Shown one piece after another: positions 1 to 64,000 of a stretch of DNA of 64,000 nt. The position numbers and the translations under genes are program-made. The notes beneath the pieces were generated by a model. That model made no database searches and was not told the DNA's origin. It saw only the letters and a list, made by a program, of their open reading frames with translations. Origin of the DNA: Afipia clevelandensis ATCC 49720 (lineage in GTDB: Bacteria; Pseudomonadota; Alphaproteobacteria; Rhizobiales; Xanthobacteraceae); the NCBI RefSeq assembly GCF_000336555.1, contig NZ_KB375281.1, forward strand, positions 749,803 through 813,802, read 5' to 3'. Each line of letters opens with the position of its first letter. Positions within the stretch are counted from its first letter, which is position 1.

Positions 1-236
1 CCCTCGTGTTTCTCGCTGCCATGTCCGCGCCGAGCCTGGCGCAGGAAATCACCCCCAACTTTCTGAAAAAAGAACCATACTTTCTCTCCCCGTGGTCCGT
101 GGTCTATGTCGACAACGGCACATGCGGCGTGGGCAAAGTTCTGAAGGTGACCGGTGGAACGGGTGCGCTTCGCCGTAAGAAGGCCTGTGTGCCCATGGGG
201 CCGGAGCAGGCGTCGCGCGTGGTCGCCATTCCGTAG
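1..236 (+). CDS. Small exported protein, DUF6719-like, 5' end cut by window edge
   Basis: The reading frame is open to the left edge, so the true start may lie outside the window; the first in-window start is GTG at 6 and the stop is TAG at 234-236. The visible part ends a signal peptide (AMSAPSLAQ) and continues into a short mature region with two cysteines and the pattern VVYVDNGTC...VLKVTGG...KKACVP. From memory this pattern recurs in small secreted proteins of Bradyrhizobium relatives (DUF6719). No function is known to me. It is convergent with the cupin gene that follows, with 8 bp between the stops. Confidence 0.55.
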   Translation, partial: LVFLAAMSAPSLAQEITPNFLKKEPYFLSPWSVVYVDNGTCGVGKVLKVTGGTGALRRKKACVPMGPEQASRVVAIP

Positions 237-244
237 TTTGCGGA

Positions 245-799
245 CTATCGTCGGCCTTTCTTCCAGAGTTCAACCAGCGGCCCCGATTGTCCGTAGACTG
301 GATCGCTGTCCGGCAAAGCGACACGCGGGATGATCCTGATTGCCAGCCGGTAGTTCTCCGGCGTTGGCCGCGTGACCTGCATGGGCGGACCGGGCGGATA
401 GGCGCCGATCACTCTAAAGTCGTCGCTGGATGAGAGACATTGATGGCCGGTCCCCGCAGGCAGGATCGCCACGTCACCCTTCCTGATCTCGAAATCCTCG
501 CCATGACTGCCGCCGAACCGGACCAGCGCGCGACCGCGCGCAACGCCGAGAGCCTCATGCACCGTCGCGTGATAGTGGAGGTAATCGTAGACGCCGTTGC
601 GCCACATCTGTCCCCATCCGTTTGCCGAGAACAGATTCTCGATGGCTTCTTCGGGATGCCCATCGACCTCGATCGCGCTCTTGTAGAGCAGGAAAGGCAG
701 CGGGCTGTTGGGGACGAGACCGTCATCGGGAAAAATGAAGGAGACGGGTGTCGTTTTGAATGAGGGTGTCGATGGATCGGAGTTGTAGTTCGCCATCAT
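245..799 (-). CDS. Cupin domain protein, YjlB-like
   Basis: A 184-residue single-domain cupin. The metal-binding motif is clear: H75, H77 and H81-E82 in YLHYHATVHEALG, then a second motif with H119 in PAGTGHQ. The fold is probably a small beta-barrel metalloprotein of the YjlB type; no substrate can be assigned. I chose the ATG at 799, which is followed at once by a second ATG at 796, because a GGAACG sequence precedes it. The frame stays open to an ATG at 904, but the extra 35 residues look non-conserved. The gene stands alone between two transcription units. Confidence 0.7.
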   Translation of the reverse strand: MMANYNSDPSTPSFKTTPVSFIFPDDGLVPNSPLPFLLYKSAIEVDGHPEEAIENLFSANGWGQMWRNGVYDYLHYHATVHEALGVARGRALVRFGGSHGEDFEIRKGDVAILPAGTGHQCLSSSDDFRVIGAYPPGPPMQVTRPTPENYRLAIRIIPRVALPDSDPVYGQSGPLVELWKKGRR

Positions 800-918
800 G
801 GAAAATCGTTCCACGGTTCCGTCATGAATACAGGATTTCGCCGGCGGCCAAGCCTGCGCGGCAGGGGTTATCCCGATAATGCGAATGCGGCGAATACGTT
901 CCATGGCGGAGCCGCGGC

Positions 919-956
919 CAAAAAGCCGAAGGCGCCGCGATGGGTCGCGGCGCCTT
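919..956 (-). terminator. Probable terminator of the binding-protein gene
   Basis: A perfect 12-bp stem (929-940 with 945-956, loop TGGG) is followed on the minus strand by a T-rich stretch at 919-924. It lies just past the stop of the gene ending at 982. Confidence 0.6.
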
Positions 957-981
957 GCCGATAATCAACAGAGGGTAGAGG

Positions 982-2175
982 TCAGTCGGCTTTTACGACG
1001 TCGCCGAGCTGATCCCAGCTCTTGCCGTTCCAGCGCTGCATCTGCATCTGCGTGTAGGCCTGGTTCACAGCCGCGGAGGTATTGATCTTGATGCCGGGCA
1101 GCGTGGTGGGCAACACGAAGTCCTTGAAGCTCTTGCTCTGCTTCAGGATGTTCTCGCGCGACAGGTCATTGCCGGCCTGTTTCAGAAGCTGCTCGAGGAT
1201 CATGCCCTGCTGGTATCCGTACAGGTAGTTCTGGTCAGACAGGTCCGCGCCCGGAAGATACTTCTGCGCGAAAGCAGTGAAATCCTTGACGCCCTGATCG
1301 TCCTTCCACTTCGGATCGGTGGCGTCCTTCTGAAAGCCCGCCGTCATGACGCCGGTGACCTTGTCGAGGCCGACCGGAACGAAGGTGTTTCCGATTGAAG
1401 CGGCGACGAAATTGACCAGCGTCAGCGGCTTCCAGCCCATTTCGTTCATCTTGCGCAAAGCCTGCGCTGCGAACTTCGGTGTGCCTGCGATCAGCAGCGC
1501 CTCGGGCGCGGCGGCCTTCAAGTTGACGACCTGCGAGTCGACGGTGGGATCCGCGACTTCATAGGCCAGCGCCACGACCTTGCTGGCGAACTCGTCCTTG
1601 TATATCGGCTTGAATGCATTGACGAAGTCCTTTCCGAGATCGTCGTTCTGGTAAAGGATGCCGACTTTCGCGTTCGGGAGCTGCGCCTTGAAGTACTTCG
1701 CGTAAACCTTGCCTTCGGTGTCGTAGCTCGGCAGCGATGTCGTGGTCAGCGGGTATTCCTTGGAATCTGTGAACTTGGTGGCGCCGGTGGTGATGAACGT
1801 ATCGGGCACCTTCTTGCCGGTGATGTACTTGATCGTTGCGGAGTTCGACGGTGTACCGAGCTGTCCGAACATGAAAGCAACCTCGTCGCTCTCGATCAGC
1901 TTGCGGGTATGTTCGACCGCCTTCGGCGGGCTGTAGGCGTCGTCATAGGTGATGAGATTGATCTTGCGGCCGTTGATGCCGCCGCGATCGTTGATCTGGT
2001 TGACGTAGCCGATCAGGCCCTTGCCGGTGTTCCCGAGCGAGGAGGCGGGGCCGCTGAAGGGGAAGGTGGCGCCCACCTTGACCTCGGTGGCGGTGACGCC
2101 GGGGGCATCGGCTGCAACCGCGCCAGAGGTCAGTGCGAGCGAAGCGGCCAGTGCAGCGAACAGTATTCTCGACAT
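982..2175 (-). CDS. ABC transporter periplasmic substrate-binding protein, branched-chain amino acid type
   Basis: 397 residues. Residues 1-22 form a Sec signal peptide ending AVAA, followed by the type I periplasmic binding fold of the LivK/UrtA family (VKVGATFPFSGPAS near the mature N-terminus, then GGINGRKINLITYDD). It should bind an amino acid, amide or small aromatic acid in the periplasm for an ABC importer; the ligand cannot be read from sequence. No permease or ATPase gene lies nearby, so it is an orphan binding protein that must work with a transporter encoded elsewhere. The 230-bp upstream region contains a dyad that could be an operator. Confidence 0.85.
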   Translation of the reverse strand: MSRILFAALAASLALTSGAVAADAPGVTATEVKVGATFPFSGPASSLGNTGKGLIGYVNQINDRGGINGRKINLITYDDAYSPPKAVEHTRKLIESDEVAFMFGQLGTPSNSATIKYITGKKVPDTFITTGATKFTDSKEYPLTTTSLPSYDTEGKVYAKYFKAQLPNAKVGILYQNDDLGKDFVNAFKPIYKDEFASKVVALAYEVADPTVDSQVVNLKAAAPEALLIAGTPKFAAQALRKMNEMGWKPLTLVNFVAASIGNTFVPVGLDKVTGVMTAGFQKDATDPKWKDDQGVKDFTAFAQKYLPGADLSDQNYLYGYQQGMILEQLLKQAGNDLSRENILKQSKSFKDFVLPTTLPGIKINTSAAVNQAYTQMQMQRWNGKSWDQLGDVVKAD

Positions 2176-2223
2176 TATGGTCTTTCTCTCCCGTATGCCG
2201 CTGATTCACTTGCGGCGATTATA

Positions 2224-2240
2224 AGTTCAATTTCAGAACT
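2224..2240. promoter_or_regulatory. Candidate operator, AGTTC-N7-GAACT dyad
   Basis: The sequence AGTTCAATTTCAGAACT is a perfect 5+5 dyad with a 7-nt spacer, 49 bp upstream of the binding-protein start and inside an AT-rich stretch. A regulator site is inferred only from symmetry and position. Confidence 0.35.
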
Positions 2241-2404
2241 ATAAATTAGCTTCCGCGAAAAGGTCGCGCAAGCAGAAAGAATCCATATTTCATGGGGACT
2301 ACTGCGGCATAAGTGACGTGATCGGCTTTCTGAGCCGATCATAAGTATCGATTTTAAACTTAATCTCCACGCCACGGGGCGATGGCTGATTCCGGCCGCC
2401 GGCG

Positions 2405-2611
2405 TCAGCGGCGTTCGGTGAATGTGTAGCGGTCGCGGATCATGCTGTTGAAAAACTCGCCCTTCGAGGCGGCCCGGCAGAACTGGAAGTAAACCTCGCC
2501 CGGAACATCGGAATAGACATATGTCCGCCCGCTCGCGAAAGTGACGTGAAGCTGGCGCGCAGCGGCGTTATAATCAATCTGCGAAATGACGCTGGATGCG
2601 ACCTGCGGCAT
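2405..2611 (-). CDS. KTSC domain protein
   Basis: 68 residues covering one KTSC domain from end to end: SSVISQIDYN, then L.V.F.SGRTYVYSDVP, VYFQFCRAASKGEFFN and RDRYTF. KTSC domains are small beta-rich folds of unknown role, sometimes fused to lysyl-tRNA synthetase or found near phage-like genes. I chose the ATG at 2611 because a GAGGC sequence sits 5 nt upstream and the KTSC fold starts there; an in-frame ATG at 2644 would add 11 unrelated residues. Divergent from clpS, 104 bp apart. Confidence 0.75.
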   Translation of the reverse strand: MPQVASSVISQIDYNAAARQLHVTFASGRTYVYSDVPGEVYFQFCRAASKGEFFNSMIRDRYTFTERR

Positions 2612-2715
2612 GTCGGCCTCGTTGCGTTCACCCCTTGAAATCATATGGGGGCAGAGTGGCGATGCCCAACCCTCACATTGCAGCGTCTGCCTGGTGTGAC
2701 ACCAAGAGAGCGCCG

Positions 2716-3021
2716 ATGAGCCCCACGACCGTCAAACCGAAAACCAGTACAAAGATCAAACTGCAGCGTCCGCCGCTCTACAAAGTGATCCTGCTCAACG
2801 ACGACTACACGCCGCGCGAATTCGTGGTCATGGTGCTCAAGGCCGTGTTCCGGATGGGCGAGGAGACCGCAAGCCGCGTGATGCTGACCGCGCATCAGAA
2901 GGGCGCGTGTGTAATCGCGGTCTATACCCGCGACGTGGCGGAGACGCGGGCGAAGGAAGCCACCGAACTCGGCAAGGCCAAGGGCTATCCGCTGTTTTTC
3001 ACCACCGAGCCGGAGGAGTAG
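2716..3021 (+). CDS. clpS: ATP-dependent Clp protease adaptor, ClpS2 type
   Basis: 101 residues. Contains the ClpS core with the N-degron pocket signature LYKVILLNDDYTPREFVVMVL and the helix pair ending in ATELGKAKGYPLFFTTEPEE. ClpS delivers proteins with N-terminal bulky residues to ClpAP. The acidic TTEPEE tail and RDVAETRAKEA segment match the second alphaproteobacterial paralogue (ClpS2) better than ClpS1, which is usually beside clpA. No clpA lies here, which fits ClpS2. I chose the ATG at 2716 with an AAGAGAG sequence upstream; an alternative ATG at 2662 would give 119 residues. Confidence 0.85.
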   Translation: MSPTTVKPKTSTKIKLQRPPLYKVILLNDDYTPREFVVMVLKAVFRMGEETASRVMLTAHQKGACVIAVYTRDVAETRAKEATELGKAKGYPLFFTTEPEE

Positions 3022-3120
3022 GAGCCATCGCGTCTGCCGTTGCGCGGGTCGGGTGAAAATCATGACAGCCAATCGCCGCCCGAGCCTTGCCAGTCCGGCT
3101 CTGGCCACTAACCTGCGCCG

Positions 3121-4194
3121 ATGACATCCCATCCTTCCCAAAGCGTCCTGCCTTTGCTCACCTGCATCGAGACCCTCGGCCTCGTCGCTCGGCATTTGGA
3201 TCCATCGGCATTCGGCGAAGTGATGGAAGCCATCGGCGCGCCTGAAACCGCGTTGCGGTCTGTGCGTCCGCAATTCGACGACAATGGCGGGCCGGACAGC
3301 ATTGGTGGACTCCTTGCGCGGGCCAGCGATGAAACACTGGCGGGATTTGCCGAACTGCGCGAGGCCGCCGGACAAGGCGACGTGCGCGCGGTGTTCAAGG
3401 CCTTGCGGCATCTGCCCCGGGCGCAGGAGGCGCTGTATCCGCTTGCATCCCTGATCCCGGTGGTCAGCGCCTTCTTTCTCGATCCGTCGCTGCGTTCGGA
3501 CGCTGATGCCCTTCGGGCCGCGATGCAACAGCCACGGGAGAACGAAACCGGCGTGTTTCATGTCGAGAACGAGCCGCGCACGCGCGGCGGCTTCTCGCTC
3601 TATGTGCCGGAAAACTACACGCTGGATCGCGCGTGGCCGCTTGTGGTCGCGCTGCATGGCGGCAGCGGTCATGGGCGCGGCTTTCTCTGGAGCTGGCTGC
3701 GCGACGCGCGCAGCTTCGGCGCGATTCTCGTTGCGCCGACATCCTCGGGCAATTCGCTGGGCTCGACATGGGCGCTGATGGGTGACGACAACGACACGCC
3801 CAATCTGGCGCGGATTGTTGAGGGCGTGCGCGGGCGATGGAATATCGACCCCAAGCGGCTGTTGCTGACCGGCATGAGCGACGGCGGCACGTTCTGTTAT
3901 GTCAGTGCGCTCGACGGCGCGTCACCCTTCACGCATCTCGCGCCAGTCTCCGCGACGTTCCATCCGATGCTGGTCTCGACGGCCGATCCCCAGCGGTTGC
4001 AGGGGCTGCCGATCTTCCTCACTCATGGCGCTTTAGACTGGATGTTTCCGGTCGAGGTGGCGCGGCAGGCGCAGCGCGCGCTCTCCGGCGCAGGTGCTAA
4101 CGTGACCTATCGCGAGATCGACGATCTCAGCCATACCTATCCGCGCGAGATCAACGCGCAGATATTGGAGTGGCTGAAGACGACAATAAGTTGA
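3121..4194 (+). CDS. Alpha/beta hydrolase, phospholipase/carboxylesterase-like
   Basis: 357 residues with no signal peptide. The first ~150 residues are a helical extension I do not recognise. The hydrolase domain begins at GGFSLYVPENYTLDRAWPLVVALHGG. The nucleophile is the Ser of GMSDGG, the acid is probably the Asp of HGALDWMFP, and the His is in DLSHTYP, giving a complete triad. It resembles dienelactone hydrolase/phospholipase-carboxylesterase members and probably cleaves an ester in the cytoplasm; substrate unknown. The stop is 2 bp from the stop of the convergent GGDEF gene. Confidence 0.75.
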   Translation: MTSHPSQSVLPLLTCIETLGLVARHLDPSAFGEVMEAIGAPETALRSVRPQFDDNGGPDSIGGLLARASDETLAGFAELREAAGQGDVRAVFKALRHLPRAQEALYPLASLIPVVSAFFLDPSLRSDADALRAAMQQPRENETGVFHVENEPRTRGGFSLYVPENYTLDRAWPLVVALHGGSGHGRGFLWSWLRDARSFGAILVAPTSSGNSLGSTWALMGDDNDTPNLARIVEGVRGRWNIDPKRLLLTGMSDGGTFCYVSALDGASPFTHLAPVSATFHPMLVSTADPQRLQGLPIFLTHGALDWMFPVEVARQAQRALSGAGANVTYREIDDLSHTYPREINAQILEWLKTTIS

Positions 4195-4196
4195 GG

Positions 4197-5477
4197 TTAG
4201 TCGAATTCGACCTCAAGGTGCTTGTCAGTCTTCCGCGCGACCTTGCACAGCCGGTAGATATCGTCTGCTGAAATCTGCAACTTGAACTGGTCGGGAATAT
4301 CGGCGCTGCTGGAAACATGCAGGATCGCACCGGTGTCGGAGAGACCACGCACAGTGCAATCGATGGTCGATCGTCCGGCGTTGAACGTGATGTTGCCGGC
4401 CTTGAACACGCGGCGCAGGATGCCATTCAGGGCAGATTCGGGCTGCCAGGCCATGCAGGTGTTTCGTCCCGCATTCTTGGCTTGATAAAGCGCGGTGTCC
4501 GCGCGCGCGAGCATGGCATCGATATCGGTCACCGACAGATCGAGCGATGCGACGCCGAAGCTGGCGGAGACCTTGACCGCGCCCGACTTGCCCTGCACAT
4601 AGATGCGGGTCATTGCAGAGCGGACCTTCTCGACGATTCGCATCGCGGCGTCGCGGCCCGTATAAGGCAACAGGATCGCAAATTCTTCACCGCCGATCCG
4701 CCCGACGAGGTCGGTTTCGCGAAGCTCCTGCTGGCAAACCTCGACGCAAGCCTTGAGAACGAGGTCGCCGACGGCATGACCATGTGTGTCGTTGACCGAC
4801 TTGAAATGATCGAGATCGAAAATCACACAACTCATGTCGTGCTTGTGACGTGTCGCAAGGGTGAGCGCACGCATGGCCTCTTCGCGGAACGCACGGCGTG
4901 ACAGCGCGCCTGTCAGGCCATCGCGCATCGCAAGCTTGCGGAGCTGAAGCTCGCTCATGACGATGGCGGCGAGATCCGACAGCATGGCGAGCTGTGTCTT
5001 GTCGAAATTGCGCGGCTTGGTGTCCATCGCACAGAGTGTGCCGATGGGGTGACCTCCTTCGCAGAGCAACTGAACGCCCGCGTAGAAGCGGATATACGGC
5101 GCGCCCGTCACGAAGATGTTCTCGCGGAAGCGGCTGTCCGACAGCGTGTCCAGAACCACCAGCGGCTGGGTCTGCTGAATTGCGAAATTACAGAGCGCCG
5201 GAGTTTTCGGTGTTTCGCTGTCCGCCATACCCTGCCGGGACTTGAACCATTGCCGGTGGCCGTCGATCAGCGTTATCGTGGACATCGGCACGCCGAAGAT
5301 TTGTTTGGTCAGACGGGTGATGCGGTCGAAGGCTTCTTCAGGCGGGGTGTCCATCACGTCCAGCCGCGCCAGCGCATCAAGGCGCGCTTCTTCGCGATGG
5401 GTGTCGTTTTTGTTGGCTGCTGCAGTCGGCGTAAGCATGAGATCCCCAATCTTTGGGAGACTCATACCGCCCGACAT
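4197..5477 (-). CDS. GAF-GGDEF-PilZ diguanylate cyclase
   Basis: 426 residues. GAF sensor domain at about 30-175; GGDEF domain at about 180-345 with an intact active site (GGEEF, 262-266) and an RETD inhibitory I-site (R253-D256) five residues before it. A PilZ-like tail occupies about 350-426, with RR at its start and a degenerate second motif (GLSDTGA in place of D/N-x-S-x-x-G). It should make c-di-GMP from GTP in response to a GAF ligand, and the tail may bind the product. No transmembrane segment. Start ATG at 5477; a second ATG at 5465 is possible. Confidence 0.85.
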   Translation of the reverse strand: MSGGMSLPKIGDLMLTPTAAANKNDTHREEARLDALARLDVMDTPPEEAFDRITRLTKQIFGVPMSTITLIDGHRQWFKSRQGMADSETPKTPALCNFAIQQTQPLVVLDTLSDSRFRENIFVTGAPYIRFYAGVQLLCEGGHPIGTLCAMDTKPRNFDKTQLAMLSDLAAIVMSELQLRKLAMRDGLTGALSRRAFREEAMRALTLATRHKHDMSCVIFDLDHFKSVNDTHGHAVGDLVLKACVEVCQQELRETDLVGRIGGEEFAILLPYTGRDAAMRIVEKVRSAMTRIYVQGKSGAVKVSASFGVASLDLSVTDIDAMLARADTALYQAKNAGRNTCMAWQPESALNGILRRVFKAGNITFNAGRSTIDCTVRGLSDTGAILHVSSSADIPDQFKLQISADDIYRLCKVARKTDKHLEVEFD

Positions 5478-5582
5478 TTGACAAAGGGTTTTACGCTATC
5501 CTTACGAAATTCTTAGCGAATTCGGCTTGATTGCGCATTGTTCGCCGCGCGGGCATGATCCTGCGACAGGGGGACGACGCTC

Positions 5583-6344
5583 ATGACCAGCGATCCGATT
5601 GCCGCGCCATCCAGACTTCAGCTTGCGCTTGAAGGGCGCGGGTTGTTCGACATCGCGGGCCTGATGGCGGCCGCGCCATTTCTCTCCACTGCGCCGCGCG
5701 GCGCGCGTCATCCGGTGATGGTGCTGCCGGGACTGGGCGCGAATGACAATTCGACCTTCGCGATCCGAGGATTTCTGGGCATGCTCGGTTATGACGTGAG
5801 GGGCTGGGGGCGCGGGCGCAACATCCGGCTTCCGCAACTCGAAGCGCCGGCGGTGGCGCAGACGGTCCGCGACCTGTCGCGAAACACCGGCCAGCGCGTC
5901 AGCCTGATCGGCTGGAGTCTCGGCGGCATTCTCGCGCGTGAAGTGGCGCGCCGCAGCCCCGACCATGTCCGCCTTGTCGTGACGCTTGGCAGTCCCTTCG
6001 CTGCGCCCAACGCGAACAACCTGCGGACGGTGTGGCGTCTGCTCACCGGCCAGCCGTCGAGCACGGTCACGACATCGCGCATCGCCGAACTGTCCAGGCC
6101 GCTGCCGATGCCTGCGACCGCGATTTACACGCGCTCCGACGGGATCGTGGCCTGGCAGGCGTGTCTTGAGCAGGAGCATCCGACCAACGAGAATGTCGAA
6201 GTGCGGACCACGCATCTCGGTCTCGGCTTTCACGCGCCCGCGCTGTGGGTCATCGCGGATCGTCTGGCGCAGCCGGAAGGTCAGTGGAAACCATTCAAGC
6301 CGTCGCTTCTGGTATCGCCGTTCTTCCCGCAATCGCGGCAGTGA
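5583..6344 (+). CDS. Alpha/beta hydrolase (lipase/esterase-like)
   Basis: 253 residues with the lipase-type oxyanion stretch HPVMVLPGLGANDNST and nucleophile elbow GWSLGG (Ser at about residue 112). An Asp in YTRSDGIVAW and a His in TTHLGLGFH or GFHAP could complete the triad. The arrangement resembles PGAP1/triacylglycerol-lipase-like bacterial hydrolases. No signal peptide, so cytoplasmic. It runs codirectionally into the Sel1-repeat gene 49 bp later but need not be functionally linked. Confidence 0.75.
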   Translation: MTSDPIAAPSRLQLALEGRGLFDIAGLMAAAPFLSTAPRGARHPVMVLPGLGANDNSTFAIRGFLGMLGYDVRGWGRGRNIRLPQLEAPAVAQTVRDLSRNTGQRVSLIGWSLGGILAREVARRSPDHVRLVVTLGSPFAAPNANNLRTVWRLLTGQPSSTVTTSRIAELSRPLPMPATAIYTRSDGIVAWQACLEQEHPTNENVEVRTTHLGLGFHAPALWVIADRLAQPEGQWKPFKPSLLVSPFFPQSRQ

Positions 6345-6393
6345 TCCTTCGCATCGGCTGTATTGCTTTGCGCGAAGGCGCTATAGTGCCGGG

Positions 6394-7230
6394 ATGAAGA
6401 GCCTTCTCAGGACTGTCTATTTTTTCAGCATCACGGCCTTTGCGCTGATGGCCGCTGTCCCGCAACTTCATGCGCAGTCAGCCGATCTCGTGTTGTGCGA
6501 CCGGCTTGCCGCCGATCCGGCCGATCCCGACAAGCCGTCGGATGTCAAAGGCGTTGCGACCGTCGCGGCCGGCGATGTCGCCACCGCGATCCGATTTTGC
6601 AAGCAGGCCTCAAGCACACGGCGCGCGATGTATCAGCTCGGCCGCGCCTACGCCGCCAACAGGCAGACTGGCGAGGCGATCGGTGCCTGGCGCAAGGCCG
6701 CCGACAAGGGCAGCACGTCGGCGATGGTCGAACTCGGTGTCGCTTACGCCACCGGCGCGGGCGTTGCGAAAGACGAAGCCGCGGCGGCCAAACTGTTCGA
6801 GCGCGCCGCTCAGGGCGGCAATCCGCGCGGTGTCAGCAATCTGACGGCCCTGACAGGAAAAGGCGCAGCGCCTGCGGATGCGGCGCGGTCGCGCGCGCTG
6901 CTCGCAAAAGCCGCCGAGACCAATGCGGAGGCGCAATTCCAGCTCGGCCTCATGCTGCAGGATGGGGTCGGTGGGCCGAAGGATGACGCCGGCGCGCGCA
7001 ACCTGTTCGAGAAAGCCGCGGCGCAGGATCACCCGGGCGCGCTGGAGCGGATGGGCGCATTTGCGAAGGCGGGACGCGGCGGTCCGCAGGATTCGAGCGC
7101 GGCGAAATCTTACTACGAAAAGGCCGCGGCGTTGGGCAACGATGAGGCCAAGGCCGCGCTCAAGCGCGCCGAATGTCCTTACGTGCTCAAGGACAAGTCC
7201 GGCAAGGTGATGACCAATCTGTGCTTCTAG
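6394..7230 (+). CDS. Exported Sel1-like (TPR) repeat protein
   Basis: 278 residues. Signal peptide of about 25 residues (hydrophobic core FFSITAFALMAAV, cleavage near LHAQ). The mature part holds four to five Sel1-type repeats of about 36 residues, recognisable by A...LG..Y..G.GV..D...A...F.KAA..G. Two terminal cysteines (AECPY, NLCF) may form a disulfide. Sel1 repeats are scaffolds for protein contacts, often in envelope or stress signalling; the partner is unknown. The ATG at 6394 is chosen because the signal peptide begins there. Confidence 0.8.
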   Translation: MKSLLRTVYFFSITAFALMAAVPQLHAQSADLVLCDRLAADPADPDKPSDVKGVATVAAGDVATAIRFCKQASSTRRAMYQLGRAYAANRQTGEAIGAWRKAADKGSTSAMVELGVAYATGAGVAKDEAAAAKLFERAAQGGNPRGVSNLTALTGKGAAPADAARSRALLAKAAETNAEAQFQLGLMLQDGVGGPKDDAGARNLFEKAAAQDHPGALERMGAFAKAGRGGPQDSSAAKSYYEKAAALGNDEAKAALKRAECPYVLKDKSGKVMTNLCF

Positions 7231-7267
7231 GCTTGATGGTATTCTGGCATTCTTTGAACTAGAACAA

Positions 7268-7852
7268 ATGACCATTTCGGAAGATATACGCTCCCTCGCA
7301 CAACAAGGACTTGGTGTCGCCGAGATCGCCCGTCGCGTCGGAACAAGATACCAGCACGTCTACGGGGTGCTGAGAGATGCGGGCTTGCTGGAAGGGCGGC
7401 GACAAGAGCGCGGCACGTTGTCGGTGCCCGTTGCGGTTAAGCCATTGAAGGCGGCATTGACTCGGGATGTATTGTTGAGCTCTGGTTTTGCGAGTTCCGA
7501 TAACTGGACTCTTTCACGAGATGGCGAAATCGTTTCCAACGCTTCGTTGCCAAAGCATGTTGGAGTTTATGCCTTCGTCAGGGCCGATGCTGTCCTGTAT
7601 GTTGGTGTCGCGACAATGGGACTCGCGAAGCGTCTGTATTTTTATCGAAAACCCGGCGCTACCCAGATAACGAGTCTCCGCATCAATGCTTTGATAAAAG
7701 AAGAATTGACGCGGATTTCAGCCATTGAGGTTCTTACAGCAAGTCCAGAGGATACAGAGTGGAATGGACTTCCTGTTCACGGAAGTGCGGGGTTGGAACT
7801 TGGGTTGATCAAAAAATTCGATTTGCCTTGGAATGTCAGAAGCGCTCGATGA
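7268..7852 (+). CDS. HTH / GIY-YIG nuclease-domain protein
   Basis: 194 residues. The N-terminus (about 1-40, ISEDIRSLAQQGLGVAEIARRVGTRYQHVYGVLR) is a resolvase-like helix-turn-helix. The C-terminal half is a GIY-YIG domain: GVY at 99-101, YVG at 111-113, Arg122, Glu177 and a closing Asn190. The main catalytic positions of the fold are present, so a DNA endonuclease is likely. Its base composition is visibly more AT-rich than its neighbours, suggesting later acquisition. It is not UvrC (no UvrC domains) and is longer than UPF0213 proteins. Its stop abuts the stop of the convergent zinc-ribbon gene. Confidence 0.65.
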   Translation: MTISEDIRSLAQQGLGVAEIARRVGTRYQHVYGVLRDAGLLEGRRQERGTLSVPVAVKPLKAALTRDVLLSSGFASSDNWTLSRDGEIVSNASLPKHVGVYAFVRADAVLYVGVATMGLAKRLYFYRKPGATQITSLRINALIKEELTRISAIEVLTASPEDTEWNGLPVHGSAGLELGLIKKFDLPWNVRSAR

Positions 7853-8170
7853 TCAATCCAGGCGCCGTTCGCGCACGACCTGCGTGCTGATCGCCGTTTC
7901 GGCTGCGCGATGGTGGGGCGTCTTTCCTGCATCGGGATCGAAGTTGAAAATCTCGAGACTGCGCAAGTGCGTCGATGCGCGCGAGACGAACACCGGCGTA
8001 TCGCCCGCGATGGCGCGAATGGTCTGCGCGCCACACCCCGTGCAGGCATAAGTGAATTCCAGTTTGGTCATCGCCCAGCGCACATCCATCACCTCCATGA
8101 GATGACGTCTGCACTCGGGACATACGATCACGGCCGGTCTGGCATCCCGGAGCGGCACATTCTCAAGCAT
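7853..8170 (-). CDS. Small zinc-ribbon protein
   Basis: 105 residues. Two CxxC pairs, CPEC near residue 20 and CTGC near residue 45, form a zinc ribbon. The rest (ISTQVVRERRLD tail) is unrecognised. I chose the ATG at 8170 because a very strong GGAGGGAGG sequence lies just upstream; the longer open frame before it is not plausible. Function unknown; such proteins may bind nucleic acid or a partner protein. Confidence 0.6.
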   Translation of the reverse strand: MLENVPLRDARPAVIVCPECRRHLMEVMDVRWAMTKLEFTYACTGCGAQTIRAIAGDTPVFVSRASTHLRSLEIFNFDPDAGKTPHHRAAETAISTQVVRERRLD

Positions 8171-8420
8171 CTGACCCTCCCTCCGGGCTGAATCGGCAGG
8201 CGGCGACCGGCCCGCAGGCCGAACGAAAGATGCCGAAAACACAATCATTTTAAATGCTTGTGATGGGACGTCCGCCGGTGGCTGAGGCACTTTACTCCCG
8301 CGCGCCGGATGGCTCCCGCCCGCCGTCGCGATATGCACAGGAAAGGTGACCCTGCTAGATTGGCGCGGTTCCTTGCTCAGGCCGCAGGCTTTGGCGAGAT
8401 CACATTCGGAAGGACTGAAG

Positions 8421-8732
8421 ATGACACGGCATTCTCTCTCGTTCGCAGCCTTTCTCGCCGTGCTGGCGGGCATCGGCGCGTCACCTGCTGCTGCCCAGCA
8501 AACCTTCCAGAGTTTTGTCTGCGCCGACGGCGCACAATTTACCGCGGCCTTCCTGAAATACGATCCGAAGCAGGCGCACCTGCAGATCGACGGCAAGGCC
8601 GTGACCCTGCGAAAGCGCTTCACGCTTTCGGGGGCGCGTTACACAGGCCGGGGCATCACGCTCACGATGAACAAGAAGGGGACATTCCTTCGCCATGGCA
8701 AGCGAGGTGTGACAGCCTGCACCGCGACCTGA
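8421..8732 (+). CDS. MliC/PliC-type C-type lysozyme inhibitor
   Basis: 103 residues. Signal peptide with cleavage near AAAQ (about residue 27), then the MliC fold: FVCADGAQFTAAFL, L.IDGKAVTL, a central SGARY motif, and a closing cysteine (VTACTAT) that would pair with the first. MliC proteins sit in the periplasm and block host or environmental C-type lysozyme. There is no lipobox cysteine, so this is the soluble periplasmic (PliC) form. The ATG at 8421 has a GGAAGGA sequence before it. It is followed 32 bp later by the FMN reductase gene. Confidence 0.75.
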   Translation: MTRHSLSFAAFLAVLAGIGASPAAAQQTFQSFVCADGAQFTAAFLKYDPKQAHLQIDGKAVTLRKRFTLSGARYTGRGITLTMNKKGTFLRHGKRGVTACTAT

Positions 8733-8764
8733 ACGTCTGACGAGTCCTCGCAGGAGTTATCTTC

Positions 8765-9355
8765 ATGGCCGACCGTATTCTTGTGTTCTATGGCTCTTAC
8801 CGTTCCGACCGGATGGGCATTCGTCTTGCGGATTTCATTGTCCGGAATTTTCGCGAGCGCGGGGCGGACGCCGAACTGATCGACGCCAAGGCTGTCGATC
8901 TGCCGATGCTGGACAGGATGTACAAGGAGTATCCGAAGGGGCAGGCGCCTGCGGCTCTCGAGGAACTCGCGCAGAAGATCATCGGCGCGGACGGCTTCGT
9001 GTTTGTCACCGGCGAATACAACTGGGGCATCCAGCCGGGCCTGAAGAATCTCACCGATCATTTTCTGGAGGAATGGTTCTGGCGGCCGGCGGCGATTGCA
9101 AGTTATTCGGCGGGACGATTCTCGGGCGCGCGCGCCGCGCTGGCTTGGCACGGCACACTTTCCGAAATGGGAATGGTGGTGACATCCCAGACCATCGCTG
9201 TGGGCCCCATTGGCCAGTCGCTCTCGGAAACCGGAGAGCCGATCGGCGAAGGCGGCAAGGCGCTGGTCAGGGCGTTTCCGCGTTTCGCCGACGATCTGAC
9301 GTGGTGGGTCGAAGCGGCACGGATGCAGCGCGAACGCAGGAAGCCCCCGTATTGA
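8765..9355 (+). CDS. NADPH-dependent FMN reductase family protein
   Basis: 196 residues with a flavodoxin-like fold. The FMN phosphate loop is at the N-terminus (LVFYGSYRSDRMGIRLA) and the family motif GEYNWGIQPGLKNLTD follows at about residue 82. Members transfer electrons from NAD(P)H to FMN, quinones, azo compounds or chromate. Substrate unknown. RBS AGGAG lies 9 nt upstream of the ATG. Its stop is 5 bp from the stop of the convergent multicopper-oxidase-like gene. Confidence 0.8.
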   Translation: MADRILVFYGSYRSDRMGIRLADFIVRNFRERGADAELIDAKAVDLPMLDRMYKEYPKGQAPAALEELAQKIIGADGFVFVTGEYNWGIQPGLKNLTDHFLEEWFWRPAAIASYSAGRFSGARAALAWHGTLSEMGMVVTSQTIAVGPIGQSLSETGEPIGEGGKALVRAFPRFADDLTWWVEAARMQRERRKPPY

Positions 9356-9359
9356 TAGT

Positions 9360-10685
9360 TTACTCCACGACGTAGGTCCGCACGAGTTTCGGCGCGGCCC
9401 AGTTGATCGCGGCGGATTCCATCAGCCAGCGGCCGGGATACTCGGCGAGGAACGCGATGCGCTGGGTCTGGCCCTTGTCCAGCATCAAGGTATCGAGCCA
9501 GAACGGTTTCCAGCCGTCGTCGAGCCGGTCGAGCAGGCGGAAGTGATGTCCGTGCAGGCGAAAGGCGATGGGTGTCGCGGTCGGATTGCTGATCGCCATC
9601 ACCACGGTGCGTCCGCGCTTGACACTGTAGGCAGGTTTTGCGGCGGCATCGAACGTCGATGGAGTGATCCATTGCGCATTCGGATCGAGCGACAGATCGC
9701 CACGCAATGCGCCCTGCAAGTTGAGCCGCTCCGGCAAGCCATTCGACGGAAACGCCGATGCGGCGGGCAATGTGGCGGGGCGAACAGGCGCATCGTTCGA
9801 CATGGTGATCTGCGCCGCCGTGCGCGGGCCGGTGCCGTCGTGCAGGATGATTTTTGACACCGTGCCCGGTGCGCGGGTCGCGTCGATGAAGGCGTCGATC
9901 CGCGATCCGGGTGCGAGCACAAGCTGGCCGTCGCGCGCCAGGAACGGTTCGGCCGGCAGCCCGTCGATGGCCATGACGCGGACGTCATGGTTTTCGATTC
10001 TGAGGCCGAGCGGGGAGCGGGCGCATCCGTTGATGAAGCGCAGGCGCAGCCTTTCATTCAGTTTCGCCGCGATGCTAAGTGCCGCCTGTCCGTTGACGGT
10101 GTAGGTGGCGGTGGTGCCGTCCGGCGCGCTTCCCGGAGCGATGGCGCTGCCATCGGCCTTCATCCGCCAGTCCTCGATCAGCAGGACCTCGTCGCGGTCC
10201 ACGGCGATAGGTGGACTGTCCTCGACAATCAGGGCGCGGCCCGCCGACGGGCGGCCGGAGGTATCGCTCAGGAACTGCGCGCTGATCAGCGCCGTTCCGG
10301 CCTGACGCAGGGGCAGCGTGAAAGTTGCCCGGCCTCCCGGCGGCAGGGGAGCCCGACCGGTCAAAGGTTCCGCCGCGGTTGCTCCATCAATCCCAAGCCA
10401 ATTCAGTACGATAGATGATGGAAGTTCGTTCACCAGTGTAACGGAGAGGTCGCCCTTGGCGGCCCGAATGGCGCCTGCATGGCCGGTCTCAAGCAGCCAG
10501 ACCCCTTTCGCAGGACCGGATTCCAGCTTGCCCGGCCGGGCGTGCAGGCTGAGACTTGCCGGGACCTGCGCCAGCGCAGGCAGCCCCATACCGGAGGCAA
10601 AAGCTCCGCCCAGAGCGGTCAGCAGGGAGCGCCGCGAGGGCGAAAAAACCTGATTTGTCATGGTGTTTTTCGTCAAGTCTTTCAT
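9360..10685 (-). CDS. Multicopper-oxidase-fold protein lacking most copper ligands (SufI/FtsP-like)
   Basis: 441 residues. A twin-arginine signal (SRRSLLTALGGAFASG) is followed by three cupredoxin domains of the multicopper oxidase family. The usual HWHG of the first domain reads NWLG, the usual HSH of that domain is absent, and the C-terminal HCHxxxHxxxGM is replaced by a segment with no histidine (WLMESAAINWAAPK). Only HGHHF of the third domain remains. It is therefore unlikely to be a working oxidase and may be a scaffold like FtsP/SufI. Start at 10685, or 10661 (M9). It is divergent from tRNA-Leu. Confidence 0.75.
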   Translation of the reverse strand: MKDLTKNTMTNQVFSPSRRSLLTALGGAFASGMGLPALAQVPASLSLHARPGKLESGPAKGVWLLETGHAGAIRAAKGDLSVTLVNELPSSIVLNWLGIDGATAAEPLTGRAPLPPGGRATFTLPLRQAGTALISAQFLSDTSGRPSAGRALIVEDSPPIAVDRDEVLLIEDWRMKADGSAIAPGSAPDGTTATYTVNGQAALSIAAKLNERLRLRFINGCARSPLGLRIENHDVRVMAIDGLPAEPFLARDGQLVLAPGSRIDAFIDATRAPGTVSKIILHDGTGPRTAAQITMSNDAPVRPATLPAASAFPSNGLPERLNLQGALRGDLSLDPNAQWITPSTFDAAAKPAYSVKRGRTVVMAISNPTATPIAFRLHGHHFRLLDRLDDGWKPFWLDTLMLDKGQTQRIAFLAEYPGRWLMESAAINWAAPKLVRTYVVE

Positions 10686-10834
10686 GGCCCATGCGGACCA
10701 TTTTCCGCAAGCCCTGTCCAGTCGGCCCCTTGTCGCTAAGACCGCGTTGCAAAAGCCATTTTTTTGCTGCGAACCGGTTGCCTCATGTTATAAGCCCGCC
10801 GCTCGCGGCTGTGCCGCTGGACGACAATCACTGC

Positions 10835-10919
10835 GCGCTCGTGGCGGAATTGGTAGACGCGCTGGGTTTAGGTTCCAGTGTCGAAAGATGTGGGGGTTCG
10901 AGTCCCTCCGGGCGCACCA
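10835..10919 (+). tRNA. tRNA-Leu (anticodon TAG)
   Basis: 85 nt. The acceptor stem GCGCTCG pairs with CGGGCGC, the discriminator is A, and CCA is encoded. The anticodon stem CTGGG/TCCAG encloses the loop TTTAGGT. A long variable arm marks a class II tRNA, and the T arm has GGTTCGAGTCC. Confidence 0.95.
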
Positions 10920-11085
10920 CGCGCGATTTTCGTTTGCGCAAGGAATTCTGGAGGAGACATCCCTCGCGGGAACGTGTCCGCCGCACCACCGATACATGCC
11001 GAACGGCTCCGTGGCCTGACGGTTTGTATCCACAGATTGACAACGACCCGGTCTCGCCGGGCCAAGCTGGAAGAAGATAGACGTC

Positions 11086-12447
11086 ATGCAGGTCACCGAG
11101 ACCCTCGCAGAGGGACTGAAGCACGAGTTCAAGGTCAGCGTTCCCGCGTCGGATATTGATGCCAAGGTGGATGCCCGTCTTGTCGACATGAAGGACAAGG
11201 TGAAGCTGAACGGTTTCCGTCCGGGCAAGGTTCCTGTCGCCCATCTCAAGAAGGTCTATGGCCGCTCGGTTGCCGCCGAGACCGTCGAGCAGCTTATTCG
11301 CGACACCAATGCCGGTATTTTCACCGAGCGTGGTTTCCGCCTTGCGACCGAGCCGAAGGTCACCATGCCGACCGAGGAAAAGGAAATCGAGGCGATCCTC
11401 GAGGGCAAATCCGATCTGAACTATTCGGTCGCCATCGAAGTCGTCCCGGCGATCGAACTGGCCGACTTCAAGACCTTCAATGTCGAGAAGCCGGTGGCCG
11501 ACGTCACCGACGCCGACGTCGACGAGGCGCTGAAGCGCATCGCCGACCAGAGCCGTCCGTATGAAGCCAAGGCCGAGGGCGCGAAGGCGGAGACCGGCGA
11601 CCGCGTCACCGTGGCGTTCAAGGGCACGATTGACGGCGTGGCATTCGACGGCGGCACCGGCGAGGGCATTCAGGTCGTGATCGGCTCCGGCACGTTCATT
11701 CCGGGCTTCGAGGACCAGCTCATCGGCATTGCCTCGGGCGAGACCCGCACCGTCAAGGCCTCGTTTCCCAAGAACTACGCCGCGCCAAACCTTGCCGGCA
11801 AGGATGCCGAGTTCGAGACCACCGCGAGCCTGATCGAAGCGCCGCAGGAATCGAAGGTCGATGACGAGTTCGCCAAGAACCTCGGCATGGAATCCCTCGA
11901 CAAGCTGAAGGAAGCGATGCGCGAGCGCCTTGTCGCCGAATTCGCCGGTGCGTCGCGCCAGCGCGTGAAGCGTGTCCTGCTCGACAAGCTCGACGAGGCC
12001 CACAAGTTCGGTCCGCCGCCGTCACTGGTCGAGGAAGAGTTCAAGCTGATGTGGAACTCGATCAAGGCCGAGATGGAATCCACCGGCAAGACCTTCGCCG
12101 ATGAAGACACCACCGAGGAAAAGGCCAAGGAAGAATACGAGAAGATCGCGGACCGCCGCGTGCGCCTCGGCCTCGTGCTCTCGGAGATCGGCGAGAAGAA
12201 CAAGATCACCGTCACCGACGACGAAGTCAGCCGCGCGCTGATCGACCGTGCCCGCCAGTCGCCGGGCCGCGAGAAGGAAGTCTGGGACTTCTATCGCAGC
12301 AACCCGAACGCGCTGGCCCAGCTCCGCGCGCCGATCTACGAAGACAAGGTTGTCGATTTCATTCTCGAGCTTGCCAACGTGACCGAGAAGAAGGTCAGTC
12401 GCGACGAGCTGGTCAAGGAAATCGAGGATGACAAGACGGCGGCCTGA
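11086..12447 (+). CDS. tig: Trigger factor
   Basis: 453 residues, close to the family length. Domains in order: ribosome-binding N-terminal domain with the signature GFRPGKVP at about residues 43-50, FKBP-type prolyl isomerase domain at about 165-250 ([14 protein letters not shown]...[17 protein letters not shown]), and the C-terminal helical chaperone arms. It binds nascent chains at the ribosome exit tunnel. It lies upstream of clpP and clpX as in many bacteria, but a MaoC gene on the opposite strand and a long spacer separate it from clpP. Confidence 0.97.
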
Positions 12448-12469
12448 TAAGGCCGCTGCAAAAAGATCG

Positions 12470-12497
12470 GTCATCGCCAGCTAGAACTGGCGGTGAC
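12470..12497. terminator. Hairpin between tig and the MaoC gene
   Basis: GTCATCGCCAG (12470-12480) pairs with CTGGCGGTGAC (12487-12497) with one G-T position. It lies at the convergent gene ends and includes the MaoC stop. There is no clear T-run, so its terminator role is uncertain. Confidence 0.35.
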
Positions 12498-12927
12498 CCG
12501 CCCTCGAATGGATCACCGCATCGAGCGAAACCGACAGCACCTGCTCGGTCCCGTCCGTGATCTGGCTTTTCACCGTCACAATCGCGTTGTTTCGCTCCGG
12601 CCTGTGCCGCAGCGCTGCGATCTCCGCATGCCCTGTGAGCGTCATGCCCGGGCGCACCGGCCGCAGAAACCGGGATTCGATCCCGGCGCCCGCGACGCCA
12701 GCCACCTGCGTCCACATCGCTTCCACAACCAGCCGCTGATAGATCGCAAGCGTCTGCAGGCCGCTGGCGATCAGCCCGCCGAACGGGCCGTTGGCCGCGG
12801 CCACAGGGTCCATGTGGATGGAGAGGGGATCGTACCTTTTGGCGAAGTCGATGATCTCGGCTTCTTCAATCGGGTAATCGCGAAAGGCAAAGCGCTGGCC
12901 GATCGCAAGGTCTTCGGCGTAAAGCAT
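12481..12927 (-). CDS. MaoC-like hot-dog fold dehydratase
   Basis: 148 residues. Single hot-dog domain: YAEDLAIGQRF at the start, then the hydratase motif with the catalytic Asp and His replaced or shifted in FAKRYDPLSIHMDPVAA (D and H in the usual D...H spacing), and FGGLIASG. The family hydrates or dehydrates enoyl-CoA thioesters; the substrate here is unknown. The ATG at 12927 is chosen because the domain starts there and GGATCGGACCGGA precedes it; an ATG at 13005 would add 26 residues. Convergent with tig. Confidence 0.75.
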   Translation of the reverse strand: MLYAEDLAIGQRFAFRDYPIEEAEIIDFAKRYDPLSIHMDPVAAANGPFGGLIASGLQTLAIYQRLVVEAMWTQVAGVAGAGIESRFLRPVRPGMTLTGHAEIAALRHRPERNNAIVTVKSQITDGTEQVLSVSLDAVIHSRAGHRQF

Positions 12928-13136
12928 TCCGGTCCGATCCTCATTGCGGTGTCCGTGCGGGACGATAGCAGGTCCGGAATATCCGGCCATGACCTCGCGG
13001 GTCATGGCGGAAATGGCTTAAACCATTAACGATGTGTGCCGAATAAGGCCCCGGAGCCTGCCTGGGTCGCTTTTCGCCACAAGCCGAATCGGCTTCAACT
13101 GGACGGACTTTGAGGCCGTTGCGGCCTTTTCCCGCT

Positions 13137-13164
13137 CTTGTGGCAGGCTTCTCCTGCTATATCT
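13137..13164 (+). promoter_or_regulatory. Candidate heat-shock (RpoH-like) promoter of clpP
   Basis: CTTG at 13137-13140, a 16-nt spacer, then CTATATCT at 13157-13164. This resembles the alphaproteobacterial RpoH pattern CTTG-N16/17-CYTATnT and lies about 100 bp before clpP, a gene usually in the heat-shock regulon. Confidence 0.4.
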
Positions 13165-13265
13165 GTAGGGTCCGACCTTTCTGCATCACGAGGCCAACCG
13201 TCCGCCGGAACTCTCCACGTCCTTCAAGCTGTCCGGCTGCGCCTCAGCTAACCTTCAGGTGATAA

Positions 13266-13898
13266 ATGCGCGATCCCGTTGAAACCTACATGAACCTCGT
13301 GCCGATGGTGGTTGAGCAGACCAATCGCGGCGAGAGGGCTTACGACATTTTCTCGCGCCTCCTGAAAGAGCGCATCATTTTCGTGACCGGTCCGGTCGAG
13401 GACGGCATGTCGGTGCTGATCGTCGCGCAGCTCCTGTTCCTCGAAGCCGAGAATCCGAAGAAGGAAATCTCGATGTACATCAACTCGCCGGGCGGCGTGG
13501 TGACATCGGGCCTCGCGATCTACGACACCATGCAGTTCATCCGTCCGCCGGTCTCGACCCTGTGCACGGGGCAGGCCGCGTCGATGGGGTCGCTGCTGCT
13601 CGCAGCGGGTGAAAAGGACATGCGCTTCTCGCTGCCGAATTCGCGCATCATGGTCCACCAGCCGTCGGGCGGTTTCCAGGGCCAGGCCACCGACATCATG
13701 CTCCACGCGCAGGAGATCCTGAATCTCAAGAAGCGGCTGAACGAAATCTACGTCAAACACACCGGCCAGCCTTACAAGGCTATCGAGGACGCGCTGGAGC
13801 GTGACAAGTTCCTGACCGCCGAGATGGCGAAGGAATTCGGCCTGGTCGACAAGGTGATCGACAAGCGCCCTGAGGACACCGGCTCCAAGGCCGCCTGA
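13266..13898 (+). CDS. clpP: ATP-dependent Clp protease proteolytic subunit
   Basis: 210 residues, the usual length. The triad is complete: Ser106 (GQAASMGS), His131 (MVHQPSGG) and Asp180 (LERDKFL). ClpP forms the tetradecameric protease chamber and works with ClpX (encoded at 19381) or ClpA. In most alphaproteobacteria clpX follows directly; here 5.4 kb carrying a CHAT-protein unit lies between them. A strong terminator follows the gene, so clpP and clpX are transcribed separately. Confidence 0.97.
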
Positions 13899-13926
13899 TC
13901 CGCGATCGCTTCAATCGCAAATTGCA

Positions 13927-13960
13927 AACGGACGCCCGCGTAGGCGTCCGTTTTCTTTTT
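13927..13960 (+). terminator. Rho-independent terminator after clpP
   Basis: AACGGACGCC (13927-13936) pairs perfectly with GGCGTCCGTT (13943-13952), loop CGCGTA, followed by TTCTTTTT. Confidence 0.9.
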
Positions 13961-14016
13961 GGGCGTCACCCATTTGGGGGAGGGCCGGCTTTTTTCGGTT
14001 CCATCCCCGCATGTAC

Positions 14017-14045
14017 TTGACCTCGTATCGTTCCTTGACGCTAAT
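14017..14045 (+). promoter_or_regulatory. Candidate promoter of the CHAT unit
   Basis: TTGACC at 14017-14022, a 17-nt spacer, then GCTAAT at 14040-14045. It is 123 bp before the CHAT gene and after the clpP terminator. Inferred from pattern only. Confidence 0.35.
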
Positions 14046-14167
14046 CACTGCAATTGATCCGGGACGATGTGGGCCCGTCTATTTTCGATCTTTCTTTTTG
14101 GACGGCATCCCATTGCGCTCCGGTCACACCGTGTTTCGGTGGCAATGATGATGACCGGGAGCAGGCC

Positions 14168-17100
14168 ATGACAACGGGCGCACGAAGCGGCATCGCCGCA
14201 ATTTTCGTTTTTCTTGCAGCGGTCGCTGCCAGCCCGGAAGCCTTCGCCTTCAACAAGGAAGCGGCCCTTGAGCAGTGTCGCGCCTCGGTCGGCAGGCCAA
14301 CGTATCAGGCGTGCAGAGGGAGCGGGGGCGATCACGAGAGGTGCTTCGCCAGGGCGCGCGCCGCTGTGCAGCCGTGCATCAGAGCGAAGATGCCGACGGC
14401 AGCACTGTTCGATGCTGCGAAGGTCTCTGCGCCGAAGAAGGAAGACATTGCCGCGGGCGCAGCAGCGTTGGCCAAAGGCAATGTGCCATTGGTCGCGCCG
14501 CCGCGCACGGTGTCCGACATCACGGCCATTCTCGACCAGCAGAAGCCGGACCCGGCGAAGATCGCGGAATTGACCGCAACCGCCGGCGCCCCGGTGCCTG
14601 CCGGATTGAAGGGCAGCGAGCTTGCGGCGTTTCATTACAAGCGCGGGCAGGCGCGAACGCTTCTCGGCCGCAGCAACGAGGCTCTGGCCGATGCCGAACT
14701 CGCAGTCACCCACAGCAAAGGCGACGATTACCAGAATGTCGTGAGCCGTCATGAGAGTTTCCTGATCCACCGCTTGCGCGAGAAGGGTGAGCGCAAACGC
14801 GCCATGGCGATGTACAACAAGCAGGTCGCCGCATTCTCCAGCGGGGGAAAGGGCCGCCTGTTCAGCCTGCATAACGCGCTGACGATTCTCGCGCTGCAGT
14901 CCGGTGACGTGAATGTGGCTGAGTCCTATGTCGCGCGAAATCGCAGCCTGATGAACGAGGCGCGGCGCTGGCCGATATTCCCGACTTACGGCATGGTCTG
15001 GCAGGCGACGCTGGAAGACGGCATCGGGCGCGTTGCGGAAGCGCGGGGCCGATACGCCGATGCAGAAGCCGCATATCACAAGTCGGCGGTGTTCTATGCC
15101 AACGCCATCCCGACCATGTCGAAATGGGAGAGCAAGCCCGCCGAAGGCGAGATGGAGCGGTTTGTCGACTGGGCCACGGCCTTTGAGGGACGCACGAAGG
15201 TCAAGCAGGGCCGTGTTGGCGAGGGTGAGGCCGATGTTCGCCGCGCTCTTCTCAGCCGCCTCAGCAAGTCCGGAAAATTCCATGCCGATACGGCCGGAAT
15301 CCTCGCCGTGTTCGTCTACGTGATCCAGGAGCAGGGACGTTACGCCGAGGCCGAGCAGCTTCAGCGTCAGGTGGTCGAGATTTATAGAGGTCTCGGCTAT
15401 GGCGACGACTCCAACCAGATCGTCAACGCCAATGTTTTCCTCGCGCAGATCCTGAATCTCGAGCGCAAGTACGACGAGGCGACCAAACTCTACGATCAGA
15501 TAGATGTCTGGACCGCGAAATGGGAGCCGGAGCGCCGCGAACGCATCAGCGGCGGACTGGCGCGTGTCTCGGTCATGCTGACCCAAGGCAACTACGACAA
15601 CGCGCTGGAGATTGCGCAGCGCTCTTATGAGCGCGAGAAGGCGCGCTCCGGCGACAAGAGCCTCAATACCGCGGTGTCGCGCGGCTATTACGCCGTGACG
15701 CTGGCGCGCAAGGGCCGGACGGCCGAGGCGTTGCAGGCTTTCAAGGAATCCATTCCAGTCCTGCAGACCACCGTCGGGGGCAGCGATGACGACAGCGGCT
15801 CCACGGCTGCAGCGCGCGAAGGCCGTACACGGTTCGTCATCGAGGGCTATCTGCGCACGCTGGCGCTCAATCCCGCAGCGGCGCCGCCGAATGTCGCGGA
15901 AGAAACCTTTGCCTTCGCGGACCTGCTGCGCGGGCAGGCGGTGCAGCGTGCGCTGCAGGCCTCGTCGGCGCGGGCCTCCACCAGCAATCCAGAACTTGCT
16001 AAACTGATGCGCGCGTCACAGGACACCGAGAAGCGGATCGGCGCTGCGGTCGCGACATTGAATAACCTGCTGACGCTGCCGCCTGCCGAACGCGAGGAGA
16101 AGGCCCTGAAGACCACGCAGGCGGAAATCGCCGCGCTGCAGGCGTCGCGCAATCAGACCATGAGCGAGATTGCGAAGAAGTTTCCGGACTACGGCAATCT
16201 GGTGAACCCGCCGCCGCCGAATGCCGGCGATCTGCAAAAGCAGCTCTCCGATGACGAGGCGCTGCTCTCGTTCTATTTCGGCCGTTTCGACAGCTTTGTC
16301 TGGGTGGTGCGCAAGGGCGCGCCGGTGCAGTTCGCCCGCCTCAAGATGACGCTGGGCGATCTGAACACGACGGTGACCAAGCTGCGCGATGCGCTGGAGC
16401 CGAAGGCGGCGATGATCTCGGATATCCCTGCGTTCGATCTGAAACTTGCGTCGCAGCTTTACGACGATCTGCTGCGGCCGCTCGAAAGCGGCTGGAAGCC
16501 GGCGAAGAGTCTGATCGTGGTCACGAACGGTGCGCTCGGCCTGCTGCCGCTGTCATTGCTGCCGACGGCGGCAGCGGAGGTGAAGACCGACGACGATCCG
16601 CTTTTTTCCAGCTACCGGAATGTGCCGTGGCTGGCGCGGACCCATGCGGTCACGCTGGTCCCGTCCGCGGCGGCGTTGCAGACCCTGCGCAAGCTGCCGG
16701 CCGGCAAGGACTCCCGGCAGGATTTGGTCGCCTTCGGCGATCCGTACTTCAGCAAGGAGCAGGCCGACGATGCGGCGAAGACAGACAAGCCGATGCAGGT
16801 CGCCGATGCGTCGAACGTTACGCGGGGCGTGCCGCTCAAGCGTCGCAACAGTCCTCAGCTTGAGGGCGTCGACAGTGTGCAGCTCGGTCAGTTGCCGCGG
16901 CTGCCGGACACCTCGGATGAGTTGACCTCCATCGCGCTGGCCCTGCAAGCGGACCCGACCAAGGTTCTCAATCTCGGCAAGGATGCGAACGAGAAGAAGG
17001 TCAAGTCGATGGACCTTTCGGGGTTCAAGATTGTCGCCTTCGCGACCCATGGTCTCGTGCCGGGCGAACTGGACGGCCTGACGCAGCCCGCGCTGGCGCT

Positions 17101-17521
17101 GTCCGCGCCAGGCGTGTCGGATTCCGACGGCGATGGCCTGCTCACGATGGAGGAAATCCTGTCGCTGAAGCTCGACGCCGACTGGGTTGTGCTGTCCGCC
17201 TGTAACACGGGTGCTGGGGCAGGCGCGGGGGCTGAAGCCGCATCGGGCCTTGGCCGCGCGTTCTTCTATGCAGGCACCCGCGCGCTGCTGGTGACGAACT
17301 GGTCGGTGCATTCACAGTCCGCCCGGGAACTCGTGACCGATCTGTTCAAACGGCAGGCCGCCGATCCGAAGCTGACCCGTGGCGAGGCGCTGCGGCAGGC
17401 GATGATGGCGCTTGCGGACGGCCCCGGCTATCTCGGCGCTGACGGCAAGACCGAATTTGCCTACGCGCATCCGCTGTTCTGGGCGCCGTATTCCATTATC
17501 GGAGACGGTGGCGGCCGTTAA
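14168..17521 (+). CDS. Exported TPR-CHAT caspase-like protein
   Basis: 1117 residues. Signal peptide at about 1-27 (ending SPEAFA), a cysteine-containing segment, a long TPR region at about 150-600 (A...Y..A....Q.Q...I.R.LGY type repeats), and a C-terminal CHAT domain at about 750-1110. The catalytic dyad is intact: His961 in FATHG and Cys1012 in LSACNTG. CHAT domains are caspase-family cysteine peptidases; known members are separase-like or act in defence, and most are cytoplasmic, so an exported one is notable. I chose the ATG at 14168 because GGGAGCAGG precedes it and the signal peptide begins there. It heads a unit of four codirectional genes inserted between clpP and clpX. Confidence 0.85.
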   Translation: MTTGARSGIAAIFVFLAAVAASPEAFAFNKEAALEQCRASVGRPTYQACRGSGGDHERCFARARAAVQPCIRAKMPTAALFDAAKVSAPKKEDIAAGAAALAKGNVPLVAPPRTVSDITAILDQQKPDPAKIAELTATAGAPVPAGLKGSELAAFHYKRGQARTLLGRSNEALADAELAVTHSKGDDYQNVVSRHESFLIHRLREKGERKRAMAMYNKQVAAFSSGGKGRLFSLHNALTILALQSGDVNVAESYVARNRSLMNEARRWPIFPTYGMVWQATLEDGIGRVAEARGRYADAEAAYHKSAVFYANAIPTMSKWESKPAEGEMERFVDWATAFEGRTKVKQGRVGEGEADVRRALLSRLSKSGKFHADTAGILAVFVYVIQEQGRYAEAEQLQRQVVEIYRGLGYGDDSNQIVNANVFLAQILNLERKYDEATKLYDQIDVWTAKWEPERRERISGGLARVSVMLTQGNYDNALEIAQRSYEREKARSGDKSLNTAVSRGYYAVTLARKGRTAEALQAFKESIPVLQTTVGGSDDDSGSTAAAREGRTRFVIEGYLRTLALNPAAAPPNVAEETFAFADLLRGQAVQRALQASSARASTSNPELAKLMRASQDTEKRIGAAVATLNNLLTLPPAEREEKALKTTQAEIAALQASRNQTMSEIAKKFPDYGNLVNPPPPNAGDLQKQLSDDEALLSFYFGRFDSFVWVVRKGAPVQFARLKMTLGDLNTTVTKLRDALEPKAAMISDIPAFDLKLASQLYDDLLRPLESGWKPAKSLIVVTNGALGLLPLSLLPTAAAEVKTDDDPLFSSYRNVPWLARTHAVTLVPSAAALQTLRKLPAGKDSRQDLVAFGDPYFSKEQADDAAKTDKPMQVADASNVTRGVPLKRRNSPQLEGVDSVQLGQLPRLPDTSDELTSIALALQADPTKVLNLGKDANEKKVKSMDLSGFKIVAFATHGLVPGELDGLTQPALALSAPGVSDSDGDGLLTMEEILSLKLDADWVVLSACNTGAGAGAGAEAASGLGRAFFYAGTRALLVTNWSVHSQSARELVTDLFKRQAADPKLTRGEALRQAMMALADGPGYLGADGKTEFAYAHPLFWAPYSIIGDGGGR

Positions 17522-17597
17522 GGACGCGCAAGGACGAGTCTTTCGGACGGTCCCGCCATACGATAGAACAGGGCATTGCGCGGAAGGAGATTTGAGA

Positions 17598-18050
17598 ATG
17601 CAACGGTCGCTTTTGACAGCCGCCATTCTGGCAACTGGATTCACCCTGATCGCCGGCATGCCGGCCAGCGCCGGAACTGTGTTGATTTCCGCCGATGAAG
17701 CCAAGCTGCCGCCGGCGAAGGGCGCTGTCGGTGTCGCGACGCGCGGAATTACGCGCGGGCCCAAGGTCGCCTATGTCAGCGCCGCGGATCCGGCGAAATC
17801 GCCGATGCGGCTGCAGTTGAAGTTCGAGTCGTTTGGCGGCGCCAAGATCGACACGGACTCGCTGAAGGTGACTTACGTCAAGACCCCGTCCGTTGACCTA
17901 ACGCCACGCCTCAAGCCCTTCATCAAGCCGGACGGGATCGACATGCCCGATGCCGAATTGCCGGCGGGCGATCACCTGATCCGTGTCGACGTGAAGGACT
18001 CGGACGGGCGCACGGCGACGACGAGCTTTACCCTCAAAGTCGCGCCCTGA
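17598..18050 (+). CDS. Small exported protein of the CHAT unit, Ig-like C-terminus
   Basis: 150 residues. Signal peptide at about 1-26 (cleavage near ASA-GTV). The mature part ends in a beta-rich stretch (GDHLIRVDVKDSDGRTATTSFTLKVAP) that reads like a bacterial Ig-like strand pattern. No known family recognised. It lies 76 bp after the CHAT gene, with GGAAGGAGA ahead of the ATG, and 9 bp before the next gene. Export of both proteins suggests they meet in the periplasm. Confidence 0.6.
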   Translation: MQRSLLTAAILATGFTLIAGMPASAGTVLISADEAKLPPAKGAVGVATRGITRGPKVAYVSAADPAKSPMRLQLKFESFGGAKIDTDSLKVTYVKTPSVDLTPRLKPFIKPDGIDMPDAELPAGDHLIRVDVKDSDGRTATTSFTLKVAP

Positions 18051-18059
18051 GCGCGCGGC

Positions 18060-18275
18060 ATGCCGCCCGATTGCCCGTTCTGCGCGCAGCCACTCGTTTC
18101 GCAGGCGCTCGTCTGCAGTTCGTGTTCGCGCGACGTCACGATCCCGGAAACGCTGATCGCGGAGCGGGATGATCTCATCCGCAAGCGCGCGCAGGCCGCT
18201 GAGGAACTGGCGCAGGCGAAGGCCGAGCTCGAGGCGCTGCGGCGGGGTCAACGTCTCTCATTGCGGCGAAACTGA
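18060..18275 (+). CDS. Zinc-ribbon / coiled-coil small protein
   Basis: 71 residues. The N-terminal zinc ribbon has CPFC (residues 5-8) and CSSC (19-22). It is followed by a heptad-like helix rich in Glu, Ala, Leu and Arg (about 32-66), a likely short coiled coil. No signal peptide. Its stop overlaps the next ATG (TGATG), so the two are probably translationally coupled. Its ribbon closely resembles that of the next protein (CPFC...LVC..CSRD in both), so the pair probably arose by duplication. Confidence 0.6.
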   Translation: MPPDCPFCAQPLVSQALVCSSCSRDVTIPETLIAERDDLIRKRAQAAEELAQAKAELEALRRGQRLSLRRN

Positions 18276-19042
18276 TGGAGTGTCCGTTCTGCGCCGAGAA
18301 GGTGAAAGACGAGGCGCTGGTGTGCAAGCACTGCTCGCGTGACCTTCGTCTGGTGCGCCCCGTGCTTCGCGAGATTGAAGGCATTGTCGCCGATCTTGAG
18401 ACCATCCGCCGCGAATTCGACAATGTCAGCGCTCGTCTTTATCGAAGGCGGCATCCGGTCAGATCGTTCGCCCTTCACAGCATCGCCTACATTCTGATTC
18501 CGGCAATCCTGCTTGTCGCGGCGCATGTCATCATCACTATCGTGCTGAACGTGTCGCCGCTCTACCTGCGCATCGCGTCGGTTCTGATCCCGCTGCCATT
18601 CGGTGTCGCGATCTATGCCATCCAGAAGGTTGGATGGCGGGGCGCTATCATCGTTGGAGTAGCCACCGCGCTGCTCAGTGTACTCTGCATGCTGACGGTG
18701 ACGGGCCTGAACGACCATGTTCCGATCCTGCCTGCATCCTGGATCGAATGGCGCGAGGTGCTGGAATATTCGGCCAGTATCGCGCTGGCGTTCCTGACCG
18801 GAAACATTCTCGGCATTCTGATCCTGCGGCTGGTCGCCAGTTCGCTGTCACAGGGCGACAAGCCCAATGCCGCCGCCTATCGGGTGGCGAAACTGCTCGG
18901 TCCCTATGTCGGCGATGACGAACTCCGGCGCCGGGCCAGAATTATCCAGGATTTGATCAAGACAGTGGGCCCGTTGCTCGGCATCTTGTCCACAGCCGCC
19001 GGGTCGATATATGCGGGCCTCAAGGGCATTCTGGGGACATAA
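18275..19042 (+). CDS. Zinc-ribbon integral membrane protein
   Basis: 255 residues. An N-terminal cytoplasmic zinc ribbon (CPFC at 3-6, CKHC at 17-20) leads into a helix and then about four membrane segments (roughly 68-90, 96-115, 121-143 and 165-190). The C-terminal part (about 200-255) is an amphipathic helix and glycine-rich tail. No family recognised. The gene ends the CHAT unit and may anchor or sense for the exported components. Reading starts at the ATG within TGATG at 18273-18277. Confidence 0.6.
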   Translation: MECPFCAEKVKDEALVCKHCSRDLRLVRPVLREIEGIVADLETIRREFDNVSARLYRRRHPVRSFALHSIAYILIPAILLVAAHVIITIVLNVSPLYLRIASVLIPLPFGVAIYAIQKVGWRGAIIVGVATALLSVLCMLTVTGLNDHVPILPASWIEWREVLEYSASIALAFLTGNILGILILRLVASSLSQGDKPNAAAYRVAKLLGPYVGDDELRRRARIIQDLIKTVGPLLGILSTAAGSIYAGLKGILGT

Positions 19043-19380
19043 CTGTCCCGCAGCCGATACCCGTGAAGTTCCGCAGGTCAAAACCGCGTGTCATTCCCGC
19101 AACGCTGGGATGAATTCGGTGTCCCGATCGCCTGAAAACGCGCAAAATTGGGCCAAGATCACGGAGTTGAGTGGTTGGGCGATTAGCGAATTCTTGATAG
19201 TCGGGTGTCACCATGGTTGGCTAGGGACCATGGATCGGGATTCGATTGAGCCCTGATTCGGGTGGTATCTGAGGTTACGGGTCTTTTTTGGTACGCTTCT
19301 TGCCCCTATCTACACACCGTTCCGGTGTGTGCCGGGATGGGGCGACCCCTTAAGAGATCGAGCTGCGGACGGAGACAGGA
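19043..19380. other. 338-bp intergenic region before clpX
   Basis: I see no coding sequence. It holds a CCATGG-N11-CCATGG repeat near 19211-19232 and a perfect 8-bp hairpin in the presumed clpX leader (19312-19330, ACACACCG/CGGTGTGT). A CCCCTATCT sequence near 19303 could be part of a heat-shock-type -10 element. Confidence 0.4.
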
Positions 19381-20655
19381 ATGAGCAAGGTCGGTACGAG
19401 CGATTCAAAGAACACTCTCTATTGCTCGTTCTGCGGGAAGAGCCAGCACGAAGTCCGCAAACTCATTGCTGGACCGACTGTCTTCATCTGCGATGAATGC
19501 GTCGAACTGTGCATGGACATCATCCGCGAGGAGAACAAGTCCTCGCTGGTGAAGTCGCGCGACGGCATTCCGACGCCAAAGGAAATTTGCAAGGTTCTGG
19601 ACGACTACGTGATCGGTCAGCAGCACGCCAAGAAGGTGCTCTCGGTCGCGGTCCACAACCACTACAAGCGCCTCAACCATCAGACCAAGCACAACGATGT
19701 TGAGCTTGCGAAGTCGAATATCCTGCTGATCGGTCCGACCGGTTCGGGCAAGACGCTGCTCGCGCAGACGCTCGCCCGTATCCTCGACGTGCCGTTCACC
19801 ATGGCCGACGCGACGACGCTGACCGAAGCCGGTTACGTCGGTGAGGACGTCGAGAACATTATCCTGAAGCTGCTGCAAGCTGCCGACTACAACGTCGAGC
19901 GCGCGCAGCGCGGCATCGTTTACATCGACGAAATCGACAAGATTTCGCGCAAGTCTGACAACCCGTCCATCACCCGCGACGTGTCGGGCGAGGGCGTGCA
20001 GCAGGCGTTGCTGAAGATCATGGAAGGCACCGTGGCTAGCGTTCCTCCGCAAGGCGGAAGAAAGCATCCACAGCAGGAGTTCCTGCAGGTGGACACAACG
20101 AACATCCTCTTCATCTGCGGCGGTGCTTTTTCGGGTCTCGAGAAGATCATCTCGGGCCGTGGCCGCACCACCTCGATCGGCTTCGCTGCTCAGGTGCTCG
20201 CACCGGAAGACCGCCGCACCGGCGAAATCTTCCGCGAGGTCGAGCCGGAGGATTTGCTCAAGTACGGCCTGATCCCGGAATTCGTCGGGCGTCTGCCGGT
20301 CGTGGCGACGCTTGAAGACCTGGACGAGGCATCGCTGAAGAAGATTCTGGTCGAGCCGAAGAATGCTCTGGTGAAGCAGTACCAGCGGCTGTTCGAGATG
20401 GAGAATATCGAGCTGACGTTCGCCGATGAGGCGCTTGGCGCGGTGGCCCGCAAGGCCATTGAGCGCAAGACCGGCGCGCGCGGGTTGCGGTCGATCCTCG
20501 AGAGCATTCTGCTCGAAACCATGTTCGATCTTCCGGGTCTCGAAGGCGTCGAGGAAGTCGTCATCTCGCGCGAAGTGGTCGAGGCGACGGCGCGTCCGCT
20601 CTACATCTATGCCGACCGGACCGACCGGGCGACGGAGACCAGCGCCAGCGCGTGA
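19381..20655 (+). CDS. clpX: ATP-dependent Clp protease ATP-binding subunit ClpX
   Basis: 424 residues. A C4 zinc finger (Cys15, Cys18, Cys37, Cys40) for substrate and adaptor binding, then the AAA+ module with Walker A GPTGSGKT, Walker B YIDEIDK, and the sensor region. ClpX unfolds substrates and feeds ClpP; the IGF-type ClpP-docking loop falls in the TTSIGFAAQ segment (about residue 265). RBS GGAGACAG precedes the ATG. It is followed by two strong hairpins and then lon. Confidence 0.98.
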
Positions 20656-20690
20656 GCGCGGACGCCGGAACCTTAGAGATGCTCTACGGA

Positions 20691-20722
20691 AAAGGGCCGC
20701 CGATACCATCGGCGGCCCTTTT
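20691..20722 (+). terminator. Rho-independent terminator after clpX
   Basis: A 14-bp stem, AAAGGGCCGCCGAT (20691-20704) with ATCGGCGGCCCTTT (20708-20721), separated by a 3-nt loop and followed by a short T-run. Confidence 0.85.
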
Positions 20723-20742
20723 CGCTTCTTGCGAGACGTGAG

Positions 20743-20768
20743 AAAAACCCCGATTCACAGGGGTTTTT
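20743..20768. terminator. Second, bidirectional terminator-like hairpin
   Basis: AAAAACCCC (20743-20751) pairs perfectly with GGGGTTTTT (20760-20768), loop GATTCACA. Its T-run on either strand would serve in both directions. Confidence 0.65.
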
Positions 20769-20774
20769 GGCTCC

Positions 20775-20806
20775 CTTGACACCCCCCTGCGCCATAGCCA
20801 CCTAAT
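20775..20806 (+). promoter_or_regulatory. Candidate lon promoter, heat-shock-like
   Basis: CTTGACA at 20775-20781 follows the second hairpin; a CCATAG at 20792-20797 or CCTAAT at 20801-20806 could be the -10. The CTTG start suggests RpoH control, which is common for lon. Pattern match only. Confidence 0.35.
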
Positions 20807-20985
20807 GGTGTGCTGCGAAAGGAAAGTCTTCCGAGTCGCGACACAAGACCCGGGCAGGGAGAGGCCGTTCACCACGGCCATTGGCTCAAGAGAGCTCTTC
20901 TTTACCCGGTACACAAGGCACCTTGTGGCATTCGCGTCAGATCGGCGGATTGCGTGCAAGGGGGCGCAACAAAAGGATGATGGGC

Positions 20986-23412
20986 ATGACAACTGCCTCA
21001 AAGCCTCGGCCAAATATCGTTCACGGCGAAAGCCACTCCTATCCGGTGCTGCCGCTTCGCGACATCGTCGTCTTCCCGCATATGATCGTGCCGCTGTTCG
21101 TCGGCCGCGAGAAGTCGATCAAGGCGCTTGAAGAGGTCATGAAGAATGACGCGCTGATTTTCCTCGCGACGCAGAAGAATGCGTCCGACGACGATCCGGC
21201 GCCCGATTCCATTTACGAGATCGGCACGCTCGCCAGTGTGCTGCAGCTCCTGAAACTTCCCGACGGCACCGTGAAGGTGCTGGTGGAAGGTCTCGAGCGC
21301 GGCAAGGCCGGCAAGTACACCGACCGCGCCGAATTCTACGAAGCCAGCGTCACGGCTCTCGCCGATCTCGATGCCACGAGCGTCGAGGCGGAAGCGCTGT
21401 CGCGTTCGGTGATCTCCGATTTCGAAAGCTATGTGAAGCTGAACAAGAAGATTTCCGCCGAAGTGGTGGGCGTCGTTCAGCAGATCACGGATTTCGCCAA
21501 GCTGGCGGACACCGTGGCCTCGCATCTCGCTGTCAAGATTTCCGACCGCCAGACCATCCTGGAAACACTGTCCGTCTCCCAGCGCCTGGAGAAGGTGATG
21601 GGCCTGATGGAGAGCGAGATCTCGGTGCTGCAGGTCGAGAAGAAGATCCGCTCGCGCGTCAAGCGCCAGATGGAGAAGACCCAGCGCGAGTACTATCTCA
21701 ACGAGCAGATGAAGGCGATCCAGAAGGAGCTCGGCGACGACGAAGGTCGCGACGAACTTGCTGATCTCGAAGAGAAGATCAACAAGACCAAGCTCTCGAA
21801 GGAAGCCCGTGAGAAGGCGCAGCACGAACTGAAGAAGCTGCGGCAGATGTCTCCGATGTCAGCCGAGGCAACGGTCGTGCGCAACTATCTCGACTGGCTG
21901 TTGTCGATTCCGTGGGGCAAGAAGTCCAAAGTCAAGAAGGACCTCGTTGCCGCGCAGGAAGTGCTCGACAGTGATCACTACGGGCTTGAGAAGGTCAAGG
22001 ACCGCATCGTCGAGTATCTCGCCGTGCAGTCCCGCGCCAACAAGCTGACCGGACCGATCCTGTGCCTTGTCGGCCCTCCGGGCGTCGGCAAGACCTCGCT
22101 TGGCAAGTCGATCGCGAAGGCGACCGGACGTGAGTTCGTGCGCGTGTCGCTGGGCGGCGTGCGGGATGAAGCGGAAATCCGCGGACACCGCCGCACCTAT
22201 ATCGGCTCGATGCCCGGCAAGATCATCCAGTCGATGCGGAAGGCGAAGACCTCGAACCCGCTGTTCCTGCTGGACGAGATCGACAAGATGGGAGCGGACT
22301 TCCGCGGCGATCCGTCGTCGGCTTTGCTTGAGGTTCTCGACCCCGAGCAGAACCAGACGTTCAACGATCACTACCTCGAGGTGGATTACGACCTCTCCAA
22401 CGTGATGTTCATCACGACCGCGAATACGCTCAATATTCCCGGACCCCTGATGGACCGCATGGAGATCATCCGCATCGCCGGCTACACCGAGAACGAGAAG
22501 GTTGAGATCGCCCGCAAGCATCTCATCCCGGCAGCGATCGCCAAGCACGGCCTGAACTCGAAGGAATGGTCGATCGACGACGAGGCGCTGCAGTTCCTGA
22601 TCCGCCGCTACACCCGCGAAGCGGGCGTGCGTAACCTCGAGCGTGAGATTTCGACACTCGCCCGCAAGGCGGTGAAGGATCTCATGATCTCGAAGAAGAA
22701 GACGGTGAAGGTGACGGCGGCTGTGGTCGAGGAATATCTCGGCGTGCCGAAGTTCCGCTACGGCTCCATCGAGACCGACGATCAGGTCGGTGTCGTGACG
22801 GGTCTGGCGTGGACCGAGGTGGGCGGCGAGTTGCTGACCATCGAAAGTGTCATGATGCCTGGCAAGGGCCGCATGACGGTGACCGGCAACCTGCGCGACG
22901 TGATGAAGGAGTCGATCTCGGCTGCTGCGTCCTACGTCCGCTCGCGGGCGATCAACTATGGCATTGAGCCGCCGCTGTTCGATCGTCGCGACATCCATGT
23001 GCACGTGCCGGAAGGCGCGACGCCGAAGGATGGTCCGTCGGCCGGTGTTGCGATGACGACCTCCATCGTCTCGGTGCTGACCGGCATCCCGATCCGGCAC
23101 GATGTCGCCATGACCGGCGAGATCACGCTGCGGGGCAGGGTGCTGCCGATCGGCGGTCTGAAGGAGAAGCTGCTTGCGGCCGCGCGTGGCGGCATCAAGA
23201 CGGTCTTCATTCCGGAAGACAACGCCAAGGACCTCACGGAGATTTCCGACGCCATCAAGGGTGGCCTGGAGATCATCCCGGTCTCGCGGATGGACGAAGT
23301 CCTGGCCAAGGCCTTGGTTCGTGTTCCGACTCCCATCGTGTGGGAAGAGGACACCAAGGTGCTTCCGAAGCCCGACGCGGACGAAGCTGCTGGCGGCCTG
23401 ACCGCGCACTGA
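20986..23412 (+). CDS. lon: ATP-dependent protease Lon
   Basis: 808 residues. LAN substrate-binding domain from about 15 ([20 protein letters not shown]), AAA+ module with Walker [10 protein letters not shown], and S16 peptidase domain with catalytic Ser685 (DGPSAG) and the Lys of the dyad about 43 residues later. Lon degrades misfolded and regulatory proteins. I chose the ATG at 20986 because AAGGA lies 8 nt upstream; ATGs at 20977 and 20980 overlap that sequence. It is flanked by terminators. Confidence 0.97.
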
Positions 23413-23433
23413 GCGAATGAACTGATGACAAGG

Positions 23434-23462
23434 AAACGGCGCCCTTCGGGGCGCCGTTTTCG
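23434..23462 (+). terminator. Rho-independent terminator after lon
   Basis: AAACGGCGCC (23434-23443) pairs with GGCGCCGTTT (23450-23459), with CTTCGG in the loop and a short T-run after it. Confidence 0.85.
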
Positions 23463-23551
23463 TTTGGGTCACCCTGTCGCGCCAAAGGTTCGGCCTAATT
23501 GTCCGAATGGCTTGCGCCGGAGGCCGTGGCAGGGCACATACAGGTCTGGAC

Positions 23552-23628
23552 GGGCGGCTAGCTCAGCTGGTTAGAGCATCTCGTTTACACCGAGAGGGTC
23601 GGGAGTTCGAATCTCTCGCCGCCTACCA
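23552..23628 (+). tRNA. tRNA-Val (anticodon TAC)
   Basis: 77 nt. Acceptor GGGCGGC pairs with GCCGCCT (one G-T), discriminator A, CCA encoded. Anticodon stem TCTCG/CGAGA encloses TTTACAC. The D arm (GCTCAGCTGGTTAGAGC) and T arm (GGGAGTTCGAATCTCTC) are standard. Confidence 0.96.
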
Positions 23629-23719
23629 TCCATGCAGCGGCGCCGTCACGCCGCCGCCATGTTGGCTGCCTATTCATCGCGAACGCTTTCACCTCACTGC
23701 TGTCAGGGCGGAGTGTCCG

Positions 23720-24028
23720 ATGAAGTATTTCCTGTGCCGTTTCGTTCCTCCGGGGCCGGATTTCCTCAAGACCATGACGCCCGAGCAGAAGCAGCTCATG
23801 AAAGCGCATGGCGAGTTCCTGCAGGCCATGTTGGAGCAGGGCGGCGTTGTCGCCCACGGCCCCGTGGCCGATCCCGCCGGTGGCTGGGGCATGTCGCTGT
23901 TTCAGATGGCCGATAACCAAAGCGCCGACGATGTGCGCGCCATTATCGCTGAAGACCCGATGATCAAGGCCAACATCGGCGCACGCTACGAGGTGCTGCC
24001 GATGCTGCAGCTAAGGATGCGGGGGTAA
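23720..24028 (+). CDS. YCII-related (YciI-like) protein
   Basis: 102 residues in one YCII-type ferredoxin-like domain: KYFLCRFVPPGPDFLKTMTP, then the conserved HGEFLQAMLEQG with the family's central His, and a tail ARYEVLPML. Members are small dimeric proteins of unclear enzymatic role. The ATG at 23720 is preceded by a weak GGAG; the open frame before it overlaps the tRNA and is not used. Confidence 0.7.
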   Translation: MKYFLCRFVPPGPDFLKTMTPEQKQLMKAHGEFLQAMLEQGGVVAHGPVADPAGGWGMSLFQMADNQSADDVRAIIAEDPMIKANIGARYEVLPMLQLRMRG

Positions 24029-24036
24029 GTCCAAAC

Positions 24037-24618
24037 CTATCTCTTCGTCAGCACAAATTGCGACTGCGTCAGCCGGCATGGCTTGCCGCCTGTGCAGTCG
24101 GCGAGGGGCAGCAATTTCGCGGCGCGGACGAGATGTTCTTTGGTATCCTCGGAGCGGTGCGGCGTCAGCACGCTCATGGCGGTGCGCAGCGAGTCCGCGA
24201 TCTCGTCGTTGGCCTTCGCGTCGTCCCTGTCAGTGAGCATGACAAGGTCGATGATGTCGTGATTGCGCGCGTCGATATCGACAAACACAAGGCCGATCGG
24301 CAGCGGCCCGAGAGCGATATTATCGAACTTGCAGGCCCATGCGTTCTGGCATTGCGAGAGCAGGCGGCGTCCCTGCGGCTTCCACAGGCAGTCCGGTTTT
24401 GCGTTGGCGCGCACGAGACAGACCGCGATATCCGGCGCGGCATTGAGATTGATCTTTGAATTGCCGAGCCGGGGCACGCCATCCCACGGACTGCCGTTGG
24501 TTTTCGTGGCATCGGCAGTCACGGTGATGTCGAAGCGCTGATCCTGGGCCTTCGCATTCGTCAGGGCAAGGAGCGCAACGACACAACCTGCGCCGAGGTG
24601 TTTGAATAGCCGACTCAT
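24037..24618 (-). CDS. Exported hypothetical protein, possible C2-like fold
   Basis: 193 residues. A signal peptide of about 25 residues (core CVVALLALTNAKA) is followed by a beta-rich region: FDITVTADATKTNGSPWDG, PDIAVCLV, then IGLVFVDIDARNHDIIDLVML, which reads like proteins with a calcium-binding C2-type fold. Four cysteines suggest disulfides. Function unknown. Its ATG overlaps the pepT stop (ATGA at 24615-24618), so it is probably translated by coupling to pepT. Confidence 0.55.
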   Translation of the reverse strand: MSRLFKHLGAGCVVALLALTNAKAQDQRFDITVTADATKTNGSPWDGVPRLGNSKINLNAAPDIAVCLVRANAKPDCLWKPQGRRLLSQCQNAWACKFDNIALGPLPIGLVFVDIDARNHDIIDLVMLTDRDDAKANDEIADSLRTAMSVLTPHRSEDTKEHLVRAAKLLPLADCTGGKPCRLTQSQFVLTKR

Positions 24619-25859
24619 GCTTTTTCTTCCCAGATCGCTGCAAGGTTGACGATGGTGCGGACCGCAGCCTCCATGTCGCGGACGCTGACCCATTCGAGAC
24701 GCGAGTGGAAGGAATGTTCGCCGGCGAAGATATTCGGGCAGGGCAGTCCCATGAAGGACAAGCGCGAGCCGTCGGTGCCGCCGCGAATGCTGCTCAGCAC
24801 CGGTTGAAGGCCTGCACGTCCGATCGCTTCAAGCGCGTATTCGACCACCTCGGGATGACGGTCGAGCACTTCCTTCATGTTGCGGTACTGCTGCTTCACC
24901 TCGAATGTGTAGGTCGAGTGCGGAAAGTCCTTGATGACGTCGCGCACGATGTCTTCAAGCAGGCTTTCCTTGTAATGCAGTCCCTGCTCGGTGAAGTCGC
25001 GCACGATCAGCGAGAGACTTGCGCTGTCGAGGCCGCCTTCGAGCCCGACCGGGTGCAGGAAGCCCTCGCGGCCTTCGGTGGTTTCCGGCGCAAGGTCTTT
25101 CGGCAGCCGGTCCACGATCCGGCACGCGATTTTCAGCGCATGCTCCATCTTGCCCTTGGCAAAGCCGGGATGAATGCTGACGCCCTGGATGGAGATGGTG
25201 ACGCCGTCCGCCGAGAATGTCTCGTCTTCGAGATGGCCCGCGCTTTCGCCGTCGATAGTATAACCGAAATCGGCGCCGAGCTTCTTCAGGTCCACCTTGT
25301 CGGCGCCGCGGCCGATTTCCTCATCCGGTGTGAACAGGATCTTGATCGCGCCGTGCTTCACTTGCGGATTGGCGAGCAGAATCTGCGCCGCGTCCATGAT
25401 CTCGGCAACGCCGGCCTTGTTGTCCGCGCCGAGCAGCGTGGTGCCGTCGGTGGTGACAATGTCGCTGCCGATCTGTTCGGCCAGCGCCGGATTGTCGGCT
25501 GCGCGGATGACCTGCGTCGGATCAGCAGGGAGCACGATGTCGCCGCCGCGATAGTTTTTGACGATCTGCGGTTTGACATTCTTGCCGGTGCAATCCGGCG
25601 AGGTGTCCATATGCGAGCAGAAGCAGATCACCGGCACGATCTTGCCGGTGTTCGCCGGGATCGTGGCGTAGACATAGCCGTGCTCGTCCATATGCGCGTC
25701 GGTAAGGCCGAGATCGCGCAACTCCTGGGCCAGCAGGCGGCCGAGGTCTTTCTGCTTTTCGGTGGAAGGGCAGGTGGGGGATGACGCATCCGACTGCGTA
25801 TCGATTCGCACGTAACGCAGGAAGCGGTCGAGGACGGTGTGGGTGAACTCGATTGCCAA
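24615..25859 (-). CDS. pepT: Peptidase T (tripeptide aminopeptidase)
   Basis: 414 residues, standard for PepT. M20-family di-zinc metallopeptidase: His83 and Asp85 in CSHMDTS, the bridging Asp in LLGADNKAG, the Glu-Glu pair in FTPDEEIGRG, and the terminal His in AGEHSFHS. It removes N-terminal residues from tripeptides in the cytoplasm. It shares a 4-bp stop-start overlap with the downstream exported protein gene. Confidence 0.92.
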   Translation of the reverse strand: MAIEFTHTVLDRFLRYVRIDTQSDASSPTCPSTEKQKDLGRLLAQELRDLGLTDAHMDEHGYVYATIPANTGKIVPVICFCSHMDTSPDCTGKNVKPQIVKNYRGGDIVLPADPTQVIRAADNPALAEQIGSDIVTTDGTTLLGADNKAGVAEIMDAAQILLANPQVKHGAIKILFTPDEEIGRGADKVDLKKLGADFGYTIDGESAGHLEDETFSADGVTISIQGVSIHPGFAKGKMEHALKIACRIVDRLPKDLAPETTEGREGFLHPVGLEGGLDSASLSLIVRDFTEQGLHYKESLLEDIVRDVIKDFPHSTYTFEVKQQYRNMKEVLDRHPEVVEYALEAIGRAGLQPVLSSIRGGTDGSRLSFMGLPCPNIFAGEHSFHSRLEWVSVRDMEAAVRTIVNLAAIWEEKA

Positions 25860-25868
25860 TACTTTGCT

Positions 25869-25984
25869 CCGTCATCCTGAGGTGCGAGCCGCACTTGCGG
25901 CGAGCCTCGAAGGATGAGCGACCATAGTGGTCGCGCCGTCGCCCTTCGAGGCCTTCGCTTCGCTACGGCACCTCAGGGTGACGG
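25869..25984. repeat. Long inverted intergenic repeat (REP-like)
   Basis: Outer arms CCGTCATCCTGAGGTG (25869-25884) and CACCTCAGGGTGACGG (25969-25984) pair with one mismatch. Inside, GCCTCGAAGG pairs with CCTTCGAGGC and GACCATAGTGGTC forms its own hairpin. I recall similar elements in many copies in Bradyrhizobium-group genomes. Confidence 0.75.
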
Positions 25985-26055
25985 CAAGCGCAGGCAAGAA
26001 CGGAAAAACACAATGCGTCTTAGTCCAGAAATGTAAACGCGCCACCACAAAAAGA

Positions 26056-26088
26056 AAAACGCCACCCCGCGGAGCGGGATGGCGTTTT
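26056..26088 (-). terminator. Terminator of the HU gene
   Basis: AAAACGCCACCCCGC (26056-26070) pairs with GCGGGATGGCGTTTT (26074-26088) with one mismatch. On the minus strand the stem is followed by a T-rich run. Confidence 0.85.
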
Positions 26089-26113
26089 GGCAGTCACGCC
26101 GGAAAGGCCGGTA

Positions 26114-26413
26114 TCAGACAGCTTCCTTCAATTCCTTGGCAGCGCGGAAGGCGACCTTCTTGCTGGCCTTGATCTGGATCGCTTCGCCGGTGGCGGGGTT
26201 GCGGCCCATGCGGGCGGCGCGCTTGCGCACCTGAAGGATGCCGAGGCCGACGATGCGGATGCGCTCGCCCTTCTTGAGGTGCTTGGTGATCTTGGTGACG
26301 AGGTCGGTCAGAATCGCTTCGGCGGTCTTCTTCGACAACTCGTGTTCTTCGGCCAGGGCCGCGGCAAGGTGCTTCAGGGTGATGGTCGCTGGGGTCGCTG
26401 CTTTCTTAGCCAT
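26114..26413 (-). CDS. hupB: HU-family DNA-binding protein
   Basis: 99 residues, slightly longer than classical HU owing to an Ala/Thr/Lys-rich start. The dimerisation helices and the DNA-binding beta-arm are clear: VGLGILQVRKRAARMGRNPATGE with the conserved R-x-x-R-N-P-x-T-G. It bends and compacts DNA. It follows lon as in many proteobacteria but on the opposite strand. RBS GAGG lies just upstream. Confidence 0.92.
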   Translation of the reverse strand: MAKKAATPATITLKHLAAALAEEHELSKKTAEAILTDLVTKITKHLKKGERIRIVGLGILQVRKRAARMGRNPATGEAIQIKASKKVAFRAAKELKEAV

Positions 26414-26684
26414 TTTGGGCCTCCTCGTGGGTCGCAGTGTGAAGAACTTCCGATAAATCAGGGCTTATTTGATTCGGAGCCGGTCTGCACACGAGTTTTG
26501 CCCGTAAATAGCGCCTTTTTTGAATCGACAAGCCGGAAATGACTATTTTTAAGGGAAATCGGGAATCGAACTCCAGAAAAGCGACGGGACCGGGCAGGCG
26601 ATGTCGGCGCCAGAGAGGCTGCGCTTGACTTGGCAGTGCAGCACCTTTAAGTCCGGGACCCTGCAGCCCGCTGATGCGGTCTTT

Positions 26685-26761
<77 letters not shown>

Positions 26762-26954
26762 CTTCAAAGATCATCACATTATTTCAAGTGCTTAGGCCCG
26801 GGGTCGCGATCCGGTGTCACTGCGGGGCTGTGTCTGTTCCAGACTCCAGCGGGCTGGCCGCCGGGAATTGAGTCCTTTGGCGGGAACGTGCTCTCTTGTA
26901 TGGCTATGGCTGTCCGCTTCGGACGCCCAGCCCACCATCAATGAGACACACAAC

Positions 26955-28046
26955 ATGTCCGCCAACAATCCCGGAACCAACCGCAAATACCGACTGGCTG
27001 TGATCCCTGGTGACGGGATTGGCAAGGAAGTCGTGCCCGAAGGGATTCGGGTGCTGGAAGCGGCGGCGAAGAAGTTCAATTTCAAACTCGAACTGGACGA
27101 TTTCGATTTCGCATCGTGCGATTACTATCAGAAGCACGGCAAGATGATGCCGGATGACTGGAAGGCGCAGATCGGCAGTCATGACGCAATTTTCTTCGGT
27201 GCGGTGGGCATGCCGTCGATCCTGCCGGATCACATTTCCCTGTGGGGATCACTGATTCAGTTTCGCCGTGAGTTCGACCAGTATGTGAACCTGCGTCCCG
27301 TTCGCCTGATGCCCGGCGTGCAATCGCCGCTGGCGGGCCGCAAGCCCGGCGATATCGACTTCTTTGTCGTGCGCGAGAACACCGAGGGCGAGTATTCATC
27401 CATCGGCGGGCGGATGTTCCCGGGGACCGACCGCGAGGTGGTGATTCAGGAAAGCGTCATGTCGCGCACCGGCGTCGACCGGATCCTGAAGTTCGCCTTT
27501 GAGCTTGCGCAAAGCCGCCCCAAGAAGCACCTGACCTCAGCCACGAAATCCAACGGTATCTCGATCACGATGCCGTATTGGGACGAGCGCGTGGAGGAGA
27601 TGGCAAAGGCCTATCCGGGCGTGAAGTGGGACAAGTATCATATTGATATTCTGGCCGCTCACTTCGTCCTGCATCCGGACTGGTTCGATGTGGTGGTCGG
27701 CTCCAACCTGTTTGGGGATATCCTGTCGGACCTCGGCCCGGCCTGCACCGGCACCATCGGCATTGCGCCCTCCGGCAGTCTCAATCCGGAACGGAAGTTT
27801 CCCTCGCTGTTCGAGCCGGTTCATGGCTCCGCGCCGGATATCGCCGGGAAGGGAATTGCCAATCCGGTGGGTCAGATCTGGTCGGCGGCGATGATGCTGG
27901 ATCATCTCGGCGAGCCGGAAGCAGGCAAGGCCATTGTGACGGCCATCGAAACCGTGCTGGCCGATGAAAAGCGGCGCACCCGCGACTTGGGCGGCAAGGC
28001 CAACACGGTCGAGTGCGGCAAGGAAATCGCGCGATTGCTGGCCTGA
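26955..28046 (+). CDS. Tartrate / D-malate dehydrogenase-type beta-decarboxylating dehydrogenase
   Basis: 363 residues of the isopropylmalate/isocitrate dehydrogenase family. N-terminal VIPGDGIGKEVVPEG; the substrate loop FFGAVGMPSILPDHISLWG with Leu/Ser typical of tartrate and D-malate dehydrogenases rather than IPMDH; the metal-site Asp in GSNLFGDILSDL; and the NAD site EPVHGSAPDIAGKGIANP. It probably oxidatively decarboxylates D-malate or tartrate with NAD+. I chose the ATG at 26955 because the conserved start is 11 residues on; the RBS is weak. Confidence 0.85.
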   Translation: MSANNPGTNRKYRLAVIPGDGIGKEVVPEGIRVLEAAAKKFNFKLELDDFDFASCDYYQKHGKMMPDDWKAQIGSHDAIFFGAVGMPSILPDHISLWGSLIQFRREFDQYVNLRPVRLMPGVQSPLAGRKPGDIDFFVVRENTEGEYSSIGGRMFPGTDREVVIQESVMSRTGVDRILKFAFELAQSRPKKHLTSATKSNGISITMPYWDERVEEMAKAYPGVKWDKYHIDILAAHFVLHPDWFDVVVGSNLFGDILSDLGPACTGTIGIAPSGSLNPERKFPSLFEPVHGSAPDIAGKGIANPVGQIWSAAMMLDHLGEPEAGKAIVTAIETVLADEKRRTRDLGGKANTVECGKEIARLLA

Positions 28047-28313
28047 CAGAGGCCTGCGACACGGCGTGATTGCCGGTTCGGCCGGCCGGAACGGGGGCGT
28101 GATCGGCGCCTTTGCGCACGGGTAATGTGACTGCGCGGGCCCTCTTCTAAGGGGCGCTCCCGCGTGGTTCGCATGGCGCTATGCCGAATTTGACGAAATC
28201 CCGAGCAATAAAAATAGCTTGTCTTGCCCTGCGTGTTGCGCTGCGCTATCCCTTCGAACCATTCCAATGTTCCGCGAATCCCCGGAACAAAGCCGACAGC
28301 ATAAGGGTCGCCG

Positions 28314-28679
28314 ATGGGCGGAATTTTGCAGAACTATCTGCCACTTGTGGTGTTTATCGGTGTTGCGACCGTGATCGGTCTTGCGCTGCTGATTGCACCT
28401 TTCATCGTCGCCTATCAGCAGCCCGATCCGGAAAAGCTGTCCGCCTATGAGTGCGGCTTCAATGCTTTCGACGATGCGCGCATGAAATTCGACGTCCGGT
28501 TTTACCTGGTCGCCATTCTTTTCATCATCTTCGATCTGGAAGTCGCCTTCCTGTTTCCGTGGGCCGTCGCGTTCGGCAAACTCGGCCTCGCCGGATTCTG
28601 GTCGATGATGGTGTTTCTCGGCGTGCTGACCATCGGCTTCGCCTATGAGTGGAAGAAGGGAGCGCTGGAATGGGATTGA
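28314..28679 (+). CDS. nuoA: NADH-quinone oxidoreductase subunit A
   Basis: 121 residues with three membrane segments. The conserved loop [33 protein letters not shown], which contains the quinone-site cysteine loop, is intact. First gene of the complex I operon. The region before it (28047-28313) carries no gene and should hold the operon promoter; a TTGACG at 28190-28195 is a candidate -35. It overlaps nuoB by 10 bp. Confidence 0.97.
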
Positions 28680-29266
28680 GCCCGAACACGGCGCCTTCGA
28701 TCATGCAGCCCGCAGTCTCGCAGGCGGCTACGGGGATTCTCGACCCGCGCACCGGCCAGCCGGTCGGCGCGGACGACAGGTATTTCCTCGAGATCAACAG
28801 CGAACTGTCCGACAAGGGCTTCTTCGTTGCGGCGGCTGACGATCTCATTACGTGGGCGCGCACCGGCTCCCTGATGTGGATGACGTTCGGCCTCGCATGC
28901 TGCGCTGTCGAGATGATGCAGGGGTCGATGCCGCGCTATGACGTCGAGCGTTTCGGCTTCGCACCGCGCGCTTCGCCGCGCCAGTCGGACGTCATGATCG
29001 TCGCCGGCACGCTGACCAACAAGATGGCTCCCGCGCTCCGTAAGGTCTACGACCAGATGCCGGAGCCGCGTTACGTGATCTCGATGGGGTCGTGCGCCAA
29101 TGGCGGCGGCTACTATCATTATTCCTACTCGGTGGTGCGCGGCTGCGACCGCATCGTGCCTGTCGATATCTATGTTCCGGGTTGTCCTCCGACGGCGGAA
29201 GCGCTGCTTTATGGCGTGCTGCTGCTGCAGAAGAAGATCCGGCGCACCGGCACCATTGAACGGTAA
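28670..29266 (+). CDS. nuoB: NADH-quinone oxidoreductase subunit B
   Basis: 198 residues. Carries the N2 [4Fe-4S] ligands: CC in [11 protein letters not shown] in [10 protein letters not shown] and C in [11 protein letters not shown]. It has a 35-residue N-terminal extension rich in Pro/Gln typical of alphaproteobacteria. The ATG at 28670 is chosen because it lies inside the nuoA end with GGGAGCGCTGGA upstream. Confidence 0.97.
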
Positions 29267-29287
29267 GGCTGCGAACGGTAAGCACAC

Positions 29288-29926
29288 ATGGACGACGCGA
29301 AACTCAACGCACTTGGTGAGACGATCGTGGCCGCGCTGCCCGGCGCGGCTCTCGGACACGCGGTGACGTTCAACCAGCTTGCGATCTCGGTCGACCTCTC
29401 GAAGATCGTCGACATCGTGCGTGTGCTGAAGACCGATCCGCGCTTCCGCTTCGTCAATGTGACGGACGTGACCGCGGTGGATTATCCCGGCCGCGAGAAC
29501 CGTTTCGACGTGGTCTACCACTTCATGTCACCGGTGCTGAACGCGCGCATTCGCCTCTCCGGCGAAGCGAATGAGACGACGCAGGTGCCGTCGATCATCG
29601 GCGTGTTTCCCGGCGCGGACTGGTTCGAGCGCGAAACCTATGATCTCTATGGCGTGATTTTTGTCGGTCATCCCGACATGCGCCGTCTGCTCACGGACTA
29701 CGGTTTCGACGGCCATCCGCTGCGCAAGGATTTCCCGCTCACCGGTTTCGTCGAGGTTCGCTACGACGACGCCGAGAAGCGCGTCGTCTATGAGCCGGTG
29801 CGGCTCAATCAGGAATTCCGCAAGTTCGATTTCCTCTCGCCATGGGAAGGCGCTGACTACGCGCTGCCGGGCGACGAGAAGGCCGCTGCGCCCGCGTCGG
29901 CGCCAGCACCAAAGGCAGGTGGCTGA
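29288..29926 (+). CDS. nuoC: NADH-quinone oxidoreductase subunit C
   Basis: 212 residues (30-kDa subunit). The signature [40 protein letters not shown] is intact. The C-terminus ends in an Ala/Pro-rich tail ([18 protein letters not shown]). It is not fused to NuoD, unlike in E. coli. The stop overlaps the nuoD start (TGATG). Confidence 0.97.
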
Positions 29927-31134
29927 TGAGCGAGGTTCTCAACGCCGAACAGACCGGCATGCGCAACTTCACGATCAACTTCGGCCCGCAGCATCCGGCG
30001 GCGCACGGCGTGTTGCGCCTTGTGTTGGAGCTTGACGGCGAAGTGGTCGAGCGCGTGGACCCTCACATCGGTCTGCTTCATCGCGGCACCGAAAAGCTGA
30101 TCGAGCAGAAGACCTATCTGCAGGCGATTCCTTACTTCGACCGGCTCGATTATGTCGCGCCGATGAATCAGGAGCATGCGTTCTGCCTGGCTGCGGAAAA
30201 GCTGCTCGGCATTCAGGTGCCGCGCCGCGGCCAGTTGATCCGCGTGCTTTATTGCGAGATCGGCCGCATCCTGTCGCATCTCCTCAACGTCACCACGCAG
30301 GCGATGGACGTCGGCGCGCTGACGCCGCCGCTCTGGGGCTTCGAAGAGCGCGAAAAGCTGATGGTGTTCTATGAGCGCGCATCCGGCTCGCGCATGCATG
30401 CGGCGTTCTTCCGCGTCGGCGGCGTGCATCAGGACCTGCCGCCCGCGCTGATCAACGACATCGAGGCGTGGTGCGATCCGTTCCTCAAGGTCGTGGACGA
30501 TCTCGAAACGCTTCTCACCGACAACCGCATCTTCAAGCAGCGCAACGTCGACATTGGCGTTGTGACGCTCGAGCAGGCGTGGGAATGGGGCTTCTCCGGC
30601 GTGATGGTGCGCGGCTCGGGTGCTGCGTGGGATCTGCGCAAGTCGCAGCCTTACGAGTGCTACGACGAAATGGATTTCGATATTCCGATCGGCAAGAACG
30701 GCGACTGCTACGATCGCTACTGCATCCGCATGGAAGAAATGCGCCAGTCCGTGCGCATCATGAAGCAGTGCATCGAGAAACTTCGCGCGCCCGAAGGGCA
30801 GGGGCCGGTTGTCGTCGACGATAACAAGATCGCGCCGCCCCGCCGCAGCGAGATGAAGCGCTCGATGGAAGCGTTGATCCATCACTTCAAGCTCTACACG
30901 GAAGGCGTCCACGTTCCGGCCGGCGAAGTCTATGCCGCGGTGGAAGCGCCCAAGGGTGAATTCGGCGTGTTCCTGGTCGCCGACGGCACCAACAAGCCCT
31001 ACAAGTGCAAGATCCGCGCGCCGGGCTTCGCTCACCTTCAGGCGATGGACTTTATCTGCAGGGGACATCTGCTTGCGGACGTCTCCGCCATTCTGGGTTC
31101 ACTCGACATCGTGTTCGGCGAGGTGGATCGCTGA
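29926..31134 (+). CDS. nuoD: NADH-quinone oxidoreductase subunit D
   Basis: 402 residues (49-kDa subunit), related to NiFe-hydrogenase large subunits. Starts with [21 protein letters not shown], which contains the quinone-binding His, and ends with a conserved DIVFGEVDR. It forms the quinone chamber with NuoB. Its stop overlaps the start of an FkbM methyltransferase gene (TGATG), where nuoE would normally follow. Confidence 0.97.
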
Positions 31135-32105
31135 TGGCGCAGCAGCCGATCATCTTTGACCGCACTACCGGTGAGATGACCGGTGCGTCTCCCTGGGAGC
31201 GCACCATCGGCTTTGCATTGCTCGCGGGCTCGAAGGTCGGCGCTTACATGTCCCATCGCGGCTACAACAGCGCCGCCAATCTTCTGAAGGCGTTGTTTCT
31301 GTCCGAGCGCGACATCAATGTCATGCTCAATCAGGATGCCGCGTTCTCGTTTCCGTATGGAGACGGGTACTGGAGCAAGCTGCTCAACCGCACCTTCAAG
31401 TATGAGGACGAGCTTGAGCTGTTCCTGCTCGATTCCAGGGACGTCAATTACACGCTGATCGATTGCGGCGCGAATTACGGCTACTGGTCGGTGATGGTGT
31501 CCAGCCAGCGGTTCGGCGCGCGCCCGTCCATTGCGATGGAGCCGTCATCGCGGAATTATCCGCGCCTTGCACACAATGCGAAGATCAATGGCGGCCGGTT
31601 CGAGGCGATCAACGCCGCGATCGGTTCAGCACGCGGCACCGCGCGTCTGTCGGGCAATCGTCACGAAGCATTCAGCATCGCCGGCGCTCCGGAAGACGGT
31701 GGCGAGGAAGTGCAGGTGCTGGCGCTCGATAACCTGATCGAGGACGGCAAGATTCCGGCGCAGGGCCGCTACATCATCAAGCTGGACGTCGAAGGCGTCG
31801 AGATCGACGCCATGAAGGGCGGCAAGCGCATTCTGGAAACGGATTCGGTCGTGGTCTGCGAGGAGCATGGCAACGATCCGACCCACAGCGTGTCGCGCTA
31901 CATCCTCGAACAGACGCCGATGAAAGCGATCATCCACGATCCGGCGACGGACCGGTTCGAGGAACTGACCAAGCTCTCGACGCTCGATCGCATCAAGGTG
32001 GCTTCGCATGTTGGCTACAACGTGTTCGCAACGTCGAGCGCGTTTTGGGAACAGCGCATCTACAGCATGAATTCTGGCAACGCGCGCCGCGCCATGACGA
32101 CTTAA
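31134..32105 (+). CDS. FkbM-family methyltransferase inside the nuo operon
   Basis: 323 residues. An N-terminal region of about 100 residues ([25 protein letters not shown]) is followed by an S-adenosylmethionine-binding Rossmann domain: motif [15 protein letters not shown] (about 108-121), acidic loop AMEPSS, and the FkbM motif [15 protein letters not shown]. FkbM enzymes usually methylate hydroxyl groups of sugars or other small molecules. Its start overlaps the nuoD stop by 1 bp and it is 35 bp before nuoE, so it is clearly cotranscribed with complex I genes. It is not a standard complex I component; target unknown. Confidence 0.85.
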
Positions 32106-32140
32106 GGAAGTGGCGCAATGAAAGACCGAAAGATTTAACG

Positions 32141-32779
32141 ATGGCCGTTCGCCGTTTGGCCCCTAAAGAAGTGCAGCCCACCAGCTTCGCGTTCACCGCG
32201 GAGAATCTGGAATGGGCGAAAGCGCAGATTGCGAAGTATCCGCCCGGCCGTCAGGCCTCTGCGGTGATCCCGATCCTGTGGCGCGTGCAGGAACAGCATG
32301 AAGGCTGGGTCTCGGAAGTCGCGATCCGTGCGGTCGCGGATCTCCTCGACATGCCGTATATCCGCGTGCTCGAAATCGCGACCTTCTACACGATGTTCCA
32401 GCTCGAGCCGGTCGGCAAGAAGGCCCATGTGCAGGTTTGCGGCACCACGCCGTGCATGCTGCGTGGCTCGAAGGACCTGATCGAGGTCTGCAAGAGCCGC
32501 ATCCATCACGATCCGTTCCACGTCTCGGCTGACGGCAATTTCTCGTGGGAGGAGGTCGAGTGCCTCGGCGCCTGCGTGAACGCCCCGATGGTGATGATCT
32601 GGAAGGACACCTACGAAGACCTGACGCCCGAAAGTCTGAACAAGGTTCTCGACGGTTTTGCGTCGGGCAATCCGCCGAAGCCCGGCCCGCAGATCGACCG
32701 TCAGTTCGCCGCGCCGGCCAGCGGGTTCACGTCGCTTAAATCGGACGATGCAGCCAAGCCACCGAAAGGTGCTTCATGA
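32141..32779 (+). CDS. nuoE: NADH-quinone oxidoreductase subunit E
   Basis: 212 residues (24-kDa subunit). Thioredoxin-like domain with the four N1a [2Fe-2S] ligands: Cys in VCGTTPCML and Cys in [11 protein letters not shown]-terminal extension of about 45 residues (PPKPGPQID...KPPKGAS) goes beyond the E. coli protein. The stop overlaps the next start (ATGA). Confidence 0.95.
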
Positions 32780-32955
32780 GCGCAGATCTGATCAAGCACA
32801 TGGCGTTTCATGCCGTTTGCGCGGCGGTGTTCATCTTTGTGCTGAACTTCTACATCCTGAAAACCGAACTTCAGTCCGCCGTGTTCTGGGCCATCGGCTT
32901 CGGCGTCATGGCGGCGGGTCTGGCGTATCAGCAATCCAAGCGTTCGGGGTCTTAA
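32776..32955 (+). CDS. Small two-helix membrane protein in the nuo operon
   Basis: 59 residues. Two predicted membrane segments: about 8-27 ([20 protein letters not shown]) and about 33-52 ([17 protein letters not shown]), joined by a short KTELQS turn, with a basic tail KRSGS. The start overlaps the nuoE stop by 4 bp (ATGA) and it is 10 bp before nuoF, so it is almost certainly translated. I know no such subunit in classical bacterial complex I. It could be an accessory or assembly subunit. Confidence 0.75.
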
Positions 32956-32965
32956 GGTAGCGATC

Positions 32966-34291
32966 ATGCTCGACGACAAGGACCGCATCTTCCGCAATCT
33001 CTACGGCCAGGGCGACTGGGGCCTGAAGGGCGCGCGTGCGCGCGGCGCGTGGGATGGCACCAAAGCGATCATCGACAAGGGCCGTGACTGGATCGTCAAT
33101 GAGATGAAAGCGTCCGGCCTGCGCGGCCGAGGCGGCGCGGGATTCCCGACCGGCATGAAATGGTCCTTCATGCCGAAGGACAATGCCGATGGCCGTCCGA
33201 GCTATCTCGTTGTCAACGCCGACGAGTCAGAGCCCGGCACCTGCAAGGACCGCGAGATCATGCGGCACGATCCGCATCTGCTCGTCGAAGGCTGTCTGAT
33301 CGCCAGCGCCGCCATGGGCGCGCATGTCTGCTACATCTATGTGCGCGGTGAGTTCATCCGCGAGCGCGAGCATCTGCAAGCCGCGGTCGATCAGGCCTAT
33401 GAAGCCAAGCTGATCGGCAAGGACAACGTCCACGGCTATCCGTTCGATCTCTATGTTCATCACGGCGCGGGCGCATACATCTGCGGCGAGGAGACTGCGC
33501 TGCTCGAAAGCCTCGAAGGCAAGAAGGGTCAGCCACGCCTGAAGCCGCCGTTCCCGGCGAATGTCGGTCTGTATGGTTGCCCGACCACGGTGAACAACGT
33601 GGAGTCGATTGCGGTAGCGCCGGACATTCTGCGCCGTGGCGCGGCATGGTTCTCGTCGATTGGTCGCGCCAACAATGTCGGCACCAAGCTCTATGGCATC
33701 TCAGGTCATGTGAACACGCCGTGTGTCGTTGAAGATGCGATGGGTGTGACCTTCCGCGAACTGATCGAGAAGCACGGTGGCGGCATTCGCGGCGGCTGGG
33801 ATAATCTTTTGGCGATCATTCCCGGCGGCGCATCGTGTCCGCTGATCCCCGCTGCGGATTGTCAGGACCTGATCATGGATTTCGATGGCACCCGCGCGGT
33901 GAAGTCGAGTTTCGGTACCGCCGGCATGATCGTGATGGACAAGTCGACCGACGTGGTCGCGGCCATCGCGCGTATTTCCTACTTCTTCAAGCATGAGAGC
34001 TGCGGCCAGTGCACGCCGTGCCGCGAAGGCACCGGCTGGATGTGGCGCGTGCTGTCGCGCATGGTCGAGGGCCGCGCCCACAAGCGCGAGATCGACATGC
34101 TGCTTGAGGTCACCAAGCAGGTCGAGGGTCACACTATCTGCGCGCTCGGCGACGCGGCGGCGTGGCCGATCCAGGGCTTGATCCGCGCCTTCCGTCCAGA
34201 GATCGAACGGCGCATCGACGATTTCACGCGCAAGGCCACGCTGGATGATCAGGGCGTCCTCGATCCATTCCACATGGTCGCGGCGGAGTAA
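32966..34291 (+). CDS. nuoF: NADH-quinone oxidoreductase subunit F
   Basis: 441 residues (51-kDa subunit). NADH/FMN site [13 protein letters not shown] and the second glycine-rich stretch [16 protein letters not shown]; the N3 [4Fe-4S] ligands are CxxC in [14 protein letters not shown] and the distal Cys in [13 protein letters not shown]. It is the electron entry point from NADH. nuoG starts 4 bp after its stop. Confidence 0.97.
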
Positions 34292-34295
34292 TACG

Positions 34296-36374
34296 ATGAC
34301 CAAAATTCTCGTCGACGGCAAAGAGATCGATGTTCCGGCCGAATACACGCTGCTTCAGGCGTGCGAGGCGGCGGGCGCTGAAATTCCGCGGTTTTGCTAT
34401 CACGAACGTCTGTCCATCGCCGGCAACTGCCGCATGTGCCTGATCGAAGTGAAGGGCGGTCCGCCGAAGCCTGTTGCATCGTGCGCGCAGAACGTGCGCG
34501 ACTTGCGGCCGGGTCCGAACGGTGAACTGCCTGCGATATTCACCAGGTCGCCGATGGTGAAGAAGGCACGCGAAGGCGTGATGGAGTTCCTTCTGATCAA
34601 CCATCCGCTCGACTGCCCGATCTGCGATCAGGGCGGCGAGTGCGATCTGCAGGATCAGGCAATGGGCTACGGTGTGGACACCACCCGTTTCGCCGAAAAC
34701 AAGCGCGCAGTCGAAGACAAGTATCTCGGCGCGCTGGTGAAGACCTCGATGACCCGCTGCATTCAGTGCACGCGTTGCGTTCGCTTCTCGACCGAAGTGT
34801 GCGGCGTGCCGGAAATGGGCCTGACCGGCCGCGGCGAGGACGTCGAAATCACGACCTATCTGCAGACCGCACTGACGTCCGAACTGCAGGGCAACCTCGT
34901 GGACATCTGCCCGGTGGGCGCGCTGACCTCGAAGCCTTATGCGTTTGCCGCGCGTCCGTGGGAACTCGGCAAGACCCAGTCCATCGACGTGATGGATGCG
35001 GTCGGCTCCAATATCCGCGTCGATACGCGCGGCCGCGAAGTGATGCGCATTCTGCCGCGCGTCAACGAGAACGTGAATGAGGAGTGGATCTCCGACAAGA
35101 CGCGCCACATCGTCGATGGCCTGCGCACGCAGCGTCTCGACCGGCCGTACATTCGCGAGAACGGAAAGCTGCGGGCGGCATCGTGGTCCGAAGCATTCGC
35201 GGCGATTGCTGCAAAGACCTCGTCGCTTCACGGTCCGCGCATCGGCGCGATTGCCGGCGACCTTGCCGCAGTCGAAGACATGTACGCACTCAAGGAGCTT
35301 CTGGCGCGGTTCGGATCGAACAATGTCGCGACACAGGATGGCGCAGCCTTCGATCCGAAGGCCGGACGCGCGTCCTACATCTTCAACCCGACCATTGCGG
35401 GGATCGAACAGGCCGATGCGCTGCTGATCATCGGCTCCAATCCGCGCAAGGAAGCGTCCGTGCTCAATGCACGCATCCGCAAGCGCTGGCGCTCGGGTGC
35501 ACTCAAGGTCGGCCTCATCGGCGACAATGCCGATCTGACCTATGACTATGAGCATCTCGGTGCAGGCGCCGAGACGTTGAGCGATCTTGCCGCGGGCAAG
35601 CACTCGTTCGCCGACGTGCTGAAGAACGCAAAGAATCCGATCGTGCTGGTCGGCGCGGGCGTCGCCGCCCGTCATGACGGCGCGGCTGTGCTGGCGCTGG
35701 CCGCAAAGCTCGCATCGGACTTCGGCGCGGTGAAGGACGGCTGGAACGGCTTCGCGGTTCTCCAGAAGGCCGCCTCGCAGGTCGGCGCGCTGGATATCGG
35801 CTTTGCGCCGGGTGCAGGCACGTTGACCGTGGCGCAGATGAGCACGTTCGGCACGCTCGATGTGTTGTTCTCGCTCGGCGCTGACGAGGTCAGCCCGGCG
35901 GACGGCACCTTCGTTGTCTATATCGGAACGCACGGGGACAAGGGCGCGCACCGCGCCGACGTCATACTGCCGGGTGCGGCGTATACCGAAAAGACCGGCA
36001 TTTACGTCAACACCGAAGGCCGTGTGCAGATGGCCAACCGCGCTGCGTTCCCGCCGGGTGACGCGCGCGAGGATTGGGCGATCATCCGTGCGCTGTCCGA
36101 AGCGGTCGGCAAAAAGCTGCCGTTCGATTCATTGGCGCAATTGCGTCAAGCCTTGTTCAAGGCCGTGCCGCACCTGATGCGGATTGACCAGATCGAGGCC
36201 GGCGATGCGGCGGGCGTGAAGGCGCTCGCGGTGCGTGCCGGCTCGGTCGAGAAGGGCGCGTTCAAGAGCCCGATCGAGGATTTCTATCTGACCAATCCCA
36301 TCGCGCGGGCCTCCGCGGTGATGGCCGAATGTTCCAGACTCGCCTCCGGGCGGATGCTGACGGCGGCGGAGTGA
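34296..36374 (+). CDS. nuoG: NADH-quinone oxidoreductase subunit G
   Basis: 692 residues (75-kDa subunit). N-terminal [2Fe-2S] ferredoxin domain ([15 protein letters not shown]), the His-Cys cluster motif [18 protein letters not shown], and a [4Fe-4S] motif [12 protein letters not shown] with the distal Cys in VDICPVGAL. The rest is a molybdopterin-oxidoreductase-like domain without a cofactor. The extra cysteines of the N7 cluster found in E. coli and Thermus are absent, as in mitochondria. The ATG at 34296 is chosen from the conserved start MTKILVDG. Confidence 0.96.
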
Positions 36375-36384
36375 GCGTGACCCG

Positions 36385-37425
36385 ATGACCGAGTTTTTCG
36401 CAAGCGAACTCTGGACCGGCTATTTGTGGCCGCTCATCATCATCGCGGCGCAGAGTGTGCTGCTGCTGGTGGTGCTGCTGGTCGCGATTGCCTACATCCT
36501 GCTGGCCGACCGCAAGATCTGGGCGGCTGTGCAGATCCGTCGCGGCCCCAATGTGGTGGGTCCTTGGGGCCTGCTGCAATCCTTCGCCGACTTGCTCAAG
36601 TTCGTGCTGAAAGAGCCGACCATTCCGGATGGCTCTAACAAGGCCGTGTTCCTGCTCGCGCCGTTGGTCACCTGCGTGTTGGCGCTGGCGGCTTGGGCGG
36701 TGATCCCGGTCAATCTCAACTGGGTGATCGCCGACATCAATGTTGGCGTGCTCTACATTTTCGCGATCTCGTCGCTCTCGGTCTACGGCATCATCATGGC
36801 CGGCTGGTCGTCGAACTCGAAGTATCCGTTCCTCGCCGCGCTTCGTTCTGCCGCGCAGATGGTGTCTTACGAAGTCTCCATCGGCTTCGTGATCATCACT
36901 GTGCTGCTGTGCGTCGGTTCGCTGAATCTCAGCGCCATCGTGGCCGCTCAGGATACCAAGCTCGGCATTCTCGGCTGGTACTGGCTGCCGCTATTCCCGA
37001 TGTTCGTGGTGTTCTACGTATCGACGCTGGCGGAAACCAACCGTCCGCCGTTCGATCTCGTGGAAGCGGAATCCGAACTGGTCGCGGGCTTCATGACCGA
37101 ATACGGCTCGACGCCGTATCTGCTGTTCATGCTCGGCGAATATGTTGCGATTTGCACCATGTGCGCGCTGGCGACCATCCTGTTCCTCGGCGGCTGGCTG
37201 TCGCCGATCCCGTTCGCGCCGTTTACCTGGGTGCCGGGCGTGATCTGGTTCGCGCTGAAGCTGTTCTTCATGTTCTTCCTGATCGCGATGGCGAAGGCGA
37301 TTGTGCCGCGCTACCGCTACGACCAGCTCATGCGGCTGGGCTGGAAAGTGTTTCTTCCGTTGTCGCTGGCGATGGTGATCATCGTCGCGGGCGTGCTGCA
37401 GTTCGCCAACCTGGCGCCGAAGTGA
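36385..37425 (+). CDS. nuoH: NADH-quinone oxidoreductase subunit H
   Basis: 346 residues with eight membrane segments. Conserved loops [18 protein letters not shown] and [25 protein letters not shown], which line the quinone entry channel, are intact. Connects the peripheral and membrane arms. Confidence 0.97.
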
Positions 37426-37432
37426 GGGCATC

Positions 37433-37921
37433 ATGGGCATAGCATCCACAGCCAATTCGCTTCTGCTGAAAGAGTTTGTCTCGGCGTTTGTCCTCGCCAT
37501 GCGTTACTTCTTCAAGCCGAAGCCGACACTGAACTATCCCTTCGAGAAGGGACCGATCTCTCCGCGCTTCCGCGGCGAGCATGCGCTGCGCCGTTATCCG
37601 AACGGCGAAGAGCGCTGTATCGCCTGCAAGCTGTGCGAGGCGATCTGCCCGGCGCAGGCCATCACCATCGAGGCTGGCCCGCGCCGTAACGACGGCACCC
37701 GCCGCACGGTGCGTTACGACATCGACATGGTGAAGTGCATCTATTGCGGTCTCTGCCAGGAAGCCTGTCCGGTCGATGCCATCGTCGAAGGGCCGAATTT
37801 CGAGTTCGCGACGGAAACGCGCGAGGAACTTTATTATGACAAGGCGAGGTTGCTCGCCAACGGTGACCGCTGGGAGCGCGAGATTGCGAAAAATATCGAA
37901 CTCGATGCGCCGTACCGGTGA
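37433..37921 (+). CDS. nuoI: NADH-quinone oxidoreductase subunit I
   Basis: 162 residues. Two [4Fe-4S] motifs for clusters N6a and N6b: [12 protein letters not shown] and [12 protein letters not shown]. The amphipathic N-terminal helix contacts the membrane arm. It lies 7 bp after nuoH. Confidence 0.97.
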
Positions 37922-37930
37922 GGTGAGAGT

Positions 37931-38569
37931 ATGATCGGTCCCGCGCTCTTCTTTTATCTGTTTGCCGGCGTGTGCGTGGCGTCCGCGGTCATGGTCGTGA
38001 CCTCGCGGAACCCGGTTCACTCCGTGCTGTTCTTGATCCTCGCGTTCGTGAACGCGGCCGGGCTGTTCATGCTGCTCGGCGCGGAATTCCTCGCGATGAT
38101 CCTTGTGGTCGTTTACGTCGGCGCGGTCGCGGTGCTGTTCCTGTTCGTCATCATGATGCTGGACGTGGATTTCGCAGAGTTGCGTCAGGGCTTCATCGAA
38201 TATCTGCCGTTCGGGCTTCTGATCGGCGCGGTGTTCCTTGCCGAATTGCTGCTGGTCGCGGGCGGGTGGGTTTTGAACCCGAATATTGCGAAAGCGATCA
38301 CGGCTCCGATCCCGGGCGGCGTCACCAACACCGAGGCGCTCGGCCTCGTGCTCTATACGAAGTATCTGCCGTACTTCCAGCTTGCGGGCCTCGTGCTGCT
38401 GGTCGCGATGATCGGCGCCATCGTGCTCACGCTGCGGCACAAGCCGAGCGTGAAGCGTCAGGACATCAATGTCCAAAACGCCCGCACCAAGGCGGCTGCG
38501 ATGGACGTGCGCAAGGTTGCGGTTGGGCAGGGCCTGCAGGATGCGGATTCCGGGGAGTGGGTGAAATGA
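37931..38569 (+). CDS. nuoJ: NADH-quinone oxidoreductase subunit J
   Basis: 212 residues with five membrane segments; conserved [20 protein letters not shown] and the pi-bulge helix [21 protein letters not shown]. The C-terminal ~40 residues are soluble. The stop overlaps the nuoK start (ATGA). Confidence 0.96.
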
Positions 38570-38874
38570 CGATCGGTCTCGGTCATTATCTCGCCGTCGC
38601 GGCGATCCTGTTCACGCTCGGCATTCTCGGCATCTTCCTGAACCGGAAGAACGTCATTGTCATCCTGATGTCGATCGAACTCATCCTGCTCGCCGTGAAC
38701 ATCAACCTCGTGGCGTTCTCGGCATTCCTCGGCGACATCGTGGGACAGGTTTTCGCGCTGCTGGTGCTGACAGTAGCTGCCGCGGAGGCCGCCATCGGTC
38801 TCGCGGTGCTGGTGGTGTTCTTCCGTAATCGCGGGTCGATTGCGGTCGAAGACATCAATCTGATGAAGGGTTAA
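38566..38874 (+). CDS. nuoK: NADH-quinone oxidoreductase subunit K
   Basis: 102 residues, three membrane segments. Both conserved glutamates are present ([15 protein letters not shown] and [13 protein letters not shown]) and belong to the proton pathway. The ATG at 38566 overlaps the nuoJ stop. Confidence 0.96.
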
Positions 38875-38881
38875 CGGGGCG

Positions 38882-40978
38882 ATGATCCAGGCTATCGTAT
38901 TCCTGCCGCTCATCGGCGCGCTGATCGCGGGCGCGATCGCGCTGCTCGGTGCGCACGGGCGCAATCCGAGTGGCGATGAGATGGATCATGCCCACGGGCA
39001 TGATGACCATGGTCACGGTGCTGCTCATGCCCATGCGGCCCACGATGATCATGGTCATGATGCGCATGGCCATGACGATCACAGCCATGACGATCACGGT
39101 CCGGTCGAGCCGCCTGCGGCGGGCTCCCGCGCCGCAGAGGTTATCACCACCGCATTGCTGCTGATTTCGGCTGCGTTGTCATGGGTGACGCTGGTCGATG
39201 TCGGACTACTGCATCACGATGCGCGCGTTCAGCTTTTCAACTGGATCGGCTCCGGCAATCTCGTGGTCAACTGGGCATTCCGGGTCGATACACTGACCGC
39301 CGTCATGCTGGTTGTTGTCACGTCGGTGTCGTCGCTCGTGCACCTTTATTCGATCGGCTACATGCACGAAGATCCGAACCGTCCGCGGTTCATGGCCTAT
39401 CTGTCGCTGTTCACCTTCATGATGCTTATGCTGGTGACCGCCGATAACCTCGTGCAGATGTTCTTCGGCTGGGAAGGCGTGGGTCTCGCCAGCTACCTCC
39501 TGATCGGATTCTGGTTCCAGAAGCCATCGGCCAACGCTGCCGCCATCAAGGCGTTCGTGGTCAATCGTGTCGGCGACTTCGGCTTCCTGATCGGTATCTT
39601 CTCGGTCTTCCTGATGGTCGGCTCGGTGGATTTCGACACCATCTTTGCCGCGGCTCCCGGCCTGACCGGCAAGACCATCCATTTCTTCCACTGGAACATC
39701 GACGCGCTGACGCTGATCTGCCTGTTCCTGTTCATGGGCGCGATGGGCAAGTCGGCGCAGTTTCTGCTGCACACCTGGTTGCCGGACGCGATGGAAGGCC
39801 CGACGCCTGTGTCGGCGCTGATCCACGCCGCGACCATGGTCACCGCCGGCGTGTTCATGGTGGCGCGTCTGTCGCCACTGTTCGAGCTTGCGCCGAATGC
39901 GCAGGCCTTCGTGATGCTGATCGGCGCGACGACGGCGATGTTCGCCGCGACCGTCGGCCTCGTGCAGAACGACATCAAGCGTATCATTGCCTATTCGACC
40001 TGTTCGCAGCTCGGTTACATGTTTGTCGCGATGGGAGCAGGGGCCTATTCGGTCGGCATGTTCCACCTGTTCACGCACGCCTTCTTCAAGGCGCTGCTGT
40101 TCCTCGGTGCCGGTTCGGTGATCCATGCGATGCACCACGAGCAGGACATCCGCGCCATGGGTGGCCTGAAGGACCGCATTCCGTTCACCTACATCACCAT
40201 GGTTATCGGCACGCTGGCCCTGACCGGATTCCCGCTGACGGCAGGTTACTTCTCCAAGGACGCGATCATCGAATCCGCATTCGTGGCGCACAATCCGTTC
40301 GCGCTCTACGGGTTCCTTTGCACTGTGGTCGCTGCGGGCCTGACCTCGTTCTACTCATGGCGTCTGATCTTCAAGACGTTCCATGGCGAGCCGCATGACA
40401 AGCATCACTACGATGCCGCGCATGAAAGCCCGTACACGATGCTGATCCCGCTTGGCGTTCTCGCCATGGGTTCGATCCTGGCCGGTTTCCCGTTCAAGGA
40501 ACTGTTTGCAGGACATGGCGTCGAAGAGTTCTTCCGCGAGTCGCTGAAGAACCATCCGCACATTCTGGAAGAAATGCATCACATCCCGGCAATGATCGCG
40601 TTCCTGCCGACGGTCATGATGGTGATCGGCTTCCTCGTCTCGTGGCTGTTCTACATCCGTAAGCCGTATCTGCCGGTCGAACTCGCGAACCAGCAGCCGC
40701 TGCTCTACAACTTCTTCCTCAACAAGTGGTACTTCGACGAACTGTACGAGGTCATCTTCGTGCGTCCGGCGAAGTGGCTCGGCCGCTTCCTGTGGAAGAA
40801 GGGCGACGGCTTCATCATCGACGGTTTCGGGCCGGACGGCGTGTCGGCGCGCGTGCTTGACGTGACGCGCAACGTCGTTCGTCTGCAGACCGGCTATCTC
40901 TATCACTATGCCTTCGCGATGCTGATCGGCGCAGCCGGTCTCATCACGTGGTTCATCTTCGGTCTCGGGGGCCAATAA
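38882..40978 (+). CDS. nuoL: NADH-quinone oxidoreductase subunit L with His-rich loop
   Basis: 698 residues, an antiporter-like subunit with the long lateral helix at the C-terminus. Conserved core [17 protein letters not shown] and the Lys/His-bearing helices are present. Unusually, the loop after the first membrane helix (residues 36-72) carries 15 histidines with many Asp and Gly. The rest aligns by eye to standard NuoL. The stop overlaps the nuoM start (TAATG). Confidence 0.96.
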
Positions 40979-42498
40979 TGACAAGCTCGGTCATGACCTG
41001 GCCCATCCTTTCGGTCGTCACCTTCCTGCCGGTTGTCGGCGCGATCCTGATTTATCTCAGTCGCGGCGATGACGAGGCCGCACGGCGCAATTCCCGCTGG
41101 ATTGCGCTGTGGACCACAATCGTCACCTTCGCGGTGTCGGTCATTCTGGTGCTGCGCTTCGATCCGGCCCAGCCGGGCTTCCAGTTTGTCGAGAAGACGG
41201 CCTGGCTCGCCAATGGCATCGGCTACCACATGGGTGTGGACGGCATTTCGTTGCCGTTCGTGATCCTCACCACCGCGCTGATGCCGTTCTGTATTCTGGC
41301 GAGCTGGAAGTCGGTCACGCTGCGCGTGCGCGAATACATGATGGCGTTCCTGTTCCTGGAAACGCTGATGGTCGGCACGTTCTCTGCGCTCGATCTCGTG
41401 CTGTTCTATCTGTTCTTTGAAGGCGGCCTCATTCCGATGTTCCTGATCATCGGTGTGTGGGGCGGTCCGCGCCGGGTCTATGCCAGCTTCAAGTTCTTCC
41501 TCTATACGCTGCTCGGCTCGGTGCTGATGCTGCTCGCCATCATGGCGCTGTATCTGAACGCCGGAACCACCGACATTCCGACGCTGATGACCACAGCCGT
41601 GCCGCGCAATCTGCAGACATGGGCGTGGCTGGCTTTCTTCGCCTCGTTCGCGGTGAAGATGCCGATGTGGCCGGTGCATACCTGGCTGCCGGACGCGCAC
41701 GTCGAAGCGCCGACCGCTGGCTCCGTGGTGCTGGCTGCGATCCTGCTGAAGATGGGCGGCTACGGTTTCCTGCGGTTCTCTCTGCCGATGTTCCCGCTGG
41801 CGTCGCATGACTTCGCGCCGCTGGTCTGGACGCTATCGGCCATTGCGATCGTCTATACGTCGCTGGTCGCGCTGATGCAGGAAGACATCAAGAAGCTGAT
41901 TGCTTACTCGTCTGTCGCGCACATGGGCTTCGTGACCATGGGCATCTTCGCGGGCACCACGCAGGGCATCGCGGGCGGCGTGTTCCAGATGATCTCGCAC
42001 GGCATCGTGTCCGGCGCGCTGTTCCTCTGCGTTGGCGTGGTCTACGACCGGCTGCATACCCGCGAGATCGCGGCCTATGGCGGCCTCGTGAACCGGATGC
42101 CGCTCTATGCCTTTGTATTCCTGGTATTCACCATGGCCAATGTCGGCCTGCCGGGCACCTCGGGCTTTGTCGGTGAATTCCTCACATTGATCGGCACCTT
42201 CAAGGTCAGCATCCCAACCGCGTTCTTCGCGACCACAGGCGTCATTCTCTCGGCCGGCTATGCACTGTGGCTCTACCGCAAGGTCGTATTCGGTGTCCTC
42301 GACAAGCCGTCGCTGGCCGGCATCAAGGATCTGACGCTGCGGGAAGGGATCATTCTCGCGCCGCTCGTGATCCTCACCATTCTGTTTGGTGTGTATCCGA
42401 AGCCGGTCCTCGACATGTCGGCCGCTTCGGTGCAGCAGCTTGTCACCAACTACAACACCGCCATCACCGCCGTGAAAGCGGCGGCGCTGGTTCAGTAA
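40978..42498 (+). CDS. nuoM: NADH-quinone oxidoreductase subunit M
   Basis: 506 residues, about 14 membrane segments. Antiporter-like: [18 protein letters not shown] (with the key Glu), [21 protein letters not shown], and the helix-breaking [11 protein letters not shown]. One proton pump channel of complex I. Confidence 0.97.
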
Positions 42499-42513
42499 CA
42501 ACGGGATTGGTTT

Positions 42514-43941
42514 ATGACTTTCGCAGGATATTCGCTGCTTCCCGTGCTGCCGGAACTGGTGCTGGCGGTTGGCGCCATGGCGCTTCTGATGCTCGGCGCG
42601 TTCCGCGGCCCGCAGACGACGCAGCTTGTGACGGCCATTGCGGTGGTGCTTCTTGCGGTCACCGGTGCGCTGATCTTCTGGCTGCCGGCTGGCAAGCTGA
42701 CCACGTTCGGCGGCAGCTTCATTGTCGATGACTATGCGCGCTTCCTGAAAGTGCTGGCGCTGATCGGCTCCGGCGTGACGCTGATCCTGTCGCGGTCTTA
42801 CCTCGCCGAACAGGCGAAGATATTTGAATACGCTATTCTGGTGCTGCTCTCGACCACGGGCATGATGGTGCTGATCTCGTCCGGGGACCTGATCATGCTC
42901 TATCTTGGGCTCGAACTGATGAGCCTTGCGCTTTACGTCGTCGCCGCGAGCCATCGCGACGACACCAAGTCCACCGAAGCCGGCCTGAAGTATTTCGTCC
43001 TCGGCGCGCTGTCCTCGGGCATGCTGCTGTACGGGGCATCTCTGATTTACGGCTTTACCGGTACGGTCAGCTTTGCCGGTATCGCGGCTGAGGCGAAGGG
43101 CGGCAATATCGGCCTGCTGTTCGGTCTCGTGTTCCTGCTCGCGGGCCTGTGTTTCAAGGTCTCCGCCGTGCCGTTCCACATGTGGACGCCGGACGTCTAT
43201 GAGGGCGCGCCGACACCGGTCACCGCGTTCTTTGCCTCCGCACCGAAAGTGGCGGCATTGGCAGTGTTCACCCGCGTGGCGCTGACCGCATTCCCCGGCA
43301 TCGTGCCGCAGTGGCAGCAGATCGTGGTGTTCGTCTCTATCGCCTCGATGGCGTTGGGTTCGTTCGCCGCCATCGGCCAAAAGAACATCAAGCGCCTGAT
43401 GGCCTATTCGTCCATCGGTCACATGGGTTTTGCGCTGGTCGGACTTGCCGCCGGAACGCAGCAGGGCGCGCAGGGCGTGCTGGTTTACATCGCAATCTAT
43501 GTCGCGATGACGCTGGGCACCTTCGCGATCATTCTGGCGTTCAAGCGCAACGGCCGTCCGGTCGAGACCATCAGTGACTTCGCAGGGCTTTCCCGCACCA
43601 ATCCGGTGCTGGCATTCTTCTTCGCCATGTTCCTGTTCTCGCTGGCGGGCATTCCGCCGCTCGCAGGGTTTTTCGCCAAGTTCTACGTGTTCCTCGCGGC
43701 CGTGAAGGCCGGGCTGTTCACGCTTGCGGTGCTCGGCGTGCTCTCCAGCGTGGTGGGCGCGTTCTACTATCTCACCATCGTCAAGGTGATGTACTTCGAC
43801 GAGCCAAAAGAGGCGATGGAGCCGATGCGCCCTGAACTGCGGGTGGTGCTGGCAGTGGCCGGTATCTTCAACCTGCTGTTCTTTGTTTATCCAGGACCGC
43901 TGGTGAATGCGGCGACCACCGCCGCGAAGTCGCTATTTTAA
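42514..43941 (+). CDS. nuoN: NADH-quinone oxidoreductase subunit N
   Basis: 475 residues; antiporter-like with YLGLELMSLALYVVAASHR, FKVSAVPFHMWTPDVYEGAPTPVTAF and LMAYSSIGHMG. Last nuo gene. Its stop overlaps the birA start (TAATG), so birA and the genes after it may share the transcript. Confidence 0.97.
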   Translation: MTFAGYSLLPVLPELVLAVGAMALLMLGAFRGPQTTQLVTAIAVVLLAVTGALIFWLPAGKLTTFGGSFIVDDYARFLKVLALIGSGVTLILSRSYLAEQAKIFEYAILVLLSTTGMMVLISSGDLIMLYLGLELMSLALYVVAASHRDDTKSTEAGLKYFVLGALSSGMLLYGASLIYGFTGTVSFAGIAAEAKGGNIGLLFGLVFLLAGLCFKVSAVPFHMWTPDVYEGAPTPVTAFFASAPKVAALAVFTRVALTAFPGIVPQWQQIVVFVSIASMALGSFAAIGQKNIKRLMAYSSIGHMGFALVGLAAGTQQGAQGVLVYIAIYVAMTLGTFAIILAFKRNGRPVETISDFAGLSRTNPVLAFFFAMFLFSLAGIPPLAGFFAKFYVFLAAVKAGLFTLAVLGVLSSVVGAFYYLTIVKVMYFDEPKEAMEPMRPELRVVLAVAGIFNLLFFVYPGPLVNAATTAAKSLF

Positions 43942-44744
43942 TGACGTTCGCTCTCGGTCCACGGGCCAGAGCCCAGAACTATCGTGTGCAGGCTTTCGAC
44001 AGCATCGGCTCGACCAATGCCGAGGCGCTCGAGCGCGCGAGGGCAGGCGAGCGCGGCCCGCTCTGGCTGGTGACCGATTTGCAGACCGCCGGACGCGGAC
44101 GCCGCCAGCGCGAATGGGTGTCGCCACGCGGCAATCTCGCAGCCACGATTCTCGAAAAGGTCGATGTGCAGCCACCGGTCGCTGCCACGCTCGGATTTGC
44201 GGCGGGGCTTGCGCTTGAAGCGGCGCTGCAGACGGTGAGCGTGGAGCACCGCATGCGCTCCGGCACGCCGGTCCAGTTCCTGCTTAAATGGCCGAATGAC
44301 GTGCTGGCCGATGGCAAGAAGCTATCCGGTATTTTGCTCGAAGCGGAAACCCTCGGCAGTGATTTGTGTGTCGCCGTCGGCATGGGGACCAATGTCGTCT
44401 CTTCGCCCGAAGGCACGCCTTATCCGGCGTCGTCGTTGTCGGCCCTTGGGATTACGGCCAGCGCGAGCGACCTGTTCGCAGCGCTATCGGATTCATGGGC
44501 CGAGTTCCGCGGCATCTGGGACAATGGCAGAGGCTTTGCTGAAATCCGCCGCCTGTGGCTGGACCGCGCCGCCGGGCTGGGGGATACGGTCTCGATCCAC
44601 TCGAACGGAACGGCAGTTGAGGGTATCTTTGAGACCATCGACGACACAGGCTGCCTGATCGTCGCCGGATATGACGGCAAGCGCGCGCCGATCGCGGCGG
44701 GCGACGTTCATTTCGGCTCAACCAAATCGTCCGGAGCAACCTGA
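43941..44744 (+). CDS. birA: Biotin-[acetyl-CoA-carboxylase] ligase
   Basis: 267 residues. Catalytic domain of BirA: GRGRRQREWVSP (biotinyl-AMP loop, 51-62) and KWPNDVLADGKKLSGIL. There is no N-terminal DNA-binding domain, so it is the enzyme-only form. It attaches biotin to acetyl-CoA carboxylase. Follows nuoN with 1-bp overlap, as in related genomes. Confidence 0.93.
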   Translation: MTFALGPRARAQNYRVQAFDSIGSTNAEALERARAGERGPLWLVTDLQTAGRGRRQREWVSPRGNLAATILEKVDVQPPVAATLGFAAGLALEAALQTVSVEHRMRSGTPVQFLLKWPNDVLADGKKLSGILLEAETLGSDLCVAVGMGTNVVSSPEGTPYPASSLSALGITASASDLFAALSDSWAEFRGIWDNGRGFAEIRRLWLDRAAGLGDTVSIHSNGTAVEGIFETIDDTGCLIVAGYDGKRAPIAAGDVHFGSTKSSGAT

Positions 44745-44745
44745 T

Positions 44746-46416
44746 ATGTCGCGACCTGACGAACTGACTTTCGCGCCGCTTGGCGGCATCGGGGAGATCG
44801 GCATGAACCTGTCGATCTACGGCCTCGGCAATCGGCATCAGCGAAGCTGGCTGGCGGTCGATCTCGGCGTGTCGTTCGGCAACGAGGAACACCTGCCGGG
44901 CATCGATGTGGTGATGCCGGATATCCGCTTTTTGGTGAAGGAGCGGAAGAATCTGGTCGGGCTGGTGCTGACCCATGCCCATGAAGACCATTTCGGCGCG
45001 ATCATTGATCTGTGGCCGCAACTCAAGTGTCCGATCTATGCGACTCAGTTCAGCGCAGCGTTGTTCGAGGCGAAATGCGCCGGCGAGCGCAATCCGCCGA
45101 ACATTCCTGTGACCGTGGTGCCGTCGGGCGGCACCGTCGAGATCGGCCCTTTCAGCGTCGAGTTCATTCCGGTGGCGCATTCCATTCCGGAGTCGCATGC
45201 GCTTGCGATCCGCACACCGGTCGGCACCGTGCTTCACACCGGCGACTGGAAGATCGACCCGACACCGATCATCGGCAAGCCCACCGACGAGAAGCGGCTG
45301 CGGGAAATCGGCGATGAGGGCGTGCTGGCGCTGGTCGGGGATTCCACCAATGCGGTGCGCGAAGGCCGCTCGCCGTCCGAGCGCGAAGTCGCCAAGAACA
45401 TTACAGAGCTTGTGAAGGCCGCGAAAGGCCGTGTCGCGGTGACGACATTTGCGTCCAACGTGGCGCGGCTGCGCGCCGTGGCAGACGCCGCGAAGGCTGC
45501 AGACCGCGAGGTCGTGGTGGTCGGCCGTGCGATGGAGCGTGTGGTGCAGGTCGCGCGCGAAACGGGTTATCTCGACGGCGTGCAGAATTTCCGCAGCGCC
45601 GACTATTACGGCAGTTTTCCGCCGGACAAGGTGCTTGCGCTGTGCACAGGCAGCCAGGGCGAGCCGCGTGCGGCGCTGGCCCGCATCGCCAACGACGATC
45701 ATCCGCAGGTGACGCTCAACAGGGGCGATACGGTGATCTTCTCGTCGCGGACTATTCCCGGCAACGAGAAAGCGGTCGGTGCGATCATTAACGGGCTGGT
45801 GGAGCAGGGCATCGAGATCATTACGGACCGCACCCATCTGGTTCATGTCTCCGGCCATCCGCGCCGGGACGAACTGCGCGACATGATTTCCTGGGTTCGC
45901 CCGCAACTGCTGATCCCGGCGCATGGTGAGGCGCTGCATCTGGCCGAGCATGCTAAACTCGCGCGGGCCTGCGGCGTGCCGAAAGTCCTGGTCTGCAAGA
46001 ACGGCGACCTGGTGCGGCTCGGGCCGGGCGATCCCGCGATCATCGAGGAACTGCCGCACGGGCGTATCTACAAGGACGGGAACATCCTCGAAACCGAGAA
46101 GGCGCAGGCCGTCACCGAGCGGCGGCGGCTATCCTTCGCAGGCTGCGCATTTGTGGCCATCGCGCTCACGGACAAGGGCGAACTGGCCGACGATCCGGAG
46201 GTCGAGCTGGTGGGTGTTCCCGAGAAGAACAAGAACGGCGAGGTGATCGCCGACGAGGTGTTCGATCTGGTCGTCTCCACTGTCGAGAACCTTCCGCGTG
46301 CGCGGCGGCGCGATCCCGATGCGGTGGCCGAATCCGTGCGGCGCGCGGTCCGCTCCGAGATCAACGACCAGTGGGGCAAGAAGCCGCTTTGCGTCGTTCA
46401 TGTGCTGATGGTTTGA
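44746..46416 (+). CDS. rnj: Ribonuclease J
   Basis: 556 residues. Metallo-beta-lactamase fold with HTHAHEDHFG (His77, His79, Asp81, His82), the beta-CASP domain in the middle, and the motif C His in VSGHPRRDELR. It has both endonuclease and 5'-3' exonuclease activity on RNA and helps mature and decay RNA. It starts 1 bp after the birA stop and belongs to the same run of genes. Confidence 0.93.
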   Translation: MSRPDELTFAPLGGIGEIGMNLSIYGLGNRHQRSWLAVDLGVSFGNEEHLPGIDVVMPDIRFLVKERKNLVGLVLTHAHEDHFGAIIDLWPQLKCPIYATQFSAALFEAKCAGERNPPNIPVTVVPSGGTVEIGPFSVEFIPVAHSIPESHALAIRTPVGTVLHTGDWKIDPTPIIGKPTDEKRLREIGDEGVLALVGDSTNAVREGRSPSEREVAKNITELVKAAKGRVAVTTFASNVARLRAVADAAKAADREVVVVGRAMERVVQVARETGYLDGVQNFRSADYYGSFPPDKVLALCTGSQGEPRAALARIANDDHPQVTLNRGDTVIFSSRTIPGNEKAVGAIINGLVEQGIEIITDRTHLVHVSGHPRRDELRDMISWVRPQLLIPAHGEALHLAEHAKLARACGVPKVLVCKNGDLVRLGPGDPAIIEELPHGRIYKDGNILETEKAQAVTERRRLSFAGCAFVAIALTDKGELADDPEVELVGVPEKNKNGEVIADEVFDLVVSTVENLPRARRRDPDAVAESVRRAVRSEINDQWGKKPLCVVHVLMV

Positions 46417-46445
46417 TTTCGCTCGATAGCGTGAGGGAGTAACAG

Positions 46446-46850
46446 ATGCTGGGCCGTCTCAATCATGTGGCGATTGCGGTGAAGGACGCCGAGAAGGCTG
46501 CGAAGATCTACGGCACGGCGTTCGGCGCTGAAATCTCGGACGCGGTGCCGCTGCCCGAGCATGGCGTGATCACCGTGTTCGCGACCCTGCCGAACACCAA
46601 GATCGAGTTCATCCAGCCGCTCGGTGAGGATTCGCCGATTGCAAAGTTCGTCGAGCGCAATCCCGACGGTGGCATCCATCACGTCTGCTACGAGGTGCCG
46701 GAGATCATCGCCGCGCGCGACAAGCTGATTGCGGAAGGCGCGCGCGTGCTCGGCGACGGCAATCCGAAGATTGGCGCCCACGGCAAGCCGGTGCTGTTCC
46801 TGCATCCGAAAGACTTCTCCGGCGCGCTTGTCGAAATCGAACAGTCCTGA
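46446..46850 (+). CDS. mce: Methylmalonyl-CoA epimerase
   Basis: 134 residues; one vicinal-oxygen-chelate fold. Metal ligands lie in LNHVAIAVKD (His7), GGIHHVCYEV and the closing Glu of ALVEIEQ. It interconverts (R)- and (S)-methylmalonyl-CoA in propionate metabolism. RBS GAGGGAG upstream. Follows rnj with 29 bp between. Confidence 0.92.
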   Translation: MLGRLNHVAIAVKDAEKAAKIYGTAFGAEISDAVPLPEHGVITVFATLPNTKIEFIQPLGEDSPIAKFVERNPDGGIHHVCYEVPEIIAARDKLIAEGARVLGDGNPKIGAHGKPVLFLHPKDFSGALVEIEQS

Positions 46851-46858
46851 GAATCGAG

Positions 46859-47134
46859 ATGGTCTATTCGCTCTCAACCGCGTTCGCGATCTACTTCGTG
46901 CTCTGGTGGGTGGTGCTGTTCGCGGTGCTGCCGTTCGGTGTGCGGAGCCAGATGGAAGAGGGCGAGGGTGCCGCGGGCACGGACCCCGGCGCGCCAACGG
47001 CTGCGCGGATGGGGCGCAAGCTGCTGTGGACCACGCTGATTTCGGCCGTGCTCTTCGCTATCGGAACGTGGGCGTTCAGGGCCGGCTACCTGAATGTCGA
47101 GCGCCTGACGCAACTGATGGGCATTCCGCTCTAG
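46859..47134 (+). CDS. DUF1467 family membrane protein
   Basis: 91 residues; two membrane segments (about 5-24 and 58-80) separated by a soluble loop rich in Glu, Gly and Ala. Fits the DUF1467 family, which in alphaproteobacteria usually lies between mce and proS. Function unknown. Here 9.7 kb of minus-strand metal-uptake genes separates it from proS. Confidence 0.85.
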   Translation: MVYSLSTAFAIYFVLWWVVLFAVLPFGVRSQMEEGEGAAGTDPGAPTAARMGRKLLWTTLISAVLFAIGTWAFRAGYLNVERLTQLMGIPL

Positions 47135-47632
47135 GCAAGACAAGCTGCGATATAGTGCATATGGGCCGCGTCGGCATTTGCCCGCGAGGTGAACGCAGTT
47201 CGTGCGGATTCCGCGACAAACCAAACCGGACAATCGCGAAACACATCGCCAAGAAAAAAGAGCAGGGCCAAAGCCCTGCTCTAAAAATTGTGTCGACCCT
47301 ATTTTCCCCGAAAAGTTGGATTTATCCTTTGTTAGACGGGGTGACGCTGCTTGTGCGCGTCAGGGCTCCTCCCGAGACTTGGACCACCAGCCGATGCGGC
47401 GATAAGCCGTACCGCGCTGACGCGATTTTGTAGCTGAACATTCCTTGATTGTCACGTTTTTCAGCATTAAATGTCCATTTTTGCGGCAGTGCACCATTTG
47501 CATTTTCGAGCTGAAAACTGGCCGTTTCACACGCATTTTGAAACGGCCTGCATTATTCATCCGATCAATGGTGCAAAACTACCGTTCAGGAATCCGTACA
47601 CGCTGGTCCCCGAGCGATCCGTTGCACCTAAA
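47135..47632. other. 498-bp gap at the edge of the metal-uptake block
   Basis: No protein gene I can support. It holds a perfect terminator-type stem for the minus strand at 47250-47282 and about 350 bp of unassigned sequence to its right, more AT-rich than the neighbours. An open frame at 47360-47560 on the minus strand has no recognisable product. Confidence 0.4.
47250..47282 (-). terminator. Orphan rho-independent terminator on the minus strand
   Basis: AGAGCAGGGC (47259-47268) pairs perfectly with GCCCTGCTCT (47273-47282), loop CAAA. On the minus strand it ends in TTTTTTCTT. The nearest minus-strand gene stop is 350 bp upstream of it. Confidence 0.7.
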
Positions 47633-48061
47633 TCAGTGGTGGTTCGAATCGTGCTCCATCATCACGAGTCCTTCGAACCTCGAAAACGAAGCGCGTTGCT
47701 TCGGGTCGAGCAAGGCCTCCGCGCTGGCGAGACCGGACGACAGGCGCGAGGCATCGGAGGCGGGCACACCAGCTTTGATCATCGCGTCTTGCGCCTTGAT
47801 CTGATCGCCAGCGCACAGGACGATACTCCATTCATTGTGCCGCCGCCGTAGCAGCGCGCGGCCACCCATCTCGCCCTGCGCCCAATCGGCAATGGCATGA
47901 TCGCCTGAGACCACGACGGGACCGACCGCCAGTCTGGATTCGGGCTTGTCGAACATGCGCACGAGCATGTTCGAGATCGCAGTTTCTTCCGGTCCCGCAT
48001 ATGCGTTTCCCGCCGCAATGATCAGCGCCAATATCAGCACCGCTCTGGAAAGTTTCTGCAT
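47633..48061 (-). CDS. Copper-uptake-system-associated protein
   Basis: 142 residues. Signal peptide (cleavage near NAYA-GPEE, about residue 22). The mature part (TAISNMLVRMFDKPESRLAVGPVVVSGDHAIADWAQGEMGGRALLR and a closing MMEHDSNHH with three His) matches proteins I recall as copper-uptake-associated next to TonB receptors. It lies 87 bp after the first receptor gene, with a hairpin between. A periplasmic metal-handling role is inferred. Confidence 0.65.
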   Translation of the reverse strand: MQKLSRAVLILALIIAAGNAYAGPEETAISNMLVRMFDKPESRLAVGPVVVSGDHAIADWAQGEMGGRALLRRRHNEWSIVLCAGDQIKAQDAMIKAGVPASDASRLSSGLASAEALLDPKQRASFSRFEGLVMMEHDSNHH

Positions 48062-48089
48062 TGAGAATCCGTTTCACTTGAAAACCCGC

Positions 48090-48118
48090 TTTCCCGGCAG
48101 AAAGTAACTGCCGGGAAA
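48090..48118 (-). promoter_or_regulatory. Intercistronic hairpin between receptor and copper-associated gene
   Basis: TTTCCCGGCAG (48090-48100) pairs perfectly with CTGCCGGGAAA (48108-48118), loop of 7. No T-run, so it may attenuate transcription or protect the receptor mRNA. Confidence 0.5.
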
Positions 48119-48148
48119 GATTTGGCATCAGTTATTGGCGCGGAAAGC

Positions 48149-50335
48149 TCACCACCGCACTTTCATGCCGGCATAGACGGCGCGGCCGGTACCGGGTTCG
48201 AATAGCGGCATGGTAGCATTTGCCTGATTGATGATGCTTGCGCTTGCGATGTATGAGGTGTTCGCGATGTTGCGAGCTTCGAGATACATCGAATACTTGC
48301 CATCATCGACGCCAGCCTTGAGGCCCCAGATTGCATAAGCCTGTGTGGTCAGCGAATTGGCGCTGTCGACGTAGTAAGCCTGCGGCACCCATTCCACATT
48401 TGGACCGATGTAGAAGCCATTGGCGTGCTTGTAGAGCACCTCCGCACGCAGGAAGTGACGCGGTGCCCCGGGCAACTGATTGTTGCCGTAGGTCACATCG
48501 TTGTCGAAACGAAAGTCGTTGAAGGTGTAAGCAAGGTTGACCCACAACTTGTCCGCATCGGGCGTGAAGATGTTCTTCAGCACCGCCACGCCAAGGCCGG
48601 CTTCAATGCCCTGATGCACGGTACGATCCGCATTGGTGACGTTGCAATTTCCGAAATTGCTGTAGAAGCACAACAGTTCGTTCTTGATCTCGGCGCGATA
48701 GCCGGTCATTTCCCACGTCAGGTCGGGGCGCCGTCCGCGCGTTCCGATCTCGTAGGTCGTGGCCGTCTGAGGCTTGATGTCATAGAAGGGAATCGTCGGA
48801 TAACCGGGGTTCTGGAAACTTGGTGCGACGCTTTCGCCGAAGCTCGGGACCTCGGCGCTGCGCGAGATGTTGCCGAACACCTGCCAGGTTGGATCCACAT
48901 TCCAGAGCAGTCCGCCCTTCGGGCTGAACAGGCTGAATGTGCTGCGGCCTGTCTTGTCACCATTCAGCGAGAAATTGACCTGCTGGTCTCGGACAGCAAA
49001 CAGATATTGCGCGCCTGCGACCGCTGCGACATTCGGCAGGAAGTAGAACGAGTTCTCGGCAAAGCCTGAATAGTTCTCCGGCTTTTGGGTGAGCGATGAC
49101 TGCAGCGCGCCCTTGTAGCCGCCCGTATTGACGTATTGCTGGGCGTCGATGGTGCCGTTCAATACGTTAATGCCGGCGACGAACCGGTTGCGATAGCCAC
49201 CGATGATCCGATCATCCGTAGCCTTCACGAATCCGCCGTAGTCCTTGTAGCTGTAGTCCAGCCACTGGAAGATCGGATGCATCAGGTGGCGGTCCACCGC
49301 AAAGGCGCCGAACTCGACTGTGGTGGCGTCGAACCGGATGGTGGTCTTGTTGGCGATGCGCACCGTGTCAATATTGCGCTGCCAGTCATTCATCACGTTG
49401 ACAGCCGCCGCAGTCTGCGGCGACGTCAATGCCGATGCTCGCGTGACAGAACCGGGAATCCGCTGACGCACGTCGTTGGCATCAATGTAGAACCGCGTTT
49501 CGAAATCAGGCGAGAACTGATAGCCGATATTGCCGCTGGCGCGGGTCGAGTGACCGTAGCTGTGATCGCGGAAACCTTCAGCGCTCTGGTTCGAGGCCGT
49601 AAAGAACGCATCCCACGGCCCGCTCGCGCCGCCGACGCTGCCCTGAAAGCGGCGATAGCCGAACGAACCCATGTCGACGCCGGCACTGTTGACCTTGGCG
49701 TCGCGCCCGGTCGGGGTGACAAAGTTGATCGCGCCGCCGAGCGAATTGGCGCCAAACTGCAAGGCGTTCGCGCCCTTGTAGACCTCGACATACTTGTAGG
49801 CTGTCGGGTCGATCTCCTGAAAGTCGCCATAGCCGTCGGAGGTGTTGATCGGAATGCCGTCCATGTAGAGCTGGACGCCGCGCAGATGGAAATTGCGCGA
49901 CAGGCCAGAGCCGCGAATTGAAAGCCGGGTGTCGTCGCCCCATTTCGGCTGGGCGAACACGCCCGGCACATAGCCGAGCACATCCTTGATGGTACTGGCG
50001 ACAGAGTTGTTCTTGTAGTCCTCCGCGGCGACGACAGCGACGCCGCCGGGCGTCTGCTGAATATCCTGACGGGCCTGATCGGCGGTTTTGACGCCGAGCT
50101 GTTGCGGTGCCGCGGGCGACGCGGCCGGCGGTGTCGAAGATGAAGGCTGGGCGCTCGCCGGCCGCGCGACGCGGTTTCTGACCGGACGAGGTTTGGTTTC
50201 GCCTTCGACGTTCACTGTCGGCAGAGTTTGAGACGCGGACTGCGCGAAAGATTGCGTGACGGTCGCCACGGTTGCGATTGAGACGGACGCCAGCAGGATG
50301 CTGATGCGGCGTGCGCGTGTTGAAACGGAAGACAT
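48149..50335 (-). CDS. TonB-dependent receptor 1 (possible copper/metal complex uptake)
   Basis: 728 residues. Signal peptide of about 32 residues, a TonB-box region (LPTVNVEG), a Pro/Ala/Arg-rich spacer, plug domain (QTPGGVAVV...IKDVLGYVPGVFAQ...LSIRGSGLSRNFHLRGVQLYMDGIPIN), and a 22-strand barrel ending in the outer-membrane signature YAGMKVRW. FecA-like organisation. The ATG at 50335 has GGTGG upstream; a longer frame to 50422 reads through a conserved leader and is not likely. A paralogue lies directly upstream (84 bp). Confidence 0.85.
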   Translation of the reverse strand: MSSVSTRARRISILLASVSIATVATVTQSFAQSASQTLPTVNVEGETKPRPVRNRVARPASAQPSSSTPPAASPAAPQQLGVKTADQARQDIQQTPGGVAVVAAEDYKNNSVASTIKDVLGYVPGVFAQPKWGDDTRLSIRGSGLSRNFHLRGVQLYMDGIPINTSDGYGDFQEIDPTAYKYVEVYKGANALQFGANSLGGAINFVTPTGRDAKVNSAGVDMGSFGYRRFQGSVGGASGPWDAFFTASNQSAEGFRDHSYGHSTRASGNIGYQFSPDFETRFYIDANDVRQRIPGSVTRASALTSPQTAAAVNVMNDWQRNIDTVRIANKTTIRFDATTVEFGAFAVDRHLMHPIFQWLDYSYKDYGGFVKATDDRIIGGYRNRFVAGINVLNGTIDAQQYVNTGGYKGALQSSLTQKPENYSGFAENSFYFLPNVAAVAGAQYLFAVRDQQVNFSLNGDKTGRSTFSLFSPKGGLLWNVDPTWQVFGNISRSAEVPSFGESVAPSFQNPGYPTIPFYDIKPQTATTYEIGTRGRRPDLTWEMTGYRAEIKNELLCFYSNFGNCNVTNADRTVHQGIEAGLGVAVLKNIFTPDADKLWVNLAYTFNDFRFDNDVTYGNNQLPGAPRHFLRAEVLYKHANGFYIGPNVEWVPQAYYVDSANSLTTQAYAIWGLKAGVDDGKYSMYLEARNIANTSYIASASIINQANATMPLFEPGTGRAVYAGMKVRW

Positions 50336-50379
50336 GGGTTTAGGTCCACCAAAGATGTTGACGATTGAACGGATGCGCC
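50333..50379 (-). repeat. Receptor leader repeat, copy A
   Basis: 47 bp from the receptor 1 ATG back through the RBS. It differs from copies B and C at about five positions, and the outer 22 bp (CGTTCAATCGTC core on the minus strand) are invariant. Confidence 0.7.
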
Positions 50380-50418
50380 GAAGGGCCGAGCGTTGGACAG
50401 GATGGTTTGTCATGAACA

Positions 50419-52569
50419 TCACATCCGATAGCGGAGGCCGCCGTAAATCGAGCGTCCTTGACCGGGATTGAAATACTGCTGCGTGGGGTCTGCTATTCCG
50501 GCGGTAATCGTCGTGGCGATATATCGCTTGTCGAAAAGATTGCGCCCTTCAACGTACCCGGACCATCCGGTCCCCCGGTCGTAACCAATCTTGAAGTTGA
50601 CCAACGCAAAGGGGTCCACAGTGAACGTATTGGCATTATCAACAAAATAAGCCTGCGGCATCCACTCGACGTTCGGTCCGGCATAAAATCCGTTAGGATT
50701 CTTGTAGAGCACCTCTGCCTTGACGTTGTGAGGTCCTACGCCGGGGAGCCGATTATTGCCCCATGTCGGATCGTTGTCGAAGCGGAAATCGTTGTAAGTG
50801 TAGGCCAGATTAAACCAGAAGCGGTCGTCCTGCGCGAAAACCGTCTTGAGGAAAGCGACGCCGAAGCCAGCTTCGATGCCTTGATGCACCGTTCGGTCGG
50901 CATTGACGACGTTACAGGGACTATAAAAGAAGAAGTTGGTTGTCAGGCACTGCAATTCGTTCTTGAGGTTCGCGCGATAGAGCGACACGTCCCACGAAAA
51001 ATCGGGGGTGCGGCCACGCGTGCCGATTTCGTAGGTGGTTGCAGTTTGCGGGTTCACGTTCGGCAGCGGAGGCGCACTAAACGTGGAAAACATCACTGAG
51101 TCGAACGTAGGAACCTCTGCGCTGCGCGAGATATTACCGAACACTTGCCAACCTGGATTCACCTCCCATAACAATCCGACCTTCGGACTGAACAAGTCGT
51201 CAGTGCGTTTGATAGATTGGTCGCCGTTGGCCAAAAATCGATCCTGGCGATCGCGCACCGCGTGGAGGAATTGCCCGCCACCTATAAGAGCGACGCTCGG
51301 TAGGACGTAGAGACTGTTTTCGAAGTAGATTGAATGGTTCTGGGATTTTTGCAGTTCCGATCTTTGCAACGCGCCTTTCGTCGCACAGCACGGATTATCG
51401 TACTCTGCATAGTCATTTGTGCCGGTTTGCAGGTTTACGCCGACAATGAAGCGGTTGCGGAGCCCGCCGATAATCCGGTCGTCGGTGGCGCGGGCAAAGG
51501 CTCCGTAATCGGCGACGCTGTAGTCAAGGTAACGATAAATCGGGTGATCGACATGACGTTGCTGGGTGAAGATTCCAAAATCAACGGTGGTTGAATCGAA
51601 ACGTAACGTTGTCTTGTTGGCAAGGCGTATTGAATCGATGTTGCGTTGCTGGTTTTGCTGCACCCACACTGGATTAGCCGCGCGTGGGTTGTTCAATGCC
51701 TGGTCTTTGGTGACCTCGCCGGGCAACTGTCCGCGCCAGGTATTTGCGTTGATGTAAAAGCGTGTCTCGGCCTCGGGCGAGAACTGGTAGCCGAAGTTCG
51801 CGTTGAGGCGCTCAACGTCATTTCGACTGTGTTCGCGATATCCGTCCTCGCGCTGCGCAGAGGCGTTGACATACCAATCGTAAGGCCCCTTCGCTCCGGC
51901 AGTGCTTACTGAGCTTTTGACATAGCCGAAGCTTCCCCCATCGATGCGTGCATCGAAAGAGGGCGCATCACGCCCCGTCGGCGAAACGAAATTGATTGCG
52001 CCACCGAGCGCGTTGGCGCCGAGGCGCAGGGCATTGGCACCTTTGAACACCTCGACGTAACGATAAGCGGTCGGATCGACTTCGAACAGGTCGGTCAATC
52101 CGTCAGCGGTGTTGATCGGAATGCCGTCCATGTACAGATTGATGCCCCGGTTGCCGTAGTTGCGTGTTAGTCCTGAGCCGCGGATCGAAATGCGTCCATC
52201 GGGGCCCCAGCGCATCTGCGAGACAACGCCGGGCACCCAGCTCAGAATATCTTTGATCGTGTTAGCGGGTCCGTTCTTGAACTCGGTGTCGGGTACGATT
52301 TCGACACCGCCCGGTGTCCGGTCGATGTTGACGCGCGCTTGCTCCGTGGTCGGCACCGTCAGACTTCCTGGCACTGTGGCCTGATCTGGCTGGGCGTTTG
52401 TGGTGACTTGCCGCGCTGTGCGATTCCGCACAGGTTTTGGCTGCTGCTGCGCCTCCACATTAACCGCAGGCAGCGTTTGAGCGGTCTGCGCGTGCGCTAA
52501 CGGAATAACGGACAGGATTGAAGCTGACGCCAGCAGCATGCTGCGCGCCCGCATGGAAACGGAAGACAT
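50419..52569 (-). CDS. TonB-dependent receptor 2, paralogue of receptor 1
   Basis: 716 residues. Signal peptide of about 27 residues (MSSVSMRARSMLLASAS start), TonB-box region (LPAVNVEA), a spacer with the same RNRTAR pattern, plug (RTPGGVEIVP...IKDILSWVPGVVSQM...ISIRGSGLTRNYGNRGINLYMDGIPIN), and barrel ending IYGGLRYRM. It aligns along its whole length with receptor 1. A Cys-Cys pair (DNPCCATKG) sits in an extracellular loop. It follows the DUF2946-type gene by 61 bp and precedes receptor 1 by 83 bp. Confidence 0.87.
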   Translation of the reverse strand: MSSVSMRARSMLLASASILSVIPLAHAQTAQTLPAVNVEAQQQPKPVRNRTARQVTTNAQPDQATVPGSLTVPTTEQARVNIDRTPGGVEIVPDTEFKNGPANTIKDILSWVPGVVSQMRWGPDGRISIRGSGLTRNYGNRGINLYMDGIPINTADGLTDLFEVDPTAYRYVEVFKGANALRLGANALGGAINFVSPTGRDAPSFDARIDGGSFGYVKSSVSTAGAKGPYDWYVNASAQREDGYREHSRNDVERLNANFGYQFSPEAETRFYINANTWRGQLPGEVTKDQALNNPRAANPVWVQQNQQRNIDSIRLANKTTLRFDSTTVDFGIFTQQRHVDHPIYRYLDYSVADYGAFARATDDRIIGGLRNRFIVGVNLQTGTNDYAEYDNPCCATKGALQRSELQKSQNHSIYFENSLYVLPSVALIGGGQFLHAVRDRQDRFLANGDQSIKRTDDLFSPKVGLLWEVNPGWQVFGNISRSAEVPTFDSVMFSTFSAPPLPNVNPQTATTYEIGTRGRTPDFSWDVSLYRANLKNELQCLTTNFFFYSPCNVVNADRTVHQGIEAGFGVAFLKTVFAQDDRFWFNLAYTYNDFRFDNDPTWGNNRLPGVGPHNVKAEVLYKNPNGFYAGPNVEWMPQAYFVDNANTFTVDPFALVNFKIGYDRGTGWSGYVEGRNLFDKRYIATTITAGIADPTQQYFNPGQGRSIYGGLRYRM

Positions 52570-53005
52570 GGGTTGAATCCCACCAATGATGTTGACGATT
52601 GAACGGATGCGCCGGGAAGGCGCCAGGTCGTCAGCTCAGGTGGGGAGGGCCGCGCGGCTGGTGGTCGTTCTCAGCAAAGCGGACAACGACATGGTCGTGG
52701 CTCGGGGCCTCGAACAGGATGCGCAGCGCGATACGGATCGCGAGGGCCGGGGTCTGCGGTGGCTGGTCGGCCGTTGCCACGACGCTGGAGAGGCACAGCG
52801 GGCAGCGCACAATTGGCTTGCCGGAATCGGTGTTGCCGTCCGCATCGGGGACCGCCGGGCCGCCGTTGAGGCAGAGTTCGTGGGCGGCATTGGCCTGGGT
52901 GGGCGAGATCGTTGCCAGCAGCGCGCTGGTCAGCACCACGTTGAAGACAAGCGCATAGGCCGCGACAAACGCCGCCCATCGTCCCGCCGATCTGATCCGT
53001 GTTGC
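52520..53005. repeat. 486-bp direct repeat, copy 1
   Basis: It matches 56265-56750 over 486 bp with about 14 mismatches and no indel. It covers the receptor 2 signal-peptide start, the leader, and nearly all of the DUF2946-type gene. Confidence 0.9.
52567..52613 (-). repeat. Receptor leader repeat, copy B
   Basis: 47 bp ending at the receptor 2 ATG, identical to copy C (56312-56358) and nearly so to copy A. Includes the RBS GGTGGGA. Confidence 0.7.
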
Positions 53006-53014
53006 AAAAGTCAA
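52631..53014 (-). CDS. DUF2946-type protein, copy 1
   Basis: 127 residues from a TTG at 53014 with GGGGG 8 nt upstream. One membrane segment or uncleaved signal (about 12-34), then H45, C48 (AHELCLNGG) and a CPLC motif (C71, C74) that could bind copper or another soft metal. Such DUF2946 proteins often accompany TonB receptors for copper. It lies 61 bp upstream of receptor 2. The second copy, at 56376-56756, is near-identical. Confidence 0.7.
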   Translation of the reverse strand: MTFATRIRSAGRWAAFVAAYALVFNVVLTSALLATISPTQANAAHELCLNGGPAVPDADGNTDSGKPIVRCPLCLSSVVATADQPPQTPALAIRIALRILFEAPSHDHVVVRFAENDHQPRGPPHLS

Positions 53015-53124
53015 AGTTCAGCCCCCAAAGGGCAGGGTTAGCATGGTGATCTTGCAGAGAAAAGATTGATTGAACGGCTTTACGACGCTTCGATTGATAC
53101 GGGCTTCATGTGTTGTATTTTAGC

Positions 53125-53970
53125 TTATCCATTTCGATTGCGGGCGTACACGTCACGCCCGATTGCTTCGGCTTTTTGTCTGAAATCAACGAACATGCCG
53201 TCCATCAGTGCTGTCACCGCAGCGGGGGCACGCTGCGGCGTTCCGGCGTCAAATGGCGGCTCCGGGGCATACTCGGCGAGCAACTGGACGGATTCCGCAT
53301 ACTGCCGATCCCGTAGCTGGCTGACGAGTTTAAGACCGAAATCGATGCCTGCAGTCACGCCTCCGCCGGTAATCCGGTTTCGGTCTTGAACGATACGCCC
53401 GTCGGTCGGAACTGCGCCAAAGATCGGGAGCAAAGACTTTGCGGCCCAATGCGACGTCGCCTTGTACCCGGTGAGCAGACCCGCCGCACCAAGGATGAGC
53501 GATCCCGTGCAAACGGATGTCACGAATCTGGCGCGCGAGCCGCGATCCTTGATGAAACTCACCGTTGCCTCATCTTGCATCGCGGCGAGCGTGCCGTTCG
53601 ATCCGCCGGGTACGCAGATAATGTCGAGGTCTTTTGGACAGTCCTCGAAGCTAGCCGATGGCGTGAATACAAGGCCTGTATCGCTTCTGACGGGATCGCG
53701 GGTTTTTGCAACAACATGCGTCGTTGCTCCCATGAGATTGGTGAACATGTAGTGCGGCCCGACCATGTCGAGCGCGGTGAATTCCGGATAGATCAGGAAG
53801 GCAATCTGCTCCTTGCCCATCCAGTTCGCTGGCATGGACGACATATCGTGTGTGGTTGTCGTGGCTGTGCCTGACGCGCCGACACCCGCTGTTTGACCGA
53901 GTGCTTTATGAAGCGGATGAATAGCTGCGAATATCGCACTCACGGCAGCAAGTTGTCGGCGCGTCAACAT
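53125..53970 (-). CDS. Exported DJ-1/PfpI family protein (isonitrile-hydratase-like)
   Basis: 281 residues. N-terminal export signal with paired arginines (MLTRRQLAAVSAIFAAIHP), then a Thr/Gly-rich linker and a DJ-1/PfpI domain at about 50-250: IAFLIYPEFTALDMVGP, the nucleophile elbow VTSVCTGSLILGAAGLL (Cys154) and His174 in ATSHWAAK. The domain is like isonitrile hydratase and GlxA regulators, but the AraC DNA-binding half is absent and the protein is exported. It starts 7 bp after receptor 3, so the two are one operon. I chose the ATG at 53970. Confidence 0.75.
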   Translation of the reverse strand: MLTRRQLAAVSAIFAAIHPLHKALGQTAGVGASGTATTTTHDMSSMPANWMGKEQIAFLIYPEFTALDMVGPHYMFTNLMGATTHVVAKTRDPVRSDTGLVFTPSASFEDCPKDLDIICVPGGSNGTLAAMQDEATVSFIKDRGSRARFVTSVCTGSLILGAAGLLTGYKATSHWAAKSLLPIFGAVPTDGRIVQDRNRITGGGVTAGIDFGLKLVSQLRDRQYAESVQLLAEYAPEPPFDAGTPQRAPAAVTALMDGMFVDFRQKAEAIGRDVYARNRNG

Positions 53971-53977
53971 TTTGACC

Positions 53978-56314
53978 TCAATCGAATTTGTAGCTGATCT
54001 GGCCGTAGATCGCGCGTGGTGCGCCGGGCGCGACCTGACCACCGAACCACGTATATGGTGTGAAATACTCTTGCCCGGTGAGATTTTTCACGAACAACGC
54101 CGCACGGAAACGGTCCTTCTCATAGCCAATCTTTGCATCGAGCGTGTAATATCCGTCGGTGCGCCATAAGTTGAATGCGTTCAAATACTGGCCCGACGAG
54201 GCGTAGATACCGGCACCGACGCTCCAGCCTGACAATACGCCGGGGTCAAACTTGTAGTCGACCCAGAACCGTCCGGAATTTTGCGGCACCATTGCGAGTT
54301 TGTTGCCCGCTGCGACCGGTGCGCCGCCTAGAAGGAAAGCGTCTGCATAGTATGCGTCCGTGTATCCGTAGCTTCCAAGTACGCTCCAGTTGCGATTTGG
54401 CTGATAAATCACGTCAGCTTCGAAGCCGCGAGACTTCTGGCGCGAAACGCCGCTGATACCGGGACCGGTGGCGACCGGTACGTTGTTTTTCTCGATTTCG
54501 AAAACCGCAAGAGTTCCGGTGAAGACATTGTTGGCGTTGAACTTGACACCAGCCTCGTACTGTTTCGACGTTTCGGGATCTGACTGCACAAAGGTCTGCG
54601 TGAACGGAGTCCACTTCATGCCTTCGCCGTAGCTGGCATAGACCGAGAATCCCTTAAGAATATCGACAACCACACCACCGCGCGGCAACAGCTTGGTCTT
54701 GTCGGTCGTGTATGTGGTTGCTGTGGTGTTCTCGATATATTTGATGTCGATGGACGCGAGCCGGGCGCCGCCGATGAAGTGAACGCGGTCGAACAACGTC
54801 GATTGCATCTGTCCGTACACGCCCTTGGTGATGTAGCTGTTGTTGAACTCGAAGAAGGGCACGTATTCATTCACGCCGGGCGTCGGCACAGAGTAGATCG
54901 GGAACACCGGGCTATTCTGGCTTAAATCGACAAAGGCTCCCGTGGCGGGACCGTTGTTTGGGTATGGACAGAACGGCCCGAACAGAATGTTGCAATTTCC
55001 AAGCGAGTCGGCGTGGTGATACCCCGTATCCTTGACGTTGCTGTAATCGCCGCCAAGCAACAGAGTATTGTCCGCGATGCCGGTCGCGAACTTGGCTTTG
55101 ACGGTTGGATTGATGCTGAATTCACGCTGACGATCGAGAATGTCTGAGTTCAGGATGTCGAATGTCGATGGCGGAATGGCCGGAGTGCCACCGGTGCCCG
55201 TGGCATCATAAACGGGACTTTGCGAAAATTGCCGGAAGCTGGATTCACTCCACCTTGCCTTGATGTTGGTGGACCAAACCTCATCGAACTGGTGATCAAG
55301 CGTGACCGTCGCTCCGTTCGTCTTCGAGGTTGTCAGCGGAATGTTGGGGTTGCCGAAATATAAATCCGGCCGCACGCGAAATGAACCGAACAGCGTGCCT
55401 TCCACGGGAAGGCCGACATAGGCCTGCTGGCGATGCTGTGACGCGAACGCTTGAATTGTCAGCGTCGTATCTTCGCGGTTGGTGAGGGTCAGGGTCGGGT
55501 TGATGTTGTAGTGACTCGGGGTGAGCACATCGATGAAGTCGTTGCTCTGACCATATTCCCCGGTGATACGGAATAGCGCCGTTTTCTCGGGGTTGAGCGG
55601 TTGATTGATGTCGAAGTACGAGTCTGTATATCGATAGCTGCCGAATTTGGTGCCGAATTCATATTTCTGCTTGTCCATCGGCAGCTTCGATATCACGTTG
55701 ACCGTGCCTCCGACCGGAGAGCCAGCGCCGCCCCCATACAAAAGCGCGTTTACCCCTTTCAGCACTTCAATGCGTTCTACGTTGGCAAGGCCGTCGCGAT
55801 CTCCGGCAACAAACAAGTTGCCGGGATATCCATCGACCCACATCTCCGCGCCGAAGCCTCTTATGGTGAGGGGGTTCTGCGCAACGTTACCGATAATGCG
55901 GGTATCTAGAGGAACTACGTTGCTGGCATTCCTGGTCGCTTCGCTGACTGTTGTCGCGCCCTGGTCGTCGATAACCGAACGTGGGATCACCGTGATGTTC
56001 TGGGGAAGTCGTTCGATAGGGGTATCGGTTCTGGTGGCGCTTGATGCGGTCAGGGCGCGGTAACCTTGAACGGGCCCGGCGGTCGTTTGCGTGACGGGCT
56101 GCTGATCTCGGTCGGCTGCTGGTTCGGCGGGCTGTGCCTGCGGCGCAGGTCGCGCGGTACGATTCCGGACAGCCCGTTTCTTCTGCCCTTGCACGACGAC
56201 AGTCGGCAAGTTCTGCGGTTCGCTCTGCGCAAGAGCTTCAGAAATGGAAAAGATAGCTACAATGGAAGCTGACGCCAGCAGCATGCTGCGCGCCCGCATG
56301 GAAACGGAAGACAT
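53978..56314 (-). CDS. TonB-dependent siderophore receptor 3
   Basis: 778 residues. Signal peptide begins as in receptor 2 (MSSVSMRARSMLLASASI), followed by the box LPTVVVQG, a Pro-rich spacer, and the siderophore-receptor plug (RLPQNITVIPRSVIDDQGATTVSEATRNASNV...LTIRGFG). The barrel ends YGQISYKFD. It belongs to the FpvA/FhuA-type siderophore group, not the FecA-like type of receptors 1 and 2. It follows DUF2946 copy 2 by 61 bp and runs into the exported DJ-1 gene. Confidence 0.87.
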   Translation of the reverse strand: MSSVSMRARSMLLASASIVAIFSISEALAQSEPQNLPTVVVQGQKKRAVRNRTARPAPQAQPAEPAADRDQQPVTQTTAGPVQGYRALTASSATRTDTPIERLPQNITVIPRSVIDDQGATTVSEATRNASNVVPLDTRIIGNVAQNPLTIRGFGAEMWVDGYPGNLFVAGDRDGLANVERIEVLKGVNALLYGGGAGSPVGGTVNVISKLPMDKQKYEFGTKFGSYRYTDSYFDINQPLNPEKTALFRITGEYGQSNDFIDVLTPSHYNINPTLTLTNREDTTLTIQAFASQHRQQAYVGLPVEGTLFGSFRVRPDLYFGNPNIPLTTSKTNGATVTLDHQFDEVWSTNIKARWSESSFRQFSQSPVYDATGTGGTPAIPPSTFDILNSDILDRQREFSINPTVKAKFATGIADNTLLLGGDYSNVKDTGYHHADSLGNCNILFGPFCPYPNNGPATGAFVDLSQNSPVFPIYSVPTPGVNEYVPFFEFNNSYITKGVYGQMQSTLFDRVHFIGGARLASIDIKYIENTTATTYTTDKTKLLPRGGVVVDILKGFSVYASYGEGMKWTPFTQTFVQSDPETSKQYEAGVKFNANNVFTGTLAVFEIEKNNVPVATGPGISGVSRQKSRGFEADVIYQPNRNWSVLGSYGYTDAYYADAFLLGGAPVAAGNKLAMVPQNSGRFWVDYKFDPGVLSGWSVGAGIYASSGQYLNAFNLWRTDGYYTLDAKIGYEKDRFRAALFVKNLTGQEYFTPYTWFGGQVAPGAPRAIYGQISYKFD

Positions 56315-56750
56315 GGGTTGAATCCCACCAATGATGTTGACGATTGAACGGATGCGCCGGGAAGGCGCCGGGTCGTCAGCTCAGGTGGGGAGGGCCGCGC
56401 GGCTGGTGGTCGTTCTCAGCAAAGCGGACAACGACATGGTCGTGGCTCGGGGCCTCGAACAGGATGCGCAGCGCGATACGGATCGCGAGGGCCGGGGTCT
56501 GCGGTGGCTGGTCGGCCGTCGCCACCGCGCTGGAGAGGCACAGCGGGCAGCGGACAATTGGCTTGCCGGAATCGGTGTTGCCATCCGCATCGGGGACCGC
56601 CGGACCGCCATTAAGACAGAGTTCGTGGGCGGCATTGGCCTGGGTGGGTGAGATCGTCGCCAGCAGCGCGCTTGTCAGCACCACGTTGAAGACAAGCGCA
56701 TAGGCCGCGACAAACGCCGCCCATCGTCCTGCCGATCTGATCCGTGTTGC
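56265..56750. repeat. 486-bp direct repeat, copy 2
   Basis: Second copy of the repeat at 52520-53005 (offset 3745 bp, about 97% identical). Recombination between the two would remove or amplify one receptor/DJ-1/DUF2946 module. Confidence 0.9.
56312..56358 (-). repeat. Receptor leader repeat, copy C
   Basis: Ends at the receptor 3 ATG; identical to copy B over 47 bp. Confidence 0.7.
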
Positions 56751-56756
56751 TATCAT
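56376..56756 (-). CDS. DUF2946-type protein, copy 2
   Basis: 126 residues from an ATG at 56756 with GGGGCTTGGA just upstream. Same layout as copy 1: a membrane segment, AHELCLNGG and CPLC. It differs from copy 1 by only a few residues (for example SSA for SSV) and at its first residues. First gene of the minus-strand block; a palindrome lies 30 bp upstream. Confidence 0.7.
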   Translation of the reverse strand: MIATRIRSAGRWAAFVAAYALVFNVVLTSALLATISPTQANAAHELCLNGGPAVPDADGNTDSGKPIVRCPLCLSSAVATADQPPQTPALAIRIALRILFEAPSHDHVVVRFAENDHQPRGPPHLS

Positions 56757-56785
56757 TCCAAGCCCCGACAGGCTGTTAGCACGGG

Positions 56786-56801
56786 TTTCGGGAACCCGAA
56801 A
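56786..56801. promoter_or_regulatory. Candidate operator, TTTCGGG-N2-CCCGAAA
   Basis: A 7+7 dyad (TTTCGGGAACCCGAAA) 30 bp upstream of the DUF2946 copy 2 start and 135 bp before proS. Placement suits control of the minus-strand metal-uptake operon. Regulator unknown. Confidence 0.4.
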
Positions 56802-56935
56802 TGACCGGAATGTCACACTGCAGGACGACCGCCATGCTTTTACTTGTGTTTTGACGTTCGATCCGCTTTCACTGACAAAGTTCCCGGGCTGCGTCCGATT
56901 CCCGGGCCACAACCCTGAAAACCCTGAGTATTCCC

Positions 56936-58255
56936 ATGCGATTGTCGCGTTATTTTCTGCCAATTCTGAAAGATGCACCCCGCGATGCAGAAATCGTCTC
57001 GCATCGCCTGATGTTGCGCGCGGGCATGATGCGGCAGGAGGCGGCGGGCATCTATGCGTGGCTGCCGCTCGGCTTCCGGGTGCTGAAGAAAATCGAGCAG
57101 ATTGTCCGGGAAGAGCAAAACCGCGCGGGAGCCATCGAGCTTCTGATGCCGACGCTGCAACTGGCGGACCTGTGGCGTGAGAGCGGGCGCTATGACGCTT
57201 ACGGTCCGGAGATGCTGCGCATCGCGGATCGCCACAAGCGCGAGCTGCTGTACGGGCCGACCAACGAGGAAATGATCACGGAAATCTTCCGCGCTTACGT
57301 GAAGTCTTACAGGAGCCTTCCGCTCAATCTCTATCATATTCAATGGAAATTCCGCGACGAGCAGCGTCCGCGTTTCGGCGTGATGCGCGGCCGCGAATTC
57401 CTGATGAAGGATGCCTATTCGTTCGACGTGGACGAGGCAGCGGCGCGCCTGTCCTACAATCGGATGTTTGTGGCCTATCTGCGCACTTTCGCCCGGATGG
57501 GCCTGAAGGCGATCCCGATGCGCGCGGAGACCGGGCCGATCGGCGGCGATCTTAGCCACGAGTTCATCGTGCTGGCAGAGACCGGCGAGTCCGGCGTGTT
57601 CTGCAACAGGGACGTGCTCGACCTGCCGGTGCCGGGCGCCGATGTCGATTACAACGGCGACCTCACCCCGATCATCAAGCAGTGGACCGATCTCTATGCC
57701 GCCACTGAAGATGTTCATGACGCCGCGCGCTATGAGCGCGAAGTGCCGGAAGACAAGCGGGTGCAGACCCGCGGCATCGAGGTCGGACAGATTTTCTATT
57801 TCGGCACCAAGTACTCCGACAGCATGAAGGCGCTGGTGTCCGGTCCCGATGGCGCGGAGAAACCGATCCATGGCGGCTCCTATGGTGTCGGCGTCTCGCG
57901 TCTGGTGGGCGCGATCATCGAGGCCTGCCACGACGAGAACGGCATCAAGTGGCCGGAAGAGGTCGCGCCGTTCCGGGTCGCGGTTCTCAATCTCAAGCAG
58001 GACGACGCGACCACGGGCGAGGCCTGCGAGAAGGTCTACAATGCCCTGAGCGCCAAGGGTGTCGATGTCCTCTACGACGACACCGACCAGCGTCCGGGCG
58101 GCAAGTTCGCCACCGCCGACCTGATCGGCATTCCATGGCAGATCCTGATCGGGCCGCGGGGACTCGCCGAGGGCAAGGTGGAGATCAAGCGCCGCAGCGA
58201 CGGGTCGCGCGAGTTCATGAGCCTGGATGAGACGATCAACCGCTTCACGGCGTGA
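56936..58255 (+). CDS. proS: Prolyl-tRNA synthetase, short form
   Basis: 439 residues. Class II aminoacyl-tRNA synthetase: motif 1 region ([31 protein letters not shown]), motif 2 [25 protein letters not shown], motif 3 [11 protein letters not shown], and a C-terminal anticodon-binding domain. The editing insertion present in E. coli ProS is absent; this short form is normal in alphaproteobacteria. The next lol genes continue the usual order. Confidence 0.95.
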
Positions 58256-58380
58256 ATGACAGCAAATTCATGTACAGGCCTGCTTTCGCACGGTGAATAA
58301 GTCATCGTGCGGTCGCACCCTTTGCTGCCGCCGACTAGAATTAGCCCGATTCGTGTGAAAATCCGGACTATGGAACAGAC

Positions 58381-59649
58381 ATGAGCGAGCCAGTTCGGAC
58401 CCCACCTTTCGCGCCATTTGAATGGATGCTGTCGTCCCGCTACCTGCGGGCGCGGCGGAAGGAAGGGTTCATTTCGGTCATCGCCGGATTTTCGTTTCTC
58501 GGCATCATGCTCGGCGTGGCGACGCTCATCATCGTGATGGCGGTGATGAACGGCTTCCGGAAAGAGCTGCTCGACAAGATTCTCGGCCTCAACGGCCATG
58601 TGGTTGTGCAGCCGCTGGAATCGCCGCTGACCGACTGGAAGGAGGTCGCCGAGCGGATCAGCAAGGTCGACGGAATTCGCCTTGCGGCGCCGGTGGTGGA
58701 CGGGCAGGCGCTGGCGTCGTCGCCTTTCAATGCGTCGGGTGTGTTCGTGCGCGGCATCCGCGCGCAGGACCTCAACGCCGTCACCTCGATCGCCAAGAAC
58801 ATCAAGCAGGGCACGCTGCAAGGATTTGACGAGGGACAGGGCGTCGCGATCGGCCGCCGTCTTGCCGATCAGTTATCGCTGCGCGCCGGCGACAGCATCA
58901 CACTGGTCGCGCCGCGCGGCGCGGTGACACCGATGGGCACGACGCCGCGCATCAAGCCGTACAAGGTTGCAGCGGTGTTCGAGATCGGCATGTCCGAATA
59001 CGACGCCTCGTTCGTGTTCATGCCGCTGGCCGAGGCGCAGGCCTATTTCAACCGCGCCAACGACGTCACTGCCATTGAGGTCTATACCGTCAATCCCGAC
59101 AAGATCGACGTTTACCGCAAGTCGGTGACCGAGGCGGCGCAGCGGCCGATCTTCCTCGTCGACTGGCGGCGGCGCAATGCGACGTTCTTCAACGCGCTGC
59201 AGGTCGAACGCAACGTGATGTTCCTGATTTTGACGCTCATTGTTTTGGTGGCGGCGCTGAACATCGTGTCCGGCCTCATCATGCTGGTGAAGGACAAGGG
59301 ACAGGACATTGCGATCCTGCGCACGATGGGCGCCTCGCAAGGCTCGGTGATGCGGGTGTTCCTGATTACCGGCGCGGCCATCGGCGTGGTCGGAACGCTG
59401 GTCGGCTTTCTGCTCGGGCTGCTGGTGTGTCTCAATATCGAAAGCATCCGCCAGTTCATCTCGTGGATGACCAATACCGAACTGTTCTCGCCCGAACTCT
59501 ATTTCCTGTCCAAACTTCCGGCTGAAGTCGATGTCGGAGAAACCACGGCGGTCGTGATCATGGCGCTGACGTTATCGTTTCTGGCGACGCTGTATCCGTC
59601 GTGGCGTGCGGCGCGCCTCGATCCCATCGAAGCTCTGAGGTACGAGTGA
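58381..59649 (+). CDS. lolC: Lipoprotein-releasing ABC permease (LolC/LolE family)
   Basis: 422 residues. One N-terminal membrane segment (about 38-60), a large periplasmic domain, and three C-terminal membrane segments with the motif [19 protein letters not shown] and the closing [15 protein letters not shown]. It extracts lipoproteins from the inner membrane for LolA. Only one permease is encoded, so it may act as a homodimer. lolD follows directly. Confidence 0.93.
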
Positions 59650-59657
59650 GCGCACCG

Positions 59658-60356
59658 ATGGAGCAGGGGGAAAATGGCGTTCCGGTCGTGTATCTGCACG
59701 ACGTCCGCAGGCGCTACAAGCAAGGCGAAGCAACGCTGACCATTCTCGACGGCGCCAATCTGGCGCTGTGGGAAGGGCAGTCGGTGGCGCTGGTGGCCCC
59801 GTCGGGCACCGGCAAGTCGACGCTGTTGCACATCGCGGGTCTCTTGGAGCAGGCGGACGAGGGCGAGGTCTATGTCGGCGGCACCGCGACGTCGGGATTG
59901 TCCGACGTCGAACGCACGCAGATTCGCCGCACGGATATCGGCTTCGTCTATCAGTCGCATCGGCTGCTGCCGGAGTTCTCGGCGCTTGAAAACGTCATGC
60001 TGCCACAGATGATCCGCGGCCTGCCGAAGAAGGAAACCGTCAGGCGCTCGCAGGAAATCCTGGCCTATCTCGGCCTCGGCGAGCGCATCACCCATCGGCC
60101 GGCCGAATTGTCTGGCGGTGAACAGCAGCGCGTGGCCATTGCCCGCGCGGTCGCCAATGCGCCGCGGATATTGCTGGCGGACGAGCCGACCGGAAATCTC
60201 GATCCGGACACCGCAGAGCACGTCTTCAAGGCGCTCAATCAACTGGTGCGGGCGACGCGCGTCGCGATGCTGATCGCGACGCATAACATGGAGCTGGCGG
60301 CCCGCATGGACCGGCGCGTTTCACTCCAGAACGGCCACGTCGTCGAACTGGACTGA
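59658..60356 (+). CDS. lolD: Lipoprotein-releasing ABC ATPase LolD
   Basis: 232 residues. Walker [13 protein letters not shown]-loop [18 protein letters not shown] typical of LolD, ABC signature [14 protein letters not shown], Walker [13 protein letters not shown] and the H-loop. It powers lipoprotein release. An upstream GTG at 59646 overlaps the permease stop (GTGA) and has GAGG before it; it is equally possible as start. Confidence 0.92.
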
Positions 60357-60366
60357 GTGTGTGCGC

Positions 60367-60636
60367 TCAGTAGTAGCCGCGCTGGACCCGGCGGCGCGGC
60401 TGATACACCGGCTCATCGTCGCTGTAAGCGAAATAGGGATTGGCGTAACAGCCGGCGTAGGTGCCGGCCGCTGTTGCCTGACATTGCTGATAGGTCGAGA
60501 AGCGGCAGTCGCCCTGGCCGGTGGCGATGTCACGGCCCTGCAGGCAGAACGGATAGTTGCCTCCGGCCTGTGCCGGTGCGGACTGGACGGCGAAACCGGT
60601 GCCAAGCACCGCGAGGGCGAAAAATAGATTGCGCAT
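60367..60636 (-). CDS. DUF3551 family exported protein
   Basis: 89 residues. Signal peptide (cleavage near AQA-GGN, about residue 24), then NYPFCLQGRDIATGQGDCRFSTYQQCQATAAGTYAGCYANPYF with four cysteines, the DUF3551 pattern common in Bradyrhizobium relatives, and a Tyr/Arg-rich tail. Function unknown. Convergent with lolD. Confidence 0.85.
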   Translation of the reverse strand: MRNLFFALAVLGTGFAVQSAPAQAGGNYPFCLQGRDIATGQGDCRFSTYQQCQATAAGTYAGCYANPYFAYSDDEPVYQPRRRVQRGYY

Positions 60637-60800
60637 TGTGATCTCCTGCCGGGTCGTCCCGGAAACTTAAACTGTTGAAGCCAGATCGTTTTTAACAGCG
60701 CCCGTCAACTCACGTTCCTGCGGGGCTGTTGATGGATTCAGACACGTCACGGACTGTTTACGTTTCGTTAGCATTGGCGGCTGGCGGTGAACTCCGGCGC

Positions 60801-60828
60801 TTGACTCAAAGAACAAAAAAGGAACAAT
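60801..60828 (+). promoter_or_regulatory. Candidate promoter of the 32-aa peptide gene
   Basis: TTGACT at 60801-60806, a 16-nt spacer, then AACAAT at 60823-60828 (four of six consensus bases). The LexA-type boxes overlap its spacer and -10. Confidence 0.5.
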
Positions 60829-60843
60829 GTTCTTATTACGTTC
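60811..60843. promoter_or_regulatory. Two LexA-type SOS boxes
   Basis: GAAC-N7-GAAC at 60811-60825 and GTTC-N7-GTTC at 60829-60843, three bases apart and facing each other. GTTC-N7-GTTC is the established alphaproteobacterial LexA box; both halves are exact. They overlap the promoter of the small peptide gene. Confidence 0.8.
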
Positions 60844-60911
60844 TCATAGAGTCGTATCGGAGAGCCGGTCGTTTCGGATCGTCGATAGAGCGTCGAATAG
60901 GGAGTTCGGTC

Positions 60912-61010
60912 ATGTTGAAGACATTCGTTGAAGAAGCTGCTGCGTTGACCTCGGTGATCTTGTTCGTCGGAATGATCGCCATCTGGGCACAGGTCATTCC
61001 TCAGATGTAG
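60912..61010 (+). CDS. 32-aa single-pass membrane peptide under SOS boxes, SidA-like in type
   Basis: 32 residues: a short acidic/amphipathic N-terminus (MLKTFVEEAAALTS), one hydrophobic segment (about residues 12-27, VILFVGMIAIWAQV), and a tail VIPQM. GGAG lies 7 nt before the ATG. The gene sits 68 bp downstream of two exact LexA boxes. In size, topology and SOS control it resembles SidA of Caulobacter, a 29-residue SOS-induced division inhibitor that binds FtsW. I did not compare sequences. dnaE follows 188 bp later on the same strand. Confidence 0.7.
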   Translation: MLKTFVEEAAALTSVILFVGMIAIWAQVIPQM

Positions 61011-61021
61011 TGACGTGCCCG

Positions 61022-61040
61022 GCCCCGGACCATCCGGGGC
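61022..61040 (+). terminator. Hairpin between the 32-aa gene and dnaE
   Basis: GCCCCGGA (61022-61029) pairs with TCCGGGGC (61033-61040), loop CCA. There is no T-run; partial termination or an mRNA 3' end is possible. Confidence 0.4.
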
Positions 61041-61198
61041 TGGGGAAAACGATGATGGACCCGGCATAGATCGGCGGGTCCGCGTCTGCTGCATGGACAC
61101 CTGTTGTACAAGGCACCACCATCGACCCTCATGAGTCGTTCCGTCATCGCAAAAGGTTCACTGCGCCGGTGAGTCCTGCGAAGGTTGCCAAGGTCCAC

Positions 61199-64000
61199 AT
61201 GTCAAAAGCTGGTTCGCCGAAGCCGTCCGCACTCGATCCCGGATTCGTGCATCTGCACGTCCATTCGGCCTATTCGCTGCTGCAGGGCTCGATCACCATC
61301 GGCAAGCTGGTGGAACTCGCCAAGGCCGACCACCAGCCCGCGCTGGCGTTGACCGACAATGACAACATGTTCGGCGCGCTGGAATTCTCCGACAAGGTTG
61401 CCGGTTACGGCATTCAGCCGATCACCGGCTGCGCGACGGCGGTGGATTTCGGCGATCAGGACCCGGCGGCGCGCAATGCGCTTGCGCCGGCGCGGATTGT
61501 CCTGCTGGCGACCAATGAGGACGGCTACCGCAGCCTGATGAAGCTCAATTCCCGCGCGTTCCATGAGACGCCAGTGAACCATGCGCCGCATATCAAGATC
61601 GACTGGCTCGACGGCGAGACCGGCGGCCTGATTGCGCTGACCGGCGGACCGGAAGGCCCGATCGCGCAGGCGATCAATGCCGAGCAGCCGGCTCTGGCGC
61701 AGGCGCGCTGTGATGTACTCGCCAAACTGTTCGGCGACCGGCTTTACATCGAACTGCAGCGCCATGGCATGGAGAGTGAGCGCCGCTGCGAGTCCGCGCT
61801 GATCGACATGGCCTATGCCATGAGCGTGCCGCTGGTTGCGACCAACCAGCCGTACTTCGCCAGCGCCGACGACTACGAGGCACACGACGCGCTGCTATGC
61901 ATCGCGGGCGGGCGTCTGGTGTCGGAAACCGACCGCGACCAGTTGACGCCGGATCATCGCTTCAAGACCCGCGCCGAAATGGCGATGCTGTTCGCCGATC
62001 TGCCGGAAGCATTGGCGTCCACCGTCGAGATCGCCAGGCGCTGCGCCTACCGGCCGCGCACGCGCAAGCCGATTCTGCCGCGCTTCACAGTGGGCGGCGA
62101 CAATGCAGCCGACGGCGAAAACGCCGAGGCCGAGGAACTTCGCCGTCAGGCCGAGGATGGGCTTGCCTGGCGTTTGCAGAAGTACGGCCTGGCACCTGGC
62201 ACCACTGAAGAAGATTACGCAAAGCGTCTGGCGTTCGAGATCGACGTCATCACGCGCATGAAATATCCCGGCTACTTCCTGATCGTGTCGGACTTCATCA
62301 AACACGCCAAGTCAAAGGGCATTCCGGTGGGGCCGGGGCGCGGTTCGGGCGCGGGTTCGCTGGTCGCCTATGCACTGACCATTACCGACCTCGATCCGAT
62401 CCGCTTTGGCTTGCTGTTCGAGCGCTTCCTCAATCCGGAACGTGTCTCGATGCCGGATTTCGACATCGACTTCTGTCAGGACCGCCGCGGCGAAGTCATC
62501 CGCTACGTGCAGGAGCGGTATGGCCGCGAGCAGGTCGGGCAGATCATTACCTTCGGAACCTTGCAGGCGCGCGGTGTGCTGCGCGACGTGGGCCGCGTGC
62601 TGCAGATGCCATACGGGCAGGTGGACCGGCTGACCAAGCTGGTGCCGCAGAATCCGGCTGCGCCGGTGACGCTTGCAAAGGCCATCGAGAGCGAGCCGAA
62701 GCTGCAGGCGTTCCGCGACGAAGACCCTGTGATCGCGCGCGCGTTCGATATCGCGCAGCGTCTTGAAGGCCTGACGCGCCACGCCTCGACCCACGCGGCG
62801 GGTATCGTGATTGGCGACCGGCCTTTGAGTGAACTCGTGCCGATGTACCGCGATCCGAAATCGGACATGCCGGTCACCCAGTTCAACATGAAATGGGTCG
62901 AGCCTGCGGGCCTCGTGAAGTTCGACTTTCTTGGCTTGAAGACGCTGACCGTGCTCGATGTCGCGGTGAAACTGCTTAAGCAGCGCAACACCGACGTCGA
63001 TCTGGCGCATCTGCCGCTCGATGATAAGAAAAGTTACGAGATGCTGGCGCGCGGCGAAGTGGTCGGCGTGTTCCAGGTTGAAAGTCAGGGCATGCGCCGC
63101 GCGCTGGTCGACATGCGGCCGGACCGTCTGGAAGACCTGATCGCGCTGGTGGCGCTGTATCGCCCGGGTCCGATGGCGAACATCCCGACCTACTGCGCAC
63201 GCAAGCATGGCGACGAAGAGTCGGACTACATGCATCCGATGCTGGAGCCGATCCTGAAGGAAACCTTCGGCGTCATCATCTATCAGGAACAGGTGATGCA
63301 GATCGCGCAGGTGATGGCGGGCTATTCGCTCGGCGACGCCGACCTGTTGCGCCGCGCGATGGGCAAGAAGATCCGCGCGGAGATGGACAAGCAGCGCGAG
63401 ATTTTCGTCGCGGGCGCGACCAGAAACAATGTGCCGAAGGGGCAGGCCGAGACGATTTTTGAACTGCTGGCGAAGTTCGCGGATTACGGCTTCAACAAGA
63501 GCCACGCCGCGGCCTATGCGCTGGTGTCGTTTCAGACCGCCTATATGAAGGCCCATTATCCGGTGGAGTTTATCGCGGCGTCGATGACGCTCGACATGAA
63601 CAACACCGACAAGCTTTCTGAATTCCGCGCTGAGGCGCAGCGGCTCGGCATCAAGGTCGAACCGCCGTCGGTCAATCGCTCGGGTCCGACTTTCGAGGTC
63701 AGCGACAACACAATCTACTACGCGCTCGCCGCGCTCAAGGGCGTCGGCCAGCAGGCGGTGGAGATGATCGTCGAGGCGAGGGGTGATCGGCCCTTCACGT
63801 CGCTGGCCGATTTCGCCTCGCGCGTCAGCCCGCGCGCGATCAACAAGCGCGTGGTGGAAAGCCTCGCGGCCGCCGGTGCGTTCGATTGCCTCGACAGCAA
63901 CCGCGCGCGCGTGTTCGCAGGCGCCGATGCGATTATCGCGGCATGTCAGCGCAGCCACGAGGCCGCGACTAGTGGTCAGAACGACATGTTTGGCGGCATG
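61199..64000 (+). CDS. dnaE: DNA polymerase III alpha subunit, 3' end outside window
   Basis: 934 codons visible, no stop before the edge. PHP domain at the N-terminus (FVHLHVHSAYSLLQGSITIG), then the polymerase core with GPGRGSGAGSLVAYALTITDLDP, the catalytic acidic motif PDFDIDFCQDRRGEVIRYV, and LYRPGPMANIP. It is the replicative polymerase; normal length is about 1150-1180, so about 230 residues are missing. ATG at 61199 with AAGG upstream; an in-frame GTG at 61169 is possible. Its position behind the SOS boxes suggests it may be partly damage-inducible. Confidence 0.95.
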   Translation, partial: MSKAGSPKPSALDPGFVHLHVHSAYSLLQGSITIGKLVELAKADHQPALALTDNDNMFGALEFSDKVAGYGIQPITGCATAVDFGDQDPAARNALAPARIVLLATNEDGYRSLMKLNSRAFHETPVNHAPHIKIDWLDGETGGLIALTGGPEGPIAQAINAEQPALAQARCDVLAKLFGDRLYIELQRHGMESERRCESALIDMAYAMSVPLVATNQPYFASADDYEAHDALLCIAGGRLVSETDRDQLTPDHRFKTRAEMAMLFADLPEALASTVEIARRCAYRPRTRKPILPRFTVGGDNAADGENAEAEELRRQAEDGLAWRLQKYGLAPGTTEEDYAKRLAFEIDVITRMKYPGYFLIVSDFIKHAKSKGIPVGPGRGSGAGSLVAYALTITDLDPIRFGLLFERFLNPERVSMPDFDIDFCQDRRGEVIRYVQERYGREQVGQIITFGTLQARGVLRDVGRVLQMPYGQVDRLTKLVPQNPAAPVTLAKAIESEPKLQAFRDEDPVIARAFDIAQRLEGLTRHASTHAAGIVIGDRPLSELVPMYRDPKSDMPVTQFNMKWVEPAGLVKFDFLGLKTLTVLDVAVKLLKQRNTDVDLAHLPLDDKKSYEMLARGEVVGVFQVESQGMRRALVDMRPDRLEDLIALVALYRPGPMANIPTYCARKHGDEESDYMHPMLEPILKETFGVIIYQEQVMQIAQVMAGYSLGDADLLRRAMGKKIRAEMDKQREIFVAGATRNNVPKGQAETIFELLAKFADYGFNKSHAAAYALVSFQTAYMKAHYPVEFIAASMTLDMNNTDKLSEFRAEAQRLGIKVEPPSVNRSGPTFEVSDNTIYYALAALKGVGQQAVEMIVEARGDRPFTSLADFASRVSPRAINKRVVESLAAAGAFDCLDSNRARVFAGADAIIAACQRSHEAATSGQNDMFGGM

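Follow-up and report, generated by a model that had tools for sequence, protein, structure and literature searches.

In Caulobacter, the chief inhibitor of division under SOS control is SidA. This inner-membrane protein of 29 residues interacts with both FtsW and FtsN, and either ftsW(F145L) or ftsW(A246T) overcomes it, the proposed cause being that the active state of FtsW/I/N is favoured (excerpt of PMC4211646). The inhibitors YneA, SosA, SulA, DivS and ChiZ are described as mutually unrelated (same excerpt of PMC4211646). The literature searched, which did not extend to the original SidA paper, yielded no report of SidA outside Caulobacter. Here we describe a gene of Afipia clevelandensis ATCC 49720 that probably encodes a SidA-like DNA-damage checkpoint peptide, that is, a LexA-controlled brake on division directed at the divisome.

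The gene lies in a 64,000-nt stretch of contig NZ_KB375281.1 (hereafter, the window); the host genome is a single contig of 4.4 Mb. The open reading frame of this putative SidA-like SOS micro-protein (60912..61010, + strand) starts with ATG at 60912, stops with TAG at 61010 and translates into 32 residues, MLKTFVEEAAALTSVILFVGMIAIWAQVIPQM. A single hydrophobic segment, with a best 15-residue Kyte-Doolittle mean of 2.5, is the predicted membrane segment, which places the product among proteins of about 30 residues that are predicted to cross the membrane once. A ribosome-binding site, GGGAG (60900..60904, + strand), is recognizable in the sequence 7 nt 5′ of the ATG, and purine-rich stretches precede the ATG in the listed relatives as well. 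These features agree with an earlier note on this DNA, which had described a 32-codon gene with a ribosome-binding site and one membrane segment.

A consensus scan places a sigma-70-type promoter at 60801..60828 on the + strand, with the −35 element TTGACT at 60801–60806, a 16-nt spacer and the −10 element AACAAT at 60823–60828; one promoter-like site was found between 60600 and 61300, against a mean of 0.2 in shuffled sequences. Two LexA boxes accompany it. Box 1, GAACAAAAAAGGAAC (60811..60825), is an exact GTTCN7GTTC on the − strand that lies in the promoter spacer and reaches into the start of the −10 element, and box 2, GTTCTTATTACGTTC (60829..60843, + strand), is an exact match immediately 3′ of the −10 element. 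The combined operator thus reads GAAC-N7-GAAC-AAT-GTTC-N7-GTTC, a pair of boxes that face one another across the −10 element. The earlier note had placed two exact boxes at these coordinates and had stated that they overlap a promoter; both boxes are exact and correctly placed, with the promoter overlapped by box 1 and directly followed by box 2. As bare string matches, single boxes are no more frequent in the window than expected by chance (2 observed and 2.35 expected in 64 kb), and an argument for the significance of the boxes from their count alone was accordingly rejected. What exceeds chance is the pairing of the boxes 18 bp apart on the promoter and the conservation of this pair in 115 of 119 loci.

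Upstream of the promoter, the open reading frame list gives a lolC-type gene (58381–59649, + strand) followed by a lolD-type ABC ATPase gene (59601..60356, + strand; Pfam ABC_tran, 2.6e-29). The latter is separated from the SOS promoter by an 89-aa DUF3551 gene on the − strand (60367–60636; PF12071, 2.9e-23). Just 3′ of the peptide stop codon, RNA folding gives a hairpin of 12 pairs with no U-run (61018..61044, + strand), a possible terminator or processing site before dnaE; the 166-nt stretch containing it folds as a whole only z −1.6 better than shuffled sequences, and a consensus scan found no terminator between the peptide gene and dnaE. The downstream neighbour, dnaE (61169..64000, + strand), encodes the DNA polymerase III alpha subunit, as assigned by Pfam PF07733 and the PHP, finger and HHH_6 domains, and runs off the window. 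Its start is that of the mechanical open reading frame list and, as listed, lies 158 nt 3′ of the peptide stop codon on the same strand.

The peptide was found in 33 of 61 genomes, including its own: in 26 of 29 genomes of the genus (own included), in 6 of 8 other members of the family and, elsewhere in the order, in 1 of 24. The three genomes of the genus that lack it are 83–84% complete. Named relatives that carry the peptide, among the best 80 of 251 confirmed loci, belong to Afipia, Bradyrhizobium, Rhodopseudomonas, Tardiphaga and Nitrobacter. Conservation was analyzed in a set of 119 loci (L001–L039 and L060–L139), in which some contigs occur twice. These loci were chosen because they encode the peptide, and the search pattern used to find it again in them required 31–33 residues, so that the presence of the open reading frame in 119/119 is partly by construction; the lengths, the boxes and the codon pattern are not. 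The peptide has 32 residues in 116 loci and 33 in three. Both boxes are exactly 18 bp apart in 115 loci; the exceptions are a spacing of 16 bp in two (L075 and L077), one box in L030 and no exact box in L113, from Nitrobacter. In each of the 97 distinct upstream sequences, TTGAC starts 9–11 nt 5′ of the first box.

Among the 95 distinct open reading frame sequences, the mean pN/pS is 0.19 in frame, whereas shifting the frame gives 1.8 and 3.1; variability at the three codon positions is 0.11, 0.05 and 0.32. Given the in-frame ratio, the amino-acid sequence matters; E7, E8, A9, A10, L12, S14, L17, F18, G20, W25 and A26 are invariant in the 21 distinct peptides. The comparison shows that the gene is real and that its protein sequence is under strong purifying selection. 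The earlier note had held that a lack of conservation of the peptide or the boxes in relatives would speak against its reading; the box pair retained in 115 of 119 loci and the pN/pS of 0.19 show the opposite.

In the whole genome, GTTCN7GTTC has 142 matches compared to 95 for the reversed control pattern. Eight box loci of the genome were inspected, most of them chosen by eye for AT-rich spacers, and in four of these a known SOS gene follows the box: lexA, uvrA, radA and an imuA-like gene, the last with a model match below its curated cut-off. The organism therefore appears to own an ordinary alphaproteobacterial LexA regulon. With a box on its promoter, and the same box at lexA and other SOS genes, the window gene is by sequence a predicted member of that regulon. 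Elsewhere in the genome, two LexA boxes with AT-rich spacers lie 788 bp apart at 926118 and 926906 (L170:1500 and 2288), one of them near a 91-codon open reading frame on the other strand.

Among 297 genomes of the order, a profile built from 21 peptides matched 57 at E ≤ 0.1, 25 of them at E ≤ 1e-4. For loci L031–L055, counted without L046, which is mis-anchored at a contig end, an exact box lies upstream in 23 of 24, and a dnaE motif follows 221–788 nt 3′ of the peptide start in all 24. Two weak matches, L058 and L059, also precede dnaE when read by eye, L059 without an exact box. Locus L056 is a stretch inside a long unrelated open reading frame. In two genomes, second, weaker peptide matches at some distance from the first (G731:C3:315102-315185 and G113:C13:5582-5665) are possible paralogues.

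Over the class (385 genomes), the Rhizobiales profile alone gave no clear match outside the order, and most of its weak matches lay inside longer open reading frames. At least three weak matches were directly upstream of dnaE, in genomes G118 (itself of the order), G568 and G336. Because the profile search of the class failed while some weak matches sat before dnaE, the class was scanned with dnaE as the anchor. A DnaE match was obtained in 198 of 212 class genomes, and up to 620 bp upstream was read in the best 148 of the 198. An exact LexA box occurs in 33 of these 148 regions; in 26, including that of the window, it is accompanied by a membrane micro-ORF with a purine-rich site, and in the remaining 7 no micro-ORF qualifies. 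The 26 regions span 15 families. Each of five control patterns with this shape is present in 1–4 of the 148 regions and in none (0) together with such a micro-ORF. The pair of exact box and micro-ORF is absent from 122 of the 148 regions; the arrangement before dnaE is thus widespread over the class but patchy. The motif [KREQG][DE]xx[AGTE][LMA], picked after the peptides were seen, is present in 14 of the 26 peptides that belong to neither reference group, against a background of 1 in 78 micro-ORFs and 78 in 3279 windows.

Caulobacter SidA is found at the same place. In C. crescentus, dnaE is CC1926 (excerpt of PMC1839093) and sidA is CCNA_02004 (excerpt of PMC10769358). The two genes are adjacent, which was put to the test by dnaE-anchored reading. 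In Caulobacteraceae, the family of genome G395, DnaE was found in 58 of 60 genomes and 50 upstream regions were read. Caulobacter lies in this family, in which CtrA of genome G744 is 100% identical to C. crescentus CtrA. An exact box is present in 29 of the 50 regions; 26 of these have a membrane micro-ORF, 22 with a 29-aa reading, e.g. MARIARETLALASVVGFVWMMCSVAYLAA. The exact box is absent from the other 21, a number that includes two regions (L311 and L328) unanchored on dnaE and scored as box-less. Many Caulobacter loci within L363–L388 carry GAACN7GAAT instead of the exact box before the SidA peptide, and scans for the exact pattern therefore undercount sites there.

Within the genus Caulobacter, the peptide was detected in 60 of 61 genomes by a query profile with three members from the same genus. 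A peptide of 29–30 aa directly precedes dnaE in 41 of 42 Caulobacter loci (29 residues in 39 and 30 in two). In a reading of Caulobacter loci, the dnaE motif follows 135–235 nt after the peptide start. Two of these dnaE-upstream peptides match NF033228, 'cell division inhibitor SidA', with 71.2 and 59.7 bits at a cut-off of 35, and the dnaE-upstream peptide of Caulobacter is therefore SidA. Box arrangement varies in the family: eight of the 50 regions (L326, L332, L334, L336, L347, L350, L353 and L356) have two LexA boxes of the same orientation at exactly 18 bp, a spacing equal to that of the opposed pair in the window, and two boxes occur at spacings of 25, 16 and 25 bp in L309, L313 and L315, respectively.

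The profiles of the window group and of Caulobacter align over 28 columns, nearly end to end (hhalign E 7e-6, probability 84), and a narrower profile, A1, aligns with the Caulobacter profile at E 2.5e-5. None of 300 column-shuffled controls reached the real score of 23.9, the best shuffled score being 20.0. Scored by itself with the Caulobacteraceae profile, the window peptide reaches 6.4 bits, a value also attained by 18 of 3279 hydrophobic windows and 1 of 78 micro-ORFs. A third group of boxed peptides upstream of dnaE, from genomes G335, G470 and G568, scores 11.9–17.3 bits with the Caulobacteraceae profile, more than any of the 3279 hydrophobic windows or 78 micro-ORFs. With the Rhizobiales profile the same group scores 7.4–17.3 bits, values reached by 49–97 windows and one micro-ORF; for that profile the background is biased against the claim, as it includes loci fetched with the Rhizobiales profile itself. 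This third group possibly bridges the window peptides and SidA.

Curated family models do not label the window peptide. It has no match in NCBIfam even at E 10 and does not reach the 35-bit cut-off of the SidA model (NF033228), and searches of Pfam, NCBIfam and PHROGs gave no significant family, the best PHROGs match having E 0.19. The SidA cut-off is passed in none of the 297 genomes of the order, the own genome giving only one match, at E 0.99. Among 14 named control genomes, one passes this cut-off, and Caulobacter vibrioides is among seven that give a signal. Twenty weak SidA-model matches in the order (L453–L472), chosen for short open reading frames or for a recurring match to model positions 2–14, were rejected as artefacts; none of the 20 lies beside dnaE or has a box, and all read IRxARKSLTLVSVGPV or close to it. 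Such recurring sub-threshold matches are a trap if the SidA cut-off is lowered.

In the broad sense of SidA-like, then, a sequence relationship is detectable between the profiles and weak for the single sequence, and a gene that follows a LexA box and immediately precedes dnaE is common to the window, its relatives and Caulobacter. Because place, operator, size and profile agree and the equivalog cut-off does not, the window peptide is best described, as judged from sequence, as a SidA-like, syntenic and diverged relative and not as an equivalog by the NCBI model. The proposal of the earlier note, a SidA-type inhibitor, is supported with respect to sequence relationship, place, boxes and selection; the peptide falls short of the SidA equivalog cut-off.

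The reading of the gene as a checkpoint peptide rests on the gene itself, selection on its protein, the conserved operators, the boxes at SOS genes, and the place and profile shared with Caulobacter SidA; from these we infer that LexA represses the gene in vivo and that the peptide inserts into the membrane, targets FtsW and arrests division. In undamaged cells, LexA on the two promoter-covering boxes would keep the gene off, and the facing arrangement should keep a harmful product tightly repressed. The same-orientation 18-bp box pairs in 8 of the 50 Caulobacteraceae regions suggest the same need for repression, met differently. Damage would activate RecA and lead to self-cleavage of LexA, both boxes would be freed and the promoter would fire. 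The 32-residue peptide would then be made as a single-pass protein of the inner membrane and bind the late divisome (FtsW, with FtsI and FtsN), as SidA does in Caulobacter, holding septal wall synthesis inactive, and the cell would grow as a filament until repair is done.

FtsW of A. clevelandensis is the only match of its genome to the FtsW/RodA family, which makes for a clean target question, and carries F and A at the positions equivalent to F145 and A246. Numbered on their own sequences, the Caulobacter FtsW rows show F145 and A246 as well, in further support of their identity. As evidence, the agreement at the two positions is weak because they are partly kept in RodA-like rows (A246 in 2/2 and F145 in 1/2) and because G118 has S at 246.

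TisB of Escherichia coli is an SOS-controlled peptide with a single membrane segment; it acts on the membrane, as DinQ does, and neither is known to occur beside dnaE. TisB has an antisense RNA partner. DinQ of E. coli, likewise SOS-controlled and with a single membrane segment, has such a partner too (excerpt of PMC3567139). The window gene, of the same size class and with the same LexA box and single hydrophobic segment, could be a peptide of this kind that disturbs the inner membrane and slows growth after damage with no divisome target. We regard this as unlikely, since the near-fixed length, the strict conservation of residues and the place and profile in common with SidA fit a protein–protein target better.

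Less likely again is that the open reading frame is a leader or coupling frame and the SOS promoter serves to raise dnaE after damage. The 158 nt between the peptide stop codon and the listed dnaE start on the same strand, the short distance in Caulobacter and the strong hairpin between the two genes would suit such an arrangement. A mere leader, however, has no need of its amino acids, which matter here by the pN/pS of 0.19, and the distance from peptide start to dnaE motif varies widely, as the 24 loci of the order show.

A SidA-like inhibitor is also to be weighed against an SOS regulator of another envelope machine, such as the nearby Lol system or polar growth, and not of division. The lolC- and lolD-type genes are nearby on the 5′ side, separated from the peptide gene by one small gene of the opposite strand, and bacteria of this order grow from the pole (excerpt of PMC8546619). 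This is improbable, given that the constant neighbour is dnaE, present in 41/41 Caulobacter loci against 27/41 for a lolD-type motif within 1.5 kb, and that FtsW is what SidA acts on in Caulobacter, where it occupies the same place. A chance open reading frame behind chance boxes, a reading that the chance frequency of single GTTCN7GTTC matches in the window would allow, is hardly credible in view of a box pair that 115 of 119 loci retain, the strong purifying selection and a recurrence at the same place over the class with zero in the five control patterns.

In an order in which none of 297 genomes passes the cut-off of the NCBI SidA model, the locus supplies a concrete gene, operator and address for a candidate SOS brake with which rhizobia, Rhodopseudomonas, Nitrobacter and their relatives may stop division after DNA damage, and a place-based rule, a LexA box with a membrane micro-ORF before dnaE, for finding more. 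We lean, by a small degree, towards the view that Alphaproteobacteria had, as their ancestral checkpoint on division after DNA damage, a LexA-controlled single-pass micro-protein encoded just before dnaE, of which Caulobacter SidA would be only the first-studied branch; the protein would have drifted fast behind a fixed operator and place, and many lineages would have lost it or changed the operator. If so, family models see each branch alone, which leaves the peptide unlabelled outside Caulobacteraceae.

Among known systems, DidA of Caulobacter crescentus is, as proposed here for the window peptide, a damage-induced single-pass inhibitor of the FtsW/I/N complex, but it has 71 residues, is SOS-independent and is induced by DriD (excerpt of PMC4211646). 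YneA of Bacillus subtilis, SosA, SulA, DivS and ChiZ have in common with the proposed role of the window peptide an SOS-controlled block of division, and YneA also interacts with FtsW (excerpt of PMC13396833). The closest counterpart is Caulobacter SidA, which like the window peptide is encoded behind a LexA box directly before dnaE and has one hydrophobic segment, with 29 residues compared to 32 (excerpt of PMC4211646). SidA and the window profile have in common an acidic residue and A-L-x-S-V, which lead up to the membrane segment and run into it, whereas the window peptide has EE where Caulobacter mostly has RE, and a WAQ-x-IPQ tail. The operators differ as well: two opposed LexA boxes on one promoter in the window, and single or same-orientation boxes in Caulobacter.
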